Source of the DNA: Rufibacter sp. LB8
GTDB lineage: Bacteria; Bacteroidota; Bacteroidia; Cytophagales; Hymenobacteraceae
DNA length: 64,000 nucleotides
Reading direction: 5' to 3'
NCBI RefSeq assembly: GCF_014876185.1
Contig: NZ_JADALJ010000001.1
Coordinates: 4,341,001-4,405,000, forward strand
Below are positions 1-64,000 of the stretch, piece by piece (the stretch's first letter is position 1; every line of letters begins with the position of its first letter). Under the pieces are notes generated by a model. The model was given only the letters and a program-made list of their open reading frames with translations. It had not been told where the DNA came from and made no database searches. The position numbers were made by a program, and so were the translations under genes.

Positions 1-1520
1 TGGAACCGCAACGCTTCAAAGTTCAAGGCTGCGCTGTTGGGCTTGGCCAGCCGAACCGCCAGGCCCATGTTCTTGGCCAGCGCTTCATAGGGCATCAGTT
101 CCTTGCCATGAATGTGTTTCCGGAAGAACTCCTGCGCGAAGGTTGGGTTTTTGGTATAATCCGCTAAGGCTTGTTCCAGGTCCAGCAGTGAATACGGTTT
201 CTCATTTTTGCCGTGGCGCTCCCAGAGCAGGCGCATGTAATCGTCCAGAGAAAGGTTCTTGAACTGCGTGCGCAAGGTCCAGTCCAGGCCAATGCCAATG
301 GCGCTGCCAAAGGTGTAGTACGAAATATGCGTGTTGTGGCGGTTTACGGGGTCCACCGACCTGGAGGCATCTACAAACGGCGCCTGCATGCTCATCTCCA
401 CCGGCGAGAAATAGTTCTTCCCCGGCGCGAACAGCACATAGCCCACATCACTGGTGAGTTCCTTCAGGAAATCATCTGCCTTGGTCACGCCCGCGCGGTG
501 CATGGCCAGGTCGCCGTAGTAAGAGGTGAAGCCTTCGGCCAGCCACAACTCACCGCTCATGTTGGCATCTGCGAAGTTGTACGGCTCCAGCGTGCGCGGC
601 CTGATGCGCTCCACGTTCCAGGCATGGAAAAACTCATGGCTCACGGTACCCAAATTGCCGGTCATGCCGGTGGCCAAGGGCCGTGAACTGGTCAAAATGG
701 TGGAGTTGCGGTGCTCCATGCCATCGCCGGGCGTGCCGGGCATATAGCAGGCAATAAAGGTGTAAGTACCGAAGTCAAACGAAGGCAATTCCCCAAACAC
801 GGCCTGCTGTTCCTGCACAATTCGCTTGGCTTTGGCGGTGTAGTCGGTCAGTTCAGCATCAGAGCCGTTGTGGTGCAGGGCAATTCTAATGGTTTGGGTT
901 TTGCCGTTTTCAGCGACCTGCCACTCGCGCCATTTCAAATCAGCGAGCTCCGTGGGACTGTCCATTAAATACTGAAAATTGGGTGCCGAAAACGTGAGCG
1001 TGCCGGGTTCTGGCTTGAGTTGCGTGGCGGCGGTCCAGTTACTGCCCGCGGGCGGAAGAAATTTCACTTGCACGGGCGCGTTTTCCATGCTGGGCGAATA
1101 CATGAACGTGGCGGGCGCGTTGAGGTGGGCGTGCGTGGTGTTTACCCCGGCGTAAGTTCCGTCTGGGTGGTCAGCGAAAAGCGTATAGGTCACGGTCACG
1201 GTGCCGTCATGGCCGACCACGTTCCACTGGTGCAGGTTGGGGCGGGAAATCACCAAGTTTCGGCCTTGGCCGTCCACCGCTTTTACATTGTACACGTTCT
1301 TCGCGAATTCATGCAGGGCATAACGGCCGGGCGAGGAGCGGGCCATGCGCACTTCCAGGGTAGGTGACTGTACGTTTTTGAAGGTGGCCTCCACGGTGGC
1401 TTCACGGTGGGCGGCGTTCTCAAAAGACACCTGGTACGCCACCGACTGCTGCGCCACCGCCGTCGGAACAGTGAAAGAAAAAAACGCGGCAGCCAGCGCC
1501 ACGCAGAATGCTTGTTTCAT
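1..1520 (-). CDS. M61 family metallopeptidase, C-terminus beyond window
   Basis: The open frame runs leftward from an ATG (complement of 1518-1520) to the window edge without a stop, so about 506 residues are visible and the C-terminal part, where this family usually has a PDZ domain, is missing. The protein starts with a signal peptide ending near AVAQQ. An HEFFHAW zinc motif lies near residue 295 (about 617-643), followed by LAEGFTSYYGD, which supplies the third zinc ligand of a gluzincin. This matches the M61 (glycyl aminopeptidase) family, a periplasmic or exported metalloprotease. The + strand frames over this stretch are shadows. Confidence 0.9.
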   Translation of the reverse strand, partial: MKQAFCVALAAAFFSFTVPTAVAQQSVAYQVSFENAAHREATVEATFKNVQSPTLEVRMARSSPGRYALHEFAKNVYNVKAVDGQGRNLVISRPNLHQWNVVGHDGTVTVTYTLFADHPDGTYAGVNTTHAHLNAPATFMYSPSMENAPVQVKFLPPAGSNWTAATQLKPEPGTLTFSAPNFQYLMDSPTELADLKWREWQVAENGKTQTIRIALHHNGSDAELTDYTAKAKRIVQEQQAVFGELPSFDFGTYTFIACYMPGTPGDGMEHRNSTILTSSRPLATGMTGNLGTVSHEFFHAWNVERIRPRTLEPYNFADANMSGELWLAEGFTSYYGDLAMHRAGVTKADDFLKELTSDVGYVLFAPGKNYFSPVEMSMQAPFVDASRSVDPVNRHNTHISYYTFGSAIGIGLDWTLRTQFKNLSLDDYMRLLWERHGKNEKPYSLLDLEQALADYTKNPTFAQEFFRKHIHGKELMPYEALAKNMGLAVRLAKPNSAALNFEALRF

Positions 1521-1598
1521 AAGTGAGGGATTTTCAGGGGGACAAGATACGCAAGAACCAGAATTTTTTGGCATAGTCCCTTGGAGGGTTCTGGAACC

Positions 1599-2273
1599 TT
1601 AACTTTTAGAGTGTTCTGGCCCATTGGACTTCTGCCAAACCTGGGTTTTGATGAATGAACCATAAAACAGCGCCTCCTGCCTCATTTGGTAGGTCAATTC
1701 CTCAAAATAGGGGTTTGACTCTGTAAGCGTGCTGGCCGAAATACCGCTCACGCGCCTGAAAAACCGGTACATGGCCCACAACAGCGGTTGCTGCCATGCT
1801 TTTTTCAACCGTGATGACGAAAACAAATGAAAATCTGTGTGCACCCAAAGTCCGCCCGGTAACAGCGCTTCGTCTAAATTTTGCACCATGATTTTCACTT
1901 CGGGTTCAGTGAATAAATCCAGCACGAAGGGCGTGAGCACAACATCAAACTTCTCCTCCGGCGTAAGATGTTGCTCAGTTCCTTTCCTGAATTCTACTAG
2001 TGATGTAAACCCTGTGGCTTTTAGGTTCTCCTTCGCTTGGGCAAGCATCTTCCCCGACGGTTCCAAATAGAGCACGTGTCCTGGTTTCCCCTTTGTAAAC
2101 AATTCCTGAAGAATCCAGCCGCTGCCGCCGCCCAATATCAACACGCTGGCACCAGCCGGAATCAAGTTCAGGAAAGAAGCCTGCGCCCTTCGCTGCGCTT
2201 TCCCGAAGACCAATTGTGCCAGTGCATCATACACGGGGGCAATGGCATCAAAATTAGGAATTGGCGAAGGCAT
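1599..2273 (-). CDS. Class I SAM-dependent methyltransferase
   Basis: Encodes 224 residues from the ATG at 2273. It has a glycine-rich SAM-binding motif I (VLILGGGSGWIL), an acidic YLEPS strand for motif II, and KFDVVLTPFVLDLF after the central fold, as in small-molecule methyltransferases of the UbiE/COQ5-like type. The substrate cannot be told. An in-frame ATG 48 bp upstream (2321) would add residues encoded by the right arm of a dispersed palindromic repeat (2291-2331), so the start at MPSPIPNF is preferred. It lies downstream of the M61 start in the same direction, with about 80 bp between the genes. Confidence 0.8.
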   Translation of the reverse strand: MPSPIPNFDAIAPVYDALAQLVFGKAQRRAQASFLNLIPAGASVLILGGGSGWILQELFTKGKPGHVLYLEPSGKMLAQAKENLKATGFTSLVEFRKGTEQHLTPEEKFDVVLTPFVLDLFTEPEVKIMVQNLDEALLPGGLWVHTDFHLFSSSRLKKAWQQPLLWAMYRFFRRVSGISASTLTESNPYFEELTYQMRQEALFYGSFIKTQVWQKSNGPEHSKS

Positions 2274-2290
2274 GGTCGGGTAGAAGGCTG

Positions 2291-2331
2291 GTTTGGGCGC
2301 TGTTTCCAAAATTGAGCCCAAAAACGGAAAT
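2291..2331. repeat. Dispersed palindrome PAL1, copy 1 (degenerate)
   Basis: Degenerate copy of the window-wide palindrome. The right arm reads TTGAGCCCAAAAACGGAAA and the left arm is eroded. It sits just upstream of the methyltransferase start and generates a spurious N-terminal extension of that gene. Confidence 0.75.
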
Positions 2332-2386
2332 TTGAAAGTGCGGGAGGAAAGTATAGGATGGAAATGTTGTGATTTAGCGGTGTGTG

Positions 2387-2491
2387 ACCCACCCCAACCC
2401 CTCCCAGGAGGGGAGCAGCTGCACCAGTTTTTAAAGCGACTCTATCTTTTTGGCGTTTAATTCCCCTCCTGGGAGGGGTAGGGGTGGGTTC
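2387..2491. mobile_element. MITE-like element with CCCACCCC...CCCCTCC terminal inverted repeats
   Basis: The 105-bp element has terminal inverted arms of about 29 bp: 2387-2415 (beginning GACCCACCCCAACCCC) and 2461-2491 (ending GGGGTAGGGGTGGGTT). The core is about 45 bp and non-coding. Each arm also carries an internal palindrome CCCCTCC...GGAGGGG. A 106-bp element with the same arms but an unrelated core lies at 51842-51947. There is no transposase nearby. Confidence 0.65.
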
Positions 2492-2549
2492 AACTATTTT
2501 GGATCAACTACAAAAAGTAGCCACCTTATAAATCGACCTAAATCAAAAT

Positions 2550-2601
2550 TCATTCATTCACTCACTCATTCACTCATCCAATCACTCACTCACTCACTCA
2601 A
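2550..2601. repeat. Tetranucleotide tandem repeat (CATT/TCAC)n
   Basis: About 52 bp made of CATT and CACT units, ending in four uninterrupted TCAC repeats, directly after the stop codon of the CinA-like gene. It is non-coding. Confidence 0.8.
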
Positions 2602-2604
2602 CAC

Positions 2605-3099
2605 TTACCCGTGCTGGAAATGACGGTCCACGGTGGCTTCCAGTTTGGCGAAGATAAAGTCTATGGCCTGGTCGCGCATTTTTCGGGCATCGCCTTTAAA
2701 GACCTGGCGGTATTCTTCTACGCGGTCCTCAAAAAAGATGGAGACAAAGGTAGTGCCAATGGGTTTTTCGGGGTTTTCTGAGCCGCCTTGCCCAAACAGG
2801 CCGGTCACGGCAATGCTCACGTTGGCTTTGAGGAGTTTGTGCAGACCCAGCACCATCTCATTGGTGACCTGCTGGCTTTCGGCGGTGTAGAGCTTAAGGG
2901 TGTCGGTTTTTACGCCCAGAATCTTGTTTTTGGCCCGTTCATGATAGGTGACCACGCTGCCCAGAAACACGTCTGAAGAGCCAGTGGCCTCGCTCATGGT
3001 GGCAGCCAGGCTGCCGCCGGTGCAGCTTTCGGCAAAGGCCAGGGTGAGGTCTTTGTCTTTGAGTTTCATGATCAGCTGCGTCAGTTCCTCTGGTTTCAT
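2605..3099 (-). CDS. pncC: CinA family protein (nicotinamide-nucleotide amidohydrolase domain)
   Basis: The 164 residues match the stand-alone CinA C-terminal domain. Near the N-terminus is the signature LAFAESCTGGSLAATMSE, whose serine and neighbouring residues form the amidase site. Further motifs are FLGSVVTYHERAKNKILGV and AVTGLFGQGG. Family members hydrolyse NMN to nicotinate mononucleotide in pyridine nucleotide recycling. The protein is cytosolic, with no signal peptide. The N-terminal molybdopterin-binding domain of full-length CinA is absent, as is normal for PncC. The stop codon abuts a tandem repeat, and the gene is divergent from the PAP2 gene at 3255. Confidence 0.88.
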   Translation of the reverse strand: MKPEELTQLIMKLKDKDLTLAFAESCTGGSLAATMSEATGSSDVFLGSVVTYHERAKNKILGVKTDTLKLYTAESQQVTNEMVLGLHKLLKANVSIAVTGLFGQGGSENPEKPIGTTFVSIFFEDRVEEYRQVFKGDARKMRDQAIDFIFAKLEATVDRHFQHG

Positions 3100-3193
3100 A
3101 GCGTATTTAGTGGCCCATGGGGTGTACTGTTTTTGACTTGGCTAAGTTGCCACTTAACACCCGGCCCGTTTCTACGTACGCTTGTAGACGAAA

Positions 3194-3240
3194 TTTCCGT
3201 TTTTGGCCCCGTTTCCAGAAATGAGCCCCAAAACAGAAAC
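3194..3240. repeat. Dispersed palindrome PAL1, copy 2
   Basis: Lies between the divergent pncC and PAP2 genes. The arms read CCGTTTTTGGCCCCGTTTC and GAAATGAGCCCCAAAAC. It ends 14 bp before the PAP2 start codon. Confidence 0.9.
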
Positions 3241-3254
3241 CCGACCCATTCTCT

Positions 3255-3977
3255 ATGAAAAAAGCGATAAGAAAATTTGTGGCGTCCACGGCGCTCTTCA
3301 CCGTGGAGCTGGTGGTGATCTGGAGCGTGTTCATCTTGTGCCTCATGCTTTTTTTCTGGCTGGCCAAGGAAGTGCTGCCGGGCCGCGAGCTGGGCTTTGA
3401 CTCCCGCGCCTTTGCCTGGGCAGACGCCCGCAACACCCCCGAGCTCACCGAGTTTATCAAGAGCATCACTTTTCTGGCCTCGCGCCATTTTATCTCGGGG
3501 GCCGGTCTCATGCTTATTGCCTATTTCCTGTTCGTGAAAAAGCACAAGTGGTACTCGCTCAAAGTACCGGTGATTGCCCTTGGCAGCATCTCCTTGAACC
3601 TTATGCTCAAGTACCTGTTCAACCGGCCCAGGCCGCTGGTGCCGCATCTGGTGGAGAGTTACGGGCTCAGTTTCCCCAGCGGGCACGCCATGATCAGCGC
3701 CTCGTTTTACGGCCTGCTCATTTACCTTGTCTGGAAAAATGTCAAGAACCCACCCTTGAAATTTCTGCTCATTGTGCTGCTCTCGTTGCTCATCATGTTC
3801 ATTGGGTTCAGCCGCGTGTACTTACACGTACATTACGCCACAGATGTAGTGGCCGGGTTAGCGGCGGGCCTAGGCTGGGTGATTCTGGCCGTTTTCATGC
3901 TCAACCGTATGGAAAAATTCTCTAAGCAAAATCTCAATCCTATTGTAAAAGAAGGACTTCCGGAAACTGCCGCATAA
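3255..3977 (+). CDS. PAP2 family membrane phosphatase (paralogue 1)
   Basis: A 240-residue integral membrane protein with about six hydrophobic segments. All three PAP2 catalytic motifs are present: KYLFNRPRP (motif 1, about 117-125), SFPSGHAM (motif 2, with the catalytic His) and SRVYLHVHYATDV (motif 3, with the nucleophile-assisting His and Asp). Family members dephosphorylate lipid phosphates such as undecaprenyl diphosphate or phosphatidate at the outer face of the inner membrane. The exact substrate is not evident. A paralogue with the same layout is encoded at 4975, on the other side of the tRNA-Leu and GAF genes. Confidence 0.9.
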   Translation: MKKAIRKFVASTALFTVELVVIWSVFILCLMLFFWLAKEVLPGRELGFDSRAFAWADARNTPELTEFIKSITFLASRHFISGAGLMLIAYFLFVKKHKWYSLKVPVIALGSISLNLMLKYLFNRPRPLVPHLVESYGLSFPSGHAMISASFYGLLIYLVWKNVKNPPLKFLLIVLLSLLIMFIGFSRVYLHVHYATDVVAGLAAGLGWVILAVFMLNRMEKFSKQNLNPIVKEGLPETAA

Positions 3978-4025
3978 ATTTTTCTGAATTTGCCTTTTAC
4001 CCTATGGCGAATTCTAAAAAAGTAG

Positions 4026-4033
4026 TAGTTTTG
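4026..4033 (+). promoter_or_regulatory. Bacteroidota -7 element TAGTTTTG of tRNA-Leu
   Basis: TAGTTTTG fits TAnnTTTG and lies 27 bp before the mature tRNA 5' end. No well-spaced -33 TTG was found. Confidence 0.5.
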
Positions 4034-4060
4034 TGCTCCCAATAGCAATAAAGGGATTTT

Positions 4061-4142
4061 GCGCTGGTGGCGAAATTGGTAGACGCACTGTCTTCAGGTG
4101 GCAGCGCCTTCGGGTGTGGGAGTTCGAGTCTCCCCCAGCGCA
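4061..4142 (+). tRNA. tRNA-Leu (anticodon CAG)
   Basis: Folds as a class II tRNA. The acceptor stem is GCGCTGG/CCAGCGC with discriminator A. The anticodon stem CTGTC/GGCAG holds the loop TTCAGGT, giving anticodon CAG for leucine CUG codons. The long variable arm follows, and the T arm is GGGAG-TTCGAGT-CTCCC. The 3' CCA is not encoded. A rho-independent terminator follows within 10 bp, so the gene is a single transcription unit. Confidence 0.97.
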
Positions 4143-4150
4143 CAGAATAG

Positions 4151-4184
4151 AAAATCCGGTCTTTTTTAAGGCCGGATTTTTTTA
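4151..4184 (+). terminator. Terminator after tRNA-Leu
   Basis: Stem AAAATCCGG / CCGGATTTT with loop TCTTTTTTAAGG region, followed by a T run. Confidence 0.85.
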
Positions 4185-4260
4185 GTTTAGCCCACTTTCT
4201 CAATTGTTGCCCGTAAACAACACCTGAAAGTTTGTAACATTACCCCCACTAGTACCGCCC

Positions 4261-4755
4261 ATGGTTCATTTCCAGGAAGACGAAGAGCACTTGAAAAGTG
4301 ATTTTATGAATTTCAGCCAATTGCTGGACAGCCAGGGACTGGAAGGGGCCTTGGGGTTTCTCAATAGCAGAACGCCGCACCGGTTTACCGGCATTTACCA
4401 GTACAGCGGTGAGGTGCTGGCCAATCTGGCTTTGTTTGACGGCGTGGTGGGTGGTCTGGTGAAAGGCGATGACTTTCCCATGGAAACCACCTATTGTGCG
4501 CTGGTGCAGCACCAGCCCAGCAAAACCATGGAATTCCATGACATCACCACCGAAGACCGCTTGACAAGAAATGAGAAATCGCCGGTAGTCTCTTATTGTG
4601 GCGTTTTGATCTCTGATGAACAAGGGCAACCCTTCGGGACGCTGTGCCATTTTGATGTAAACCGTTGCCAGGAGCGGGTATCTGATATTCCGTTGCTGCA
4701 GAAAGCTGCCCAGTTGCTTTACCGGTACTTTGTTTCTCAGGAATCTTCCAGATAG
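4261..4755 (+). CDS. GAF domain-containing protein
   Basis: A 164-residue soluble protein that is essentially one GAF domain. The centre contains ETTYCALVQHQPSKTMEFHD and the end of the fold reads YCGVLISDEQGQPFGTLCHFD, a typical final GAF strand pair where small molecules or tetrapyrroles bind. There is no output domain, so it may act as a stand-alone sensor or redox protein. It lies between the tRNA-Leu and the second PAP2 gene and has its own terminator. Confidence 0.75.
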   Translation: MVHFQEDEEHLKSDFMNFSQLLDSQGLEGALGFLNSRTPHRFTGIYQYSGEVLANLALFDGVVGGLVKGDDFPMETTYCALVQHQPSKTMEFHDITTEDRLTRNEKSPVVSYCGVLISDEQGQPFGTLCHFDVNRCQERVSDIPLLQKAAQLLYRYFVSQESSR

Positions 4756-4784
4756 CATCTGGGGTTGAGATTTACATGCGAAGG

Positions 4785-4814
4785 AAGCCGGTCTCTCAAA
4801 AGGCCGGTTTTTTA
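4785..4814 (+). terminator. Terminator after GAF gene
   Basis: Stem AAGCCGG / CCGGTTTTTT, with loop TCTCTCAAAAGG region and T run. Confidence 0.85.
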
Positions 4815-4883
4815 TTTCCGGTCCTGCGCGCGGTCACCTTTACTTGATTGCCTGGGGCGAGCTTCTTTATTGGCGGCTGTACA

Positions 4884-4930
4884 ATTTCCGTTTTCGGCCT
4901 CGTTTTCAGAAATGAGCCCCAAAACGCAAT
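4884..4930. repeat. Dispersed palindrome PAL1, copy 3
   Basis: The arms read CCGTTTTCGGCCTCGTTTTC and GAAATGAGCCCCAAAACG. It lies 44 bp upstream of the second PAP2 gene. Confidence 0.9.
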
Positions 4931-4974
4931 TGTGCGTATAAGCCACTTGTTTTACTAAACGCCCGTACTGCCTT

Positions 4975-5685
4975 ATGCAAGACCTCACGCCGCAACAGCA
5001 ACAGACCGCCCGCCGGACCGGTGCGTTTCTGGCCACGCTGTCTTTGCAGATGATTCTGTTATGGGTGCTGTTTGTGGGCTCTGTGCTGCTCTTTTTCTGG
5101 ATGACCACCGTGGTGTTTGTGGCGCAGGAAAAAGCCCTGGACCAAGAAGCCTTTCAACTGGCCAAGGAATACACCAACCCCCAGATGACCCGGTTCATGT
5201 TCTTCGTGACGTTTTTTGGGTCCAAGAATTTCCTGATTTTTGGGTCGTTGGCGTTGGCGGCCGTGTTTCTCATTTTTAAGCGCTGGCGATTCTATTCCAT
5301 CAAGATCATTGCCATTGCCGCCACCACCACGCTGTTCAACCAAACCATGAAACTGTTTTTCTCCCGGCCAAGGCCTGCAACGGCGTTGATTGAGCAGAAC
5401 GGCCTCAGTTTCCCCAGCGGCCACGCCATGATTGGCGGCGCGTTCTGGGGGCTTTTGGTGTACCTGGTCTGGACCAATGTGCGGCCCCTGTGGCTGCGCT
5501 GGGTGATCAGCGGGGTACTGGCCATCTGGATTTTCCTCATCGGCTTCAGCCGCGTGTATTTGAACGTGCACTACGCCTCAGATGTGCTGGCGGGCTGGGC
5601 GGCGGGCTTTTTCTGGCTGGTGATAGCCCTGTACCTGCTCAAAAAATGGCAGGAGAAACTGGGCCGTAAGGTGAGCCGCTGGTAA
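4975..5685 (+). CDS. PAP2 family membrane phosphatase (paralogue 2)
   Basis: The 236 residues share the membrane layout and motif order of the gene at 3255: KLFFSRPRP, SFPSGHAM and SRVYLNVHYASDV. The stretch before motif 1 also matches its paralogue (EYTNPQMTRFMFFVTFFGS against NTPELTEFIKSITFLAS). This points to a local duplication later separated by, or around, the tRNA-Leu and GAF genes. It is predicted to be a lipid-phosphate or undecaprenyl-pyrophosphate phosphatase of the inner membrane. Confidence 0.9.
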   Translation: MQDLTPQQQQTARRTGAFLATLSLQMILLWVLFVGSVLLFFWMTTVVFVAQEKALDQEAFQLAKEYTNPQMTRFMFFVTFFGSKNFLIFGSLALAAVFLIFKRWRFYSIKIIAIAATTTLFNQTMKLFFSRPRPATALIEQNGLSFPSGHAMIGGAFWGLLVYLVWTNVRPLWLRWVISGVLAIWIFLIGFSRVYLNVHYASDVLAGWAAGFFWLVIALYLLKKWQEKLGRKVSRW

Positions 5686-5805
5686 ACACTTGCTTTCTGG
5701 TGCAGACCCAAGGTGCTATTTTGTGGTTTTGTGGAGAAAAATGACAATTTTTACAACCGCAAGTACGCCTTGTTCTAACCAAGACTTCGCTTAACAAGAC
5801 ACCAT

Positions 5806-6999
5806 ATGATTATTACACCCAGAGTACGCGGCTTTATCTGCCTGACCTCGCACCCAGAAGGCTGTGCCCAGAACGTGCAGAACCAAATCAACTACGTGAA
5901 ATCAAAAGGCACCATTGACGGCCCCAAGAAAGTGCTGGTCATTGGCGCCTCTACCGGTTTTGGTTTGGCCTCCCGCATCACCGCCGCTTTTGGTTCAAAC
6001 GCGGCCACCTTGGGCGTGTTCTTTGAGAAACCGTCGGCGGCCGGTAAGCCTGGTTCCCCGGGCTGGTACAACTCTGCCGCCTTTGAGAAAGAAGCCCACG
6101 CCGCGGGCCTGTACGCCAAAAGCATTAACGGCGACGCTTTTTCAGACGAAATAAAACGCCAGACCCTGGACGTGATCAAAGCAGATTTGGGGCAGGTGGA
6201 TCTGGTGATTTACAGCCTGGCATCGCCGCGCCGCACCAATCCTAAAACTGCAACCACGCATAATTCGGTGCTAAAGCCCATTGGCCAGACGTTCTCTAAC
6301 AAGACTGTGGACTTCCATACCGGCAATGTGACCGAGGTTTCTATTTCCCCGGCCACTGAGGAAGACATTGAGAACACCGTAGCCGTAATGGGCGGCGAAG
6401 ACTGGGAATTCTGGATAGATGCCTTAAAAGAAGAAGGTCTCTTGGCCGAAGGCGCGACCACCGTGGCGTATTCTTACATAGGGCCAGCTTTGACCGAGCC
6501 GGTTTACCGCAAAGGCACCATTGGTCGGGCCAAAGACCACCTGGAGGCCACCGCCTTCACCATCACCGACAAACTGAGAGACCTAAACGGCAAAGCCTAC
6601 GTGAGTGTGAACAAAGCTTTGGTGACGCAGGCCAGCTCCGCTATTCCTGTGATTCCCTTGTACATTTCCTTGCTCTACAAAGTGATGAAAGCCAAAGGAA
6701 TTCATGAAGGCACCATTGAGCAGATTCAGCGCCTGTACCAGGAACGCCTGTTCACCAACTCAGAAGTGCCCGTGGACGAGAAAGGCCGCATACGCATTGA
6801 CGATTGGGAAATGCGCGACGACGTGCAAGCCGAAGTAGCCGCCCTCTGGGAGCAAGCCACCACCGAAAACCTGCAGGAAATTGGTGATTTGGCCGGTTAT
6901 CGCAAAGACTTCTTCAACCTGTTCGGGTTTGAGGTAGAAGGCGTGGACTATGAGAAAGACGTGAACGAAGTGGTAGAAGTGCCGGGCTTGGTAAGCTAA
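5806..6999 (+). CDS. fabV: Enoyl-[ACP] reductase FabV (trans-2-enoyl-CoA reductase family)
   Basis: The 397-residue length is typical for FabV. It begins IITPRVRGFICLTSHPEGC, then KKVLVIGASTGFGLASRIT (NADH-binding glycine motif). Next come DLVIYSLASPRRTNP and SYIGPALTEPVYRKGTIGRAK, which holds the Tyr-x8-Lys catalytic pair of this subfamily. It reduces the enoyl thioester in the last step of fatty acid elongation. FabV enzymes are generally less sensitive to triclosan than FabI (known for the family). It forms a single-gene unit ended by a strong hairpin. Confidence 0.95.
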   Translation: MIITPRVRGFICLTSHPEGCAQNVQNQINYVKSKGTIDGPKKVLVIGASTGFGLASRITAAFGSNAATLGVFFEKPSAAGKPGSPGWYNSAAFEKEAHAAGLYAKSINGDAFSDEIKRQTLDVIKADLGQVDLVIYSLASPRRTNPKTATTHNSVLKPIGQTFSNKTVDFHTGNVTEVSISPATEEDIENTVAVMGGEDWEFWIDALKEEGLLAEGATTVAYSYIGPALTEPVYRKGTIGRAKDHLEATAFTITDKLRDLNGKAYVSVNKALVTQASSAIPVIPLYISLLYKVMKAKGIHEGTIEQIQRLYQERLFTNSEVPVDEKGRIRIDDWEMRDDVQAEVAALWEQATTENLQEIGDLAGYRKDFFNLFGFEVEGVDYEKDVNEVVEVPGLVS

Positions 7000-7030
7000 A
7001 ACTCGGTTTTTCTCTTGTAAAGATTAACGC

Positions 7031-7067
7031 AAAGACCCGATTACACGTGAGTGGTGTCGGGTCTTTT
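7031..7067 (+). terminator. Terminator after fabV
   Basis: Stem AAAGACCCGA / TCGGGTCTTT, followed by TT. It lies between fabV and the DUF1801 gene, so a start for the latter inside it (7047) is unlikely. Confidence 0.85.
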
Positions 7068-7094
7068 TCGTTCATTTGTTTTTTTACACGAACT

Positions 7095-7439
7095 ATGCTG
7101 AAAGCAATTGATGCGTATTTTCTGGCTTTAGAGGAACCTACCAGAGGCTGCCTTCAATTTCTGCGTGCGTATCTGTTGGCACAGGACAGCCAGATCACCG
7201 AAGCTTTTAAACACGGTGTGCCCTTCTTCTACTACAAAGGCAAATCGTTCTGCTATTTCTGGTGGCACAAAAAACGGCAACAACCTTATATTGGGTTTAT
7301 ACGGGGCGCTCACCTGCACAACCCACTGCTGTTGCAGGAGAAACGCACGCAGATCAAAATTTTGCTTTTGAACCCAGAAGAAGATTTACCTATGGATTCT
7401 ATTGAGGAGTTGTTAGAAGAAGCGAAGGCGTTGTATTAG
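7095..7439 (+). CDS. DUF1801 domain-containing protein
   Basis: A 114-residue soluble protein starting MLKAIDAYFLALEEPTRG. The features FLRAYLLAQDSQITEAFKHGVPFFYYKGKSFCYFW and QPYIGFIRG fit the DUF1801/YdhG-like fold (iron-chaperone frataxin-like in structure; function not established). A longer in-frame start at 7047 lies inside the fabV terminator, so 7095 is used. Confidence 0.75.
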   Translation: MLKAIDAYFLALEEPTRGCLQFLRAYLLAQDSQITEAFKHGVPFFYYKGKSFCYFWWHKKRQQPYIGFIRGAHLHNPLLLQEKRTQIKILLLNPEEDLPMDSIEELLEEAKALY

Positions 7440-7499
7440 TGAAAGAGTAGGGGTTTTGTAGGACTGTTAACTTCGATGTAAAATCTTTTACAAGTTTAG

Positions 7500-7568
7500 A
7501 TTCATGCAATTGTGTAATCGACGCCGGAGGCCGTTGGCCGAAGCATGGCTTATGCACATTGTTATGGG
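7500..7568 (-). repeat. attC-like imperfect palindrome A
   Basis: On the minus strand it begins CCCATAAC, which contains the TAA stop of the adjacent lipoprotein gene, and continues through a GCCATGCTTCGGC ... ACGGCCTC core to TTACACAATTG. Site B (8240-8308) aligns over its whole length in the same orientation. Each site lies directly downstream of a minus-strand gene, as integron attC sites do. The far boundary lacks an obvious GTTRRRY. Confidence 0.5.
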
Positions 7569-8227
7569 TTTGTTTTTGTTTCAGTTCTTTTCTCTTTGTC
7601 CATTAGAATTTTCCCATTCCCCTGAACTTTACCGCTCTTTCTAATAACTATCAACTCTCCGCTGTTGGGGATGGGATTACCAAGTGTGTCACAATAATAT
7701 CCGTATCGGATGCTATCTACGCTGAGGACAGAAAAGTCTTTCTTTATTATTCCTGTCATTGTACATTCCACCAAGCCGCAATCTGAGCCACATGCGCCAT
7801 TTAAAAGGTCTTCTTGTCCTATGAGTTTTCCTTGCTTGGTATAAGTCGCTAAAACGGGGTAATGTTCTGAGGCTGGATGAAGGAAAACTAATGCGTAGAA
7901 ATTGGAAGTGTCCGAGAGCATTCCTAAACAATAAGTTTCATCGAAGAATTCTGTTTTCGCAAACAAAGTATCAATCGAGTTCTTATCTAGTTTTTGCAAG
8001 CCATTGTAGTCTGCACTCATATCGCTGGTTTCCCTGAAAACGTATGGTAGTTCAATAGTGCTGAACTTCTTTAAGAATTTTCTAAAGAGTTCTGAATTTT
8101 CCGTTGAAGTAAGTTTTGAATCTGTATGGTCTGTTTTTGTTTCAATTGATAGTATGTTTTTATCATTATCGCTTCTGCTACAAGATGCAGTTACCATAAG
8201 TAAAAGGACATATATTATTTTTTTCAT
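7562..8227 (-). CDS. Hypothetical lipoprotein (possible gene cassette)
   Basis: The 221 residues begin MKKIIYVLLLMVTASCSRS, a type II signal peptide with lipobox TASC, so it should be an outer- or inner-membrane lipoprotein. The mature part has no family I recognise. It contains FYALVFLHPASEHYPVLATYTKQGKLI and CGSDCGLVECTMTGI, suggesting a small beta-rich domain with a cysteine cluster. It is AT-richer than its neighbours. Its stop codon lies inside the attC-like site A, and its start is 12 bp past site B. Confidence 0.7.
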   Translation of the reverse strand: MKKIIYVLLLMVTASCSRSDNDKNILSIETKTDHTDSKLTSTENSELFRKFLKKFSTIELPYVFRETSDMSADYNGLQKLDKNSIDTLFAKTEFFDETYCLGMLSDTSNFYALVFLHPASEHYPVLATYTKQGKLIGQEDLLNGACGSDCGLVECTMTGIIKKDFSVLSVDSIRYGYYCDTLGNPIPNSGELIVIRKSGKVQGNGKILMDKEKRTETKTNP

Positions 8228-8239
8228 TTTTATAAATTA

Positions 8240-8308
8240 CCCATAACGGTCTCGTGCAAACAGTGTGCGAAGCCGTCAGCCGAAGGATGGCGTTTACGCA
8301 ATTTAGGG
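8240..8308 (-). repeat. attC-like imperfect palindrome B
   Basis: On the minus strand it runs from CCCTAAATTGCGTAAACGCC, through CTTCGGCTGACGGC, to TGTTTGCACGAGACC and GTTATGGG. The outer arms GCGTAAACG and TGTTTGCAC can pair. It aligns with site A in the same orientation, and its GTTATGGG end is the exact complement of the CCCATAAC that starts site A. Confidence 0.5.
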
Positions 8309-8320
8309 TAAGGCTTTTTT

Positions 8321-8728
8321 TTAAAACTTTACAAAATCAACTTTTTCTAGAGTCGCAGCAAATTGCATGAGATGCCCCTTACATTTTGAATTTATTAGTC
8401 CGCGCACAACAATCCTTTTATTATTGATTTGTTCCAGTTCTACTTTAGGCATCAAATCGTCCTCAAATCTTGTCCAAAAAGCATTTTTCTTGTCTCGCCT
8501 ATATGCGTCCATTCGAGTTTTATAAATTGCTACATTCTCAAATTCATAGATGAAGATTCCTGAAGTCTCAATATATTTCTCGTCAAATCGGCTTGGGTCT
8601 TCAATAACCTGTTCAATATCTAGGCTCATATATTTTGTAGAATCATCTTTAGTCGTTTTAAATTCTTTGGAATCACCACAGCCGAAGAGTAGCAAAGGCA
8701 AAAAGATTGTTAAGATTATGTTTTTCAT
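8321..8728 (-). CDS. Hypothetical lipoprotein (possible gene cassette)
   Basis: The 135 residues begin MKNIILTIFLPLLLFGCGDS with lipobox LFGC, so it is predicted to be a lipoprotein. The body (DPSRFDEKYIETSGIFIYEF ... RIVVRGLINSK) has the strand pattern of small OB-fold-like proteins, but no function can be assigned. It is AT-rich and on the same strand as the lipoprotein at 7562, with the attC-like site B between them. Confidence 0.7.
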   Translation of the reverse strand: MKNIILTIFLPLLLFGCGDSKEFKTTKDDSTKYMSLDIEQVIEDPSRFDEKYIETSGIFIYEFENVAIYKTRMDAYRRDKKNAFWTRFEDDLMPKVELEQINNKRIVVRGLINSKCKGHLMQFAATLEKVDFVKF

Positions 8729-8967
8729 TTTCTATGCTTTACCTCTAACTAGATTATAAACGCACCCACCTGCACTTAACTGCATTATCTGTATACCTAA
8801 ACAAACGGTTTATTGTCGGTTTACACCAAAAAACGTAATCGCACTACCGAATAGACTATATAGAGTTTGTTGAATGCCAGCTAAAGACAGGATTTTTGGA
8901 GTAGTTCTTTAGAAAAAGCGAAGCCAGATCACTACATAGAAGTAAAAGTACAGCTAAGAAACTTAGG
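8729..8967. other. AT-rich gap without a recognised gene
   Basis: There is no credible ORF. The base composition resembles the cassette-like island to its left. On the minus strand a GTTAGAG motif lies just before the lipoprotein start and could be a decayed third recombination site, but the match is weak. Confidence 0.3.
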
Positions 8968-9489
8968 TTATAACAACCGCTCGTACAACTGCAGGTTCCC
9001 TGCATCAAACACCACAAAAGTCACCTGCTCCGGCAATTCATTCTCTTCTAAGAAATCCTTTACCGTTTGCACGGCCATTTGGGCGGCCTTGTCTTTGGGG
9101 TAACCGTACACGCCCGTGCTGATGTTAGGGAAGGCAATAGTTTTCAAATTGTGTTGCTGCGCCAGCAGAAGAGAGTTACGGTAACAAGTAGCCAAGAGTA
9201 CTGCTTCGCCTCTATGTCCGCCGTTCCAGACCGGGCCCACCGTATGGATCACGTACTGCGCGGGCAGGTTTCCGGCGGTGGTAATGACGGCCGCACCGGT
9301 GGCGCAACCGCCTTGGCGTGCACGTATCTGCTGGCACTCAGCCAAGATAGCCGGGCCGCCCGCGCGGTGAATGGCACCGTCTACGCCGCCGCCGCCCAGC
9401 AGGCTGGAGTTGGCTGCGTTCACAATGGCGTCTACCGTAATCTTGGTGATGTCACCTTGCTGAAGTAAAATCCTGTTGGAAGTAGCCAT
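8968..9489 (-). CDS. Macro domain protein, O-acetyl-ADP-ribose deacetylase type
   Basis: A 173-residue single macro domain. It opens [35 protein letters not shown], with the Asn and the glycine loop that bind the distal ribose, and later has [12 protein letters not shown]. This is the MacroD/YmdB type that hydrolyses ester-linked ADP-ribose adducts. The start codon at 9489 directly abuts palindrome copy 4, which fills the whole gap to the upstream gene on the same strand. Confidence 0.93.
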
Positions 9490-9534
9490 GCGTTTTGGGG
9501 CTTGTTTCTGAAAATGAGGCCGAAAACGGAAATT
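9490..9534. repeat. Dispersed palindrome PAL1, copy 4
   Basis: The arms read CGTTTTGGGGCTTGTTTC and GAAAATGAGGCCGAAAACG. It occupies the entire 43-bp spacer between the GAF gene stop and the macro gene start and overlaps the stop by 2 bp. Confidence 0.9.
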
Positions 9535-11863
9535 ACACGTTCACTACCACCCGTATGGCTTTGAGGCCGCTCACGCCTTGCAGGTCTTCAATTTCCAGGT
9601 GTTCCACGGCATCAGTGAGCACGTTTTTGTTCTGCAGGTATTCAATGTACTCCAGGTACTCGGTGGCTTCGCGGGCCTGCGAGTAGACAATGGCAATTTT
9701 GCCGGGCTGGGTGAGGCGCTCCTCGGTGTCACGCACCAAGGCTTTGTCAACCCGTTTCTTCACTATTTCATAGCGTATGTTGTAGGCACCGTCTACGTCA
9801 AATTTGCGTTCGTCTTGCCTGAACCTGATGGCCAGCGGTTGGCTATGAATCAAAATCAACTGCGTGGTTTCCAGGGGCACTTTCAACTGCGGAAGCAAGG
9901 CGTGCGTGCGCTTGGTGATTTCGCACATGACCATAAGCTGCCACAGCCTGAGGTTGCGCAGGAACATAATGTCAAACGGCTGCCGTTCCTCCAGCGAGGC
10001 GCCCACGTAAATGTTGAACTCCACGCCATCGGTCTTGAATTTCTCAAAGTAATGCGGAAACATCTCCTGGGCTTTTTCCTCTTCCTGCTCAATGTACTCA
10101 GAAACGGTTTCATTGATGAGCGTGAGGCTTTCCTCAAAGGCCTTGCGGCGTTTGTACAAAATGCCCAGCTGGGGGTCCATGGCATCACGGTAATTCTGGA
10201 TAAACGGAATGAGGTCTGGATGCGTCTCTTCCAGGAACTTAAACATAGGCTCCACCTGCGTGCGCATCATCTCAAAAATAAGAATGCCGTCTTGTGACAA
10301 AACTCCTTTCTTGAGCAGCCGCAAATGCTTGGAAACCGAGAACCGCAGTTCATCTAGAATAGGCAGGGAATGCACTTCAATGGCTTTTTTCAAGATGCGC
10401 TCCGCCAAATGCAAATGTTCCACCAAATCGCCCAGAATGGCGGCATTCCGCTCGGTGCTGGAACTGCGCACGTCGGCGGCGGCATAAAGCGGGTACACGT
10501 CTGGGAAAACAATGGGCTCCATTTCCACCGGGCCGCTCTGGTTGTTCATTTTCTCCAGCAGGTTGAGCGCCGCTTCCCTGAACCGCCATTCCAGCACTGG
10601 GTGAATAGCCGTGAATTTCTCCCGGATGACGGCCTGCACGCGGGTTTCAATTTCCTCTGAATTTCGGTTGACCGCCACGGAGAAAAGCGGCAGGAACTGC
10701 TCCATCTTTGACAAGGAGAAATTGTCCAGGTCGCCGGGGTTGGGCGAGCCCAGCTCCAGAATGCCAATGGGTTCATCGCCGTAGCGCAGCAGGGCCAGAA
10801 TAATGTTCCTGATGCCCATGCCCAGCATTTCTTCGCGCACGCCATCAGGCAATAAGTGGTCACCGGCGGCTACGTCTGTCACTACCAGGGGTTTGCCTTC
10901 ACGCACCAGGCTGTCATAGATAGACTTGAAACCGGCGTAGCTGCTGCTGCCGGGGTCACTTTGCAAGAGAAAGCTGTGGTTGATCTTGTTTCCGAAGTTC
11001 ACAAACGTGCTCCGGTTCTTATGGAACGCGGCCACGCCCAACTGCAGATGCGGACGCTTGAAGAAAATTCTAACTTTCTCCTGCAACTGCTCAAACCGGT
11101 CTGGGGCCAACATCACGTCACGCTCCAGCAAATCGTTTTTAAGCGACGAGAGCACTTCCTGCACGGTTACGTCTACCAGGTGCAGCACGTAGAACCCGTT
11201 GATCTCAAATAAATTAGGCGGAATGGCGGCCATCCAGACATCCATGTCCCTAATGTTGTCCAGCAGGTTTTTGATGTCTTCGGCGCTCAGCTCCGGCAAC
11301 GGTTGGGTATGCGTGATGTCCAGGAACTGAGTGTTGATCTCCACGTTGTAGTGGCGGTACAAACCCAACTGGTAATCTGGCACCGTGTAAATCAGGAATT
11401 CTTCATGCGGCACTTTTACCCCGTAGAATTTCTCCAGAATAAGGAAGTACACCATGCGCACCCGGTTAAAGAGCATGCGGTGTTCATCTATGTTGAGGGG
11501 GCGCTTAAGGTGGTTGTGGTCATTGAGAATAATCTGCTTGAACTGGTCTGTGTGGTAGAAGCTCATCTCATACTGCGGCCCCACCACGCCGGTGGCCTCC
11601 ACCTCACGTGTGGCCGGCGGAAAAATGGCCGTCATGAGCAATTCCAGCAGGCATTGGTGATTTTTCAGGATAGACAGATCGGTGATGGGTCCCAGCAGCG
11701 CCGGCGCTTCCTGCAGTTGAAGGTGAATCTCGCGGGCGCAGGTAATGAAGCTGCTGTTGCAGTCATCGTGCTGTTGTTGCCAGTACCTGATGATAGGGCT
11801 GAAGCTTAGATTGGCCTTAAACGGGAACGTGTCTACGCTGATGGAGTATTCTTGGGAATTCAT
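9533..11863 (-). CDS. Large GAF domain-containing protein
   Basis: A 776-residue soluble protein with no signal peptide or membrane segments. An all-alpha-looking N-terminal region (1-270) precedes a GAF-like domain at about 280-420, ending [25 protein letters not shown]. The C-terminal 330 residues are mostly helical and contain [23 protein letters not shown]. No kinase, cyclase or DNA-binding output domain is visible. It matches an uncharacterised Bacteroidota family annotated only by its GAF domain. It precedes the macro gene on the same strand, so the two may be cotranscribed. Confidence 0.8.
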
Positions 11864-11904
11864 ATAGGGCTTTTAACGCAAAACACCCCGCACAGATACA
11901 AGAA

Positions 11905-11929
11905 AAGCCGACAGTTCTTGTGTCGGCTT
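11905..11929 (-). terminator. Terminator after T9SS cargo gene
   Basis: Stem AAGCCGACA / TGTCGGCTT, with TTTTCTT following on the minus strand, 33 bp past the stop of the gene at 11962. Confidence 0.75.
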
Positions 11930-11961
11930 CCTGTTAGGTCAAAAAGGAGGGGAATGAGCAT

Positions 11962-12867
11962 TTATTGTTTTAAAAAACGCAGGGTTTCTGTGTGGTTGGG
12001 TCCGGAGAGGCGGTAGTAGTACAGTCCGGTTTGGAGTTGGGCCACGTTCACCGGAATCTGGTGCTGGCCGGCTTTTTGCCCTTCCTGCACCACTTGCTGA
12101 ACCACCTGCCCTTGTTGGTTGACTAATTCTACGCGCACCTTGCCCGCTTTGGCCAGTGAGTAGGTGAGGTGGCCTTTGTCCAGCACGGGGTTGGGACTTA
12201 ACTTTAATGAACTCTTGGGGCCGGTTGGCGCCAAAGAATCAGTTTCCTCCCAAGGGTCCTCATGGGAAGGCACGGGCTCGCCGGGTACCAGCAGCAGGAA
12301 ACGGTTGTTGTTCCAGAAATAGTTTTTGAGGGCCTGCTGCACCAGCCGCACCCGCAGCATGTTCTCAGAAGTGGCCTGGTTTGGGGCGTGCTTTTCAGAG
12401 ATGGCGTTCAGGTCCCGGTGCCATTTGGTCCAGTTGCCTTTGAACTCCGCCTCAATGGCCGCCAGGGGTTTCTCATAGCGCTTGGCCAGTCGCGCCAGTT
12501 TTTCCATCTGGGCCCGGTGTTGCGCGCGCTGCTGTTGAAAGGCTTCTTTGGCCTCTTTGGTGAGCACGGTTTCCTTTTGTTCGCGCTTTGTGCGCAGTTG
12601 CAGCAGTTGTTCTTTGCGCTGTTGTTGGTAGAGCGCTACCTGCTTTCTGATGATGGCCAGTTCTTTTCTGTCTGCCGGGGTCAGTTTATCTTCCAACTCC
12701 AGCCGCTTGGTTTGCAGAAAAGGGCCTATGTTTTCTTTCCGGTATTGGCGCATTTCCTTTCGCACTTGAGCCGATGCTTCATTGCTTAACCGTGGCGTTT
12801 GCGCCAGGGCGGCAGTGGCTAGCAGCCAACTCAGCGCCCCTACATACAGTGCTGTTTTTCCTTTCAT
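11962..12867 (-). CDS. T9SS type A sorting domain-containing protein, coiled coil
   Basis: 301 residues. A signal peptide ends at AALAQ. Residues 30-150 are strongly charged and helical (KRLELEDKLTPADRKEL and KREQKETVLTKEAKEAF), giving a predicted coiled coil. The last 80 residues form a type A sorting domain: LKLSPNPVLDKGHLTYSL, a VRVELVNQQGQVV strand, and LQTGLYYYRLSG near the end. Secretion through the type IX system and anchoring at the cell surface follow from family knowledge. The coiled-coil part has no assigned function. Confidence 0.85.
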   Translation of the reverse strand: MKGKTALYVGALSWLLATAALAQTPRLSNEASAQVRKEMRQYRKENIGPFLQTKRLELEDKLTPADRKELAIIRKQVALYQQQRKEQLLQLRTKREQKETVLTKEAKEAFQQQRAQHRAQMEKLARLAKRYEKPLAAIEAEFKGNWTKWHRDLNAISEKHAPNQATSENMLRVRLVQQALKNYFWNNNRFLLLVPGEPVPSHEDPWEETDSLAPTGPKSSLKLSPNPVLDKGHLTYSLAKAGKVRVELVNQQGQVVQQVVQEGQKAGQHQIPVNVAQLQTGLYYYRLSGPNHTETLRFLKQ

Positions 12868-12946
12868 CTGCTTGTCTTTTAAAACCTGTTTCTCACTTGG
12901 ATGTAACTGCGTTTCAATGGGTTAAAAGGTAAGCAGAATTTCAGAC

Positions 12947-12988
12947 AAAAAAAAGAAGCCCCACGCTGCAGCAGGGCTTCTTTTTTTT
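12947..12988 (-). terminator. Terminator after fasciclin gene
   Basis: Stem AAGAAGCCC / GGGCTTCTT flanked by A8 and T8, so it could act in either direction. It lies 15 bp past the stop of the minus-strand fasciclin gene. Confidence 0.85.
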
Positions 12989-13002
12989 GAAGGTAGGGCA
13001 AA

Positions 13003-13557
13003 TTACATGGTAGGCAATACCACGGTGTCTAGTACATGGGTTACTCCGTTGCTGGAAATCACATCGGCAATAGAAACGGTGGCGCCGTTGATCATGACGG
13101 TGTTTCCTTTGCGGGTAACGGTCAGCGTCTCGCCGTTCACGGTCTTAAGTTTTTGGCCGTTTTTCAGGTCTTTGGCTTGCAGTTTGCCCGGTACAACATG
13201 GAACGTGAGCACTGCCGCCAACTTAGCTTTGTTCTCTGGTTTCAACAAGGTTTCCACGGTGCCGGCCGGCAATTTAGCGAAGGCCGCATTGGTGGGAGCG
13301 AACACGGTAAATGGACCAGCTCCCATCAAGGTCTCTGCCAAGCCGGCTGCTTTCACGGCCGCTACCAGCGTGGTGTGGTCTTTGGAGCCCAGGGCGTTCT
13401 CCACTATGTTTTTAGAAGGCACCATCATAGCGCCGCCCACCAGCACGCCTTGCTTTTTCTCCATGCCAGTGGTTTTGGTAGTGGCTTTGGTGGTTTGCGC
13501 TGAAGCAGTGAAAGCAGTGGCTCCGGCCAGTACCATCATCAAAAAAACTTTTTTCAT
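13003..13557 (-). CDS. Fasciclin (FAS1) domain secreted protein
   Basis: 184 residues from the ATG at 13557. A signal peptide MKKVFLMMVLAGATAFTASA is followed by a Thr/Lys-rich linker and one FAS1 domain. The domain carries both conserved boxes: GPFTVFAPTNAAFAKLP (H1 box) and VLTFHVVPGKL ... GVTHVLDTVVLP (H2 box). FAS1 proteins mediate adhesion or matrix contacts. This one should be periplasmic or extracellular. A 13-residue upstream extension (13596) would precede the signal peptide and is rejected. Confidence 0.92.
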   Translation of the reverse strand: MKKVFLMMVLAGATAFTASAQTTKATTKTTGMEKKQGVLVGGAMMVPSKNIVENALGSKDHTTLVAAVKAAGLAETLMGAGPFTVFAPTNAAFAKLPAGTVETLLKPENKAKLAAVLTFHVVPGKLQAKDLKNGQKLKTVNGETLTVTRKGNTVMINGATVSIADVISSNGVTHVLDTVVLPTM

Positions 13558-13671
13558 CTGAGCTTTATTTTTAGGTTTTTGTAAGATTTGACACACCTAC
13601 GAGGACTGCCTACCGCCCGGATTTTTTATGGTAGAATTAAAATGGAGAATGGTGTGGCCGTGCTGCCCAAA

Positions 13672-13716
13672 GCGTTTTCGGGCTCATTTCCGGAAATGAA
13701 GCCGAAAACGGAAATC
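13672..13716. repeat. Dispersed palindrome PAL1, copy 5
   Basis: Near-perfect arms CGTTTTCGGGCTCATTTC and GAAATGAAGCCGAAAACG. It lies upstream of the fasciclin gene in a 355-bp gap that holds only repeats. Confidence 0.92.
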
Positions 13717-13744
13717 AGAAACCTCTACAATCTTTTGAATTTTT

Positions 13745-13784
13745 CACGCATTTCGTCCCCTTCAAAAAGGGATGGAATGCGTGT
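13745..13784. repeat. Short ACGCATTTCGTCCCC palindrome
   Basis: Inverted arms ACGCATTTCGTCCCC and GGGATGGAATGCGT. It looks like a shortened form of the 163-bp element at 26421-26583, whose ends are related. Confidence 0.55.
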
Positions 13785-13832
13785 TGCTTTTTAGATTGGA
13801 GAATTGTTCTTGTCTTGATAAAAACATATTTG

Positions 13833-13874
13833 CTGTTTTTGGCTCCATTTTCAGAATTGAGGCCGAAAACGCAT
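13833..13874. repeat. Dispersed palindrome PAL1, copy 6
   Basis: The arms read GTTTTTGGCTCCATTTTC and GAATTGAGGCCGAAAAC. Confidence 0.85.
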
Positions 13875-13879
13875 TTTTG

Positions 13880-13917
13880 AAAAAGCCCCACTCCGTCGGG
13901 GAGGGGTTGGGGCTATT
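13880..13917 (-). terminator. Hairpin overlapping the pullulanase stop codon
   Basis: Stem AGCCCCA(A) / TGGGGCT with an inner CCCCTCCCCGACGG region. On the minus strand it is followed by TTTTTC. It contains the TAG stop of the pullulanase gene and probably ends its transcript. Confidence 0.65.
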
Positions 13918-15898
13918 TCTGAAACAGAATCAGCATAGACACCGGCGGAACGGCAATGGAACCGCGAACGGTTCTGAGGCCGTCGGGGTCAATGAAATTA
14001 CCTTCGGCGGCTACGTTCCATTCGCCTTGCACGGAGAGGTTGACGGCGCGGTCGCGGGCGTTGTAGTAGACCAGAATTTCTTGCCAGGCATCGCCGTTAG
14101 CATGGTTTTTCAGTCTGAACCCCAGGAAACCGTTTTCAACCTTCACAAATTCCAGGTGTTGACGAACCATGTCAGCGGTGGACAGGTGGAAAGCGGGATG
14201 CGTCTTGCGGAGTTCTATCAAACTTTGGTAGTAGCTGTACACTTCGGGGTGTTGTGTTTTCCAGTCCCAGTTGAGTTGGTTCACAGAATCCGGTAGGTTG
14301 TAGGAGTTGTGTGCGCCTTTTTTGGTGCGGAGCAGTTCATCGCCGGCGTGCAGAAACGCGGTGCCTTGGCTGGTGAGCACGATGGCGTTGGCGAGCAGGT
14401 GCATCTTCTTCAATTCCTCAGGAGAAGCTTCGGGCACCGAGACTTTGAGTTTGTCAAACAGGGTGAGGTTGTCATGGCAGGAGGTATACGAGACGGCTTG
14501 CCATGGTTCCCGCGTCCAGAAAGCAGCGTTGGTGCCCAGTTTGGTAAGGTTTACCTGCGGGTGTGGAATGCTGCCTACAATGCCAAATTTCAGGGCTTCC
14601 TCGGTGTTTTCGGCCCCGTTCACAAAACCTGCATTTTTGTCATCGAACACAGAGCCTTTGATGGCGTCACGCAAATCATCTGAAAAAGTGGCGATGTGTT
14701 GGAGTTGGTGCGTGTTGGTTTTTAGGGATTTGGCGGTGTCTGGTAATGGGCTCTGGCTAGCGGTCCAACCTTCGCCGTAGAGAATGATGCTGGGGTTGAT
14801 TTTCTTGAGCTCGGCAGCCAGCAGGTTCATGGTTTCCAAGTCGTGTAGGGCCATCAAATCAAACCGGAAGCCGTCTATGTGGTACTCCCGTGCCCAGAAT
14901 TTGCAGGACTCTACCATAAATTTGCGCATCATGGTGCGTTCGCTGGCCGTTTCGTTTCCACAGGCAGCCCCGTCTGAATACTTGCCTTCGGGGGTGTGCC
15001 GGTAATAATAGCCGGGCGTTTCCAGGTTGAAGTTGGAGTTCTCGGTGCGGCCGGTGTGGTTGTAGACCACGTCCATGACCACGCCAATGCCTTGGTCATG
15101 AAAGCCTTTCACCATCTGCTTGAATTCCTTGATTCTGACCTCGGGTTTGGTGGCGTCTGTGGCATAAGAACCTTCGGGCACGTTGTAGTTCTGCGGGTCA
15201 TAGCCCCAGTTGAACTGCGCGCTGTCAGGCTTGGCTTCGTTCACCGACACAAAATCAAAGGACGGCAACAAGTGGATGTGCGTGATGCCCAGGGCTTTGA
15301 TGTGGTCTAATCCGGTGGCCTGGCCAGCTTTGTTTTTGGTGTTCGGTTCTACCAAGCCTAAAAATTTACCGGGGAAACTACTGCCAGAACTGGGGTGCGA
15401 AGTGATGTCGCGCACGTGGGCTTCCCAGAGCACTACGTCGTTCATGGTTTTCACGGTAGGGCCTTTGTCGGTGGCCCAACCTTCGGGGTTGGTGGCGGCT
15501 AAATCCAGGACCATGGCGCGTTCACCGTTCACGCCCACGGCGGTGGCGTAAATGCCGGGCGTGTCTTCCAGCCATTTGCCGTTTACTTTCACTTTGTAGG
15601 TGTAGAAAGTGCCGTTCAAGTTGCGGCGCACCGTGAGTTCCCACAACCCGTTCCGGCCTTTGCGCATGGGAATCAATTGCCTGGCTTTTCCGCCGGTGCC
15701 GCGGTCAAAGAGCTTCACGGTCACGGCTTGCGCCACGGGGCTCCACAGCCGGAACGTGGTGGCCGACGGCGTGTAGGTCAGCCACAGGTTGGCGTCTGGC
15801 GCGGTGGGGTAGCTGGTGTAATCTGGCGCGGGCATTTGGGCATTAACGGAAATTTTCCCCCAGAAGATAAGCAGCAGAAAAAGTAGAATGAAACGCAT
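13913..15898 (-). CDS. pulA: Type I pullulanase (glycogen/starch debranching enzyme)
   Basis: 661 residues from the ATG at 15898, giving a clean signal peptide (MRFILLFLLLIFWGKISVNAQ). An N-terminal CBM48-like domain (LTYTPSATTFRLWSPVAQAVTVKLF) is followed by a GH13 barrel. Type I motifs are YNVPEGSYA, VVMDVVYNHT, GFRFDLMALHD (nucleophile Asp), ILYGEGWT (acid Glu) and SYTSCHDN (transition-state His-Asp). It cleaves alpha-1,6 branches of pullulan, glycogen or limit dextrins and is predicted to be exported. The frame is open to 16000, but that extension precedes the signal peptide. No other glycan gene is adjacent. Confidence 0.93.
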   Translation of the reverse strand: MRFILLFLLLIFWGKISVNAQMPAPDYTSYPTAPDANLWLTYTPSATTFRLWSPVAQAVTVKLFDRGTGGKARQLIPMRKGRNGLWELTVRRNLNGTFYTYKVKVNGKWLEDTPGIYATAVGVNGERAMVLDLAATNPEGWATDKGPTVKTMNDVVLWEAHVRDITSHPSSGSSFPGKFLGLVEPNTKNKAGQATGLDHIKALGITHIHLLPSFDFVSVNEAKPDSAQFNWGYDPQNYNVPEGSYATDATKPEVRIKEFKQMVKGFHDQGIGVVMDVVYNHTGRTENSNFNLETPGYYYRHTPEGKYSDGAACGNETASERTMMRKFMVESCKFWAREYHIDGFRFDLMALHDLETMNLLAAELKKINPSIILYGEGWTASQSPLPDTAKSLKTNTHQLQHIATFSDDLRDAIKGSVFDDKNAGFVNGAENTEEALKFGIVGSIPHPQVNLTKLGTNAAFWTREPWQAVSYTSCHDNLTLFDKLKVSVPEASPEELKKMHLLANAIVLTSQGTAFLHAGDELLRTKKGAHNSYNLPDSVNQLNWDWKTQHPEVYSYYQSLIELRKTHPAFHLSTADMVRQHLEFVKVENGFLGFRLKNHANGDAWQEILVYYNARDRAVNLSVQGEWNVAAEGNFIDPDGLRTVRGSIAVPPVSMLILFQK

Positions 15899-16023
15899 GT
15901 AAAGTCCAAGGGAAGGTGCCGGCAAACTGCCTGCCGGAAAGCCACAAAGGTAAGACCGCTTGCACAGAAAACCCACGGAATCTGCGGCCGGGAAGCACAT
16001 CAGTTTCCGTGGGTTTTAGGAGC

Positions 16024-16070
16024 GATTTCCGTTTTCGGGCTCGTTTTCAGAATTGAGCCCCAAAACGCTA
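16024..16070. repeat. Dispersed palindrome PAL1, copy 7
   Basis: The arms read CCGTTTTCGGGCTCGTTTTC and GAATTGAGCCCCAAAACG. The right end touches the stop codon of the thioredoxin-like gene. Confidence 0.9.
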
Positions 16071-16631
16071 TTTCTTGGCTTCTTTGAGCAACGTGATCAT
16101 GTTCATTTCCAGGGTAGGATAAGCGGTTTCCACTATCCGGCCCACTTCTTTGCCGTCTTTGTAGAGAATAAACGTGGGAACGGCCGTGATGGAATAAGTT
16201 TTGTCTTCGTTGTTGAGGGCGCTTTTGTCCTCGCGGAGGCTGGTCATCTCCATTCTGGAATAGGGAATACGGGCGGCGTCCAGGATTTTGAAAAGGCGGG
16301 GAAGTTCGCGCTGGCTGTCGAGGCACCAGCTGCCGATGAACGCTTTGATGGTCACGCCTTCCAGCAAGGGCACCAATTCCTCCATCAGTTTTTCGTTGGG
16401 TTTGTAGCGCAGGTAAGTGGGGTGGAACCAGGTGCTGTAACGCGCTTTCTCAAAGGCCACGCGCGTGGTTGGGCCAATCAAGAGACTGTCTTTGCCGTCG
16501 GCAGCTTTCTCTTCGCGGTTTTCATGGGCTTTGAGGCCGGTGTGGGTGGCAGCGGTGATGCGAGCCTGACGCGCCGTTGAGCAGGAAGCCAAAGCCAGCG
16601 CCGATATGATGATGAAAGCGAAATAACGCAT
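16068..16631 (-). CDS. Thioredoxin-like lipoprotein
   Basis: 187 residues. A lipoprotein signal peptide (FIIISALALASCSTA, lipobox LASC) precedes a thioredoxin fold at about 75-185. The active-site position reads FIGSWCLDSQRELPRL, so only one cysteine is present in place of CxxC, and the cis-Pro loop is SITAVPTFILY. A WCxDSQRE motif with a single Cys is common in this Bacteroidota family. Such a protein would not be a classical dithiol oxidoreductase. It should be membrane-anchored and face the periplasm. Confidence 0.82.
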   Translation of the reverse strand: MRYFAFIIISALALASCSTARQARITAATHTGLKAHENREEKAADGKDSLLIGPTTRVAFEKARYSTWFHPTYLRYKPNEKLMEELVPLLEGVTIKAFIGSWCLDSQRELPRLFKILDAARIPYSRMEMTSLREDKSALNNEDKTYSITAVPTFILYKDGKEVGRIVETAYPTLEMNMITLLKEAKK

Positions 16632-16744
16632 GGTATTATTGAGTTTGGGAAGCCTTAAATCTGAGTTTCTGGTGAAGATCTGTTCCTGTGAAATTCTCTG
16701 CTTTGAACGAGAAGCCGCAAGAAAATGATATAAAGGCTAAAAAG

Positions 16745-16798
16745 AAAACGCTCCTGCTTTTTAGAACCAGAATTGGCGCTGAAAGCAGGAGCGTTTTT
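16745..16798 (-). terminator. Long hairpin AAAACGCTCCTGCTTT / AAAGCAGGAGCGTTTT
   Basis: A perfect 16-bp stem with a 22-nt loop and T-rich flanks on both sides. It lies between the symporter end and the thioredoxin-like gene start, so it probably ends the symporter transcript. Confidence 0.8.
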
Positions 16799-16817
16799 GA
16801 TGCTGGTTTAGAAAAAA

Positions 16818-16865
16818 TTTTCCGTTTTCGGGCTCGTTTCTGAAAACGAAGGCAAAAACGGAAAA
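16818..16865. repeat. Dispersed palindrome PAL1, copy 8
   Basis: The arms read TTTTCCGTTTTCGGGCTCG and CGAAGGCAAAAACGGAAAA. Confidence 0.9.
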
Positions 16866-16919
16866 TCTTTTTCTCTTGGGAATTCAGCTCGATTAAAAAA
16901 CCTGAATCACCTCAAGTAT

Positions 16920-18299
16920 TTACACAGATTCAATAGGGCGGGGCGCGTCAAGGTCCACAAATTCGCCTTCCCAACGGGCAATTACGGCGGTGGCCAGACA
17001 GTTGCCAATCACGTTGACCGAGGTGCGGGCCATGTCCATCAATTCGTCAATGCCCAGAATGATGAAGATTGGCCATACCGGAAGATTAAAAGAAGCAGCG
17101 GTTCCCAGCAAAATTACCAGTGAGGCGCGGGGCACGCCGGCAATTCCTTTGCTGGTGAGCATTAAGGTGAACACCATCAACAACTGCTGCTCCCAAGACA
17201 TTTCAATGCCAGCGGCCTGGGCCACAAAGATAGAGGCCAGGGAAAGATACAAGGTGGAGCCGTCTAGGTTGAAACTATAGCCCATAGGCATCACAAACGC
17301 CACAATCTTGCGCGGCACGCCAATAGACTCCATGGCTTCCATGGCGCGGGGCAAGGCGGCCTCTGAACTGGTAGTAGCAAAGGCAATGGACACCGGCTCA
17401 GCAATAGCCTGCACAAACATTTTAATTGGAATTCTGAATGCCAGGGCCACCGGCAATAGCACCAGCAACAAAAACGCAATCAAGGCTAAGTATAAGGTTG
17501 CCAGTAGTTTGAATAGGTTAACTAAAATCCCGAAGCCCATGTGCCCCACCGTGTAGGCAAGGGCGGCACCTACCGCAATAGGCGCGAAGTACATAATGAT
17601 GTTGGTGAACTTGAACATGGTCTCGGCCAAGCTCTCGGTCACTTCCAGCAGCGGGCGGCGCTTGCGCTCGTTGAGCATGGCCAGGCCAATGCCGAAGAGT
17701 ACACTGAACACCACAATCTGCAGCACCTGGCCCTCGGCAATGGATTTGGCTATGTTCTCCGGGAAGATGTGCAGGATAATATCTGACCACGTCTGGGGCT
17801 CAGCGGCCTTAATCTCATTGCTGATTTCGCCTTTGAGCTCAATACCGTCGCCCGCGCGGCTTAAGTTAATGGCCAGCAACCCAATGAACAGGGCAATGGT
17901 GGTCACTACCTCAAAATAAATCAAGGCCTTGGCGCCCATGCTGCCCACCTGCTTGAGGTTAGAGTGGCCGGCAATGCCCACCACCAGCGTGGCAAATACC
18001 AGCGGCGCGATGATGGTTTTCACCAGTTTGAGGAAAATCTTGCTCAACACGTTCAGGTTCTGCGCGAAGTCTGGGAAACTGTAGCCAATCTCGGCGCCCA
18101 CCACCATGCTCACCAGAATCCAGGTGGTAAGGCTTTTCTTTTGGTAGGCGAACAACAGCAGCACCGCAATACCGGCCCAGCGGGCCACGGCCAAGGCCAT
18201 TTCTGGCAGCGCCACCAGGTTGTAATTTTGCATCACAGACAGAACGGCGGCAATAGTGATGATTACAAAGGCCACCAGCGCAAGCGAAGATTTTTTCAT
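16920..18299 (-). CDS. Dicarboxylate/amino acid:cation symporter (DAACS family)
   Basis: 459 residues with eight or more membrane helices. The family core is intact: the serine-rich re-entrant loop AFATTSSEAALPRAME, the MPMGYSFNLDGSTLYL helix 7 motif that contributes to sodium and substrate binding, and SKGIAGVPRASLVIL in hairpin 2. Members (GltP, GltT, DctA) import glutamate, aspartate or C4-dicarboxylates with H+ or Na+. Substrate preference cannot be set from sequence alone. It is a single gene with a terminator hairpin downstream. Confidence 0.93.
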   Translation of the reverse strand: MKKSSLALVAFVIITIAAVLSVMQNYNLVALPEMALAVARWAGIAVLLLFAYQKKSLTTWILVSMVVGAEIGYSFPDFAQNLNVLSKIFLKLVKTIIAPLVFATLVVGIAGHSNLKQVGSMGAKALIYFEVVTTIALFIGLLAINLSRAGDGIELKGEISNEIKAAEPQTWSDIILHIFPENIAKSIAEGQVLQIVVFSVLFGIGLAMLNERKRRPLLEVTESLAETMFKFTNIIMYFAPIAVGAALAYTVGHMGFGILVNLFKLLATLYLALIAFLLLVLLPVALAFRIPIKMFVQAIAEPVSIAFATTSSEAALPRAMEAMESIGVPRKIVAFVMPMGYSFNLDGSTLYLSLASIFVAQAAGIEMSWEQQLLMVFTLMLTSKGIAGVPRASLVILLGTAASFNLPVWPIFIILGIDELMDMARTSVNVIGNCLATAVIARWEGEFVDLDAPRPIESV

Positions 18300-18539
18300 A
18301 AAGAAGAGAAAGATTCGGCCCTGGGTAGGGACGAACTAAGTTTAGTTTACAGGTGTATGCGGGGCATAAATGACTAATTACAGATAGCCTTTACCTGACA
18401 AATATAGTGTAAATCCTCAGCAAACCACACAGACCCCCTGAGGCGGCGGCCACCAATTTGGCAGAAAGAAGGAGAGTTTGGCCGGTTTCTGGAAGATTTT
18501 CGCTACAATTGGGCTACATATTAAAAAACTTTACAATCT

Positions 18540-19538
18540 ATGCTTACCTGGCACCTGGAAACCCGTGAACTGGCCCTGCGCTACACCTGGAAAATCTCCC
18601 GCAACGCATCAGACGTGAAAACCAACCTGTTTGTCACCGTGTCTGACGGTAAAAACCAGGGCAGGGGCGAGGCCGCGCCCAACGTACGCTACGGCGAAAC
18701 CCCAGAACTTCTCAACCAGCAGTTTGACCACCTGCAAACCCAAGGCTTGGCCGAAGTAGCCACCATAGAAGATTTCAGCCGCATTACAACCCAGGTGAAA
18801 GTCATGCCCGCACTGCGGTTCGCGCTGGAGTCGGCGTTCATCCATTACCTGTGCCAGAAAAATCACCAGACCGTCACCCAATTTCTGGGCGTGGAAGCAG
18901 CTGCCTCGGTGCCCACCGCGTATTCGTACCCCATCATGGACCCGGGCAAAATTGCCACCTTCACCCAGGAGCACAACCTGCACCGGTTTGAGTACCTCAA
19001 GGTGAAAGTAAACCAGGAAAGCGGCCTTGACATGATGACCGAAGTGGCCCGTGCCACCAAGCAGCCACTCATGCTGGACGCCAACGAAGCCTGGACTGAC
19101 CCCGAAGCCTTTATCCTGTACCTGGAGAAACTCAAGAAACTGCCCATCATCATGGTGGAGCAACCCCTGCCATCGGCGTTGAACGATGAATACCTTTTCC
19201 TGAAAAAGCATTCGCCCTATGATCTCTACGCCGATGAATCTGTCACTGACCACGCCGATTGGGAACTCCTGCAGCAACAGTTCCACGGCGTGAACATGAA
19301 ATTGATGAAGGCCGGCGGTTACCTAAATGGCCTGGCCATCTTAAACAAAACCCGTTCGCTGGGCATGAAAACCATGATTGGCTGCATGATGGAAACGTCC
19401 ATGGGTATCTGGTCGGCTATACAACTCGCCCACGGCGTGAACCTGCTGGACCTGGACGGTATGCTGATTGTGAAGGATGAACCGTTTAAATTGGTAAGAG
19501 AAGAAGCCGGAAGATTGTACCCCGTCACCCAGCCGTAG
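18540..19538 (+). CDS. Dipeptide epimerase (enolase superfamily)
   Basis: 332 residues with an N-terminal capping domain (GRGEAAPNVRYGET) and a modified TIM barrel. Catalytic residues are visible: YLKVKVN (the KxK lysine pair), MLDANEAW, IMVEQPLP and LYADESV (the Asp, Glu, Asp metal ligands), then VNMKLMKAGG with the second-face lysine. This pattern matches L-Ala-D/L-Glu and related dipeptide epimerases, often linked to murein peptide recycling. The exact dipeptide cannot be read from sequence. Start 18540 gives a natural N-terminus. Confidence 0.88.
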   Translation: MLTWHLETRELALRYTWKISRNASDVKTNLFVTVSDGKNQGRGEAAPNVRYGETPELLNQQFDHLQTQGLAEVATIEDFSRITTQVKVMPALRFALESAFIHYLCQKNHQTVTQFLGVEAAASVPTAYSYPIMDPGKIATFTQEHNLHRFEYLKVKVNQESGLDMMTEVARATKQPLMLDANEAWTDPEAFILYLEKLKKLPIIMVEQPLPSALNDEYLFLKKHSPYDLYADESVTDHADWELLQQQFHGVNMKLMKAGGYLNGLAILNKTRSLGMKTMIGCMMETSMGIWSAIQLAHGVNLLDLDGMLIVKDEPFKLVREEAGRLYPVTQP

Positions 19539-19556
19539 ATTTTACTTGAAGTTGAA

Positions 19557-19606
19557 ATTCCCGTTTTGGGGCTCATCTTCAGAAATGAGCTCCAAAACGG
19601 GAGTTT
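19557..19606. repeat. Dispersed palindrome PAL1, copy 9
   Basis: The arms read TTCCCGTTTTGGGGCTCAT and ATGAGCTCCAAAACGGGAG. It lies at the 3' end of the epimerase gene. Confidence 0.92.
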
Positions 19607-20024
19607 AAAAGGTGTAATGTTTTGAAGTAGCTGTTTGCTTTTTACATTCATCCTGAGCCTGTCGAAGGATCTAACGAGGATTTTTGCTTTGCTTGGGTAA
19701 GCAATTCCCTTCGCCGTTGTTGGTGTCCATAGGGGCCAACGACCTAAACTGCGGTTCAACTAGCTTTTGTGCACGCCATTTGCTTTCCTTTCAAAGTTCA
19801 GTTTGATGCTGAGTTCTACAAGACGCCCTTTTCCATAGTTTAGCTCCGAGCGCTCACGGCCGCGAGGCCCCGCCTTCCCCTCTCGCGCTGTACCAGCTTC
19901 CTGGCGCCTTCGGCACCCGCCTGCCGGCGACGGAACCTGCTTAGGCGCTCGATGGAAAGGCTGGAAAAGGTGCGATTCGTTAGGCAGTCTGCGTTTTGGG
20001 CATCAGCAGTGCCGCCAGCTCAAA

Positions 20025-20057
20025 AGACCTCACAGGTTCTGGAAACCTGTGAGGTCT
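20025..20057. repeat. Dispersed hairpin family 2 (CCTCACAGGTT), copy 1
   Basis: Arms AGACCTCACAGGTT and AACCTGTGAGGTCT. Related copies lie at 26321-26351 and 43249-43277. Confidence 0.8.
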
Positions 20058-20064
20058 GCGCCAA

Positions 20065-20110
20065 TTGCGTTTCCGGGCTCTGGATTGGAAATGGAAGCGA
20101 AACTGGAAAT
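20065..20110. repeat. Dispersed palindrome PAL1, copy 10 (degenerate)
   Basis: Contains GGGCTCTGGATTGGAAATGG. It matches the variant at 49293 more closely than the consensus, and starts a composite module shared with that locus. Confidence 0.65.
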
Positions 20111-20122
20111 CATTTGTAGGTT

Positions 20123-20151
20123 GTAGAGACAAGGCACTGCCTTGTCTCTAC
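20123..20151. repeat. GTAGAGACAAGGCA palindrome, copy 1
   Basis: Perfect 14-bp arms GTAGAGACAAGGCA and TGCCTTGTCTCTAC around one base. Confidence 0.85.
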
Positions 20152-20177
20152 GGTGGAGGACCCGACTGCTGTTGCTC

Positions 20178-20216
20178 AAAAGACCTCGTAGTGTGCTCAG
20201 CTCCTACGAGTGTCTC
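20178..20216. repeat. GACCTCGTAG hairpin, copy 1
   Basis: Arms AGACCTCGTAG and CTACGAGTGTCT around a TGTGCTCAGCTC loop. It recurs at 49404-49441 in the same position relative to the GTAGAGAC palindrome. Confidence 0.65.
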
Positions 20217-20220
20217 TGCC

Positions 20221-20268
20221 AATCCCGTTTCCAGGCTCTATTTCGGAAATGGAGGCTAAAACGGGTTT
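20221..20268. repeat. Dispersed palindrome PAL1, copy 11
   Basis: The arms read CCCGTTTCCAGGCTC and GGAGGCTAAAACGGG; moderately degenerate. Confidence 0.75.
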
Positions 20269-20274
20269 GCAGGT

Positions 20275-20304
20275 TGTAGAGACCAGGCACTGCCTTGTCT
20301 CCCA
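20275..20304. repeat. GTAGAGACAAGGCA palindrome, copy 2
   Basis: Imperfect copy, GTAGAGACCAGGCA and TGCCTTGTCTCCCAC. Confidence 0.75.
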
Positions 20305-20329
20305 CGCATTTCCTGCGCAGTCTAAAAAC

Positions 20330-20363
20330 TCCCCTCCTGTCCTAGGAGGGGCTGGGGTGGTCT
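20330..20363. repeat. Solo CCCCTCCT...AGGAGGGG arm
   Basis: Resembles one end of the MITE-like elements at 2387 and 51842 but has no partner arm. Confidence 0.5.
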
Positions 20364-20370
20364 TTTACCA

Positions 20371-20411
20371 CCCATTTTCATGCTCATTTCCTGAAACAAG
20401 CCCAAAAACAG
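20371..20411. repeat. Dispersed palindrome PAL1, copy 12 (degenerate)
   Basis: Contains TTTTCATGCTCATTTCCTG and CAAGCCCAAAAACAG. Confidence 0.5.
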
Positions 20412-20412
20412 C

Positions 20413-20447
20413 GAAGCCCGCCTTTCACAAGACAGGGCTTCTCTTTT
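20413..20447 (-). terminator. Hairpin downstream of the DUF6799 gene
   Basis: Stem GAAGCCC / GGGCTTC, 26 bp past the stop of the minus-strand gene at 20474, with only a short downstream T run. Confidence 0.55.
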
Positions 20448-20473
20448 ACATGTAGTAGAAATTATGGGAACCG

Positions 20474-21058
20474 CTATTGCTTCTTTTTCTCCTCCGCGGC
20501 CATTTGCTGTTTGACTTGAGTCAGGTCAGCGTCTACTTTCTGCAGGTTGAGCGTTTTGGTTTTGTCTTTGAGCGTGGTTTGGAGGAGTTCGTTTTTCTTT
20601 TCTAACAGGGTGCGTTTGCTCTCCAGCAACTGGAGGCGTTCCTGCAGGGCCTGGGCCTGCAGCAATTGAGTGCCCAGGCCGGTGGTGTCGCCGGAAACGG
20701 TGGTGGTCTGCTGCACTACCACCGGATTGGGAATGAAATTGCCTTGCAAATCTATCCGGTCGCCGTCTTTGAGTTGGGTCACCTGGCCAGAAGCGGCGGT
20801 GAAGTGGCCTCCCGGCGAAAGCGTGGCGCCGTTAGAGAATTTCTTGCTTTCTAAGAGTGGTGCGTAGCCTTTGGGCTGAATTTCCATCATCTTGCCGTTG
20901 CGCATGATTATGCCCTGCCGTACCGGGGCCGCGCCGTTGACGGCGGTGCGCCCTGCTTCGCGCTTCTCCACGGTGGCGCCCTGCGTTTGCGCCCGGGCCG
21001 TGGTGCAAACGAAAAAAGCAGTGAAGAAAATGCCAGCAAAGAGGGTTCGGTGAAGCAT
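20474..21058 (-). CDS. DUF6799-like periplasmic protein with C-terminal coiled coil
   Basis: 194 residues from the ATG at 21058; an upstream ATG at 21091 gives a poorer signal peptide. After the signal peptide (ending TTARAQ) come repeated metal/loop-like units, GIIMRNGKMMEIQPKG and VTQLKDGDRIDLQGNF, typical of the DUF6799 family in Bacteroidota. The last 70 residues are Lys/Gln/Glu-rich and helical (LQERLQLLESKRTLLEKKNELLQ), a likely coiled coil. No function is known. Confidence 0.65.
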   Translation of the reverse strand: MLHRTLFAGIFFTAFFVCTTARAQTQGATVEKREAGRTAVNGAAPVRQGIIMRNGKMMEIQPKGYAPLLESKKFSNGATLSPGGHFTAASGQVTQLKDGDRIDLQGNFIPNPVVVQQTTTVSGDTTGLGTQLLQAQALQERLQLLESKRTLLEKKNELLQTTLKDKTKTLNLQKVDADLTQVKQQMAAEEKKKQ

Positions 21059-21127
21059 ATGCCTAAGGTCTAAGTGCCTGCTAGTTTCCAAAAATTTACC
21101 CTAAATCGCAAATACCAGCACACCGGA

Positions 21128-21778
21128 TTACTCTGCAGTAGAATTTTTCTTTTTTTCCTTGAAGTACTGGATGATGCCGGGCAACACAGATAGAAAGATG
21201 ATCACCGGAATGGCGTAGTGCAGGTAGTCTTTCAGTTGCGGGAACTGCCGGCCCAGGTAATAACTGGCCACTACCAGCGAGCAAATCCAGAGGGCGGTGC
21301 CCATGGCGCTCAACAGCAGAAATCGGCTGAACTCCATGCCGGTGGCACCAGCCAGCAGCGGGTTGAAGGTGCGCACCACCGGCACAAACTTGCCCAGCAC
21401 AATGGCAGATTTGCCTTTCTCTTTGTAGAATTTTTCGGCGCGCTCCAGGTGCTTGCGCTTAAAGTACCAGGTGTCTTGTTTGTGGTAGAGTTTCTTGCCC
21501 ATCTTCCGGCCAATGCTAAAACCCAGCAGGTCACCCGCAATGCCCGCGGCAGTCATGCTGGCCAACAGTACCAACAAGGGCACGGTGAGCACATCGGCAC
21601 CCGCCAGCAGGCCCGTCGCTAAAAGCAGCGAATCGCCCCCGGGAATCACCAGGCCAATCAGCAACCCCGTCTCAACAAACACCACGGCCAGAATAAGGGC
21701 CAGGCCACCATACCGAATCATGTTTTCTGGGCTGGCGAACAGTTCTGACCAGGCCACCAAAAAGAAGAGTATTTTCAT
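21128..21778 (-). CDS. DedA family membrane protein (VTT domain)
   Basis: 216 residues from the ATG at 21778; ATGs at 21793 and 21811 are also possible. It has about five membrane helices. DedA hallmarks are FVETGLLIGLVIPGGDSLLLATG in the N-terminal half (with the acidic and Pro-Gly-Asp residues), and KFVPVVRTFNPLLAGATGM in the re-entrant loop with the essential arginine. Family members are implicated in lipid scrambling, including undecaprenyl phosphate recycling, and in membrane potential maintenance. It is divergent from the MarR-type gene. Confidence 0.9.
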   Translation of the reverse strand: MKILFFLVAWSELFASPENMIRYGGLALILAVVFVETGLLIGLVIPGGDSLLLATGLLAGADVLTVPLLVLLASMTAAGIAGDLLGFSIGRKMGKKLYHKQDTWYFKRKHLERAEKFYKEKGKSAIVLGKFVPVVRTFNPLLAGATGMEFSRFLLLSAMGTALWICSLVVASYYLGRQFPQLKDYLHYAIPVIIFLSVLPGIIQYFKEKKKNSTAE

Positions 21779-21937
21779 GGAGAGTGCAAGCATAGTTTCT
21801 AGCATACGCACGCTGGAGCCTTGTAGTTAGCCAGGCGCCAGCCAATTTCTTGCCCCAGATGCCAGTGCGTAGTTGCTGAAACAAGCAGTAGTTCTTATCT
21901 TTATCATTGGTAATGAGACTTTGGCCCAACCCAACCC

Positions 21938-22387
21938 ATGAAAATAGAAGAAGAAATAAAGCAGCCGGTCTTTAAAGACCCTTACCATAAGGCTCATATC
22001 AACCTTATCTTCACCGCCAACTGGGTAGGGCTCAGGCAGTCAAACCTGTTCAAACCTTTTGGCGTGACCTTGCCCCAGTACAACGTGTTGCGCATCTTGC
22101 GGGGCCAGCACCCCAAACCGGCCACCGTGAACCTGATCATTGAGCGCATGCTGGACAAAACCTCCAACGCCTCCAGAATTGTAGACAAGCTGGAAGTCAA
22201 ACAGTTGGTCACGCGCACCCAATGCGCCACCGACCGCCGCACCGTGGACATCCTGATCACCGAGAAAGGCCTGGCCCTGTTAAAACAGATGGACGAAGTG
22301 GAAGACCTTAAGAAAGTGGGCGTCCATAACCTGAGTGCGCAGGAAGCTACCCTGTTAAGTGATCTGTTAGATAAAATCAGGGATTAA
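21938..22387 (+). CDS. MarR family transcriptional regulator
   Basis: A 149-residue winged-helix protein. The recognition part reads TVNLIIERMLDKTSNASRIVDKLEVKQLVTR, followed by the wing arginine/aspartate pair CATDRRTVDILITEKG, the MarR signature. It lies 61 bp upstream of the YceI gene on the same strand, and MarR genes are often cotranscribed with or control a neighbouring YceI gene in Bacteroidota, so a role in regulating that gene is inferred. The ligand is unknown. Confidence 0.92.
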   Translation: MKIEEEIKQPVFKDPYHKAHINLIFTANWVGLRQSNLFKPFGVTLPQYNVLRILRGQHPKPATVNLIIERMLDKTSNASRIVDKLEVKQLVTRTQCATDRRTVDILITEKGLALLKQMDEVEDLKKVGVHNLSAQEATLLSDLLDKIRD

Positions 22388-22448
22388 CCTGCCCTGGTAC
22401 CGCCCTGGAATTCATACCTTTACCCATAAACCTTTAGTAACCCAAAGC

Positions 22449-23150
22449 ATGAAAAAGATATACCTACCTGTTTTACTGGCTGCCGCCCTGGGCGTGTCTG
22501 CCTTTACCTTGAACACCGCGGCGCCTGCCAAGAGAAACGCGTTGGTAGTGGCAGCGCCCAACGCCGCCCAAAGTTATACCGTGCAGACCGATGCCAGCAC
22601 CATAACCTGGGTGGGCCGCAAAGTGACCGGCGAGCATACCGGCAACATCAAGCTGGCCAGCGGCACCATTCTGTTCAACAAAAGCATGCTGCGCGGCGGT
22701 ACGTTTGTCATGGACATGTCCTCCATCACCTGCACTGACCTGCAGGGCAACTCCAACAAAAACCTGGTGAACCACCTGCGCTCAGATGATTTCTTCTCTG
22801 TGGAGAAAAACCCGACGGCCATGTTCGCCATTACCAACCTGGCCGAGCGCCCCAACGCCAAAAACGGCGCCGCCAACTACACCATCACCGGTGATCTCAC
22901 CATTAAAGGCATTGTAAACCAGGTTTCTTTCCCGGCGTTTGTGACCGTGAAGAAAGGCGTGGCCACCGCCAAAGCCACTCTTAAGTTTGACCGCACCAAG
23001 TGGGACATCAAGTACCGTTCCGGCAACTTCTTTGAGAACATTGGTGACAAAGCCATTCATGATGATGTGGAACTGAAGATTGAACTGGTAGCCAAAGAAA
23101 CCGCCGTTGCCAAAAAAGACAAAAAAGAGAAAGACGTAGCCAAGTCGTAG
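22449..23150 (+). CDS. YceI family periplasmic protein
   Basis: 233 residues with a signal peptide and a YceI lipocalin-like barrel. The barrel runs from YTVQTDASTITWVGRKVTGEHTG, through LRSDDFFSVEKNPTAMFAIT and GDLTIKGIVNQVSFPA, to VELKIELVA. A Lys-rich tail (KKDKKEKDVAKS) follows. YceI proteins bind polyisoprenoid or amphiphilic ligands in the periplasm. This copy differs from the three YceI proteins at 28-33 kb by its longer tail, and it lacks their FNR-like promoter. Confidence 0.92.
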   Translation: MKKIYLPVLLAAALGVSAFTLNTAAPAKRNALVVAAPNAAQSYTVQTDASTITWVGRKVTGEHTGNIKLASGTILFNKSMLRGGTFVMDMSSITCTDLQGNSNKNLVNHLRSDDFFSVEKNPTAMFAITNLAERPNAKNGAANYTITGDLTIKGIVNQVSFPAFVTVKKGVATAKATLKFDRTKWDIKYRSGNFFENIGDKAIHDDVELKIELVAKETAVAKKDKKEKDVAKS

Positions 23151-23165
23151 GGTATCTTTCAACAT

Positions 23166-23212
23166 AAAAAGAGCGCGGCCGCCAGATATTTCTGGCGGCC
23201 GCGCTCTTTTTA
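23166..23212 (+). terminator. Strong terminator after YceI gene
   Basis: Stem AAAGAGCGCGGCCGCCAGA / TCTGGCGGCCGCGCTCTTT with a 5-nt loop and T run. Confidence 0.92.
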
Positions 23213-23292
23213 GGGGGTGTGTGCTTTTAACAGCACGAAAACTTCAAATATTCCTTCACCTATAGCCAAATTGAGTTTGGCGGCAGGAACGC

Positions 23293-23520
23293 TTAAAACG
23301 CTGGTAAGTTTTTGATTTTAGGGCGGTTGTAGTCGGGTTCCCAGTCATTGATGGGCAGGCTAATGCCCGGCGGAAGGTCCAGGTCTGGCAAACCGTCTGA
23401 GAGCGGTTCCCCGCCATCGTCATCGCTGTCATCTTTGGGGGGAACGGTTAGTTTCTTGCGGGGCGCCAAGGCAAGAAAGGCTATCAGCGCGAACATAGCC
23501 AACGTGTAAACAATCAACAT
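23293..23520 (-). CDS. Small single-pass membrane protein, hypothetical
   Basis: 75 residues. One N-terminal membrane helix (LIVYTLAMFALIAFLALA) is followed by an acidic, proline-rich tail with a DDSDDDGG run and LPDLDLPPGISLP. No known family is recognised. Codon use and the lack of an overlapping better frame favour a real gene. It is divergent from the riboswitch-led receptor. Confidence 0.5.
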   Translation of the reverse strand: MLIVYTLAMFALIAFLALAPRKKLTVPPKDDSDDDGGEPLSDGLPDLDLPPGISLPINDWEPDYNRPKIKNLPAF

Positions 23521-23650
23521 ATTACCGGTGCATTAGAAGTCTCACATCACGTCCATCGCCTGCTTAAAGGCGTCAATCTTGTTCAACGTATAGCGCCCAT
23601 GCTATGTTAGGGTAGAAGGCAAAAAAATATAGGCTTCTTGGGGCAAGGGT

Positions 23651-23680
23651 TTGTTTTGTAGCCAAGGCCGTGTAGCTTTG
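23651..23680 (+). promoter_or_regulatory. Promoter upstream of the TPP riboswitch
   Basis: TTG at 23651-23653, then 19 bp, then TAGCTTTG at 23673-23680. This matches the Bacteroidota TTG-N19-TAnnTTTG layout and places the transcript start a few bases before the aptamer. Confidence 0.7.
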
Positions 23681-23690
23681 CGGCAGTTTT

Positions 23691-23762
23691 AGGGGTGCCT
23701 TAATATAACGGGCTGAGATCATACCCATTGAACCTGATACGGGTAGTACCGGCGAAGGGAAA
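23691..23762 (+). ncRNA. TPP riboswitch (THI element)
   Basis: Contains the conserved aptamer blocks in order: GGGGTGCC, GGGCTGAGATCATACCC, TTGAACCTGATACGGGTAG and TACCGGCGAAGGGAAAA. The GCTGAGA and CTGAT segments are the pyrimidine- and diphosphate-sensing loops. It lies 80 bp before the start codon of the TonB-dependent receptor. A weak hairpin at 23787-23811 (GGAGAGCCA / TGGTAGCTCC) may be part of the expression platform. Binding of thiamine pyrophosphate is expected to lower receptor expression. Confidence 0.95.
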
Positions 23763-23841
23763 AACAAGGGAATCAAAACAGAGTGGGAGAGCCAACCCCT
23801 GGTAGCTCCTGTGTGTTTTACTTATCACATTTTTTACCCAA

Positions 23842-26277
23842 ATGAAAAAGTCTTTAGCCCTGCTCCTGGGCTGCCTGCTGCCTTGGTTTGCCATGGCACA
23901 ATTCACTTTGTCTGGACGTGTAATTGACGCTTCTTCCCAGCAACCGCTTATTGGTGCCACCGTTTACCTAGAAAAAGCTGGTTTCGGCGTTTCAACTGGT
24001 TCAGATGGCAGATACAGTTTCCCAAACCTCCCCAACGGCGAATATACAGTAGCCGTTAGTTACCTGGGTTACGCCCCTTACAGATACTTCCTTGGTCTAG
24101 AGTATAACCGCACTCTTAATTTCAGCCTGACCCGCATCAGCGTGGCCACCAAAGAAGTATTGGTAACCGCCACCCGCGCGAACGAGAAAACCGGTACCAC
24201 CTACTCCAACGTGAGCAAGCAGGAACTGGAAAGCCGCAATTTTGGCCAGGATTTGCCGTATCTGCTGGAGCATACGCCCTCTGTGGTGACCAATTCAGAT
24301 GCCGGGGCGGGCGTGGGCTACACGGGTCTGCGCATACGGGGTTCAGACATCACACGTATCAATGTGACGGTGAACGGTATTCCGGTGAATGACGCGGAGA
24401 GCCACGGCGTTTTCTTCGTGAACATGCCAGATTTCGCCAGCTCGGTGCAAGATGTGCAGATTCAGCGCGGCGTGGGCACGTCCAGCAACGGGCCGGGCGC
24501 GTTTGGGGCCAGTATGAACCTGCAGACCCAGGATGCCAGCCCAGAAGCCTATGCCCGCACAGACAACGCCTATGGGTCTTACAATACCTGGAAAAACAAT
24601 GTGCAGTTTGGCACCGGTTTGTTGGGTGGGAAGTTTGCCGTAGATGGCCGCTTATCCAAAATTTCGTCTGACGGGTACATTGAACGCGCCAAATCTGACC
24701 TGCAATCTTTTTATGTGTCGGGTGGCTATTACGGCAAGAAAGACCTGCTCAAACTGGTGGTGTTCGGTGGCCAGGAAGTCACTTACCAGGCCTGGAACGG
24801 GGTTTCTGAGGAAATGCTGAAAACCAACCGCCGCTACAACTCCTCGGGCACCGACTACGAGAGCACTGACCAACCCTATGCCAACGAGGTAGACGATTAC
24901 CAGCAATACCATTACCAACTGCACTACGGCCATGAATTCAGCCCCGTCTGGTCGTTGAACGCCGCCTTGCACTACACCCGTGGGTATGGTTTCTACGAGC
25001 AGTTCAGGGTGAACGAGCGTGTGGGCAATTACGCCATTCCGCCCATCACGGTAGGCAGTACTACTATTTCGCGCACAGATTTGGTTCGGCAGAAATGGTT
25101 GGACAATGATTTCTACGGAACCACGTTTGCGCTGCAGTACCAGGGCGCGGGCAAATTGTCGGGCGTGGTAGGCGGTGGTTGGAACCGGTACCAGGGCGCG
25201 CATTTCGGCGAGGTGATTTGGGCGCAGTACGCGTCCACCATTGGCCCCAACCACCGCTATTATGACGGCGATGCCCAGAAAACCGACTTCAACTTATACG
25301 CCAAAGCCACCCTGCAGGCCACTGAGAAACTGAGCTTGTTCGGTGATGTGCAACTACGCACCGTGGACTATAAGATTGACGGCACCGATGATGACCGCCG
25401 CGACGTGACCACCCGCGCCAACTATGACTTCTTCAACCCGAAGGCCGGCGTGACGTTTGCCTTCTCGCCAGCCCATAACCTGTACGCCTCTGTGGCCGTG
25501 GGCCACCGCGAACCCACACGCTCAGATTTCACAGACCGCCCCCTGAACGACCGTGCCAAGGCCGAACGCCTGGTAGATTATGAAGCCGGTTACCGCGTGA
25601 ACCAACCCGTGGGCCAACTGGGCAGCAACGCGCTGTTGTTAACCGCAGACCTCACCTATTTTTACATGAACTACAAGGACCAACTGGTGCTTACCGGCGC
25701 CTTGAACAATGTAGGAACCGCACTGCGCACCAACATCCCGGAAAGCTACCGCACCGGCGTGGAACTGTCGGCTGGTTTAGGGTTAGGCGATTTCGCGCGG
25801 CTGAGCACCAATCTTGCCTTCAGCCGAAACCGCATCAAGCAATTCACCGAGGTGCTCACCATTGATTATGACCCGGCCACTACCATTACCAACACTTATG
25901 ACGAAACCACCATTGCCTATTCACCCAGTGTAGTGACTTCTACCCAACTGGAAGTACAGCCGGTAACAGGCCTTCGGTTCGCGTTCCAGTTCAAGACCGT
26001 GGGGGAGCAGTTCCTGGACAACACCGCCAATGACAGCCGAAGATTGAAGCCGTACCAGGTAGGCGATATGCGTCTGTCGTACCGCTTTAAACCGCTGGAC
26101 TGGATGAAAGAGGTTGAGCTGGGCCTGCAGTTAAACAACGTCTTTAACCAAGAATACGAAGCCAACGGCTACACCTACTCAGAACTGTATTCCGGTGATA
26201 CCACCCGCTATGATTATAACTATTACTTCCCGCAGGCACCGCGTAATTTTATGACCCAGATAAGCCTGCGTTTTTAG
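23842..26277 (+). CDS. TonB-dependent receptor, likely thiamine or thiamine-precursor uptake
   Basis: 811 residues. A signal peptide ends at AMA. A CarboxypepD_reg-like domain follows (FTLSGRVIDASSQQPLIGATVYLE), then the plug (VLVTATRANEKTGTTYSNVSK, RIRGSDITRINVTVNGIPVNDAESHG), then the 22-strand barrel ending MTQISLRF with terminal Phe. A TPP riboswitch in the leader makes thiamine or a pyrimidine/thiazole precursor the inferred substrate; riboswitch-controlled outer-membrane receptors of this kind are known in Bacteroidota. No thiamine biosynthesis gene is adjacent. Its stop codon lies within palindrome copy 13. Confidence 0.93.
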   Translation: MKKSLALLLGCLLPWFAMAQFTLSGRVIDASSQQPLIGATVYLEKAGFGVSTGSDGRYSFPNLPNGEYTVAVSYLGYAPYRYFLGLEYNRTLNFSLTRISVATKEVLVTATRANEKTGTTYSNVSKQELESRNFGQDLPYLLEHTPSVVTNSDAGAGVGYTGLRIRGSDITRINVTVNGIPVNDAESHGVFFVNMPDFASSVQDVQIQRGVGTSSNGPGAFGASMNLQTQDASPEAYARTDNAYGSYNTWKNNVQFGTGLLGGKFAVDGRLSKISSDGYIERAKSDLQSFYVSGGYYGKKDLLKLVVFGGQEVTYQAWNGVSEEMLKTNRRYNSSGTDYESTDQPYANEVDDYQQYHYQLHYGHEFSPVWSLNAALHYTRGYGFYEQFRVNERVGNYAIPPITVGSTTISRTDLVRQKWLDNDFYGTTFALQYQGAGKLSGVVGGGWNRYQGAHFGEVIWAQYASTIGPNHRYYDGDAQKTDFNLYAKATLQATEKLSLFGDVQLRTVDYKIDGTDDDRRDVTTRANYDFFNPKAGVTFAFSPAHNLYASVAVGHREPTRSDFTDRPLNDRAKAERLVDYEAGYRVNQPVGQLGSNALLLTADLTYFYMNYKDQLVLTGALNNVGTALRTNIPESYRTGVELSAGLGLGDFARLSTNLAFSRNRIKQFTEVLTIDYDPATTITNTYDETTIAYSPSVVTSTQLEVQPVTGLRFAFQFKTVGEQFLDNTANDSRRLKPYQVGDMRLSYRFKPLDWMKEVELGLQLNNVFNQEYEANGYTYSELYSGDTTRYDYNYYFPQAPRNFMTQISLRF

Positions 26278-26310
26278 GCTCATTTCCAGAAACGGAGCCA
26301 AAAACGGAAG
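26270..26310. repeat. Dispersed palindrome PAL1, copy 13, overlapping a stop codon
   Basis: The arms read GTTTTTAGGCTCATTTC and GAAACGGAGCCAAAAAC. The TAG of the receptor gene (26275-26277) is part of the left arm, so the last Phe codon and the stop come from the repeat. Confidence 0.88.
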
Positions 26311-26320
26311 TTTATGACCA

Positions 26321-26351
26321 GACCCCACAGGTTTTCAAAACCTGTGGGGTC
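26321..26351. repeat. Dispersed hairpin family 2, copy 2
   Basis: Perfect arms GACCCCACAGGTTTT and AAAACCTGTGGGGTC. Confidence 0.88.
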
Positions 26352-26398
26352 TTCCCGTTTTAGGGCTCATTTCTCAAAACGAAGCCAAAAACGGAGAG
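26352..26398. repeat. Dispersed palindrome PAL1, copy 14
   Basis: The arms read CCCGTTTTAGGGCTCATTTC and GAAGCCAAAAACGG. It directly follows the family 2 hairpin. Confidence 0.88.
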
Positions 26399-26420
26399 CA
26401 TTTTCTATAGAATTTATTTA

Positions 26421-26583
26421 GCACGCAGTTCGTCCCCCTTTGAAGGGGGTAGGGGGATGACTACGCGTGCTGATATTGACATTCCCGAGAATCATTCATA
26501 CAAGTTTCATTTCTTTAACATATGCTTTTTTGTCCGTCTTTGTCATCCCCCAACCCCCTTCAAAGGGGGACGGAATGCGTAGT
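26421..26583. mobile_element. MITE-like element with GTCCCCCTTTGAAGGGGG ends
   Basis: A 163-bp element. The terminal inverted arms are about 42 bp (26421-26463 and 26541-26583), sharing GTCCCCCTTTGAAGGGGG and GGGGGATGAC in mirror order, with outer ends GCACGC/GCGTAG. The roughly 78-bp AT-rich core is non-coding. It is similar in design to the 105-bp elements, and a shortened relative lies at 13745-13784. Confidence 0.65.
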
Positions 26584-26586
26584 AAG

Positions 26587-26635
26587 TTTTTCCGTTTTCG
26601 GGCTCATTTTTGGAAACGAGGCCGAAAACGGAAAG
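26587..26635. repeat. Dispersed palindrome PAL1, copy 15
   Basis: The arms read TTCCGTTTTCGGGCTCATTT and ACGAGGCCGAAAACGGAA. Confidence 0.92.
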
Positions 26636-26742
26636 CAAACCACAATTCATGAAGGTTTTCAGCGGAATCTGTTGCCGTACCCTTGGTTTCTTCTTATGTT
26701 TGGCGGCAGAGATCATTCCCCTGGCATTAACCGTCCAAAACT

Positions 26743-27921
26743 ATGGCTATAGAGACTTCCGGCTTCACCGATTATTATAATATTGATGATTTGCTCACCG
26801 ACGAGCACAAACTCATTAGGCAGACCATGCGGGACTTCGTGAAACGCGAAATCTCGCCTAACATTGAGAAGTGGGCCCAGGACGCGCATTTCCCCAAGGA
26901 GATTGTGCCCAAGTTTGGCGAAGTGGGCGCGTTTGGCCCTACCATCCCCACAGAATACGGCGGCGGCGGTCTGGACTACATCAGCTACGGCCTCATCATG
27001 CAGGAAATTGAGCGCGGCGACAGCGGCATGCGGTCCACGGCCTCGGTACAGGGGTCTTTGGTGATGTACCCAATCTACGCGTACGGGTCTGAGGAGCAGC
27101 GCAAGAAATACCTACCCAAACTGGCTTCCGGCGAATGGCTGGGCTGTTTTGGATTGACGGAGCCGGACCACGGCTCCAACCCCGGCGGCATGACCACCAA
27201 TATCAAAGACATGGGCGACCATTACCTCTTGAACGGTGCCAAGCTCTGGATCTCCAATTCACCGGAAAGCCAGGTGGCCGTGGTGTGGGCGAAAAACGAG
27301 GAAGGCAGAATCAAAGGCCTTATTGTGGAACGCGGCATGGAAGGTTTTACCGCCCCCGAGATTCACAACAAATGGAGCCTGCGCGCTTCGGTGACCGGTG
27401 AGTTGGTCTTTGACAACGTGAAAGTGCCCAAAGAAAATCTTCTCCCGAATGTGGACGGCTTGAAAGGTCCGTTGGGTTGTCTGGACTCGGCGCGCTACGG
27501 CATTGCCTGGGGCGCGTTGGGAGCCGCCATTGATTGTTATGAAAGCGCCTTGAACTACGCCAAGCAACGCATCCAGTTCGGGAAACCCATTGCCGGTTTC
27601 CAGCTCATCCAGAAGAAACTCGCCGAGATGATCACCGAAATCACCAAGGCGCAACTCATGGTTTGGCGTTTAGGCATGCTCAAGAACGAAGGCAAGGCCA
27701 CCACCCAGCAGATTTCCATGGCCAAGCGCAACAGCGTAGACATGGCACTGCACATCGCGCGCGAGGCGCGGCAGATTCACGGCGGCATGGGCATCACCGG
27801 CGAATACCCCATCATGCGCCACATGATGAACCTGGAAAGCGTGATTACTTATGAAGGCACCCATGACATTCACCTGTTAATCACCGGGGCAGATATTACC
27901 GGCATTCAGGCGTTTAAATAG
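26743..27921 (+). CDS. Acyl-CoA dehydrogenase, glutaryl-CoA dehydrogenase type
   Basis: A 392-residue flavoprotein. The substrate-side segment RSTASVQGSLVMYPIYAYGSEEQ carries the Arg-Ser pair and SVQxSLVM pattern typical of glutaryl-CoA dehydrogenases. FAD contacts are seen in FGLTEPDHGSNPGG and WISNSPESQ. The catalytic base lies in ITYEGTHDIH near the C-terminus. The likely reaction is oxidative decarboxylation of glutaryl-CoA to crotonyl-CoA in lysine or tryptophan breakdown. No partner genes flank it, so the substrate is inferred from motifs only. Confidence 0.88.
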   Translation: MAIETSGFTDYYNIDDLLTDEHKLIRQTMRDFVKREISPNIEKWAQDAHFPKEIVPKFGEVGAFGPTIPTEYGGGGLDYISYGLIMQEIERGDSGMRSTASVQGSLVMYPIYAYGSEEQRKKYLPKLASGEWLGCFGLTEPDHGSNPGGMTTNIKDMGDHYLLNGAKLWISNSPESQVAVVWAKNEEGRIKGLIVERGMEGFTAPEIHNKWSLRASVTGELVFDNVKVPKENLLPNVDGLKGPLGCLDSARYGIAWGALGAAIDCYESALNYAKQRIQFGKPIAGFQLIQKKLAEMITEITKAQLMVWRLGMLKNEGKATTQQISMAKRNSVDMALHIAREARQIHGGMGITGEYPIMRHMMNLESVITYEGTHDIHLLITGADITGIQAFK

Positions 27922-27964
27922 TTTTTAGATGTTCGTTATTAGTTGTTAGAACACTAATGAAAGC

Positions 27965-28000
27965 AAAAAAGGCAGTCTCTTTTACAGAGGCTGCCTTTTT
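27965..28000 (+). terminator. Terminator after acyl-CoA dehydrogenase
   Basis: Stem AAAAAAGGCAGTCTCT / AGAGGCTGCCTTTTT. Confidence 0.9.
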
Positions 28001-28041
28001 GCGTTTTAGGGCTCATTTCTGGAAACGAAGCCAAAAACGGC
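28001..28041. repeat. Dispersed palindrome PAL1, copy 16
   Basis: The arms read CGTTTTAGGGCTCATTTC and GAAACGAAGCCAAAAACG. It is fused to the preceding terminator. Confidence 0.9.
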
Positions 28042-28051
28042 ACCAGTTCAT

Positions 28052-28381
28052 TTAATTTGGGCTCAAGTTCAAAATGATTTCAAGACCGGCGTGAGCCGGA
28101 CCGCAGATGTCCATCAGGTTTTCTTTGCGGTTGGCGTCCATGGAATTAAGGCCGTTGGTGTAATCTTCGGCCTCTACCAAAGCGCGCTGTATGTATTGGA
28201 GCGCCTGTTTGGTGGCCAGTTGCACGTGCGGCGAACTTTCAGTGAACTGCAGATGCTGAATCAGTTCCAGTACTTTCTCGCATTGTGCTTTGATTTCTTG
28301 CACGGCAATTGGGTTGTTATGGGCGTCACATTCCAGGTTGTCCATTAATTCTTTTAACGAAGCGAAAGTGTCAGTGTTCAT
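28052..28381 (-). CDS. Hypothetical small helical protein
   Basis: 109 residues, acidic, predicted to be wholly helical and cytosolic. Segments include LKELMDNLECDAHNNPIAVQEIKAQCEKVLELIQHLQF and QALQYIQRALVEAEDY. I do not recognise the family. It lies downstream of the solo YceI gene on the same strand, 103 bp away, and could be read from the same FNR-like promoter. Confidence 0.65.
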   Translation of the reverse strand: MNTDTFASLKELMDNLECDAHNNPIAVQEIKAQCEKVLELIQHLQFTESSPHVQLATKQALQYIQRALVEAEDYTNGLNSMDANRKENLMDICGPAHAGLEIILNLSPN

Positions 28382-28484
28382 TTTTTGCGGGTTGCAGGGT
28401 AGGTAAGGGCTTTAAAAAAAGCGAGTGAGGTTTTGTTGGTACGTATTGCAATAGTTGTGCCGCAAACCAGGCAGCGGCAACTTA

Positions 28485-29129
28485 TTACTGGCCAACTATC
28501 TGCTGCGGCGCAGCGGGAGAGAAAGTCAGCGCTATTTCCACGGTAATGTCATTGCCGGCCTGCATTACGCCACCCATAAAACTGGGCGGTTGCATCAGGA
28601 AATGGGTGAACGTCAGGTTTTTGGTGCCGGTAAGCGTGAGGCTGCGGTCTGGGTGTACTTCGGCTAGCAACTCCAAAGAGACAGTTTGCGTGATGCCGTT
28701 GATACTGAGGCTACCGGTGCCTTTAATCTGGTGTTTGTTGTTTTTACCTTCTCTCACTTCTGCCTTGTGGAGCGTGAAGAGAATGTACGGGTGTTTTTTG
28801 GCGTTCAGGGCTTTGTGGGCTTTTCGGTTCATGGCTTTCACGGGGCCTTTGAGACTGGCCGCTTTAAGCGAGAAACTGAAGCCCGCGACACCGCTCAGTT
28901 GGTGGTTGGGCGTGAACAGAAACTCGCCCTGACTCACGGCTTCCCCTGAAGTCATGCTCCAGTCCTGCAGGTCTGAGGTGCCCACCACTTTGAGGGTTCC
29001 CGGGTTGCCAGGGCTCAGACGGTACGTGGTTTGCGCCGCCAAGCCTCCAGTAAGCAGCAGCATAAAAAGCACCACCAACATACTCCAGACAGGGGCGACG
29101 GCACTACAGAAGAAACGATTGGCTTTCAT
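28485..29129 (-). CDS. YceI family protein (FNR-like promoter)
   Basis: 214 residues from the ATG at 29129, where a signal peptide begins (MKANRFFCSAVAPVW ... LAAQ). The YceI barrel reads LKVVGTSDLQDWSMTSGEAV, KHPYILFTLHKAEV, GTGSLSINGITQTVSLELLA and ITVEIALTFSP. Its closest relative in the window is the YceI protein at 32239, which shares the GTSNVHDWEMTT and APSYMAGTMK-type segments. It has its own promoter with a TGA-N6-TCA dyad 45 bp from the -7 element, matching the two other promoters of this cluster. Confidence 0.9.
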   Translation of the reverse strand: MKANRFFCSAVAPVWSMLVVLFMLLLTGGLAAQTTYRLSPGNPGTLKVVGTSDLQDWSMTSGEAVSQGEFLFTPNHQLSGVAGFSFSLKAASLKGPVKAMNRKAHKALNAKKHPYILFTLHKAEVREGKNNKHQIKGTGSLSINGITQTVSLELLAEVHPDRSLTLTGTKNLTFTHFLMQPPSFMGGVMQAGNDITVEIALTFSPAAPQQIVGQ

Positions 29130-29150
29130 GGCGGTTAGATTTAGACTAGA

Positions 29151-29215
29151 CAAAAGTACCTCTTCCGTTGGCGGGAGCACTTAAGGGCCATTACCTTATA
29201 ACCTGATCTTCGTCA
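29151..29215 (-). promoter_or_regulatory. FNR/CRP-like site plus -7 element for YceI at 28485
   Basis: Read on the minus strand: TTGACGAAGATCAG (core TGA-N6-TCA at 29204-29215), then exactly 45 bp, then TACTTTTG (29151-29158). The dyad centre is about 62 bp upstream of the expected transcript start, the class I CRP/FNR position. Confidence 0.72.
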
Positions 29216-29262
29216 AACTTGCGGGCAGCGCCTGTCTAATTCATGAATGCCTCAAACTAATA

Positions 29263-29309
29263 ATCCCGTTTTCGGGCTCATTTCTGAAAATGAGCCCGAA
29301 AACGGGACT
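29263..29309. repeat. Dispersed palindrome PAL1, copy 17
   Basis: Perfect arms CCCGTTTTCGGGCTCATTT and AAATGAGCCCGAAAACGGG. Confidence 0.95.
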
Positions 29310-29358
29310 GCCGGTTTTTTTATAGAACCCACAGAATAATCTTCGGTAAAGGTACTGG

Positions 29359-30093
29359 TTATTTTTTGAAAAGCGTGAGCAGAAAAAAGGCTTCGTTTTG
29401 CGCTACTACCCGGTGCGGAACGCCCGTGTGCAGCACCAGCATCTGGCCCGCAGCCAGGTCAATGGCCTGGGGCAGCGCCTCAAAATAAATGGTGCCTTGC
29501 AAGACTTGTACACTTATGGGGCCGGGCGCGGTGTGCGTGTCCATCTGGGCCCCGGCGTGCAACCCAATCAAGACCACGCGCACGTCATCAGATTTGTAGA
29601 GGGTGAGCGCGTTTCGGTCTTTGGTGGCCCAGGCTTTTTCTTCTTTTACCTGCGTGATGAAATGGGCCAAATCAAGAATGGGCAAGGGCGCGTCTAAAAC
29701 CCGTGCACCTGCGGGCCGCTGCGGCGTTGCTTCTACCGAGGATGTGGTTTTATCTGAAGCAGCAGCGGAGCCTTCAACTTGTTCAGCAGCCCGGGGGTGC
29801 AGGGCCTGGAGCATGGCGTCACTGATGGGGTCACTGTAAATGCCGTAGCCGTTGACCAGGGTGCCTTTGAGCCCGTGTTTCTCTGAGGAAATGGCGTACA
29901 CCACCGCCTCGTCGCCGGGGTCAGAAATTCCTTCAAACCGGTAGTGGCGGTCCACCACAAATTCCTCTGGGTGCAACTCTATCCGGCTGCCCTGGCAAAC
30001 CAGGCAGAAATCAGTGAGGTTAAAGTCTGTGGTGTAGCCTCTGTCTTTTAATTGCTGCAATACTTCTGAAACGGTGGTGAGGGTGTTTTCCAT
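29359..30093 (-). CDS. Fusion of PRPP-synthetase-labelled domain with C-terminal cupin
   Basis: 244 residues. The N-terminal 95 residues (TVSEVLQQLKDRGYTTDFNL, RFEGISDPGDEAVVYAIS, GTLVNGYGIYSD) match the small Bacteroidota domain usually labelled phosphoribosylpyrophosphate synthetase. It lacks the PRPP-binding loop of true Prs, so the label is probably a misnomer. A Ser/Ala/Thr linker (about 105-135) leads to a cupin (VVLIGLHAGAQMDTHTAPGPISVQVLQG ... GQMLVLHTGVPHRVVA). Metal-ligand His residues are present in THTAPG and VPHR. It is the last gene of the YceI-barrel-YceI operon. Confidence 0.75.
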   Translation of the reverse strand: MENTLTTVSEVLQQLKDRGYTTDFNLTDFCLVCQGSRIELHPEEFVVDRHYRFEGISDPGDEAVVYAISSEKHGLKGTLVNGYGIYSDPISDAMLQALHPRAAEQVEGSAAASDKTTSSVEATPQRPAGARVLDAPLPILDLAHFITQVKEEKAWATKDRNALTLYKSDDVRVVLIGLHAGAQMDTHTAPGPISVQVLQGTIYFEALPQAIDLAAGQMLVLHTGVPHRVVAQNEAFFLLTLFKK

Positions 30094-30115
30094 GGGAGGT
30101 TGGATTTTATGTGAA

Positions 30116-30164
30116 AATTGCGTTTTCGGCCTCGTTTCCAGAATTGAGCCCGAAAACAGGAATT
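30116..30164. repeat. Dispersed palindrome PAL1, copy 18
   Basis: The arms read CGTTTTCGGCCTCGTTTC and GAATTGAGCCCGAAAACA. It lies in the 78-bp spacer between two genes of one operon, so it does not obviously end transcription. Confidence 0.9.
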
Positions 30165-30171
30165 CAATGGC

Positions 30172-30783
30172 TTAGCCTACGGCTTTGAGTTGCAGGCTGA
30201 ACGAGATGGTGAGTTTCTGGCGCGTCTGCACCATGCGGTTGAACTTGGTGGGTGGTGTGAGGTTGAAATCCGCGAAGGTGATGTCACGGGTGCCGTCTAC
30301 ATGCACAAGACCCTGCGCATCCACTGAAATCTGGTAATTGACTTCTACCCGTTTGCGCGTGCCGGCCAACTCAATGTCTACCCAACCGGTGATGGCTTCG
30401 GGTTTCTGGCGGAGGGTGGGCATTTTGCTCAGATTCAGAAACGTGATGCACAGGTCTGGGTATTGGTCAGATTTTAGGGTTTTGCGAAGGTCGCGGGTCA
30501 TGACGGGGTTGCGGCAGTCAAAATTCTCCAGGCTCAGGTTCAGGCTACCCGTGAGGGCTACCGCATTCTTGGTTTCGGTGATCTCCAGCGTGTCAAAACG
30601 TTTGTATGAAGAAATGCCGCAGGTAAACTTGTTTACGTTGGTGCTCCCCAGTACCTGCAGGCTGCTGTTTCCGCTCACGGCCCATTTAGCCGAGCGCTTG
30701 GTTTTGCTTACCGGCGCCCAGGCCAGCACTGCCGCCAGAAACACGAAAAGCAAAGGGCTGTAAAGAAAAGTGGAGAACCGCAT
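30172..30783 (-). CDS. YceI family protein, divergent copy
   Basis: 203 residues from the ATG at 30783, which starts the signal peptide (MRFSTFLYSPLLFVFLAAVLAWA). The barrel is diverged, but YceI landmarks remain: LQVLGSTNVNKFTCGISS near the start, LKSDQYPDLCITFLN in the middle and LTISFSLQLKAVG at the end. Two or more cysteines (FTCG, FDCRNP) could form a periplasmic disulfide. It is the third gene of the operon that begins at 32853, 75 bp after the barrel gene. Confidence 0.82.
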   Translation of the reverse strand: MRFSTFLYSPLLFVFLAAVLAWAPVSKTKRSAKWAVSGNSSLQVLGSTNVNKFTCGISSYKRFDTLEITETKNAVALTGSLNLSLENFDCRNPVMTRDLRKTLKSDQYPDLCITFLNLSKMPTLRQKPEAITGWVDIELAGTRKRVEVNYQISVDAQGLVHVDGTRDITFADFNLTPPTKFNRMVQTRQKLTISFSLQLKAVG

Positions 30784-30858
30784 CTTGAGGGGGAAGTAAA
30801 AGTTAAAAAACTGGGCAGAAGCTACCTCCTGCTCAGTCCTGGAAAAGCTATCTGTCAA

Positions 30859-32190
30859 TTAAAAGCCAACCGCCGCCTGAATCACGTAGCCGTTGAACTT
30901 GCCACCGTTGCGGTAATCTGCCGTAGGGAAGTCTTTGTATTCCTGGGTCACGTATTCGCCTTTGAGCAGAATGTTGCGGGTCATGAACCAGCCTGCGCCA
31001 ACCGCCAGACGGTTTACTTTCACATCATTCTCAAACACAATGGCAGCAGTGGTGGGCGTGGCGGCCACGTTGGGCAAGGTAGCGGTTACGGTGTTGTAAC
31101 GGGCACCCACAAAGAGGTTCTCGTCCTTTCCAAAACGATACACCGCGTCAAGGGCATACTGGTTCACGTCGCGTTCCTGGGTTTCGTTTTTAGTACGGCC
31201 GCTGGCGGTCTCTATGGTCCCGAATAACTCTAAACCACTGGCCTTGATAAAGCCGTTCAACTGGAACGCTTCTACTTTTTTGGTGAAAGCCGGGTTCAGT
31301 CGGCCAGAAGTGAAGTTGGCGGAATAGGTGCTGCCGGTTCTTTCCATGGCCATGAAATAATTGGAGCCCGTGCGGTCCCCGGCGTACAAGGTCTGCCCGC
31401 CGGAACTGTTGTTGGTGTAATAAGAAGCTGACAGACGGGCCCGCAGATTGGGCGAGACTTGTTTGTCAATGCCCGCTTTCAGGTAAAGGGCCGGTGATTT
31501 TCTGATGTTGTCATCTACCGGGGTAGGGGCCAGTTCATCAATGTTGCCTTTGATCATGCCGTTAGACACGCCCACCAAGCCAAACAAACCGTTTTTGCGC
31601 ACCAACACTTCGCCACCAATCTCTGTGGTAAACGCGTCCAGGATATAGTTCTCACCGAAGGGGTTGTAAAACGTATGCCCGCCGTCTGAGCGTCTGAAAT
31701 GCTGGTCTCCGTAGTTGATTTCCATGTGGCCTACCTTAATGGTGGTAATGGCCATGATGTTCTCCCAGATCTGCCCCTTAAATGGGAGCTTGTCAAACTG
31801 AATGTAACCGCCTTTTACCCAGGTTTCGTTATGGCGACGGCTAGACAAATAACTGGTCAGGTTCAGCCTGATGCCGTCTGCCAGTTGCACATCCATGAAC
31901 AGATTGGCATTGGCGGTATTAAAACCCGGCGTAATCTTGTACAGGTTATCTGCGGCATTTTTGTGCTTCAAGCCCTGGAAAGATTGGGTAAAGCCTGCGC
32001 CCAGTTTCAGCCGGATGCCGTCAAATGCTACGCTGTCATTCTTGGGGTCTTCAAACACGTTGATGCCGCTTTTGTCATAAGGCCGCAGGTTAGACACCGG
32101 ACCAAAAACCTGGGCTTGTGCTGTGGTGGCCACCAAAGAAGCGCCAATCAAAAGAAGCGAGGCCAGGGCGGAGGTGAGTTGAGTTTTCAT
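30859..32190 (-). CDS. Outer-membrane beta-barrel protein (porin-like)
   Basis: 443 residues. A signal peptide ends at TTAQAQ. Alternating amphipathic strands run through the mature part, for example KVEAFQLNGFIKASGLELFGTIE and NLFVGARYNTVTATLP, and the chain ends YVIQAAVGF with the C-terminal Phe used by the BAM complex. No plug or TonB box is seen, so it is probably a 14-18 strand porin. It sits between two YceI genes in one operon, which suggests these proteins share a ligand or envelope task. Confidence 0.78.
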   Translation of the reverse strand: MKTQLTSALASLLLIGASLVATTAQAQVFGPVSNLRPYDKSGINVFEDPKNDSVAFDGIRLKLGAGFTQSFQGLKHKNAADNLYKITPGFNTANANLFMDVQLADGIRLNLTSYLSSRRHNETWVKGGYIQFDKLPFKGQIWENIMAITTIKVGHMEINYGDQHFRRSDGGHTFYNPFGENYILDAFTTEIGGEVLVRKNGLFGLVGVSNGMIKGNIDELAPTPVDDNIRKSPALYLKAGIDKQVSPNLRARLSASYYTNNSSGGQTLYAGDRTGSNYFMAMERTGSTYSANFTSGRLNPAFTKKVEAFQLNGFIKASGLELFGTIETASGRTKNETQERDVNQYALDAVYRFGKDENLFVGARYNTVTATLPNVAATPTTAAIVFENDVKVNRLAVGAGWFMTRNILLKGEYVTQEYKDFPTADYRNGGKFNGYVIQAAVGF

Positions 32191-32238
32191 GATAGGTGAA
32201 TTGAAAAAAGTAAGTGCTTAGGAAAGAGATAGCGTAGG

Positions 32239-32853
32239 TTATTTTCTGTAAGTCTGTGCGAAGCTGATGGTCAATTCATTGCCTACTTTCATGGTGCCGG
32301 CCATGTAGCTGGGGGCGTCAATCTTGTAGTCTGAGAGTTTTATTTTCTCAGTGCCGGTGCAGGTAATGGAGTTGTCTGGGTTCACCACTACGTTCACGTT
32401 CATAGAGATCACCTGGCGCGTGCCGGCAATGGTCAAATCACCCAGAACTTTCACCAGGTATTTGTTTTTAGAGACGGTGGTAATGTCTGTGGAGCGCAGG
32501 TTATAGACAATCTTGGGGTGGTCAGTGGCTTTCATCACTTTGTAGGCCCGGTTGTCTAAGGAACTGTGCTTGCTTTTCAGGCTCTTGGCATCTATAGACA
32601 AGTTGAAATTGGCGATGTCTGTGAGCACGTTTTGGGCATTGAATTTAAAGTCGCCTTTGCTTTGCATGGCGGCGGTGGTCATTTCCCAATCGTGCACATT
32701 GGAGGTACCTGCCACTTTCAGAAATATTTGCGCTTTGGGCAACAGGTTGTAGGTGCCTTGGGCTGCCGTCTGCCCCGGAAAGGCGAAGATGGCCAACAAC
32801 AAGAGCGCTACTGCAAAAATGAGGATGTTGGGAGACGTTTGCTTCATGGTCAT
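32239..32853 (-). CDS. YceI family protein, first gene of oxygen-linked operon
   Basis: 204 residues with a signal peptide (ILIFAVALLLLAIFAFPGQTAAQ). YceI motifs: LKVAGTSNVHDWEMTTAAM, KATDHPKIVYNLRS, VLGDLTIAGTRQVISMNV and GNELTISFAQTYRK. It is followed by the porin-like gene after 48 bp, then by a second YceI gene and the cupin fusion. The promoter at 32876-32940 carries the FNR-like dyad and is shared, back to back, with the FixL-like kinase gene. Confidence 0.92.
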   Translation of the reverse strand: MTMKQTSPNILIFAVALLLLAIFAFPGQTAAQGTYNLLPKAQIFLKVAGTSNVHDWEMTTAAMQSKGDFKFNAQNVLTDIANFNLSIDAKSLKSKHSSLDNRAYKVMKATDHPKIVYNLRSTDITTVSKNKYLVKVLGDLTIAGTRQVISMNVNVVVNPDNSITCTGTEKIKLSDYKIDAPSYMAGTMKVGNELTISFAQTYRK

Positions 32854-32875
32854 GACCTTGGGGTTTTAGTTGCAA

Positions 32876-32940
32876 CAAAGGTAGAGCAGCCCCAACCCGC
32901 AATACCTGACACCGGTTAGCCGCAAGCATGATGCTCGTCA
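32876..32940 (-). promoter_or_regulatory. FNR/CRP-like site plus -7 element for YceI-porin operon
   Basis: On the minus strand: ATGACGAGCATCAT (core at 32929-32940), 45 bp, then TACCTTTG (32876-32883). The geometry is identical to the promoters at 29151 and 35274. The dyad lies 79 bp before the divergent kinase gene, so autoregulation is possible, but no good TAnnTTTG was found on that side. Confidence 0.75.
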
Positions 32941-33018
32941 TGTTTACAAAGGACCGTTGGTTTGTTTAAAAGAAGTTTAATTAGGCATTGGTGGTAGATT
33001 TCTTGTTATTAGGCAGTT

Positions 33019-34221
33019 ATGTCTTCCACTGGTTCAGATAATACCGCATTAGTACAAGCCATCATTCAAAATGCCATTGACGGCATCATCACCATAGATG
33101 AGCGCGGGCTCATAGAAAGCATTAATCCGGCGGCCTGTCACTTGTTTGGGTATGCAGCCGACGAAGTGATTGGCCGGAACATCTCCATCTTAATGCCCTC
33201 GCCAGACAAAGACCGCCATGACCAGTATCTGGCGCGTTACCAGCAGACCCGGGTGCCGCACATGATTGGCATTGGCCGTGAGGTGCAGGGACTGAACAAA
33301 AGCGGGGCCGTTTTCCCGTTTAGGTTGGCTTTGAGTGAGGTGCAGTTGGCGGGCAGGGTTATTTACACGGGCTTTATTCATGACCTCACCCGCGAGAAAG
33401 AAGCCGAAGAGAACCTCAGAAAATACTCTGAAGACCTGGAAGCCCAGGTAAAGGAACGCACCGAATCTTTGCAGCGCTCCCTCCGGGACTTGCAAGACGC
33501 CAAAGACACGGTGAGCCATTCCCTGGAAAAAGAAAAAGACCTAAGCCAACTCAAAAGCCGGTTTGTGTCCATGGCGTCGCATGAATTCAGAACACCTTTG
33601 AGCTCAGTGCAGCTGTCGGCGTCTTTGATTGAGCGTTATGCCGTGCCGGAGAATGCCAACATTACCAAGCACGTCAACAAAATCAAGAGCGCGGTGGGCA
33701 ACCTCACCAACATTCTCAATGACTTTCTGCTGCATGAACGCCTGGACGCCGGCAAGGTGGAGGCTAACTTTTGCATGTTTGACGTGGTGAAGGTCAGCGA
33801 GGAGATTACTGAGGAAATGCAGCTGGTCTCCAAAGAAGGGCAGAACATCATTTACCAGCACACCGGTTTCAAAAGCGAATTCAAGTTAGACCAGAACCTG
33901 CTCAAGAACTGCATCATCAACCTCATTTCCAACGCCATTAAATACTCCGGCGAGAACACGTTCATTGAGTTCAACACCGAGATTACCGACGGCGTGCTCA
34001 CCGTGGCCATCAAAGATTACGGCATTGGCATACCACAGAAAGACCATGCCCAGCTGTTTGAACCATTTTTCAGGGCGCACAACACGGGCACCATTCCGGG
34101 CACCGGGCTGGGGTTGCACATTGTGCGGCGGTACGTCATGCTCATGAACGGGTCCATTGCCTTTGAGAGCCAACTCAACCAGGGCACTTCCTTTACCTTC
34201 ACTTTTCCGGTACAACCATGA
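33019..34221 (+). CDS. FixL-like haem-PAS sensor histidine kinase
   Basis: 400 residues, soluble. PAS domain at about 8-125 with the FixL signature: RHDQYLARY, in which His67 aligns with the proximal haem ligand and Arg73 with the conserved helix Arg, followed by VPHMIGIGREV, in which His81 and Arg87 match the FG-loop His and the oxygen-sensing Arg. A coiled-coil linker (130-178) leads to HisKA (SMASHEFRTP, His188) and HATPase_c (NLISNAIKYS, DYGIGIP, GTGLGLHIV). Haem binding is inferred from these residues. It overlaps the regulator gene by 4 bp (ATGA). Confidence 0.88.
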   Translation: MSSTGSDNTALVQAIIQNAIDGIITIDERGLIESINPAACHLFGYAADEVIGRNISILMPSPDKDRHDQYLARYQQTRVPHMIGIGREVQGLNKSGAVFPFRLALSEVQLAGRVIYTGFIHDLTREKEAEENLRKYSEDLEAQVKERTESLQRSLRDLQDAKDTVSHSLEKEKDLSQLKSRFVSMASHEFRTPLSSVQLSASLIERYAVPENANITKHVNKIKSAVGNLTNILNDFLLHERLDAGKVEANFCMFDVVKVSEEITEEMQLVSKEGQNIIYQHTGFKSEFKLDQNLLKNCIINLISNAIKYSGENTFIEFNTEITDGVLTVAIKDYGIGIPQKDHAQLFEPFFRAHNTGTIPGTGLGLHIVRRYVMLMNGSIAFESQLNQGTSFTFTFPVQP

Positions 34222-35276
34222 AAACGCGCATCCTCATTATAGAAGACAACCTGGACATACGCGAAAGCTCCGCCGAGATTCTGGAACTGAGCGGCTATGA
34301 CGTGATGCAGGCCCCCGACGGGAAAGTAGGCGTAGACCTGGCCCTGCAGCACCTGCCCGACCTCATTCTCTGCGACATCATGATGCCTGAGATGGATGGG
34401 TTTGGCGTTTTATACCTTCTCCGGAAAAACCAGGCCACCGCCACCATTCCGTTTATTTTCCTTACGGCCAAAGCCGAGCGGGTAGACATTAGAAAAGGCA
34501 TGGAAATGGGCGCCGATGATTACCTGACCAAACCCTTTGATGACATGGAATTGCTGGTGGCCGTGGAAAGCCGCCTCACCAAAAAACAGCAGCTGCAAGA
34601 CTTCTACAGCCAACCCCTGGAAAACCTGGGGAATCTGGCCGCCAGCACCGGTGGCCTGGACCAATTGCAGCAAACCATTGCGGGCTTGAAAGTACGCCAG
34701 GTAAAAAAAGACCAGTTTCTGTTTCAGGAAGAAGACACGGCCAAAGGCATTTACCTGGTGGTGAGTGGTCGCTTTAAAACCAGCAAAACCGCCGATGACG
34801 GACGTGAACTGATTACCGGTCTGTTCAGCAAAGACGAATACCTGGGCATTGAGGCCGCGCTGCTTTCTGAACCTTACACAGACAACGCCGTGGCCATGGA
34901 AAACAGCGCCGTGTGCCTCTTGACCAAAGAAACCGTAGAGGCGTTTTTGGCGCGGTTTACAGACATCGGGCAGAAATTCATCCAGATTCTCTCGCAGAAC
35001 ATACGCGAAAAAGAAGCGCGGCTTCTGCACATGGCTTACCACTCCGTAAGAAAACGCATGGCAGATGTCTTGTTAACCTTGGTGAAGCAGCAGCCGGCAG
35101 AAAACGCCCAGGAATGCCTGCAAGTATCCCGCGAAGACATGGCCTCCATGGCGGGCATGGCCACTGAGACCGTGAGCCGAATTCTCTCTGATTTCACGCA
35201 GGAGAAACTGATTCTCAAGAAAGGCCGACTGATTCAGATTCTGGACCTGGCCCGGCTCACCAACATGAAGAACTGA
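34218..35276 (+). CDS. Response regulator fused to cNMP-binding and CRP/FNR DNA-binding domains
   Basis: 352 residues. The receiver domain (1-120) has phospho-acceptor Asp53 (ILCDIMMPEMDG), FLTAKAE and the YLTKPFDD lysine. A cyclic-nucleotide-binding-like barrel (about 150-265) contains LFQEEDTAKGIYLVVSGRFK. The C-terminal winged helix (about 285-345) has recognition helix ATETVSRILSDF, whose E-x-x-S-R pattern is that of FNR/FixK-type readers of TTGA half-sites. No FNR-type Fe-S cysteine cluster is visible, so oxygen input probably comes through phosphorylation by the upstream kinase. In effect FixJ and FixK are joined in one chain. Confidence 0.9.
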   Translation: MKTRILIIEDNLDIRESSAEILELSGYDVMQAPDGKVGVDLALQHLPDLILCDIMMPEMDGFGVLYLLRKNQATATIPFIFLTAKAERVDIRKGMEMGADDYLTKPFDDMELLVAVESRLTKKQQLQDFYSQPLENLGNLAASTGGLDQLQQTIAGLKVRQVKKDQFLFQEEDTAKGIYLVVSGRFKTSKTADDGRELITGLFSKDEYLGIEAALLSEPYTDNAVAMENSAVCLLTKETVEAFLARFTDIGQKFIQILSQNIREKEARLLHMAYHSVRKRMADVLLTLVKQQPAENAQECLQVSREDMASMAGMATETVSRILSDFTQEKLILKKGRLIQILDLARLTNMKN

Positions 35277-35338
35277 CCAACATCAAGTTAAGACTTGGCC
35301 AAGGGCAAGAACGGCGGGGCCTAAAAGCGGTAGGTTTG
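35274..35338 (+). promoter_or_regulatory. FNR/CRP-like site plus -7 element for LDH-like domain gene
   Basis: CTGACCAACATCAA (core at 35274-35285) overlaps the stop codon of the regulator gene. After exactly 45 bp comes TAGGTTTG (35331-35338), and the start codon lies 74 bp from the dyad. This is the same layout as the two YceI promoters. Confidence 0.72.
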
Positions 35339-35358
35339 TTTCCCGTAACAGCAAGCCC

Positions 35359-35745
35359 ATGAAAGTAGTCGCCTACCATGTTTACCCCCATGAAAAAGCC
35401 ATTTTAGCGTTGGCCAATAACAAAAAGCACGACATCACCTTAATTGCCAATGCCCTGAGCCAGGAAACGGCTTTTTACGCCTTCGGGAAGGAGGCCGTTA
35501 TTGTTTTTACTGAGCAGGATGTTTCTGCAGCGGTGTTGGCCATTCTAGTGGAGGCGAACATAAAATACCTGATCATCTACTCAGAAAAACCCTGCTGCGC
35601 CGATTTGCCAAGCCACGCCACAAAATCCATTGTCTGGGTGAACGTTCTCCTGGAAACCGGGCCGGCCGGCACCTTTTCTCTGCAGGCCTCGCAACAAGCC
35701 GCCAAACAAGTCATTATGTTCCTGGACGCGTGGCAACTGGAGTGA
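35359..35745 (+). CDS. Stand-alone N-terminal-like domain of D-2-hydroxyacid (D-lactate) dehydrogenase
   Basis: 128 residues. The sequence follows the first catalytic half-domain of fermentative D-lactate dehydrogenases: MKVVAYHVYPHEKAILALAN, KHDITLIANALSQETA, GKEAVIVFTEQDVSAAVL and IKYLIIYSEK. It stops where the NAD-binding domain would begin, with a short tail containing QQAAKQVIMFLDAW. Catalytic Arg, Glu and His of the full enzyme are absent, so it cannot be a complete dehydrogenase. It may be a decoy, regulatory or redox-related protein. It lies under the third FNR-like promoter, directly after the regulator gene. Confidence 0.7.
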   Translation: MKVVAYHVYPHEKAILALANNKKHDITLIANALSQETAFYAFGKEAVIVFTEQDVSAAVLAILVEANIKYLIIYSEKPCCADLPSHATKSIVWVNVLLETGPAGTFSLQASQQAAKQVIMFLDAWQLE

Positions 35746-35816
35746 AAGTTTGTGTTGATTTCTAGTTTTTCCTGCTGCCAAGTACATTTTTACTTCTGCA
35801 GGTGAGTAACCACCAA

Positions 35817-35866
35817 ATAAAAACTCCCCGTCAACTCTTGGTTTACCAGGAATTGACGGGGAGTTT
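35817..35866 (+). terminator. Terminator fused to a PAL1 half-repeat
   Basis: Stem AAACTCCCCGTCAA / TTGACGGGGAGTTT with a 17-nt loop. Copy 19 of PAL1 starts in its last bases. Confidence 0.8.
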
Positions 35867-35909
35867 CCGTTTTTGGGCTCTAAACCGCAAATGAGCGCTA
35901 AACTGGTTT
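35864..35909. repeat. Dispersed palindrome PAL1, copy 19 (TAAACC variant)
   Basis: Left arm TTTCCGTTTTTGGGCTC, centre TAAACCGCAA, right arm ATGAGCGCTAAACTGG. It shares the TAAACC centre with copy 20. Confidence 0.75.
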
Positions 35910-36040
35910 TACAACTGCCGCGCCCTTGCTGCGTGTTTTCACCAGCAAGCGGAATTACCCTTGCAATTAGCATTTAGCTTCAGGTGACTCCAAGTAGAAT
36001 AAGTAATGTTATCTGCTTCCACAATTCTCCAAAAACGTAA

Positions 36041-36080
36041 ACTCCCATTCTATCCCTATGCATTAAGACGAAATGGGAGT
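36041..36080 (-). terminator. Hairpin downstream of SusD gene
   Basis: Stem ACTCCCATT / AATGGGAGT with a 22-nt loop. On the minus strand it is followed by TTACGTTTTT. Confidence 0.55.
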
Positions 36081-36125
36081 CTCCGTTTTCGGGCTCTAAA
36101 CCTCAAATGAGCCCTAAACCAGGTT
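36080..36125. repeat. Dispersed palindrome PAL1, copy 20 (TAAACC variant)
   Basis: Left arm TCCGTTTTCGGGCTC, centre TAAACCTCAA, right arm ATGAGCCCTAAACC. Like copy 19 it is fused to a hairpin. Confidence 0.78.
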
Positions 36126-36143
36126 TGCAGCCAATGTCAAGGG

Positions 36144-37661
36144 CTATTGGTCCCACCACACGCGGGCAGTCAAGATGTCGTCATTGCCTTGTTTGGAGGC
36201 TTCGGCGTCATTGGTTTGGCGTTCGGTTTCGGGGTACATAAGGCGCAGCGGGCGTGCAGTAGGCGAGGGCGCCAGCAATGAATTAGGCAGGTTGGGGAAA
36301 CCCAGGCGGCGGTAATCGTTCCAGGCTTCAATGCTGGAGATGCTGTTCAGGGCCAGCCACTTCTGCTCAATAATGCGCTCTATTTTGTCTGTGGCCTGAT
36401 CAAAATTTACTGAGTTCTGGTTGTTGTAAGCGGCAAATTCACCCGCCGGTACTTCCATGTATTTAAACGATTCCTGAATAGCCAGTTCATAGAAGGTCTT
36501 GGCCGAACCCGTAATCCAGCCGCGCTGGGCGGCCTCGGCCTGCAGGAAAAGGCTCTCAAACGAACCCATCAGCACTGATGCCTGGGTAGCCGACTTGAAC
36601 ACTGCGGCCGGTTTGGTGCCATTCTCAGCAGGCCCTTTGAACACCGACGTGTTGGCGCGGTTATACGCCGTGTTCTGGTTGCTGGGGTTCCCGAAGAGCA
36701 CACCTTTGTAGTTGCCGTTTACCTGCGTGTACAAATTGCCCAGGCGCGGGTCGTTGCGCTGTTGGTATTGGGCAATGGCAAATTCCGTAGGCCGAAGGTT
36801 CAGGTGGTTGGTGGTATTTACGCCTTGCACGTTGCGGTAATAGGTTTCCCAGAGCGGGTTCAACTTGCCCGCGGTGTTCAGGTAACCCGGCTGCACCAGG
36901 GCATTTTCCCCGGTACCCAGAAAACCGCTTCCCTCGGTGGCTATTTTTTGCAACTCAGCAATGATGAATGCCTGGTTGTTGGCTTCGCTCTGGCGCAGTA
37001 AAGCCCGCAATTTAATGGTGTTGGCGAATTTTACCCACTTGGTCTTATCGCCGCCAAACACCAGGTCATCTTTGCCCGCCACAGAAACCGGGGTGGCTCT
37101 CTTGATATCGGCGATGCCGTCTGTGATTAAGTTGATGGATTTGGCATAGACCGTTTTGCCGTCTTCATAGCGCGGCGTGGGGTGCTTGGTACCTTGCAGG
37201 GCATCATCAAAGGGAATGTTGTTGTACACGTCTACCAGCCGCAGAAAATGCCAGCCTTGCATAATTTTGGCCACGCCTGCATAGTAGTAAGCTTGTTCCG
37301 CTAGCGCCTCTTCCTTGATTAATTGGTAGTAGAGCAGGTTCACGTAGCCATTCTCCCAAATAGGAAGACCATCGCGCTGGTGCCGTAAGGCCGGACCGTT
37401 GTACGCCTTTTCTTTGGTGAACAGACTGATGCCTTCGTTGGCCGTTCCCCAGTAACCGCCCCACAGCGCGCCTAACTGGTTTAATTGCACCGTTTCCTGG
37501 TTCACGGAACTGACCAACGCGGCCGGTAATTTGGCGCTCAAGGGCAAGTTCTCAGAAATGGGTTGGTTGGGGTTGTTGTTCACGTCTAAAAAATCCTCGC
37601 AAGAGGTGGTGGCCAGAGAAAATGCAAGGCCCAGCACTAGGGTATATATCTTATTTTTCAT
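36144..37661 (-). CDS. SusD/RagB family outer-membrane lipoprotein
   Basis: 505 residues with a lipoprotein signal (LGLAFSLATTSCEDFLDVNNNP, lipobox TTSC). The body fits the SusD-like 2 group: PAALVSSVNQETVQLNQLGALWGGYW near the N-terminus and the TPR-like helices, with QKWLALNSISSIEAWNDYRRLGFPN near the C-terminus. SusD proteins cap the partner SusC transporter and bind ligand at the surface. It lies 42 bp downstream of susC on the same strand, so the two form an operon. The ligand is not evident. Confidence 0.92.
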   Translation of the reverse strand: MKNKIYTLVLGLAFSLATTSCEDFLDVNNNPNQPISENLPLSAKLPAALVSSVNQETVQLNQLGALWGGYWGTANEGISLFTKEKAYNGPALRHQRDGLPIWENGYVNLLYYQLIKEEALAEQAYYYAGVAKIMQGWHFLRLVDVYNNIPFDDALQGTKHPTPRYEDGKTVYAKSINLITDGIADIKRATPVSVAGKDDLVFGGDKTKWVKFANTIKLRALLRQSEANNQAFIIAELQKIATEGSGFLGTGENALVQPGYLNTAGKLNPLWETYYRNVQGVNTTNHLNLRPTEFAIAQYQQRNDPRLGNLYTQVNGNYKGVLFGNPSNQNTAYNRANTSVFKGPAENGTKPAAVFKSATQASVLMGSFESLFLQAEAAQRGWITGSAKTFYELAIQESFKYMEVPAGEFAAYNNQNSVNFDQATDKIERIIEQKWLALNSISSIEAWNDYRRLGFPNLPNSLLAPSPTARPLRLMYPETERQTNDAEASKQGNDDILTARVWWDQ

Positions 37662-37703
37662 GGAAATCTAACGTCAAAAATCCTGTGTTTTCTATCTGCT
37701 TCC

Positions 37704-40700
37704 TTAAAATCCTAAACTCACATTAAACCCGAACGTGCGGTACGGCGGCACTTGCCGGAAGCTCACGTAGCCATCGGTTTGGTTGTAGAGATATTCCGGG
37801 TCGCCGTGGTCATTGTCTTTGTGCCGAAGGATGAACACATTGTTCGCCACAAAGCCCAGGCTCGCCTCTTTGATGAAGTTCTGTCGGCTTAACAAAGACA
37901 TTGGCAAGGTGTAACTGATGCTCAGTTCGCGCAGCTTGAAATAATCTGATTTGGCGGCGGTGTTGGACTGGATAGAACCTTCGCGCTCCCAGAATGCCCG
38001 GTCTCCTTTGGAATACACGCTGTTGTTGGGTTCAAACACGCCGGGCGCAGTCTCAATCACCGAGTTAGGGTAAAGGAACGGCTGCCGGTTGAATTCCACA
38101 GTGCGGGGGTGCGTGCCGGCGGTGTACATGCGCGGAATAATCTCTGAGTACAGCCAGCCGCCCATGCGCCAGTCAAACTGTGCGCCAATACTCAAACCTT
38201 TGAACTGCACCATGCTGTTCAGCCCCACCTGGTAGGGCGGTACCATGGTGCCCAGATACGTGTTCTCAGTGGCAATGACCGGGTTGCCCGTGGCGGCGTC
38301 TATGATAATGCGGCCCTGCGGGTCACGTTTGTAGTCACTCACCAGCAAGCTTGGATACGACTGCCCAATGTTGGCGTAAGACTGCCGGAAGATGTTGAAA
38401 GACTCCAACCCTTGGTACAACTCCTTCACCTGGTTGTCTATGTAGGTGAAGTTGGCGCCTAAGTTCCACTTAAATGTTGGTGTCAGGACCACATCACCGC
38501 CCAGGCTTACCTCAATAATGCTGTTGGTCAGGCGGCCTGCGTTTACTACGGCGTCATTGTAACCGGTGGCGCGGGAGGTGGTGGCGTTGAAAATCTGCCC
38601 TTTGGAGTCTGAGTACACATAGTTGGCCTCCACGTTCATGCGGTTGTTGAACAAGCCCAATTGCACGCCTGCTTCATAAGACGTCACAAACTCCGGCTGA
38701 ATGTCTGCATTTGGGTAGCGCAGGCTAGGCGTGAACCCCACGGTATTGCCAAACGGAAAGCCGTTGATCTGCGTGTACGCGTTGTTGAGTTGATACGGAT
38801 TCAGAGTCACGTTGCCGGTCTTGTTCCAGGAGGCATACACCTTCCCAAACGAAAGGCCACGCTTGTCTTGCAGCGCAGGAATAGCCTCAGAGAAAATAAA
38901 GGAACCGCTCACGCCCGGGAAAAAGTACGACCGGTTGTCGGGGCTCAGGACAGAAACCCAGTCATTGCGGCCCGTAAAGGTCAGGAACAGGAAATTCTGG
39001 TAACCCGCCGTGAATTCGCCGTAGGCACTCACGGAGCGCTGCTCGGTAATACCAGTACCAGAAGCCGCCGACAATTCCCCAATTCTACTGCCGGGGTTAA
39101 ACAAATCTGGGAAAAGCAGGTTGCTGGCGCCCACGGTCACGCTTTTGGTATAATCTGCCCGCGTGTTCTGGCCCAACAACAGCCGGGTACTTATTTTCCC
39201 GAAGTCCTTCTTGAAGTTCAGGATGACATCACTGTTCAAACGCCGGAAAGAGGTGTTATTGTCACTCACGCTTCCGTTCACGTTGCGGGCCGCCGAAGCG
39301 GGCACCTCAAACCGACCGGTGGTAGCGCGGGTTTCATCAATGGTGCTGTACAATCCAAACCGGTACAAGGCGCTAAACCAGGGCGTCACGTCATATCCTA
39401 ATTCCAACTTGCCATTAATGGTCTGCTGTTCGTTCTGCTCCCTAATATTGTCTATCTGGAAGAAAGGGTTTTTCTGGCCGTCTGTGAAGAAGTACAGCGG
39501 GTTGGCCGCCGAACCGGTCTCCTTCCAATGGCGCATGCTGTTGAAATCAAAATTGGCGGGTAACTGGTAGGCGGTAATCCAGGGGCCGTCTGGGGTAGTG
39601 TTCTTTTTGAAGTACACGTAGTTCAGCGCATACGAAGACCGGAGCTTGCCAAACGTGCGGGACCCGTTGAACCGACCACCCGTGCGGCGGCTTTCGTCTT
39701 CCGGAATAATACCTTTGATGGTGGCGTCCTGCAAAGAGAAAAAGTATGTGGTGCGTTCGTCTCCGCCCGAGAAAGAGACATCATTCTGCACGTTCACTCC
39801 GGTCTGGAAAAGGTCCAGGCGGTTATCTTGGTCAGGTGCGGCATACAACACCTGGTGGCGCGAACCATCTGGCAGGGCAGGGCCTACGTCTTTCATAGAG
39901 CCGTCAAACGCGGGTCCCCAGGATTCCCACTGCAAGGGGTCAAACACGCCGGCATTCCCCTGGCCAAATCGGGTTTGCGCCTTGGGCAAAAGAAATACTT
40001 TTGAAAACGTAGTGGTATTAGACACCCGCACCAGGCCGCGCCCTCTTTCCCCAGATTTGGTAGTAACCATAATGGCCCCGTTCACGCCCTCAGAACCATA
40101 AAGCGCAGAAGCATTGGCCCCTTTCAACACCGTGATGCTTTCAATGTCATTCGGGTTCAGGCGACCAATGGAAGGAATGGGCACGCCATCCACCACATAA
40201 ATGGGCGCGTTCTTGGCTCTGTTAAGCGACCTGGTGCCGCGCAACACCACCTGTAACTGCGGGTCTACCTTGCTGTCATACATGTTCACGCGCAAGCCCG
40301 CCACTTTGCTGTTCAGTCCCAGCAGCGGGTTCACCGGTTTTCCTTGGTTCAGAGATTCATTGCTTACAATCTGGGCAGAGGCACCCAACTCGCGGGCGGG
40401 CCGCTTAATGCCCAGGGCACCGGTGACCACAATTTCAGATAGTTGGGTGTTATCAAGTTCCAGGGCAATCTGCAGGGGAGTGGTGGCGCTGGTGACGGCT
40501 ACTTGCTGCGTTTTGTAGCCAATATATGTAAAGACCAAAATCTGGCCCGGCGCGGCAGGTAAGGTGAAGTTGCCGTCTGTGTCAGTGGAAGTAGCCTGGG
40601 TTGTGTTCTTCAATACCACGGTGACTCCGGCCAACGGGGTTCCGGTGGCTTGTTCTAATACCTTGCCGTTGACGGCGGTTTCCTGCGCATGGCCAGTTGC

Positions 40701-40745
40701 CGTGAGGCTCAGCAGGAAGGCGAGGAGTAGTATTAATCTATGCAT
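37704..40745 (-). CDS. SusC/RagA family TonB-linked outer-membrane transporter
   Basis: 1013 residues. A signal peptide (ending GHAQ) is followed by the CarboxypepD_reg-like domain ([27 protein letters not shown]). Then come the SusC plug with [17 protein letters not shown] and the [43 protein letters not shown] signature region, and a barrel ending FGFNVSLGF. It forms a pedal-bin transporter with the SusD protein at 36144. The divergent PchR-like regulator and a TTAGTCTAA operator in the promoter suggest control by metal, so the ligand could be an iron chelate, though peptide or glycan uptake is equally possible for the family. Confidence 0.94.
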   Translation of the reverse strand: [1013 protein letters not shown]

Positions 40746-40777
40746 AGAGACTGTTTAAATTTGTGCGAAATTATTTA

Positions 40778-40792
40778 TATTTAGTCTAAATA
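40778..40792. promoter_or_regulatory. Palindromic operator TATTTAGTCTAAATA in the susC/araC gap
   Basis: A perfect 7-1-7 palindrome 33 bp upstream of the susC start. The TTAGnCTAA core is the core of DtxR/IdeR-type metal-repressor boxes. It would block the susC promoter. Confidence 0.5.
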
Positions 40793-40832
40793 ATTAAACT
40801 TGCGCAAAGATAGAGGCCAACTTGGAACAGAA

Positions 40833-41852
40833 ATGACGGGAAAAGGAGAAATGATAACGCGGAAAGGAGAAACTGACGCGCTGCTGGCTTCTTTTTCAAC
40901 AGACAAAGCCGGTGCGGTGCTCCAGGAGAGTCCTTTTGGCCTGCCCGGCCATTTGGTGCAGCAGGAGATAACCTTCTCCGACTGTCCGGCGGCCGGCCGG
41001 CAGGTTTCCTTGCGCAGTCCCAACGTGTCACTCACCTATACGCTTGCCCACGTGCCGGGTCAGGAGGAAGACACTTTTTCCCATGGCACGGGTCTGGTTC
41101 AACTGTGTTTCTGTTTAAGAGGCACCGTACACTATATAAGAGCAGGAGAGGAGAGACCCGCCGCCAACTTGCAGGAACAGCAGCACAACGTGTTCCTGTT
41201 TCCGGCTGGGGCCATGGCGTCAGAAAAGCATGCGACGGCAGAATGTGAAGTGTTTGAGCTCAGCCTAACCCCAGATTTCTTTTTCAGGTGCCTGCCGCCC
41301 GCCCATGTCCTTGTGAGCCAATTCCTGAGAAAACAAGCCGAGAACAAGTTTGATCAGTTGCTGCCTATGATCATTACGCCCCGCCTTACGGCCATTCTCT
41401 ATGAATTGCTCAACCAGAAACTCAAAGGTTTTTGCTGGCAGACCTTTTTTGAGGCGAAGGTGATGGAGTTACTGGCCTACCAACTGGAGCAATGGGAGCA
41501 AACCCTGGAACTGGACGCCGGCGAAAACCTAAAGAAAGAAGACGAACAGAAGATGCAGCTGGCCCGGGAAATTCTCCTAGCCGATTTGGAGCATACCATC
41601 TCCATCAAAGAGCTGGCGCACCAGATAGGCACCAATGAATTCGACCTGAAAAAGCATTTCAAGATGACCTTTGGCGAAACCGTTTTTGGCTACCGGCAGG
41701 CCTATAAAATGGAACGCGCCCGCGAACTGCTGCTGCAAGGCGACACCAAAATCAATGAAATCAGCCGACTGCTGGGCTACAAACACGCCACGCACTTCAC
41801 ATCGGCATTTAAGCGGCACTTCGGTTTACTGCCGAATAAGATAAAGAAGTAA
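40833..41852 (+). CDS. AraC family regulator, PchR-like
   Basis: 339 residues from the ATG at 40833; an ATG at 40851, preceded by AAGGAG, is also possible. The N-terminal region has a sensing domain (VQLCFCLRGTVHYIRAGEE and FLFPAGAMASEKHATAECEVFELSL) like the siderophore-responsive PchR group. The C-terminal 100 residues hold two HTH units: TISIKELAHQIGTNEFDLKKHFKMTFG and INEISRLLGYKHATHFTSAFKRHFG. It is divergent from susC, with the TATTTAGTCTAAATA palindrome between them, so it probably controls susCD in response to a ligand. Confidence 0.88.
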   Translation: MTGKGEMITRKGETDALLASFSTDKAGAVLQESPFGLPGHLVQQEITFSDCPAAGRQVSLRSPNVSLTYTLAHVPGQEEDTFSHGTGLVQLCFCLRGTVHYIRAGEERPAANLQEQQHNVFLFPAGAMASEKHATAECEVFELSLTPDFFFRCLPPAHVLVSQFLRKQAENKFDQLLPMIITPRLTAILYELLNQKLKGFCWQTFFEAKVMELLAYQLEQWEQTLELDAGENLKKEDEQKMQLAREILLADLEHTISIKELAHQIGTNEFDLKKHFKMTFGETVFGYRQAYKMERARELLLQGDTKINEISRLLGYKHATHFTSAFKRHFGLLPNKIKK

Positions 41853-41890
41853 AGGTCTTTTATTTAACAGTCAATTCCTTAGGTTGGTCA

Positions 41891-41937
41891 TTGCCGTTTT
41901 CGGGCTCGTTTTCAGAAATGAGCCCGAAAATGGAAAG
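41891..41937. repeat. Dispersed palindrome PAL1, copy 21
   Basis: The arms read CCGTTTTCGGGCTCGTTTTC and GAAATGAGCCCGAAAATGG. The rest of the 285-bp gap to ruvB shows nothing else clear. Confidence 0.92.
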
Positions 41938-42137
41938 TGAGGACACCTCCGGAGAATTATTCGGGCGCCATTTCAAACCATCACTTCAGGGTTTTGCTAA
42001 CTGTGTTGGGAAAACTGATTAATTAGTAAAAATAATAGCATAAACTTGGTCATTTGTAGAGGCTGTTGGACCGATTTTCCCTGGCATTGTGTTATCTTTA
42101 CAACTGATTCTTAGCTTTTACGCCAGGAGATTGACAC

Positions 42138-43181
42138 ATGAGAGAAGACTATTTAACCGGTTCGGCAGACCACCTTTCGCCCGCTGAGAAAGAGTATGAC
42201 AAGGCGCTCAGGCCCTTGGATTTCAGCGCTTTCACGGGCCAGGAAAAGGTGGTGGAGAACCTCAAGATATTTGTGGGCGCGGCCATTATGCGCGGCGAAG
42301 CGTTGGACCACGTGCTCCTGCACGGCCCTCCGGGCTTGGGGAAAACTACTCTCAGCCACATCATCGCCAACTCACTGGGGTCCAATATCAAGATTACGTC
42401 GGGCCCGGTGCTGGACAAGCCCAGTGATTTGGCGGGTTTGCTTACCAACCTGGAGAAGAACGACGTCCTGTTCATTGACGAGATTCACCGCCTGAACCCC
42501 ATTGTGGAAGAGTACCTGTACTCGGCCATGGAAGATTACAAGATTGACATCATGCTGGACTCTGGCCCCAATGCCCGTTCTGTGCAGATTTCTTTGAATC
42601 CGTTTACCTTGATTGGAGCCACCACGCGGTCGGGTCTGTTGACCTCGCCGTTGCGGGCGCGCTTTGGCATCAACTCGCGGTTGGAGTATTATGACTCCAA
42701 GCTGTTGACGTCTATTGTGCAGCGCTCCGCCGAGATTCTGGGTTCGCCTATTCATGAAGATGCCGCCTTTGAGATTGCCCGCCGCAGCCGCGGTACGCCG
42801 CGTATCGCCAATAATTTGTTGCGCCGTACCCGTGACTTCGCCCAAATTAAAGGCGACGGGACCATTACCGTTGACATCGCCAAGTTTGCCCTGAATGCCC
42901 TGGACGTGGACCATAACGGTCTGGACGAAATGGACAAACGCATCTTGCTCACCATCATTGAGAAGTTCAAGGGCGGTCCGGTGGGCTTGTCTACCATTGC
43001 CACCGCCTGCGGTGATGAGGCCGAGACCATTGAGGAAGTCTATGAACCGTTCCTGATTCAGGAAGGCTACATCAAGCGCACCAGCCGCGGCCGTGAAGCC
43101 ACCGAAGCCGCGTACCGCCACCTGGGCAAGATTCCGCCCAACCACGTGCGCAGCGGTACCTTGTTTGACCAGGCCCAATAA
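42138..43181 (+). CDS. ruvB: Holliday junction branch migration helicase RuvB
   Basis: 347 residues. AAA+ motor with the RuvB-specific start ([21 protein letters not shown]), Walker [10 protein letters not shown], Walker B FIDEIHRL, sensor 1 GATTRSG and arginine finger region [14 protein letters not shown]. The C-terminal winged helix is [22 protein letters not shown] ... [13 protein letters not shown]. As a hexamer it pumps DNA through RuvA at Holliday junctions. ruvA and ruvC are not in the window. Confidence 0.98.
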
Positions 43182-43186
43182 AAGCA

Positions 43187-43235
43187 AATCCCGTTTTCGG
43201 CTTCATTTTCAGAAATGAGCCCGAAAACGGAAACT
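43187..43235. repeat. Dispersed palindrome PAL1, copy 22
   Basis: The arms read CCCGTTTTCGGCTTCATTTTC and GAAATGAGCCCGAAAACGG, directly after the ruvB stop. Confidence 0.93.
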
Positions 43236-43248
43236 GGCAAACGTTCAA

Positions 43249-43286
43249 ACCTCGCAGGTTTCCAAAACCTGCGAGGTTTTTTTTTA
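43249..43286 (+). terminator. Family 2 hairpin acting as ruvB terminator
   Basis: Arms ACCTCGCAGGTTT and AAACCTGCGAGGT followed by a run of T. It is the same hairpin family as 20025 and 26321, here with the T tract of a terminator. Confidence 0.85.
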
Positions 43287-43439
43287 GCTGCCTTTCCAAA
43301 AAGGAGGGCTAAAACAATAATTATAGATAAGGCTGAACACAATAGCTCAACTATTTTCAAACCGTAAAAGCAAAGTCCCTTCAGAAGGTTAGGATGAGGG
43401 AAATTTCTTTTAAACTGAATGGCTTAGCTATAAAAAGTG

Positions 43440-43476
43440 CCCCTCACCCTAGCCCTCTCCCAGAGGGAGAGGGAAT
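43440..43476. repeat. CCCTCACCCTAGCCCTCTCCC element
   Basis: A solo arm with internal palindrome CCCTCTCCC / GGGAGAGGG, similar in style to the ends of the MITE-like elements. Confidence 0.5.
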
Positions 43477-43528
43477 TCCGGTTTCTGTTTTTGCTTTCAT
43501 TTCCAGAATTGAGCCCAAAAACGGAAAA
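43477..43528. repeat. Dispersed palindrome PAL1, copy 23
   Basis: The arms read TTTCTGTTTTTGCTTTCATTT and GAATTGAGCCCAAAAACGG. It lies upstream of queG and inside a spurious extension of its frame. Confidence 0.85.
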
Positions 43529-43591
43529 ATACCGGCAACTGAAATTCTTTTCCGCCAAATTTGTTCTTTCCTCACAGCGCCTTTTCAATTC

Positions 43592-44563
43592 ATGTTCAAC
43601 CAAACCGCCAGACATACGCAGCTCATCAAGCAGAAAGCCCAGGAATTGGGGTTTATGTACTGCGGCGTGTCTAAAGCTGATTTTCTGGAGGAAGAGGCGC
43701 CGCGGCTGGAGAACTGGCTCAACCAGAACAAGCACGGCCAGATGCACTACATGGCCAACCACTTTGACAAACGCCTGGATCCGCGCTTGCTGGTAGATGG
43801 GGCTAAATCAGTGGTGAGTTTGCTGTTGAATTATTATCCAGAGGAAACCCAGCCCGAGGACACGTTCCAGATCTCCAAGTACGCGTACGGCCAGGATTAC
43901 CACTATGTCATCAAAGACAAACTCAAGACGCTGTTCAATTATATACAAGAAGAGATTGGCGAAGTGGGCGGGCGCGTGTTCGTGGACTCAGCCCCGGTCA
44001 TGGACAAAGTCTGGGCGAAGAAAAGCGGTTTGGGCTGGGTAGGCAAGAACAGCAACTTGATACGGCCGGGCGTGGGCAGTTTCTTCTTCATTGCTGAGCT
44101 CATCCTGGACCTGGAACTGGAACCAGACGGCCCCATCAAAGATTACTGCGGCACCTGCACCAAGTGCATGGATGCCTGCCCCACAGACGCTATCTCAGAA
44201 CCCTACGTGGTAGACGGTAGCAAGTGTATTTCGTACTTCACCATTGAACTCAAAGACCAGATTCCGCAGGAAGTGGAAGGCAAATTTGGGAACTGGGTGT
44301 TTGGCTGTGACATCTGCCAGGATGTATGCCCCTGGAACCGGTTCAGCAAGCCACACCAGGAACCCCTTTTCACGCCACATCCTGAGCTGCTGCACCTTTC
44401 AACTAATGATTGGATGGAGCTAACCCAGGATGTATTCAGTGACATTTTCAGAAAATCGGCGGTGAAACGTACTGGGTTTGCCGGGCTTACCCGCAACCTG
44501 CAGTTTGTGGCCACCGCGCCGGTAGCCTTAGGCGGCCAGCACCTTCCCGAAGATTCTGTCTAA
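43592..44563 (+). CDS. queG: Epoxyqueuosine reductase QueG
   Basis: 323 residues from the ATG at 43592 ([11 protein letters not shown]). The frame is open to 43394, but that stretch is made of repeat sequence. The cobalamin-binding N-terminal half contains [24 protein letters not shown] and [18 protein letters not shown]. Two [4Fe-4S] clusters follow, [16 protein letters not shown] and [11 protein letters not shown]. It reduces epoxyqueuosine to queuosine in the tRNA wobble base, a cytosolic step. It overlaps the small convergent gene at 44528 by 36 bp. Confidence 0.96.
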
Positions 44564-44722
44564 GATGCTGTAATAAGTACCAGAAAAGCGTTGGTAACAC
44601 CAGTCACGCAAGGTCTCCAACTCGGTGCGCACTAACATGCGCACGCTCTTTCTCAATTCCTTCTCAAACAAACTTGAATCAAAGCTTACTTTGTCCAAGA
44701 TCAGTTTTACGTACTCCAACAT
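44528..44722 (-). CDS. Small conserved helical protein, hypothetical
   Basis: 64 residues: [45 protein letters not shown]. It is predicted to be all-helical and basic. It resembles short uncharacterised Bacteroidota proteins of about 60 residues with the same KVSFD...LFEKEL pattern. The 3' end overlaps queG by 36 bp in a convergent arrangement, so antisense effects are possible. Confidence 0.7.
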
Positions 44723-44836
44723 GGTTTTATATAGCTAAAAGGTGTGATGTAACTTGGACTATTGTATACGCGGAAAGGGTTGAATTAGCTGCGCGATTTG
44801 TACTGATTTTTATAAGATATTTACACGAAATTGAAT

Positions 44837-44866
44837 AAAAAAAGGGCAACCCATTGGGCTGCCCTT
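44837..44866 (-). terminator. Terminator after ferritin-like gene pair
   Basis: Stem AAGGGCAGCC / GGGTTGCCCTT on the minus strand with a following T7 run. Confidence 0.85.
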
Positions 44867-44887
44867 CCTTACAAAATTAAATTTTTA

Positions 44888-45736
44888 TTATCTCAGGAAC
44901 GGTGTCACAATCTGCAACACGGTTTCTTTTGACATTGGCTCATCAAAGGCCTCTGAGGCGGCGTTGGCATCAATGGTGATACCGTTGAAGGTTCCGGCAA
45001 TAGGCACGGTGGCTTGCGTGGTCAATTCTTCCCCGTCATACACCAACTGCGTACCAGCGGGCAGACCGGCGCGGTCTTTCAAAGTGATCCAGGGCTTTAC
45101 ACTGGCCATGATAGAAGGCGTGTCGCGGCGCATTCTTCTAATGTGCGCAGCGTGACGGGCTTCTACAGAGTGAATCTGCAAAGCGGCTTGCAATACGGTA
45201 TTATTGCTTACCAAATTGCCTGCCTGGCCTTTATAAGCACGTACGCCGGTGTCTTCAAACGCTTGCGCAACAGCTAGCATAGTGCCGTAGTTGGTGAAAA
45301 CGTCTGCAAACGCACCACGGGCGGTAAAGTCAAAGCTGGCGGCGGTGAACGTTACCGGTGTGCCTTGCAAGCTAGAAATAGTGGTTCTCAGGAAGGCTAC
45401 GTGTTGGGCCTCATGGTCTCTGATCAAGGCAATGGCGCCTTGGGCAGCGGCAGGTGCACCTACGGCTATTGAAGCGGCGGCGGCTTGCTTGTAAAACTCA
45501 GACTCCAGGTATTCCAGCGTCAACGCGAAGTTCAAGACCTCTACAATGGCAGCGTTGCTCCCGGTTTGTGCGTACGCTTTGTTGAACATGCTGCCCAGTG
45601 CCAACGGCACGGCGGTGGCGGCCAGTTTCTTGCCAAAGCCGGCGAAATGTTTGAAAACGGCCCGGCGCGGATCTAAACGGTCATACACCTCTGGGTCTAC
45701 TTTTTCAATCTCAGTGATTAGGTTGAATATATTCAT
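44888..45736 (-). CDS. Ferritin-like domain protein (second gene of pair)
   Basis: 282 residues. Helical ferritin-like core with paired carboxylate/histidine motifs: ALTLEYLESEFYKQA, LIRDHEAQHVAFLR, AQAFEDTGVRAYKG and IHSVEARHAAHIRRMR, compatible with a di-iron site. The N-terminus (DPRRAVFKHFAGFGKKLAATAVPLALG ... AYAQ) has a twin-arginine-like export signal. A C-terminal beta-rich tail follows. It belongs to the exported Ferritin_2-type family whose function is not settled. It lies 21 bp after the gene at 45758. Confidence 0.85.
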   Translation of the reverse strand: MNIFNLITEIEKVDPEVYDRLDPRRAVFKHFAGFGKKLAATAVPLALGSMFNKAYAQTGSNAAIVEVLNFALTLEYLESEFYKQAAAASIAVGAPAAAQGAIALIRDHEAQHVAFLRTTISSLQGTPVTFTAASFDFTARGAFADVFTNYGTMLAVAQAFEDTGVRAYKGQAGNLVSNNTVLQAALQIHSVEARHAAHIRRMRRDTPSIMASVKPWITLKDRAGLPAGTQLVYDGEELTTQATVPIAGTFNGITIDANAASEAFDEPMSKETVLQIVTPFLR

Positions 45737-45757
45737 GATTCTTTTCCTCCTTTAAAA

Positions 45758-46516
45758 TTATTGTGGTAAACCAGTGGCAACAATGGTGTCCTGGATAAAG
45801 CCTTTGGCCAGATTCAGCACTTCAGTAGGCGACAAGGCCACGTCTAAGCCGTTGTTGTCCACAATCATGCGGCCGGCAATAATGCCAGAGTCGCCTTTGG
45901 CGAAGTCTCCGTTGCTGATCATGTCTCTGATCTCAGCGGCATGGCGGGCTTCCACAGAAACAATTTTCCCGGCCAGGGTCAGGTACGTGAGGCCAGCACC
46001 GGTGTCTGTGAACAATTTACCGGCTCCGTTGTAGGCGGCCACCCCAAGGTCTTCAAAGGTTTTGGCCGTGGCCAGCACCGCGGCGCGGTTAGCGAAGTTG
46101 ATGGAGGAAAAGTTGGGGGTAAGGTCTTTGATTCTGTTAGCGGCCGGAATAGCTCTTCTGAAGAATTCGCGGTGGGCTATCTCATGGTTTCTGATGTCTG
46201 TGAGCACCATGCGCTCTGAGGCAAGAGGAAAAGCGGTGTTGAACGCAGCGTTAGCCACCACTTGGGTATAGAAGGCAGCTTCAAGTTGCTCCAGGGCATA
46301 GGCGTAGTTCAAGATGCCCACGTCGCCGGTGCCAAGGTTCACGGTGCCGTCTGCGGCCATTGCCGGATCATCATCGTCATCACAGCCAACGGTCAGTAAT
46401 AACGCAGAGGCGGCCAGGCCGGCTCCGGTGTACCGCATGAATGAACGCCGATTCAAGGCCGCGTTCAAGGCGCCCAGGGGCTCTTGTTCCGGAATCTGAT
46501 TTGTGTTTTTCGCCAT
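45758..46516 (-). CDS. Ferritin-like domain Tat lipoprotein (first gene of pair)
   Basis: 252 residues. The N-terminus has a twin-arginine motif NRRSFMRYTGAGLAASALLLTVGC ending at a lipobox-like cysteine and followed by an Asp run (DDDDD), so export folded by Tat and lipid anchoring are predicted. The ferritin-like core reads YALEQLEAAFYTQV, IRNHEIAHREFFRRA, AKTFEDLGVAAYNG and IVSVEARHAAEIRDM. The motifs match those of the partner gene one for one, so the two are paralogues and may form hetero-oligomers. Confidence 0.88.
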   Translation of the reverse strand: MAKNTNQIPEQEPLGALNAALNRRSFMRYTGAGLAASALLLTVGCDDDDDPAMAADGTVNLGTGDVGILNYAYALEQLEAAFYTQVVANAAFNTAFPLASERMVLTDIRNHEIAHREFFRRAIPAANRIKDLTPNFSSINFANRAAVLATAKTFEDLGVAAYNGAGKLFTDTGAGLTYLTLAGKIVSVEARHAAEIRDMISNGDFAKGDSGIIAGRMIVDNNGLDVALSPTEVLNLAKGFIQDTIVATGLPQ

Positions 46517-46750
46517 AGTTTTAATGAATGAGGGTGAATACTACTGGCCGCCAGCTACCGTTTTAGAGATACCTTTTAAAAGAATTATCCCTGCCTGCCC
46601 GGGCGGTTCAGCCAGACCTACGGCGCAGCCTGCCTAACCGGATTTTGGGAAAGTCAAAAAAAATAGAATTCTTTTTTACCCTAACCTTCCGTTTTTCAAA
46701 TGGATGCGCGGTGCTACGGCGGTTCTTCGTACTTTTGGCCTGCTGGCAAA

Positions 46751-46794
46751 AACCCGTTTTCGGGCTCTATTCCTGAAATGAAGATAAAAACAGG
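46751..46794. repeat. Dispersed palindrome PAL1, copy 24, carrying the BatD start codon
   Basis: Left arm CCCGTTTTCGGGCTC, centre TATTCCTGAAATG, right arm AAGATAAAAACAGG. The ATG at 46778 and the codons for Lys-Ile-Lys-Thr come from the right arm. Confidence 0.82.
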
Positions 46795-48214
46795 CCTTTT
46801 CCTCTTGCTCTGGATCATGTGCGCCACCTGCTGGGGACAGGCGCCGGAGCTGGCTGTGGAGTATGGCCCCGGCACGGTTCCCCTTGACCAGTATTTCACC
46901 ATTTCGCTTAAAAAGACCGGCGCCAGGCCAGAGAAAGTGGAAGGGTTCCCCGAGATTGAAGGCTTGCAGAAAAGTACCCAGCGCCGCTCTGCCGCCACCT
47001 ACCGCACCGGCAACAAAACCACCGTGGTGCACACGCTCACCCAGCAATATGCCCCTCTGCGCGAAGGCGATTTCAGCATAAAACCCTTCACGCTGCAAGT
47101 TGACGGCAAGCCTGTGACTGCGCCTGCCTTTAAAGGAAAAGTAGAACCAATGGCCTTGGTGCCGGGCAAGTCACCGTCAGATACAGTGCCGGCGGCGGGC
47201 CCCATGGCGGCCCCAGAATTTGCGGATGTAAAAGATAACGCCTTTCTTACGCTGCATTTGCCCAAGCAACGCGTGTTTGTGGGCGAAAGCGTGCCGGTGT
47301 CGCTTTGGTTTTATGTGGCAGATACAGATTTGGGCTTGCTGGACTTTTACCAGTTTGAGCCGCAGCTGCTTGCCGCCATTCAACTACTAAAGCAACGGAG
47401 CGCGCTGGAGCAGACAGTGGCCCAACAGGAGATTACACCTGAAAAGACGCAGATTGGTGGCAAAGCATTCACCCGGTATAAATTGTATGAGGCGGTGTTG
47501 TTCCCCATTACGGCGCAGGCGCTGCGGTTCCCGGTGGTGCAGCTGCAGATGATCAAGTACAAAATCGCCAAAACGCCCAGTCTCCTGAACCAGAACCGGC
47601 TACCCGACTATAAAACCTATACCACTTCGGCGCAACGGGTAGAAGTAAGAGCCCTGCCGCCGCACCCGCTTCGGGACCAGGTGGCCGTGGGCGTGTTCCG
47701 GTTACGGGAGCAATTGTCGCGCAATACCATCAGCCTGAACCAGAATTTGGTGTACCAGATGCAGATAGAGGGCGAAGGCAATATCAAGGCGCTGCCCTTG
47801 CCGCAGAACGTGGGGGTTTCCAGCGAGGTGGAGGTGTACACCCCGGAAATCAGGCAGCAGGACCGCGTGGCCGGAGGGCAGGTGGTGGGGTCCAAGACGT
47901 TCCGGTATTTCATTGTGGGCCGGCAGGCGGGGCAATATGCGCTCCGCGATTTGTTCCAGTGGGTGTATTTCAACCCCAGCACAGCCCGCTATGACACGCT
48001 CCGGCCCAGCGTGGTGGTGCGCGTGCGCGGGCAGGAAGACCAGAATTCGTTTATCAGGGCCCAGCCTTTGGGCGATTTTTACAATATTATAGAGACAGAG
48101 AAAAACCAACCCATTCCGCTGGACTATTTCAAGGGCGTGCGCCAGTACACCAACATAGCATTGGCGGTCATGGGTTTGGCTTCTCTGTTTGTATTTTTTA
48201 TCAGAAGAAAATGA
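46778..48214 (+). CDS. BatD-like protein (aerotolerance operon family)
   Basis: 478 residues from the ATG at 46778, which begins a signal peptide ([21 protein letters not shown]). The mature part has Ig-like beta domains ([48 protein letters not shown]), and one C-terminal membrane helix ([15 protein letters not shown]) ends in basic residues. This is the BatD layout: a periplasmic domain anchored in the inner membrane, usually found with BatA/BatB VWA proteins. Those partners are absent here. It overlaps aroC by 4 bp (ATGA). Confidence 0.88.
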
Positions 48215-49293
48215 GCAATACTTTTGGGTCCATCTTCCGGATCACCACGTTTGGCGAATCGCACGGCACGGCCGTTGGCGTAGTTGTAGACGGTTGCCCC
48301 GCCGGACTTCCCATTACGATAGAAGAAATTCAGGCGTCGCTGGACAGACGCCGCCCCGGCCAGTCAAAAATCACCACGCCCAGAGATGAGAAAGACCAGG
48401 TGCAGATTCTGTCTGGTATTTTCAATGGGCAGACGCAGGGCACGCCCATTGCGCTGGTGGTGTTCAACAAAGACCAGGCAAGCCATGACTACTCGCACAT
48501 AGAGAACGCATTTAGGCCTTCGCACGCAGACTATACCTATACCGCCAAATACGGCTCACGGGACCACCGCGGTGGCGGCCGAAGCTCGGCCCGGGAAACC
48601 CTGGCCCGCGTGGCGGCAGGCGTACTGGCCCAGAAGTTCCTGGCGGAGCAAGGCATTGAGATCTCGGCTTATGTGTCACAAGTGGGTACCATCTTCGCCC
48701 CGGCAGACTATGCTGAGATGGATTTAAGCCAGGTGGACAGCAACATTGTACGGTGCCCGCACCCAGAAACTGCCGAGAAAATGATTGCCTTGATTGAAGA
48801 CACCCGCGATAAATTAGACACCATTGGCGGCGTGGTTTCCTGCGTGGTGAAAGGCGTGCCCGCCGGTTTAGGTGAGCCCGTGTTTGACAAACTGCACGCG
48901 GAGTTGGGCAAGGCCATGCTGAGCATCAATGCCGTGAAAGGCTTTGAGTACGGCAGCGGTTTTGAGGGCGTGCGCATGTACGGTTCCCAGCACAATGACG
49001 TTTTTTACACCGATGATGCCGGAAACGTGCGTACCCGTACCAACCATTCGGGCGGCATACAGGGCGGCATCTCCAACGGGCAGGACATCTATTTTAAAGT
49101 CGCGTTCAAGCCGGTGGCCACCATTTTGCAGCCGCAGACTACCATTGACCAGGCCGGCCAGGAAGTAACCCTGCAAGGCAAAGGCCGCCATGACCCCTGC
49201 GTGTTGCCGCGTGCTGTGCCTATTGTAGACGCCATGGCTGCGTTGGTGCTGGCAGATTTCGTGCTTCGGGCTAGGGCTAATAAGTTGGGGTAG
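48211..49293 (+). CDS. aroC: Chorismate synthase
   Basis: 360 residues. Opens [30 protein letters not shown] and carries the FMN/EPSP-binding signatures [29 protein letters not shown] and [25 protein letters not shown]. It converts EPSP to chorismate, the last shikimate pathway step, using reduced FMN. Translation is coupled to batD through the ATGA overlap, which is an unexpected pairing. Confidence 0.98.
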
Positions 49294-49335
49294 GCGTTTT
49301 CGGGCTCCAGATTGGAAATGGAGGCTAAAACATAA
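49293..49335. repeat. Dispersed palindrome PAL1, copy 25 (variant)
   Basis: Contains CGTTTTCGGGCTCCAGATTGG and GGAAATGGAGGCTAAAAC, the same variant as 20065. It begins the second composite repeat module. Confidence 0.75.
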
Positions 49336-49347
49336 ATTATATAAATA

Positions 49348-49376
49348 GTAGAGACCAGGCCCTGCCTTGTCTCTAC
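49348..49376. repeat. GTAGAGACAAGGCA palindrome, copy 3
   Basis: GTAGAGACCAGG / CCTTGTCTCTAC, in the same order relative to its neighbours as copy 1. Confidence 0.82.
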
Positions 49377-49403
49377 GGTAGAGGTTCCGAAAAACGCTGG
49401 CTC

Positions 49404-49441
49404 AAAGACCTCGTAGTGTGCGCAGCTCCTACAAATGTCTT
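49404..49441. repeat. GACCTCGTAG hairpin, copy 2
   Basis: AAGACCTCGTAGTGTGCGC followed by AGCTCCTACAAATGTCTT; colinear with the copy at 20178. Confidence 0.65.
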
Positions 49442-49480
49442 CGCCAAGAAATCTTCCTGTTTGTCTTCCCGCTAAATAAA

Positions 49481-49530
49481 AATTCCCGTTTTGGGGCTCA
49501 TTTCCAGAAATGAGCCCCAAAACGGGAATT
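49481..49530. repeat. Dispersed palindrome PAL1, copy 26 (perfect)
   Basis: Perfect arms AATTCCCGTTTTGGGGCTC and GAGCCCCAAAACGGGAATT. It lies between the convergent aroC and antiporter genes. Confidence 0.96.
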
Positions 49531-49548
49531 ACTTTTATGAAAGGCTAC

Positions 49549-50922
49549 CTACAGAATCACCAGCAGCCAAATCAAGACCAGCACCGGCAGCAGATACACC
49601 AATGAATACTTAAAGAGGTACTGGAAGAAAGGCGGCATTTTCACGCCAGCCTGTTCGGCAATGGCTTTCACCATAAAGTTGGGACCGTTGCCAATATAAG
49701 TCATGGCGCCAAACAACACCGCCCCAATGGAAATGGCCTCCAAGACCAGCAAGGTCTCCGGATGTTCGGCCAGGCCGTAGGCGAAGTGCTGCACATCAGA
49801 AACGCTGGCGTAGTTGAGGTGGTACTTGGCCATGCCCAAAGACAGGAAGTTGGCGTAGGTGGGCGCGTTGTCCAACACGCCAGAAAGCGAGCCCGTCACC
49901 CAGTAAAACACGGTAGGCGTGAGCTTGGCGGCAAACTCCGGCGAAGAAGCCAACGCGGCAGAGAGTTGCAAGGCGGGCATCATGGTGAAGAAAATCCCGA
50001 AGAACAGAAACACCACCTCCAGAATGGGGTCAAAACTGAAATGATTGCCGTTGAGGGCGGTTCGGCTGGCCAGCTTAAAGCACAGAAAAGCCGCCGATAA
50101 TTGAATCACTTCGCGCACAAATGACACTTTCACGCCGCCTTCCATGGGTATGTAGGGCAACCAGTCAAACGACGAGGGGTTCAGGAACGTGGCCCCAATA
50201 ATCACAGCCAGCCACAAGAGGTTGCGCTTGCCGGTGAAATAGAATTCGGTTTTCTTCTCAATTTTGGCTTTTACGGCAGGCTTGGGAATAAACGTGGCTT
50301 TGTTTCTGGAATCAAGAATAAAGAAAATAGTACAAAGCGCCCCAACGGCAATGGCCCAAGGGGTGAACAGGTGTTGCAAAGTCCAGAAAAACGGCACGCC
50401 CTTCAGAAACCCGATGAACAGCGGCGGGTCGCCCAGCGGCGTGAGCATACCGCCCGCGTTACTCACAATAAAGATAAAGAAAACAATCTGGTAAGGCTTG
50501 ATGCGGTGGTTGTTGAGCCTGATGAACGGCCTAATCAAGAGCAAAGACGCGCCCGTGGTTCCAATCACGTTGGCGATTATCGCCCCGAACAAAAGAATTC
50601 CCACGTTAATCAGCGGGGTGGCGTTGGCATTGGCGTTGATGTAGATGCCGCCCGCGGCCACGTACAAAGCGCTGAGCAAAATGGCGAAAGATGCGTACTC
50701 GGCCAGCGTCTCGGCGGGCATGTGCGTGTCCTGCAAGACCAACAGGTAATAACTCAGCACTAGCAAGCCCAGGCCCACGGCAATGATTTTAAAGTATTTA
50801 TGCCAGAAATGCGGAAAGAAAATGGGGCCGGTGGCAATCAACAAAATCAGAAGTACGAAGGGGGCAACTAGAAAACCAGGTATGTCTGGGGGCGTGGCGG
50901 CCAGTAATACGGTGGTGAGCAT
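49549..50922 (-). CDS. Sodium:proton antiporter, ion transporter superfamily (NhaD/CitM-like)
   Basis: 457 residues with 11-12 membrane helices. Typical half-helix motifs are GTTGASLLLIRPFIRLN and SNAGGMLTPLGDPPLFIGFLKG in the first half, and VTGSLSGVLDNAPTYANFLSLG and MTYIGNGPNFMVKAIAE in the second. These match the Bacteroidota group annotated as sodium:proton antiporters. Dicarboxylate or arsenite transport in the same superfamily is the main alternative. It is divergent from nfuA. Confidence 0.86.
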   Translation of the reverse strand: MLTTVLLAATPPDIPGFLVAPFVLLILLIATGPIFFPHFWHKYFKIIAVGLGLLVLSYYLLVLQDTHMPAETLAEYASFAILLSALYVAAGGIYINANANATPLINVGILLFGAIIANVIGTTGASLLLIRPFIRLNNHRIKPYQIVFFIFIVSNAGGMLTPLGDPPLFIGFLKGVPFFWTLQHLFTPWAIAVGALCTIFFILDSRNKATFIPKPAVKAKIEKKTEFYFTGKRNLLWLAVIIGATFLNPSSFDWLPYIPMEGGVKVSFVREVIQLSAAFLCFKLASRTALNGNHFSFDPILEVVFLFFGIFFTMMPALQLSAALASSPEFAAKLTPTVFYWVTGSLSGVLDNAPTYANFLSLGMAKYHLNYASVSDVQHFAYGLAEHPETLLVLEAISIGAVLFGAMTYIGNGPNFMVKAIAEQAGVKMPPFFQYLFKYSLVYLLPVLVLIWLLVIL

Positions 50923-50981
50923 GGGAACTTGGTTGGTAAAAGGTGAGATTCTGGGTAAAGATACAGTTTCTGCCTCAACCT

Positions 50982-51029
50982 ATTTTCCGTTTTAGGGCTC
51001 ATTTCTGAAATGGAGGCCAAAAACGGAAG
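50982..51029. repeat. Dispersed palindrome PAL1, copy 27
   Basis: The arms read TTTTCCGTTTTAGGGCTCA and TGGAGGCCAAAAACGGAA. It lies between divergent genes, so a pure terminator role is excluded for this copy. Confidence 0.9.
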
Positions 51030-51133
51030 CCAAGCGCGTGGTTACCAGAAGGGAACCAATAGGTAATGGAATTTTGCCTAATTTTGGAAACTTAATACCA
51101 AGGCCGTAAGTTTTTACTTTAAATAGCAATACC

Positions 51134-51760
51134 ATGACTGAACATACTGAAAATACTACCAAACCGGTTTCTGTGTACGCCGAGGCGAACCCGAACCCGG
51201 AATCCATGAAATTCGTCTTGAACTCCACCTTGCTGGGCGAGGGCGGCAGCGTAGATTACCCCACGCTTGAAAGCGCGGTGGAGTCTCCGTTTGCGCAGGA
51301 GCTGTTCAACTTTGACTACGTGAGCCGCGTGTTCATTGCCAGCAACTTCGTGACCATCACCAAGAACAACCCCGTGCAATGGTCGCACCTGATTCCAGAA
51401 CTGAGAACGTTCATCAAGTCTTACATAGAGGCTGGCGGACCCATCTTCATTGGCACGCCCACCATGACCACCGCCGCCTCTGCCGCTGCCGAGGTTTCTG
51501 CTGACCTCTCTGCCGAAGACGCGGAGATTTCACAGAAAGTGATTGACCTGTTGGAAAACTATGTGCGCCCGGCCGTAGAGCAAGATGGTGGTAACATCAC
51601 CTTCAAATCCTACAACCAAGGCGTGGTGACCGTAAACCTGCAAGGCTCTTGCAGCGGCTGCCCATCGGCTACCGTTACCTTGAAAGCCGGCATTGAGAAC
51701 CTGCTCAAGCGCATGGTGCCCGAAGTGCAGGAAGTAGTAGCTGAAGGTGTGACCTTGTAA
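51134..51760 (+). CDS. NifU family Fe-S scaffold protein (Nfu type)
   Basis: 208 residues. The N-terminal Nfu_N domain (EANPNPESMKFVLNSTLL ... YVSRVFIASNFVTITK) and C-terminal NifU-like domain (VIDLLENYVRPAVEQDGGNITF, then CSGCPSATVTLKAGIENLLK) are joined by an Ala-rich linker at about 110-125. The CxxC pair binds a [4Fe-4S] cluster between two subunits for delivery to client enzymes. It is a cytosolic single gene with its own terminator. Confidence 0.95.
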   Translation: MTEHTENTTKPVSVYAEANPNPESMKFVLNSTLLGEGGSVDYPTLESAVESPFAQELFNFDYVSRVFIASNFVTITKNNPVQWSHLIPELRTFIKSYIEAGGPIFIGTPTMTTAASAAAEVSADLSAEDAEISQKVIDLLENYVRPAVEQDGGNITFKSYNQGVVTVNLQGSCSGCPSATVTLKAGIENLLKRMVPEVQEVVAEGVTL

Positions 51761-51779
51761 TACATCTGAATAAATTTTG

Positions 51780-51810
51780 AAAGCCCTGCCAGAGATGGTG
51801 GGGCTTTTTT
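51780..51810 (+). terminator. Terminator after nfu gene
   Basis: Stem AAAGCCCTGCC / GGTGGGGCTTT followed by T. Confidence 0.85.
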
Positions 51811-51841
51811 GTGTTCAAGTGAATCTGCTTTTTGAATGTTA

Positions 51842-51947
51842 AACCCACACCTAACCCCTCCTAGGAGGGGAATTGGCATGCGTGGTGAATAGTGAAAAAG
51901 AATACTCGTGCAGATGCTCGTCTCCTGGGAGGGATAGGGTGGGTTCA
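51842..51947. mobile_element. MITE-like element, second copy of the 2387 type
   Basis: 106 bp. The arms are 51842-51871 (AACCCACACCTAACCCCTCC...) and 51919-51947 (ending GGGATAGGGTGGGTTC). The core is unrelated to that of the 2387 element although the total length is nearly the same. Confidence 0.62.
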
Positions 51948-51996
51948 GGTGTGCTACACAACTTGTCTCATTGAAACGTCTGTCAATCATTTCCCA

Positions 51997-52046
51997 AATT
52001 TCCGTTTTGGGGCTCATTTCCAGAAACGAAAGCAAAAACGGAAAAT
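51997..52046. repeat. Dispersed palindrome PAL1, copy 28
   Basis: The arms read TTTCCGTTTTGGGGCTCATTT and GAAACGAAAGCAAAAACGG. Confidence 0.9.
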
Positions 52047-52176
52047 TCCAGCCAACCTCTTGCATTTGCACGGAAACCCTAAGAAAAAGCCGGGCATTCC
52101 ACTCCCTTAACCCCAAAATGCAGGCGGTTTCAATCCTTTTCCCTATTTTCAGACCATAATTCCTAACCTGCACCAA

Positions 52177-53823
52177 ATGGCAAACTCAACTTCCAAGCAC
52201 CCCAAGGGCTTGTATTTCCTTTTCCTGGCTGAAATGTGGGAACGCTTCGGCTATTACCTCATGATCGGGATTTTCTTCCTCTACATGACCGACACCCAGA
52301 GCGCCGGTCTGGCCCTGCCCAAAGACCAGGCCTCTGACATTTACGGTACCTTTATTGCCCTGGTATTCCTCACCCCGTTCATAGGCGGTTTGCTCGCTGA
52401 CCGGTTGCTGGGCTACCGCTTGTCCATTACCATTGGTGGCGTTTTAATGGGTTTGGGTTACTGCGGGCTGTCCATTCCCGGCGAAAGTTTTTTCTTTCTT
52501 TCCCTGGCGCTCATCATCATTGGCAACGGGTTCTTCAAGGCCAACATCTCTACCTTGCTGGGGAATCTATATTCTGAGCCGCAGTACTTGCCGCAGAAAG
52601 ATGCCGGATACAATATCTTTTACATGGGCATTAATGTGGGCGCGTTCATCTGCAACTTTGTGGCGGCGTATTTAAGAAACACCTACGGTTGGGGCTGGGC
52701 TTTTCTGGCGGCGGGCATCGGTATGTTCATCGGCCTGATTGTGTTCTGGGCAGGCAACAAAACCCACCGCGACTATGACATCAGAAAACCCGCGCAACCC
52801 CATGACATGCCGCTCTGGAAAGTGGTGGGCCTGGTGATTGTGCCGGCCATGGTGGTGGGCGTGCTGAGCTGGTATTTGATTCCGGGCGACGTGTTTGGGT
52901 CAGATTCTACAGATGCGTTCATTTTCGGGTCTATTCCTATTATTCTATTTTACGTGAGTTTGTGGGCGAAAGCGTCTACTGAAGACAAGAAACCAATTGC
53001 GGCTTTGCTGTCTATTTTTGCCGTGGTGGTGGTCTTCTGGGGCGTGTTCAAGCAGAACGGCACCGCGCTCACCACCTGGGCCGAGTACTACACAGACCGA
53101 AGCCTGCCTGAATCGCTGGAGAAACCAGCCGCTTCCCTAGGCATGGTGCAGAACATTGACGCCACTACCAAAACCGTCCCGGCCTTTGACAACGCGTTCA
53201 GAACCAGCACAGATGCCGAGGGCAAAGTAGTGACCAAGGAAGGCGTGGAGCCGTACCTGAACAACTTGCCGGAGCGGGATTGGCCGCAGGAAGGCAACTC
53301 ACTCAAACTCATTTCCACGGAGTTGTTTCAGTCCATTAATCCGTTCTTCGTGATTATTCTCACGCCGGTGGTGGTAGGCTTCTGGGGCCTCATGCGCCGA
53401 AAGAGAAAGGAGCCCAGCACGCCTGCCAAGATGGCCTGGGGCTTGTTCATTACCGGCCTGAGCACGCTAGTGATGGTGGGCGCCGTGTGGGCCGGCGACA
53501 ACGGCCTGGACAAAGTTTCCAGCATGTGGCTGGTGGGCACCTATTTTGTGGTGACCATTGGCGAGCTCTGCCTTAGCCCCATGGGCTTGTCATTGGTGTC
53601 TAAAGTGAGCCCGCCGCGGTTGACGGCCCTCATGATGGGCGGCTGGTTTATCGCCACGTCCATTGGCAACAAACTCTCCGGCATTCTGGCCAGCCTCTGG
53701 GACACCTATGATGACAAGCAGTATTTCTTCTGGGTGAACTTTGCGGTAACCGTGGGCGCTGCCCTGGTGCTGGTGCTCATGCTTAACTGGCTGCGCCGAA
53801 TCATGGAAAAACCAGCGGTGTAA
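52177..53823 (+). CDS. Proton-dependent oligopeptide transporter (POT/PTR2 family)
   Basis: 548 residues with 12-14 membrane helices. The POT signature on helix 1 is intact (FLAEMWERFGYYLMIGIFFLY, ExxERFxYY, for proton coupling and peptide binding). PTR2 motif GGLLADRLLGYRLSITIGG follows, as does GELCLSPMGLSLVSKVSPPRL on helix 10. It imports di- and tripeptides with protons across the inner membrane. A roughly 100-residue loop around 300-400 is typical of the Bacteroidota branch. Confidence 0.95.
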   Translation: MANSTSKHPKGLYFLFLAEMWERFGYYLMIGIFFLYMTDTQSAGLALPKDQASDIYGTFIALVFLTPFIGGLLADRLLGYRLSITIGGVLMGLGYCGLSIPGESFFFLSLALIIIGNGFFKANISTLLGNLYSEPQYLPQKDAGYNIFYMGINVGAFICNFVAAYLRNTYGWGWAFLAAGIGMFIGLIVFWAGNKTHRDYDIRKPAQPHDMPLWKVVGLVIVPAMVVGVLSWYLIPGDVFGSDSTDAFIFGSIPIILFYVSLWAKASTEDKKPIAALLSIFAVVVVFWGVFKQNGTALTTWAEYYTDRSLPESLEKPAASLGMVQNIDATTKTVPAFDNAFRTSTDAEGKVVTKEGVEPYLNNLPERDWPQEGNSLKLISTELFQSINPFFVIILTPVVVGFWGLMRRKRKEPSTPAKMAWGLFITGLSTLVMVGAVWAGDNGLDKVSSMWLVGTYFVVTIGELCLSPMGLSLVSKVSPPRLTALMMGGWFIATSIGNKLSGILASLWDTYDDKQYFFWVNFAVTVGAALVLVLMLNWLRRIMEKPAV

Positions 53824-53851
53824 CCGAAGGCAAAATTTCTTGTAGAATGTT

Positions 53852-53912
53852 AGCGGCCTCCGTTTTCGGGCTCATTTCCAGAAATGAGCCCGAAAACGGA
53901 GGCCGCTTTTTT
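53852..53912 (+). terminator. Palindrome PAL1 copy 29 acting as terminator
   Basis: The longest and most regular copy. Arms of about 26 bp start GCGGCCTCCGTTTTCGGGC and end GAAAACGGAGGCCGC, followed by TTTTTT. It lies 29 bp after the peptide transporter stop. Confidence 0.88.
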
Positions 53913-54109
53913 ACGCGGTAGCCTGGAGCCGAATTTTGGGAGTGACGGGAGTGGGCCTGTGGAAGGAAATGACGCCCGGCCAAGGCTAAGGTTCAGGGAA
54001 TCAGAGTTCTGTTTTGGGGCGGGACATGGGTTGAAAACTTTCTGTGGTGGAAAGGAAGTGCTAGGAATACTGCCCCATGTCTCTATCTTTAGCCAAACAT
54101 TTAAAACAG

Positions 54110-55534
54110 ATGAGCAATACAAAACAGCTGAGCCGATCGTTGGGCCTGCGTCTGGTGGTAGTGGTGGTGATTGGCAACATCATTGGATCTGGCGTCTATA
54201 AGAAAGTGGCGCCCATGGCCGCCGAACTCCACTCGCCGGGCTGGGTCTTGGTCTGCTGGGCGCTGGGCGGCATTATCACGTTGTTTGGCGCATTGAGCAA
54301 CGCTGAGGTGGCGGGTTTGCTGGCCGACACGGGCGGCGAATACGCGTATTACAAGCGCATCTACAACCGCTTCTTCGCGTTCATCTACGGTTGGTCTTTG
54401 TTCACGGTGATTCAGACGGCGGGCATCTCATCCTTGGCCTATGTGTTTGCGCAGAGCTTGCACAGCCTGGTGGACCTTCCGCCCATGTTCGCAAGTATGG
54501 CTAATTACAACATCATGGAGGTGTTCTTTCCGTTCGCCGATTTTAATGTGAAGTTCACAGCCATTCTGTTGATTATATTCCTGACCTGGATCAACGGGCG
54601 CGGCCTGGTGGCGGGCACGGGCCTGAGCACGGCCATTCTGCTGCTGGTGTTTGCCGGTATTGGCGTGATTGTGTTCTTCGGGTTGAGCAGCGGGGAAGCC
54701 AATCTTGCCCAGAGTTTTGACATGCAGACCACCAACAACACCACGGTTACGTTCAGCGCGGTGTTTGCGGCCATGCTGTCGGCGTTTTGGGCGTACCAGG
54801 GCTGGGCATCCATCGGGTTTCTGGGCGGCGAAATCAAAGATGCCAAACGCAACATTCCGCGCGGCATTACCATTGGGGTACTCACGGTCATCGCCATTTA
54901 CCTGTTGGTGAATGCCACGTATTTGTCTTTGCTTTCTATCCCGGAAATTGAGGGCGTGTTTGCGGCGGGCAACCAGATTGCGGCCATTGAGGCGGTGAAA
55001 AGTTTCTGGGGCACGGGTGGCGGACTCTTTATTTCGGTGCTGATTCTGGTGACCACGCTGGGCTGTACCAACGCCACCATTCTGGCCAGCTGCCGCACCT
55101 ACTTCGCTATGGCCCGCGAAGGGTTGTTCTTCAAGAAAGCCGGCGATTTAAACCAGGCCAAGGCCCCGGGCATGTCTCTGGTGTACCAATGCGTGTGGGC
55201 TTGCGTGCTGGTGCTGTCCGGCACCTTTGACCAACTCACCGACATGATCATCTTTGCCGTGTTCATTTACTACGGCGCCACCACGCTGGGCGTGTTCATC
55301 CTGCGCCGCAAGATGCCAGATGCACCGCGCCCCTACAAAGTCTGGGGCTACCCCATCATTCCCGCCATCATGATTCTGTTCTGCGCGGCCCTGTTCTTCA
55401 ACACCATCTATGTGCGCCCCCGCGAGGCTGGCATTGGCATGATCTTGATGCTCACCGGAATTCCCATGTACTACTGGTTTAATAAGAAATACGGCAAAAA
55501 CCAGGTGCAAGAAACCTCAGTTCCGGAGGAGTAG
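54110..55534 (+). CDS. APC family amino acid permease
   Basis: 474 residues from the ATG at 54110; an ATG at 54077 would add 11 residues. It has 12 membrane helices. Helix 1 carries the unwound substrate motif GNIIGSGVYKKVAPMAAEL, helix 2-3 has AEVAGLLADTGGEYAYYKR, and helix 6 reads AFWAYQGWASIGFLGGEIKDAKRNIPRGI. This is the LAT/YcaM-like branch of the APC superfamily. The amino acid cannot be told from sequence. The 286-bp gap before it holds only palindrome copy 29. Confidence 0.92.
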   Translation: MSNTKQLSRSLGLRLVVVVVIGNIIGSGVYKKVAPMAAELHSPGWVLVCWALGGIITLFGALSNAEVAGLLADTGGEYAYYKRIYNRFFAFIYGWSLFTVIQTAGISSLAYVFAQSLHSLVDLPPMFASMANYNIMEVFFPFADFNVKFTAILLIIFLTWINGRGLVAGTGLSTAILLLVFAGIGVIVFFGLSSGEANLAQSFDMQTTNNTTVTFSAVFAAMLSAFWAYQGWASIGFLGGEIKDAKRNIPRGITIGVLTVIAIYLLVNATYLSLLSIPEIEGVFAAGNQIAAIEAVKSFWGTGGGLFISVLILVTTLGCTNATILASCRTYFAMAREGLFFKKAGDLNQAKAPGMSLVYQCVWACVLVLSGTFDQLTDMIIFAVFIYYGATTLGVFILRRKMPDAPRPYKVWGYPIIPAIMILFCAALFFNTIYVRPREAGIGMILMLTGIPMYYWFNKKYGKNQVQETSVPEE

Positions 55535-55552
55535 AAATATCTTGTTCGACTT

Positions 55553-55600
55553 TAACTCCCGTTTTTGGCTTCATTTCCAGAAATGAGCCCCAAAACGTAA
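55553..55600. repeat. Dispersed palindrome PAL1, copy 30 (reverse orientation)
   Basis: Left arm CCCGTTTTTGGCTTCATTTC, right arm GAAATGAGCCCCAAAACG. The better-conserved arm is on the right, opposite to most copies. Confidence 0.88.
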
Positions 55601-55638
55601 AAACCCATCTTTCTCCATACAGGGAAAGCTGGGTTTTC
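55599..55638 (+). terminator. Terminator after amino acid permease
   Basis: Stem AAAACCCA / TGGGTTTT with an inner CTTTC/GAAAG pair, followed by CATTTTTATT. Confidence 0.75.
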
Positions 55639-55672
55639 ATTTTTATTCTAAGTAAAGGCAATGCTCACAAGT

Positions 55673-55803
55673 ACTACTGCCGCAAGTTTAGCGCGAGCGT
55701 AAATGTGGCTGAACACGTAGTAAGTTTCTAAACTTACGTGAGTTGTTAAACTCGCCAAATGTAAAACCACAAGTTACGCTCGCGCTAAACTTGCGGCAGT
55801 AGT
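55673..55803. mobile_element. 131-bp MITE-like inverted repeat
   Basis: Perfect 30-bp terminal inverted arms: 55673-55702 (starting ACTACTGCCGCAAGTTTAGC) and 55774-55803. The 71-bp core has a second palindrome GTAAGTTT-CT-AAACTTAC and flanking TGTGG/CCACA pairs. No ORF and no transposase. It sits between the convergent permease and YitT genes. Confidence 0.75.
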
Positions 55804-55830
55804 GATTTTCAAGCGAATTCGAATGAAAAA

Positions 55831-56724
55831 TTAATGCAAAGCCCTTCTTTTCACCATGCCTCCGTCTGTGTCGTCAATGCTCTGCTGAATGAGAAAGGCT
55901 TGAGGGTCTATGCGTTTCACTTCCTTGCGCAGCGCCGGCACCTCTAGTCTGGTGACTACCGTGAAGATGATGTCAATCTCCAGATTGTTAGCGCCGCGTT
56001 TGCCAAAACCGCGCTTGCCCTGGTAAATGGTCACGCCCCGGCCCAATTTTTCAGTAATGCTCAACCGAATCTCCTCGCTTTTGGCAGAGACAATGGTCAT
56101 GCCGGTGTACTGCTCAATGCCGTGCAGCAGAAAATCAATCATTTTAGAAGCGCCAAAATAGGTCAGGATAGAATACATGGCCACGTCAATGCCCAGAAAC
56201 GCGGCGGCGGTGCAGAAAATGATAATGTTCAGGATCAAGATCACATCACTCACCTTAAAGAGCGGATAGGCCTTGCTGAGCATGACGGCGGCAATCTCCG
56301 TGCCGTCCAGCACAGAGCCGCCCCGCATGGCCAGGCCAATGCCCAAGCCAATGAACACCCCGCCGAACACCGCAGTCAGCATTTTATCAGAGGTAATCTC
56401 AGGGAACGTAAGAAGCCCCAGCGCCAAAGAAAGCCCCACAATGGCCAAAGCGCTCTTAAACGCAAACAACCGGCCCACATACTTGTACCCAATGGCCACA
56501 AACGGCAGGTTAATGACTACCACCAATACCGCCAACGGCAACCCAAAAATGTGGGTGAGCAACATAGACACGCCCGTCACGCCACCGTCAATGAAATGAT
56601 TGGTCAGTAGGAAACCCTTCAGCCCGAAGGCCGCGGACAGGATGCCTAACAGAATAAGGACCGTGTTTTTAAGTTCGGCGTTAAAGTCAAAGTCTTGATG
56701 GGCGGTAGGGAGGATACTTCGCAA
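55831..56724 (-). CDS. YitT family membrane protein
   Basis: 297 residues. Five or six N-terminal membrane helices (GFLLTNHFIDGGVTGVSMLL, AVFGGVFIGLGIGLAMRGGSVLDGTEIAA) are followed by a C-terminal DUF2179 domain (VTIYQGKRGFGKRGANNLEIDIIFTVVTRLEVPALRKEVKRIDPQAF). The two-domain layout defines the YitT family. The function is unknown, though the soluble domain resembles ACT-like ligand-binding folds. Confidence 0.9.
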   Translation of the reverse strand: MRSILPTAHQDFDFNAELKNTVLILLGILSAAFGLKGFLLTNHFIDGGVTGVSMLLTHIFGLPLAVLVVVINLPFVAIGYKYVGRLFAFKSALAIVGLSLALGLLTFPEITSDKMLTAVFGGVFIGLGIGLAMRGGSVLDGTEIAAVMLSKAYPLFKVSDVILILNIIIFCTAAAFLGIDVAMYSILTYFGASKMIDFLLHGIEQYTGMTIVSAKSEEIRLSITEKLGRGVTIYQGKRGFGKRGANNLEIDIIFTVVTRLEVPALRKEVKRIDPQAFLIQQSIDDTDGGMVKRRALH

Positions 56725-56981
56725 GAATTAGGGAATATGTAAGTGGGTACAACGGTGCACGGTTACCAATATAGCTAAAAATAAGCGCATGAACGTCGTG
56801 CAAAGCCAATTTTTCCTAAAGAAAACACTGCGAATTTCTGTAATACCCTGGTAAGTTGCAAACAAAATAGGGGGGATGGCCAACCGCTGGAAACCATTTT
56901 GGCCCCTTGCGGTGTGTGGTTTAGCAGACTACAATCCAAGTCATTCTGGCAAAAAGCAGGAAAATTCGCTAAATTGCGGAA

Positions 56982-57374
56982 ATGACAACTTTCTTTCTCC
57001 TTCTGAAAATGCAGCTGAAGATCCCGCTGATGGGGGTGATGCTGCTATGGTCGTTGACGCGGCCCGGCCAGGAGATGGAAGTCTATCGGTTTCTGCTGTC
57101 TGGCGCAACCGGGGAGCCAGTCCAGGCTGTGGCCCTGGCAGATAATTTTGATGACGGCAGTACCACCGTTAAGCCCGAAGCTACGCATGCCTACGAGGAA
57201 GCCCGGTTGGGTGGCGCGGTGCCCATGCCGTTTCTGCCTGGGGTACTGGCTTCTGTAGTCTCAGCCTACTTTTACAGTGATTCCCAAGGCGCTGTCACAA
57301 CCTTCCGTAAAAATGCTCCTGACCGGCTGCCCGGGCGCTTGTTACTTTTCTCAGTACATCCCAACGCTCCGTAG
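56982..57374 (+). CDS. Hypothetical protein, doubtful
   Basis: 130 residues, or 121 from the second ATG at 57009, which gives a hydrophobic N-terminus (MQLKIPLMGVMLLWSL). No family is recognised. It contains EVYRFLLSGATGEPVQAVALADNFDDG and an Ala/Val-rich middle. A competing frame (56876-57145) covers part of it, and neither has clear support. It is reported because the 0.8 kb gap between YitT and the CPA2 antiporter would otherwise be empty. Confidence 0.35.
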   Translation: MTTFFLLLKMQLKIPLMGVMLLWSLTRPGQEMEVYRFLLSGATGEPVQAVALADNFDDGSTTVKPEATHAYEEARLGGAVPMPFLPGVLASVVSAYFYSDSQGAVTTFRKNAPDRLPGRLLLFSVHPNAP

Positions 57375-57536
57375 TTTTCTAAAACCTTATTCGGGCTTTT
57401 GTTCTTGCCTTTGGTAGGGAAGCGTGAAAGCAACTGAACCTTATATTTTTAGTAAATAACAGTAACGTGCAAGGTTTCTTACCACAAGGACCTTTGGATG
57501 GTGCGGTAAACCCCTCCGTCCGGAAATACAGAGACA

Positions 57537-59816
57537 ATGACACATCTTCCGCATTTAGTGACAGATTTAGGGCTGATTTTGGGCGCTGCCGGTATCACCA
57601 CCCTTATATTCAAAAAAATAAAGCAGCCTTTGGTGTTGGGCTACATCATTGCCGGTTTGTTGGTGGGGCCGCATTTCTCGCTCTTCCCCACTATCATGGA
57701 GCCCGAGAGCATTACCGTGTGGGCCGAGATTGGCGTTATTTTCCTCCTTTTCAGCCTAGGTTTAGAATTCAGTTTCAAAAAACTGGTGAAAGTAGGCGGG
57801 GCCTCCAGCGTAATGGCGCTCACTGAGGTAGGGGTCATGTTGTTGCTGGGCTATCTGGCCGGCAAGGTGCTGGGCTGGTCCACCATGGACAGTATTTTCC
57901 TGGGCGGCATTCTTTCCATTTCGTCTACTACAATTATTATCAGGGCGTTTGAGGAACTGGGCGTGAAATCACAGAAATTCGCGGGCTTGGTGTTTGGCGT
58001 GCTCATTGTGGAAGACCTGGTGGCCATTTTGCTCATGGTGTTGCTTTCCACCTTAGCCGTAAGCCAGCAGTTTGCCGGTTCAGAAATGTTGGAGGCCGTC
58101 CTGAAACTGGGTTTCTTCCTGCTGCTTTGGTTTTTGGGCGGTATCTTCCTGATTCCTACGTTTCTGCGCAAGGCCAGCAAGCTCATGAACAATGAAACAC
58201 TCTTGATTGTGTCTCTGGCGCTGTGCCTGATCATGGTCATTCTGGCGGCCAAGGCGGGTTTTTCGCCGGCGCTGGGCGCGTTCATCATGGGTTCCATTCT
58301 AGCAGAAACCACCAAAGCCGAAAAAATTGAGCACCTTATTTCTTCGGTGAAAGACTTGTTTGGGGCTATTTTCTTTGTGTCGGTGGGCATTCTCATAGAC
58401 CCGTCTACCATTGTGGAATACGCCGGGCCTATTGCGCTAATCACGTTGGTGACCTTGGTGGGCAAACTCACCAGCATCACAGCCGGAGGCCTTATTTCTG
58501 GGCAAGGCCTGAAAACGTCTATCCAGAGTGGCATGAGCGTGTCGCAGATTGGGGAATTCTCGTTTATCATCGCCACGCTGGGGCTTACGCTCAAAGTAAC
58601 CAGTGATTTCATCTATCCGGTGGCGGTGGCGGTGTCTGCCATTACCACGTTCACTACGCCCTACATGATCAAATACTCAGAACCGCTGTACCGGGTGGTG
58701 GAGCGCGTACTGCCCCAGAAATGGCTGAGTTCGCTCAATGAATACAGCTCCGGCACGCAGACCATCTCCACCACCAGTGACTGGAAAGTGGTGCTTCGGT
58801 CTTATGTCCTGAATTTGGTGGTGCTGTCTGTGATCATCATCAGCGTGATTCTGTTGTCTAGCCAGTACCTCAACCCGTTCATCACCCAGAATGTAATAAA
58901 TGGCAACCTGGGTGATATTGTGACCACGGCCATCACCTTTATTTTGATGTCGCCGTTTCTGTGGGCGCTGGCGGTGCACCACCCAGAGAAAGAGGCGCAG
59001 GGCCGTATCTGGGCGAATAAAAATTACCGAAGCCTGATCATTGTGCTGGAATTCAGCCGCATAGCGGTGGCCATTTTGTTTGTATTCTTTTTGTTGAACC
59101 AGTTCTTTTCGGTGCAGCTGGCCGTGGTGGTGGGCTTGGTGATGGTGGTACTCATGGTGGTGTTCTCCAGAAGGATTCAGGCTTTCTACATAAGAATTGA
59201 GAACCGCTTTGTGCGCAACCTCAACGCCCGTGAACTCCATGAAGCCGAACGCATGCACCACACGCTCACGCCCTGGAACGTGCACCTCACCAGTTTTGAG
59301 GTGTCCCCGGAGGCCGATGTGGTAGGCAAAAACCTAGCTGAATTGCAGGTGCGCGAGAAGTACGGCGTGAACGTGGCGGTGATTGAACGCGGCGAGCGCA
59401 CCCTCACGGCCCCCACCCGCAATGAACGCATTTACCCGCACGACAAACTCTACGTGTTTGGCACCGATGAACAGATGGAGGCGTTCAGGCAGTTTTTGGA
59501 GGCGGGCAGCAGACAGCCGGTGGCCAACGGGGAACGCGACGAAATAAAACTCCAGAAGCTGAAAGTGCGCGAAGGCTCCATGCTGCTGCACCAATCCATC
59601 CGGAATTCGGGGGTTCGGGAAAAAACCAAGGGCCTGATAGTGGGCATTGAGCGCCAGGGCGAACGCATGATTAACCCAGACTCAGAACTGGTGTTTGAAG
59701 AAGGCGATCTGGTCTGGATTGTAGGTTCCCCGCAGAAAATAAAGCAACTAGAAGAAGCCCGTGAGAATACCTCCCAAAACCAGTCACCGGGCAAGGGCCT
59801 TTCCTTCTCCAATTAA
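57537..59816 (+). CDS. CPA2 family cation:proton antiporter with TrkA-C domains
   Basis: 759 residues. A Na/H exchanger-type membrane domain (1-390) has LVLGYIIAGLLVGPH, IFLLFSLGLEFSFKKL, LGGILSISSTTIIIRAFEELG and VEDLVAILLMVLLS. A second block of about four helices (400-560) follows. The soluble end holds two RCK_C/TrkA-C-like units (LTSFEVSPEADVVGKNLAELQVREKYGVNVAVIERG and MLLHQSIRNSGVREKTKGLIVGIERQGERM). It probably exports K+ or Na+ in exchange for H+, gated by a ligand at the C-terminal domains. Confidence 0.92.
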   Translation: MTHLPHLVTDLGLILGAAGITTLIFKKIKQPLVLGYIIAGLLVGPHFSLFPTIMEPESITVWAEIGVIFLLFSLGLEFSFKKLVKVGGASSVMALTEVGVMLLLGYLAGKVLGWSTMDSIFLGGILSISSTTIIIRAFEELGVKSQKFAGLVFGVLIVEDLVAILLMVLLSTLAVSQQFAGSEMLEAVLKLGFFLLLWFLGGIFLIPTFLRKASKLMNNETLLIVSLALCLIMVILAAKAGFSPALGAFIMGSILAETTKAEKIEHLISSVKDLFGAIFFVSVGILIDPSTIVEYAGPIALITLVTLVGKLTSITAGGLISGQGLKTSIQSGMSVSQIGEFSFIIATLGLTLKVTSDFIYPVAVAVSAITTFTTPYMIKYSEPLYRVVERVLPQKWLSSLNEYSSGTQTISTTSDWKVVLRSYVLNLVVLSVIIISVILLSSQYLNPFITQNVINGNLGDIVTTAITFILMSPFLWALAVHHPEKEAQGRIWANKNYRSLIIVLEFSRIAVAILFVFFLLNQFFSVQLAVVVGLVMVVLMVVFSRRIQAFYIRIENRFVRNLNARELHEAERMHHTLTPWNVHLTSFEVSPEADVVGKNLAELQVREKYGVNVAVIERGERTLTAPTRNERIYPHDKLYVFGTDEQMEAFRQFLEAGSRQPVANGERDEIKLQKLKVREGSMLLHQSIRNSGVREKTKGLIVGIERQGERMINPDSELVFEEGDLVWIVGSPQKIKQLEEARENTSQNQSPGKGLSFSN

Positions 59817-59836
59817 GGCTGTTGGGTGAATTAGGT

Positions 59837-59886
59837 GATTCCCGTTTTCGGGCTCATTTCTGGAAATGGAGCCAAAAACGGAATCT
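59837..59886. repeat. Dispersed palindrome PAL1, copy 31
   Basis: The arms read TTCCCGTTTTCGGGCTCATTT and AAATGGAGCCAAAAACGGAA. It lies 20 bp after the antiporter stop. Confidence 0.92.
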
Positions 59887-59967
59887 GAGGAAAATACACT
59901 CGTCTTTTGGGTGAGTGACAAGCCTGAGGTAATGTGTTTTTCTAGGCTACCTGCAACTCATTCTGAT

Positions 59968-60004
59968 AAACCTGGAGACAAGGCACTGCCTTGTCTCCAG
60001 GTTT
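59968..60004. repeat. GGAGACAAGGCA palindrome, copy 4 (perfect)
   Basis: Perfect 18-bp arms AAACCTGGAGACAAGGCA and TGCCTTGTCTCCAGGTTT around one base, the longest copy of this family in the window. Confidence 0.88.
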
Positions 60005-60030
60005 CCTAAGCCAATATATCAGCCATCACA

Positions 60031-60080
60031 ACTTCCTGTTTTTGGGCTCATTTTCAGAAATGAAGCCAAAAACGGAAATC
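60031..60080. repeat. Dispersed palindrome PAL1, copy 32
   Basis: The arms read TTCCTGTTTTTGGGCTCAT and GAAATGAAGCCAAAAACGG. Confidence 0.88.
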
Positions 60081-60107
60081 TCACCCAAGCCTGAAAAGTA
60101 ACGACAT

Positions 60108-60140
60108 AAAAAAAGCCGGACCATATGGCCCGGCTTTTTT
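60108..60140 (-). terminator. Terminator after secDF
   Basis: Stem AAAAAAAGCCGG / CCGGCTTTTTT with a central CCATATGG, active for the minus-strand gene that ends at 60160. Confidence 0.9.
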
Positions 60141-60159
60141 GTGCTATAGAAATGGCAGC

Positions 60160-63141
60160 TTAAGAAACCACCACTGGTTTGGCTACCACGGGTCTTTCTT
60201 TGTCTAAGTTGGTGGTGTCTACCACAATTGGGGCGGCAATGAACAAGGTAGAATACGTACCAGTCAAAGAACCAATCAACATAGCGAAAGAGAAGCCACG
60301 CAGGGTCTCACCCCCGAAGATGAAGAGCACAACCACTACCAGCAATACCGTTAAGTTGGTAATGATGGTACGGCTGAACGTGCTGTTCAAGGCCGGGTTC
60401 ACCACTTCGCTGAACTTCATGCGCGGATTCTCAGTGGTGTATTCTCTGATACGGTCAAACACTACCACGGTGTCATTGATGGAGTAACCAATAATGGTCA
60501 AGATAGAGGCAATGAACACCTGGTCCATCTCAAAGGAAATCCCAAACAGGTTGGCGATGGTGAACGCAGAGAACACGATCAACACGTCGTGGATCAAGGC
60601 AATCACCCCGCCCAAGCTGAACTGCCAGCGGCTGAAACGGAAGGCCAAATACAGGAAGATACCGGCAAAGGCAAGCACTACAGCCAGAACGGCGGTTTTC
60701 TGAATGTCATCTGCCATGGTAGCACCCACTTTAGAAGAACTTACCACGGTTGGGTTTTCGGCCTGGTATTGCTTCAAACCTTGATCCAGCGCAGCGCGCA
60801 CAGTTTCATCGGCTTGGGTAGACTCGTCTTCGGCTATGTAGCTGGTCGTGATTTTCAGGCGGTTGGTAGCACCGTAGGTTTTCACCTCAGTACCGGCACC
60901 CTGGAATTCATCGTCTAGGGAAGCGCGCACATCAGACGCTACCACTGGGTTGTTGAAGTTCACCACGTATGAGCGGCCTCCTTTAAAGTCAACGCCTAAC
61001 GGCAATTCGCCTTTGATGAAGATAGCAGCAATACCAAACGCAATCACGGCGGCAGAGAAGATATAGGCTTTCTTGCGGTTGCCCAGAATGTCAAACTTAA
61101 TGTTCTTGAACCAGTTTCTGGAAAGTGCGGTCTCCAAGGAAAGGTTTTTGTTGTTCTTGGTCAACCATTCCACCAACAGACGAGACACATACACTGCCGT
61201 GAAGAAAGAGGTGGCAATACCAATCATCAAGGTAACGGCAAAGCCTTTCACCGGGCCAGACCCGAAGAAGAACAGGATGATACCCGCCAACATGGTGGTC
61301 ACGTTGGAGTCAAAGATGGAGCTGAACGCTTTGCTGTACCCTTTTTTAATGGCGTCCTGCATGCCCAGGCCACCGGCCAGTTCTTCCTTGATACGCTCAA
61401 AGATCAGTACGTTCGCATCCACTGACATACCCATGGTCAATACCATACCGGCAATGCCAGGCAAGGTAAGGGCTGTGCCAAACTGCGCCAGAATACCAAT
61501 GATGAAGAAGATGTTGAAGAACAAGGCAATGTTGGCCACCAGACCGCCTTTGCTGTAGTAGGCAAACATGAACAACACCACCAGACCCATACCGGCCAGT
61601 GACGAAATCAAACCTTGGTTAATAGCTTCCTGACCCAAAGAAGGACCTACAATGGCTTCTTCCACAATGCGGGTAGGAGCGGGCATTTTACCGGCTTTCA
61701 AGATGTTGGCCAAATCCTGGGCTTCTTCAATGGTGAAGTTACCGGAGATAGACGAGTTGCCACCGCCAATTTCGGCTTGCACCACGGGAGCAGAATACAC
61801 ATAGTCATCCAGCACAATAGCCACCTGGCGACCGATGTTCTCACCTGTCAAGCGCTGCCATTTTTTGGCACCGGCGGCGTTCATGCCCATGGTGATCTCA
61901 GGGCGGCCAGACTGGTCATAATCCTGGCGGGCATCTGAGATGTACTCACCCGTCAAAGGAGCTTTGCCGTCACGGCCTTTTTTAATGGCATAAAGTTCCA
62001 GGAACTCAGCACCGTCATTGGCTACAATAGGCTTTACACCCCACAGGAACTTCAGGTTCTGCGGGAAAATGGCTCTAACTTCAGGCTTCGCGAACAAGGC
62101 ATTCACTTTGGCGGTGTCCCGCACGTTGGTGCCCAGGCCACCTGGCAAGGTGGTGAACAATCTGGCCAGTAAGGCGCTTTGGTTAGGGTTGATAGAATCT
62201 TTGGCGGCACCGGCGGCAGTATCTGTCTTGCTCAACTGCGCAGCTAGAGCGGTAGTATCTGTAGAAGCAGCAGCGGCGGTATCTGTGGTGCCGGCGGCGC
62301 TGGCCAGGGCATTGTCAGCAGCTGGGGCGGCGGCGGTTGGGTTCAGTTTGTTGGCGGCCTCTTGCTTTACCAGGTAATCATTCAACTGGGTGAAGTAGTT
62401 GCCGTACTCCTGCACGTTCCAAACTTCCCAGAACTCCAGGTTGGCGGTTCCTTGCAATAATTTACGAACCCGCTCAGGGTTGTCTACGCCCGGTAACTCA
62501 ATCTGAATGCGGCCGCTGCCTTTCAAACGCTGAATGTTGGGCTGGTTTACACCGAATTTGTCAATACGTGTGCGCAGAATGTTGAATGAACGAGCAATAG
62601 CATCTTCCACCTCACGGTTGATTTCGGCTAAAACCTCCTGGTCAGTGGAGTTGTAGTTGATGTTACGCGTGGTGCTGCTCGCAAACACAGAAGCCAGTTT
62701 GGCGTTGGGCTGAATCTCACGGTAAGAACGGTAGAACAGATCCACGAAGCTCTCCTGGCTGGTTTTCTGCAAGTTTTGGGCTTGAGTAATGGCTTTCTCA
62801 AAAGCTGCATCTTTTCTGCCGCCGGCCATGGCTCTGATGATTTCCACCGGAGAAACCTCCAGGGTCACGTGCATGCCGCCTTTTAAGTCAAGGCCAAGGC
62901 TCAGCTCGTTTTCTTTGATTTCCTGGTAGGTATAATCTGCCCCCAGAAAGTTGTAGACCGGCATTTTCCAGACGGAGTCCAGGTACTGCTGTTTTTTGTA
63001 ATGGTTCAGTTGGCCGTTTTCAGTGGCAAACGCGGTGGCTTTCTCCTCTACGCCCTTAGAGACCAGAGAAAGTGACAGAAAGTACAGGCAAAGCGCTGAT
63101 ACCACCACCGTTAGTAATAAGATAAAACCTTTGTTACGCAT
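60160..63141 (-). CDS. secDF: Protein translocase SecD-SecF fusion
   Basis: 993 residues joining both subunits. SecD part: first helix, then LSLGLDLKGGMHVTLEV (D1 motif), the large periplasmic P1 domain with RTRIDKFGVNQPNIQRLKGSGRIQIELPGV, and GMSVDANVLIFERIKEEL in helix 4. SecF part from about residue 680: LPLGVDFKGGRSYVV and GYSINDTVVVFDRIREYT. A low-complexity Ala/Thr/Asp stretch at about 262-320 interrupts P1. The complex uses proton flow to pull exported proteins off SecYEG at the periplasmic side. Fusions are usual in Bacteroidota. Confidence 0.97.
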   Translation of the reverse strand: MRNKGFILLLTVVVSALCLYFLSLSLVSKGVEEKATAFATENGQLNHYKKQQYLDSVWKMPVYNFLGADYTYQEIKENELSLGLDLKGGMHVTLEVSPVEIIRAMAGGRKDAAFEKAITQAQNLQKTSQESFVDLFYRSYREIQPNAKLASVFASSTTRNINYNSTDQEVLAEINREVEDAIARSFNILRTRIDKFGVNQPNIQRLKGSGRIQIELPGVDNPERVRKLLQGTANLEFWEVWNVQEYGNYFTQLNDYLVKQEAANKLNPTAAAPAADNALASAAGTTDTAAAASTDTTALAAQLSKTDTAAGAAKDSINPNQSALLARLFTTLPGGLGTNVRDTAKVNALFAKPEVRAIFPQNLKFLWGVKPIVANDGAEFLELYAIKKGRDGKAPLTGEYISDARQDYDQSGRPEITMGMNAAGAKKWQRLTGENIGRQVAIVLDDYVYSAPVVQAEIGGGNSSISGNFTIEEAQDLANILKAGKMPAPTRIVEEAIVGPSLGQEAINQGLISSLAGMGLVVLFMFAYYSKGGLVANIALFFNIFFIIGILAQFGTALTLPGIAGMVLTMGMSVDANVLIFERIKEELAGGLGMQDAIKKGYSKAFSSIFDSNVTTMLAGIILFFFGSGPVKGFAVTLMIGIATSFFTAVYVSRLLVEWLTKNNKNLSLETALSRNWFKNIKFDILGNRKKAYIFSAAVIAFGIAAIFIKGELPLGVDFKGGRSYVVNFNNPVVASDVRASLDDEFQGAGTEVKTYGATNRLKITTSYIAEDESTQADETVRAALDQGLKQYQAENPTVVSSSKVGATMADDIQKTAVLAVVLAFAGIFLYLAFRFSRWQFSLGGVIALIHDVLIVFSAFTIANLFGISFEMDQVFIASILTIIGYSINDTVVVFDRIREYTTENPRMKFSEVVNPALNSTFSRTIITNLTVLLVVVVLFIFGGETLRGFSFAMLIGSLTGTYSTLFIAAPIVVDTTNLDKERPVVAKPVVVS

Positions 63142-63306
63142 GGGTTGATAAAAATGAAAAGAATATGAAAGTTTGAATTGTTTGCAAAAATTCAGTTCGC
63201 CGGAGCCACTTACAGAATGCTGTTTGGGCTCACGTCAGCGGAAACTGAGAAAAGAATTCGCGTCACCCGCCAGAACGGCAAATGCTGCTTGAAAAGTAAA
63301 GGGAAA

Positions 63307-63669
63307 CTAGGGAGCGTTAGGCGAGATGGGCAGCGTAGCCAGTTGCTGCAGAAAAAAGGCCCAATACGGAACGCCCGGCGTGGCCGGAACCAGTTTTTGA
63401 AGGGGAGCTGCAAAGGTAATCCGCGCCAGAAGGGCAGGTTCTTGCAGATTGATATCAATAAAAGAGGTGGTGGCCTCAAAAGACACTTTCTGTTTCACCA
63501 CGCTGTGGTCAGCGTCATGCCCCGTGGTTTTCACCGACGTCTTCTGGCCCGCAGGCACCGCAGCGGCATAGGCCGGCAAGGCCCGGTGATTCACCGTCAG
63601 CACCAACAGCAAGGCCAGGCTGGTGCAAAGCAGCCGCCAGTTACGTTGTATGTAGGGCGTAGGTTTCAT
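63307..63669 (-). CDS. Hypothetical protein with signal anchor
   Basis: 120 residues from the ATG at 63669. One N-terminal hydrophobic segment (LLCTSLALLLVLTVNHRALPAYA) precedes a short soluble part with KVSFEATTSFIDINLQEPALLARITF. I do not recognise the family. It may be an exported protein. It lies 165 bp upstream of secDF on the same strand, with a gap that shows no other features. Confidence 0.55.
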   Translation of the reverse strand: MKPTPYIQRNWRLLCTSLALLLVLTVNHRALPAYAAAVPAGQKTSVKTTGHDADHSVVKQKVSFEATTSFIDINLQEPALLARITFAAPLQKLVPATPGVPYWAFFLQQLATLPISPNAP

Positions 63670-63706
63670 GTCTGCAAGCAAAGATAGCCCATTCTTGAAA
63701 TAAAAC

Positions 63707-63742
63707 AAAAGCCTCTGCTGAATAGACCAGCAGAGGCTTTTA
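63707..63742 (-). terminator. Terminator after uridine kinase
   Basis: Stem AAAAGCCTCTGCTG / CAGCAGAGGCTTTT with an 8-nt loop. Confidence 0.9.
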
Positions 63743-63772
63743 CTTCTCTATTTTTCAAGCCAGGGCGCTGGC

Positions 63773-64000
63773 TTACTTGATTTTGGTGTTCAGATACGTG
63801 ACCAGTACATCAAGCCCCACCTCAAAATTGCGGTTGTTGGGAATGATCACATCGGCGTCATTCTTGAAGGGTTTTATGTATTTTTCATACGTAGGCGCCA
63901 CGTGGTTGGTGTAGCGGTACAGTACATCGTCCAGGTCATAGCCGCGCTCCACTTTGTCTCTGATGATGCGGCGCTGCAGCTTAATGTATTCCTTGGCGTC
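63773..64000 (-). CDS. udk: Uridine kinase, C-terminal part, cut by window edge
   Basis: Only the last 75 codons are visible. They read IKLQRRIIRDKVERGYDLDD, YRYTNHVAPTYEKYIKPFKN, then DADVIIPNNRNFEVGLDVL. The R-R-I-x-R-D...RG-x-D pattern and the DVIIPN strand match the C-terminal half of uridine/cytidine kinases, which phosphorylate uridine in pyrimidine salvage. The Walker A region lies beyond the window, so the call rests on this end alone. Confidence 0.85.
   Translation of the reverse strand, partial: DAKEYIKLQRRIIRDKVERGYDLDDVLYRYTNHVAPTYEKYIKPFKNDADVIIPNNRNFEVGLDVLVTYLNTKIK

Follow-up and report, generated by a model that had tools for sequence, protein, structure and literature searches.

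Three promoters in the window (the whole 64,000-nucleotide stretch of Rufibacter sp. LB8 DNA analysed here) share a predicted operator of the Crp/FNR kind, and the comparisons below support its placement at a fixed, activator-like distance and its tie to a Crp-type regulator gene lying between the targets. We consider it likely that an oxygen-responsive pair of proteins, a FixL-type sensor kinase and a receiver-Crp response regulator, activates these promoters in a one-step version of the FixL-FixJ-FixK system. The same layout recurs beside this two-protein system in many related bacteria, and is probably a widespread low-oxygen switch.

Promoters and target genes in the window

The three promoters and the genes that follow them are:

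28488..29129, minus strand: solo YceI-like gene, 214 aa (Pfam PF04264, E=2e-8)
29151..29158, minus strand: -7 box TACTTTTG of the solo YceI promoter (pattern match)
29204..29215, minus strand: dyad 1 of the solo YceI promoter, TGACGAAGATCA (pattern match; TGAN6TCA kept in 4/4 genomes)
30172..30789, minus strand: YceI operon gene 3, diverged YceI-like, about 205 aa (orthologues match the operon YceI gene by blastp; no Pfam match)
30862..32190, minus strand: YceI operon gene 2, 443 aa (no family match in Pfam or NCBIfam)
32242..32853, minus strand: YceI operon gene 1, YceI family, 204 aa (Pfam PF04264, E=4e-14)
32876..32883, minus strand: -7 box TACCTTTG of the YceI operon (pattern match)
32929..32940, minus strand: dyad 1 of the YceI operon promoter, TGACGAGCATCA (pattern match; kept in 4/4 genomes)
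35274..35285, plus strand: dyad 1 of the LDH-like promoter, TGACCAACATCA (pattern match; kept in 4/4 genomes)
35331..35338, plus strand: -7 box TAGGTTTG of the LDH-like promoter (pattern match)
35359..35745, plus strand: 128-aa gene, N-terminal half of D-lactate dehydrogenase without the NAD-binding domain

All three dyads described in the first-pass annotation are present, each with TAnnTTTG exactly 45 bp downstream (gap 45). The distance from dyad to start codon, given there as 74-76 bp, measures 74 (solo YceI), 75 (YceI operon) and 73 bp (LDH-like), a trivial difference. The dyad centre, previously put at about -62, would lie nearer -63.5 if the -7 box spans -12 to -5, as reported for Flavobacterium psychrophilum (PMC9723704); the centres at -63.5 and -41.5 used below are computed from that placement rather than from mapped starts in the Rufibacter genome.

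For TGACNANNATCA, 0.35 occurrences would be expected in the window, and four are found. TGAN6TCA/TAnnTTTG pairs with gaps of 10-70 bp number six there, the three sites named at first pass having gap 45 and the rest gaps of 15, 33 and 51. Across four genomes and the three genes, TGAN6TCA is kept in 12/12 promoters and an exact TAnnTTTG at gap 45 in 11/12. In dyad 1 of the LDH-like promoter (35274..35285), the TGA doubles as the regulator gene's stop codon.

The gene first called LDH-like does resemble D-lactate dehydrogenase, but over its N-terminal half only. That the 443-aa operon protein might be an outer-membrane porin is only a guess.

Spacing and tandem layout across genomes

A scan of the Rufibacter genome for the spaced motif found 11 TGACN5TCA/TAnnTTTG pairs spaced 30-60 bp, six of them with gap 45, and the reversed-pattern control gave 0; a wider pattern search of the same genome yielded 32 pairs against 6 for its reversed-pattern control. 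When the three sites already picked are removed, gap 45 is seen in three of the eight pairs that remain (Poisson P = 7e-4), which bears out the earlier view that the matches are unlikely by chance. As to whether the spaced motif is as frequent at random positions as before genes, all six gap-45 sites face a downstream gene, with its ATG 18, 20, 21, 22, 171 or 193 nt past the -7 box; the long leaders belong to usp (171 nt) and ric (193 nt). The idea of a local regulon had to be given up, since the three sites outside the window show that genes elsewhere in the genome share the gap-45 layout, namely usp, hemN and ric, the last of which serves Fe-S repair.

In 150 genomes of the family (the Rufibacter genome included), gap 45 accounts for 58 of 118 pairs (mean of other gaps 2.0) and gap 23 for 43 of 73 (mean of other gaps 1.9), the P values of these peaks being computed ignoring common descent; the reversed-pattern control of the search gave about 33 pairs (summed by hand) against 118. 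Around relatives of the window regulator in 80 loci of named Bacteroidota, there are 70 cases of gap 45 and 52 of gap 23. The mean for other gaps is 1.02, and the control dyad ACTN6AGT gives 0 and 1, respectively. These two counts overlap, as 39 of the 70 promoters carry both dyads, and 18 of the 80 loci lack the gap-45/gap-23 layout.

The motif is short (TGAC-N5-TCA) and was picked after the sequence had been viewed, so that the common spacing in the window might be a coincidence of pattern scanning. The family peaks, the orthologous promoters and the regulator loci contradict this: gap 45 reappears at unseen sites in the rest of the genome, in other family genomes (52/110 pairs without Rufibacter's own), in the 80 loci and in the orthologous promoters, and coincidence is vanishingly improbable.

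The peaks at gaps 45 and 23 are 22 bp apart, and many promoters have both dyads. The window promoters look like the same tandem -63.5/-41.5 arrangement, since in each of them dyad 1 is followed 22 bp downstream by another, weaker dyad:

29182..29193, minus strand: degenerate dyad 2 of the solo YceI promoter, TAATGGCCCTTA (4/6 key positions; offset +22 from dyad 1)
32907..32918, minus strand: dyad 2 of the YceI operon promoter, TAACCGGTGTCA (5/6 key positions; TAACN4RTCA in 4/4 genomes)
35296..35307, plus strand: degenerate dyad 2 of the LDH-like promoter, TGGCCAAGGGCA (4/6 key positions)

At an offset of +22 from dyad 1, all six gap-45 sites of the genome match at least 4/6 key positions; none of the other offsets tried between 13 and 43 gives this result. 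Among 57 of the 58 family gap-45 sites, the +22 offset has TGA in 22, TCA in 34 and both in 16, and TGA and TCA occur together at none of 17 other offsets within 14-31. The second dyad is weak in two of the three window promoters. The gap-45 peak thus places a predicted activator site at a fixed, class I-like distance upstream of the promoter, as first proposed, but apparently not as a lone site. A class II-type site near -41.5 may be hinted at by the gap-23 peak in relatives and by 8 of the 32 own-genome pairs, which have gap 23, but the +22 dyads of the window promoters are degenerate (4-5/6).

Gaps 34 (8/118 family pairs) and 35 (6/118) were considered as class I sites one turn closer and set aside, there being too few independent cases. 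The five gap-34 sites examined (L011, L070, L076, L151, L152) precede short genes (116-127 aa) that all belong to one family and have a distinct conserved box; the gap-35 site examined (L015) precedes hemH.

In relatives, the commonest target is the LDH-like gene next to the regulator. Of 61 such loci, 34 have gap 45 before this gene and 7 have gap 23; kinases at the LDH-like loci were counted by pattern, and LDH length was taken from whichever open reading frame matched first, without regard to frameshifts. The predicted targets fit a FixK/FNR regulon: among 55 proteins encoded downstream of sites are Usp (14), metal P-type ATPases (11, ccoI-like by eye), Ric (8), YceI (6), cytochrome c (2), CcoG (1) and HemN (1). 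Fermentation genes (LDH identified by blastp, ADH and AckA on inspection) and cbb3-type genes also figure among the predicted targets of relatives.

Regulator, sensor kinase and proposed switch

Two genes lie between the YceI operon and the LDH-like gene:

33019..34221, plus strand: sensor kinase with FixL-type PAS (His67, Arg87), HisKA (His188) and HATPase domains (domain search, alignment)
34218..35276, plus strand: response regulator with receiver (Asp53), cNMP-binding-type domain and Crp helix-turn-helix (domain search)

The second was first described as a CRP/FNR-type regulator. It is of Crp type and sits between the targets, with a cNMP-type sensor fold (PF00027, E=2e-18) and HTH_Crp (PF13545, E=3e-17), but it is no plain CRP/FNR protein, since its receiver domain makes it a response regulator. 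The Fe-S subfamily of FNR has four cysteines for its cluster; the window regulator has three (Cys 52, 233 and 300), one of them inside the receiver. FixJ response regulators combine a receiver with a LuxR-type (GerE) output; in the window regulator the receiver is present (PF00072), the output is Crp, and its Pfam list contains no LuxR-type domain.

Presence of the motif is no proof of the regulator, and was dropped as such: at the level of the order, the motif occurs in 83/144 genomes with the regulator and 57/147 without (odds ratio 2.1, P=9e-4, uncorrected for ancestry and genome size). Since this association is only moderate, we rely instead on co-location; among the matches listed, and with the four genomes of the window system left out, 11 of 80 gap-45 sites have a receiver-Crp gene no more than 10 kb away, where 0.37 would be expected, a comparison based on the sites and regulators listed (21 of the sites coming from the family gap-45 set) and an assumed genome size of 5.5 Mb. 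The moderate association also makes it probable that this geometry serves further Crp/FNR proteins.

The gap-45 matches in the 57 genomes without a receiver-Crp would suit a stand-alone Crp/FNR protein that binds the dyads in response to another signal (sulfur, NO or cAMP), as would two Crp proteins of the Rufibacter genome that lie in apparent sulfur gene clusters, where TGACN4GTCA dyads occur with gap 23. The sites of these two differ, however, in half-site (GTCA) and gap and adjoin their own regulators, and only four HTH_Crp_2 proteins of the genome exceed the cut-off, two being receiver-Crp fusions. A stand-alone regulator is therefore very unlikely.

A more serious contender is the second of these fusions (C1:2209600-2210652), which is 48% identical to the window regulator and has a ccoI-like gene and a kinase with dual FixL-type PAS domains nearby, its type being judged from this identity and these neighbours. 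It could own some or all of the gap-45 sites. As master of them all, with its dual-PAS FixL-like cascade, it would leave the window system only to modulate or duplicate its action. Such regulators co-locate with gap-45 sites, and four genomes (G006, G015, G017 and G022) have usp/ccoI-like gap-45 sites and a best match to the window regulator of only 46-48%. G006, which has no close orthologue of that regulator, nevertheless keeps the tandem gap-45 site before an unlinked YceI operon, so that local linkage is not needed. Against a master role stand the synteny of the window system with its three sites in four genomes, the strong enrichment of the motif around the 80 window-type regulators, and the recognition helix, which is TETVSR in the window regulator and KETVIR in the paralogue, where Ile replaces a serine important in FNR. 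We regard the paralogue as master as somewhat unlikely, and prefer the window regulator as an activator of these promoters, possibly dividing the labour with its paralogue.

For the kinase, FixL entries take the first six places among the solved structures that match its PAS domain, including 1dp6 (E=5e-31) and 8js5 (E=9e-31; phmmer against PDB). RHD and GIGR align with 1dp6, and His67 (RHDQY) and Arg87 (GIGRE) stand 20 residues apart; the proximal His and distal Arg of FixL are H200 and R220. With 168.5 bits against a cut-off of 850 in the curated full-length FixL model NF041777, the protein is FixL-like in its PAS domain and is not filed as FixL. Both haem residues are kept in 69 of the 72 named loci (of 80) with an alignable PAS kinase. 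At two Dyadobacter loci (L188/L264 and L189/L267), Gln replaces the haem His, and a search there for gap-23 or gap-45 sites found none, which fits a lost sensor; the gene pair can thus exist without both. Three further loci (L190, L194 and L254) gave single alignments in which the Arg is substituted or the similarity is weak.

Haem PAS domains can take up more than one gas, and Ric is a typical protein of nitrosative stress as well, so that the same promoters might serve a sensor whose signal is not oxygen but NO, CO or redox. The exclusively FixL character of the top six PAS matches and the cbb3-type and fermentation genes among relatives' targets speak against such a signal, which we think unlikely.

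The sequence itself shows the dyads with their spacing, tandem order and conservation, their link to regulator genes, the FixL-type PAS residues and the gene content; haem binding, the oxygen signal, phosphotransfer, DNA binding and activation are inferred. In the oxygen switch that we favour, low oxygen would leave the haem of the FixL-type PAS domain unliganded and the kinase active, which would then phosphorylate Asp53 of the receiver. The phosphorylated regulator, encoded between its targets, would dimerise and bind the two dyads, 22 bp or two helix turns apart near -63.5 and -41.5, which are probably also bound by its paralogue. Contact of the bound regulator with RNA polymerase would switch on sigma-A-type TAnnTTTG promoters, and thereby YceI proteins, haem and Fe-S upkeep and stress proteins, together with lactate fermentation and cbb3 oxidase genes in relatives. 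Tentatively, the microoxic response of Bacteroidota may run largely via FixL-type kinases wired directly to receiver-Crp fusions, with the tandem -63.5/-41.5 operator before TAnnTTTG typical of the phylum; in many lineages the main local target would be a stand-alone half D-lactate dehydrogenase that has a new role and does not act as a dehydrogenase.

Comparison with known systems

In the open-access literature (subscription papers being mostly outside the scope of the search) we found no description of FixL-like oxygen control in Bacteroidota, and a low-oxygen switch of this layout is perhaps undescribed so far. The geometry given by the fixed 22-bp tandem layout is precise enough to be tested, and the motif can be used directly to predict the regulon in many genomes.

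E. coli class I, class II and tandem CRP promoters have activator dyads at about -61.5 and -41.5 and -10/-35 elements. The present promoters are similar in the placement of both dyads, but the upstream centre is nearer -63.5 and a TAnnTTTG -7 box replaces the -10/-35 elements. To our knowledge, little has been reported on how activators act at Bacteroidota promoters with this unusual -7 box.

FNR/ANR anaerobic regulons share the TGAN6TCA dyad, the E..SR recognition residues and the hemN, usp and cbb3 target classes; their signal is sensed by an Fe-S cluster within the regulator, whereas here a kinase would be the sensor. HcpR has the consensus TTGACnnnnGTCAA in Geobacter-type deltaproteobacteria and cyanobacteria and so shares the TGAC half-site, but is a one-component regulator of hcp; the HcpR2 branch, Bacteroides included, recognises GTAACnnnnGTTAC, unlike the Rufibacter dyad (PMC1274295).

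Two further parallels are described in PMC4999443. FixL-FixJ-FixK of Alphaproteobacteria likewise has a FixL-type PAS kinase, a Crp/FNR-type regulator without an Fe-S cluster, and cco and hemN as targets, both controlled by FixK in Caulobacterales (PMC4999443). It differs in that the FixJ receiver and the FixK DNA-binding part form one protein here, which removes the intermediate fixK transcription step, and in that the promoters here are of the TAnnTTTG type, with YceI, usp, ric and D-LDH genes among the predicted targets. In hFixL-FxkR-FixKf of Rhizobiaceae, a FixL-type kinase also feeds a Crp-type regulator, through three components there as against two here (PMC4999443).

Dyad spacing in the window, the genome and the family

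The first-pass annotation had proposed that three promoters around a CRP/FNR-type regulator gene share a dyad at a fixed distance from the −7 box. Its positions for all three dyads and −7 boxes were borne out, with exactly 45 bp between dyad and −7 box in each. The dyad is TGACN5TCA, or more loosely TGAN6TCA, the −7 box is TAnnTTTG, and "gap" denotes the distance between them. The features are:

29151-29215: dyad and −7 box before the solo YceI gene
32876-32940: dyad and −7 box before the YceI operon
33019-34221: FixL-type PAS kinase gene
34218-35276: receiver-Crp regulator gene
35274-35338: dyad and −7 box before the LDH-like gene
35359-35745: LDH-like gene

The operator layout is real and conserved. 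Within the window, TGACNANNATCA occurs four times (0.35 copies expected), and the copy outside the three promoters (58228-58239) lacks a TAnnTTTG anywhere from gap 10 to gap 70. The cluster is syntenic in three relatives (G004, G007 and G010). All 12 promoters compared (three genes in four genomes) retain TGAN6TCA, and 11 of them have an unaltered TAnnTTTG at gap 45, the exception being the solo YceI gene of G004, with TATATTTA in place; unlike the dyads, the flanks of these promoters have largely diverged. In the LDH-like dyad the TGA also terminates the regulator gene, so the conservation of these three bases is coding.

The genome scan proposed as a check found gap 45 in six of 11 dyad/−7 pairs (TGACN5TCA, 30-60 bp) in the 4.75-Mb genome, against five at the other 30 gaps together, and the reversed-pattern control gave none genome-wide. 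Without the three window sites, gap 45 accounts for 3 of 8 pairs (P = 7e-4). With TGAN6TCA and gaps 20-48 there were 32 pairs (reversed pattern, 6): eight at gap 45, eight at gap 23 and 16 at the other 27 gaps. These counts are free of the shared descent that affects the 150 family genomes (own genome included), whose rows are dependent, so that P values on the family gap counts are not true probabilities; there, gap 45 makes up 58 of 118 pairs at gaps 30-60 (reversed pattern about 33, summed by hand) and gap 23 makes up 43 of 73 at gaps 13-29.

The two peaks lie 22 bp, or two helix turns, apart. Among 57 of the 58 family gap-45 sites, a second TGAN6TCA at offset 22 shows its TGA in 22, its TCA in 34 and both in 16, and both together at none of 17 other offsets within 14-31. 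At offset 22, four or more of the six key positions agree in every one of the six own-genome sites (27 of 36 in total; next best offset, 18). If the −7 box lies at −12 to −5, as reported in PMC9723704, the dyad centres are at −63.5 and −41.5.

Genes downstream of the dyads

Candidate own-genome gap-45 targets comprise the YceI operon, solo YceI and half-LDH genes of the window, together with usp (Pfam), hemN (TIGR00538, over cut-off) and ric (TIGR03652, over cut-off). Gap-23 sites include a ccoI-like promoter and one about 25 nt before a dual FixL-type kinase gene. The 55 proteins downstream of family sites, which include orthologues and are not independent cases, comprise Usp (14), metal P-type ATPase (11), Ric (8), YceI (6) and cytochrome c (2), with CcoG, NadA and HemN as singletons.

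The 128-aa LDH-like protein corresponds to the N-terminal half of D-lactate dehydrogenase, and no remnant of the other half was seen by eye after its gene in the window. The equivalent slot holds a full-length LDH in genus g4 (L192:11036-12007; L193:11702-12691) and in 22 of 61 relatives' loci (L200-L279), and a half-size one (107-162 aa) in the other 39.

Several further elements were observed. CCGTTTTCGGGCTC occurs 28 times in the window with at most one mismatch (0.05 expected; e.g. 29266-29305, 41894-41933, 53860-53899), several times as an inverted pair, and also adjoins some gap-45 promoters; it looks like a short, intergenic repeat family. Upstream of a conserved gene encoding 116-127 aa (L011, L070, L076, L151, L152), gap-34 dyads are accompanied by a conserved TTTGGACTnATTCTAAA box with a Fur/PerR-like 7-1-7 look; the L011 member, the one scanned, had no NCBIfam match. 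In genus g3 an AAGA/TCTT-type palindrome replaces the second dyad at the gap-45 site before ric (L120, L123, L126, L127, L131, L140, L144), which suggests a second regulator. Two clusters of what seem to be sulfur genes, which encode Crp proteins of their own (L157, L163, L164, own genome), have TGACN4GTCA dyads at gap 23, possibly a clean class II case.

The kinase, the regulator and their link to the dyad

The favoured reading of the layout is that a FixL-like kinase drives an activator of the receiver-Crp type, which would in turn act at the gap-45/gap-23 promoters. The window pair encodes a PAS-HisKA-HATPase kinase and a receiver-cNMP-HTH_Crp protein. The best match of known structure to the PAS domain is FixL (1dp6, E=5e-31), and in the alignment His67 and Arg87 fall opposite the RHD and GIGR motifs of FixL; the full-length window kinase falls short of the curated FixL model (168.5 vs 850 bits). 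It also resembles receiver-kinases of another cascade type (50-53%; G006, G015, G031, G035; L100, L102, L103, L104), as if the last kinase of that cascade had a FixL PAS attached. Four HTH_Crp_2 proteins exceed the cut-off in the genome: the window regulator, a paralogous receiver-Crp (which has a receiver-kinase, the dual FixL-type PAS kinase and the ccoI-like gene nearby), and two in apparent sulfur-gene clusters, judged by eye.

The best 80 relatives' loci (51-64% identity; Mucilaginibacter, Pedobacter, Dyadobacter, Flavobacterium, Chryseobacterium and others; 1.255 Mb) hold 70 sites at gap 45 and 52 at gap 23, against 1.02 per other gap. A full second dyad is present in 39 of the 70 gap-45 promoters, so the figures for the two gaps share members. 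A control dyad, ACTN6AGT, gave 0 and 1, respectively. At least one site is present in 62 loci and none in 18. By pattern, a FixL-type kinase lies directly upstream of the regulator in 66; both haem residues (His, Arg) are kept in 69 of the 72 loci with an alignable PAS kinase. An LDH-like gene lies directly downstream in 61, its promoter having gap 45 in 34, gap 23 in seven and neither in 20. The 82 distinct downstream ORFs include 45 LDH-like and seven YceI-like, and, read by eye, Hsp20 (5), zinc alcohol dehydrogenase (4), cbb3 subunit I (3), the kinase itself (3) and acetate kinase (1). In receiver-Crp genomes, with the four bearing the window system set aside, 11 of 80 gap-45 sites lie within 10 kb of a receiver-Crp gene (0.37 expected, among the matches listed).

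Three observations count against the regulator reading. At order level the motif is tied only moderately to receiver-Crp presence (83 of 144 genomes with the gene vs 57 of 147 without). Tandem dyads at gap 45 are kept before the YceI operon of G006 (L180:3527-3591) though the window system is absent, and L180 shows no receiver-Crp gene linked to that operon. Finally, in Dyadobacter loci from two genomes (L188/L264, L189/L267) the PAS carries Gln at the position of the haem His and neither gap 23 nor gap 45 is present, a possible natural sensor loss.

A 51-row regulator tree, rooted at midpoint only, splits the window type (with Sphingobacteriaceae, Dyadobacter and Flavobacteriales) from a core Cytophagales type (support 100/99). 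Systems of g4 that also adjoin YceI and LDH genes (L192, L193, L026) are separated from the window type by this split, and the YceI/LDH neighbourhood is therefore not limited to one regulator clade.

Comparison with known systems

No description of a FixL-like kinase/receiver-Crp system in Bacteroidota was found in searches of an open-access library. FixK controls cco and hemN (PMC4999443). In rhizobia FixJ and FixK are separate proteins, whereas here the receiver-Crp protein alone would do both jobs.
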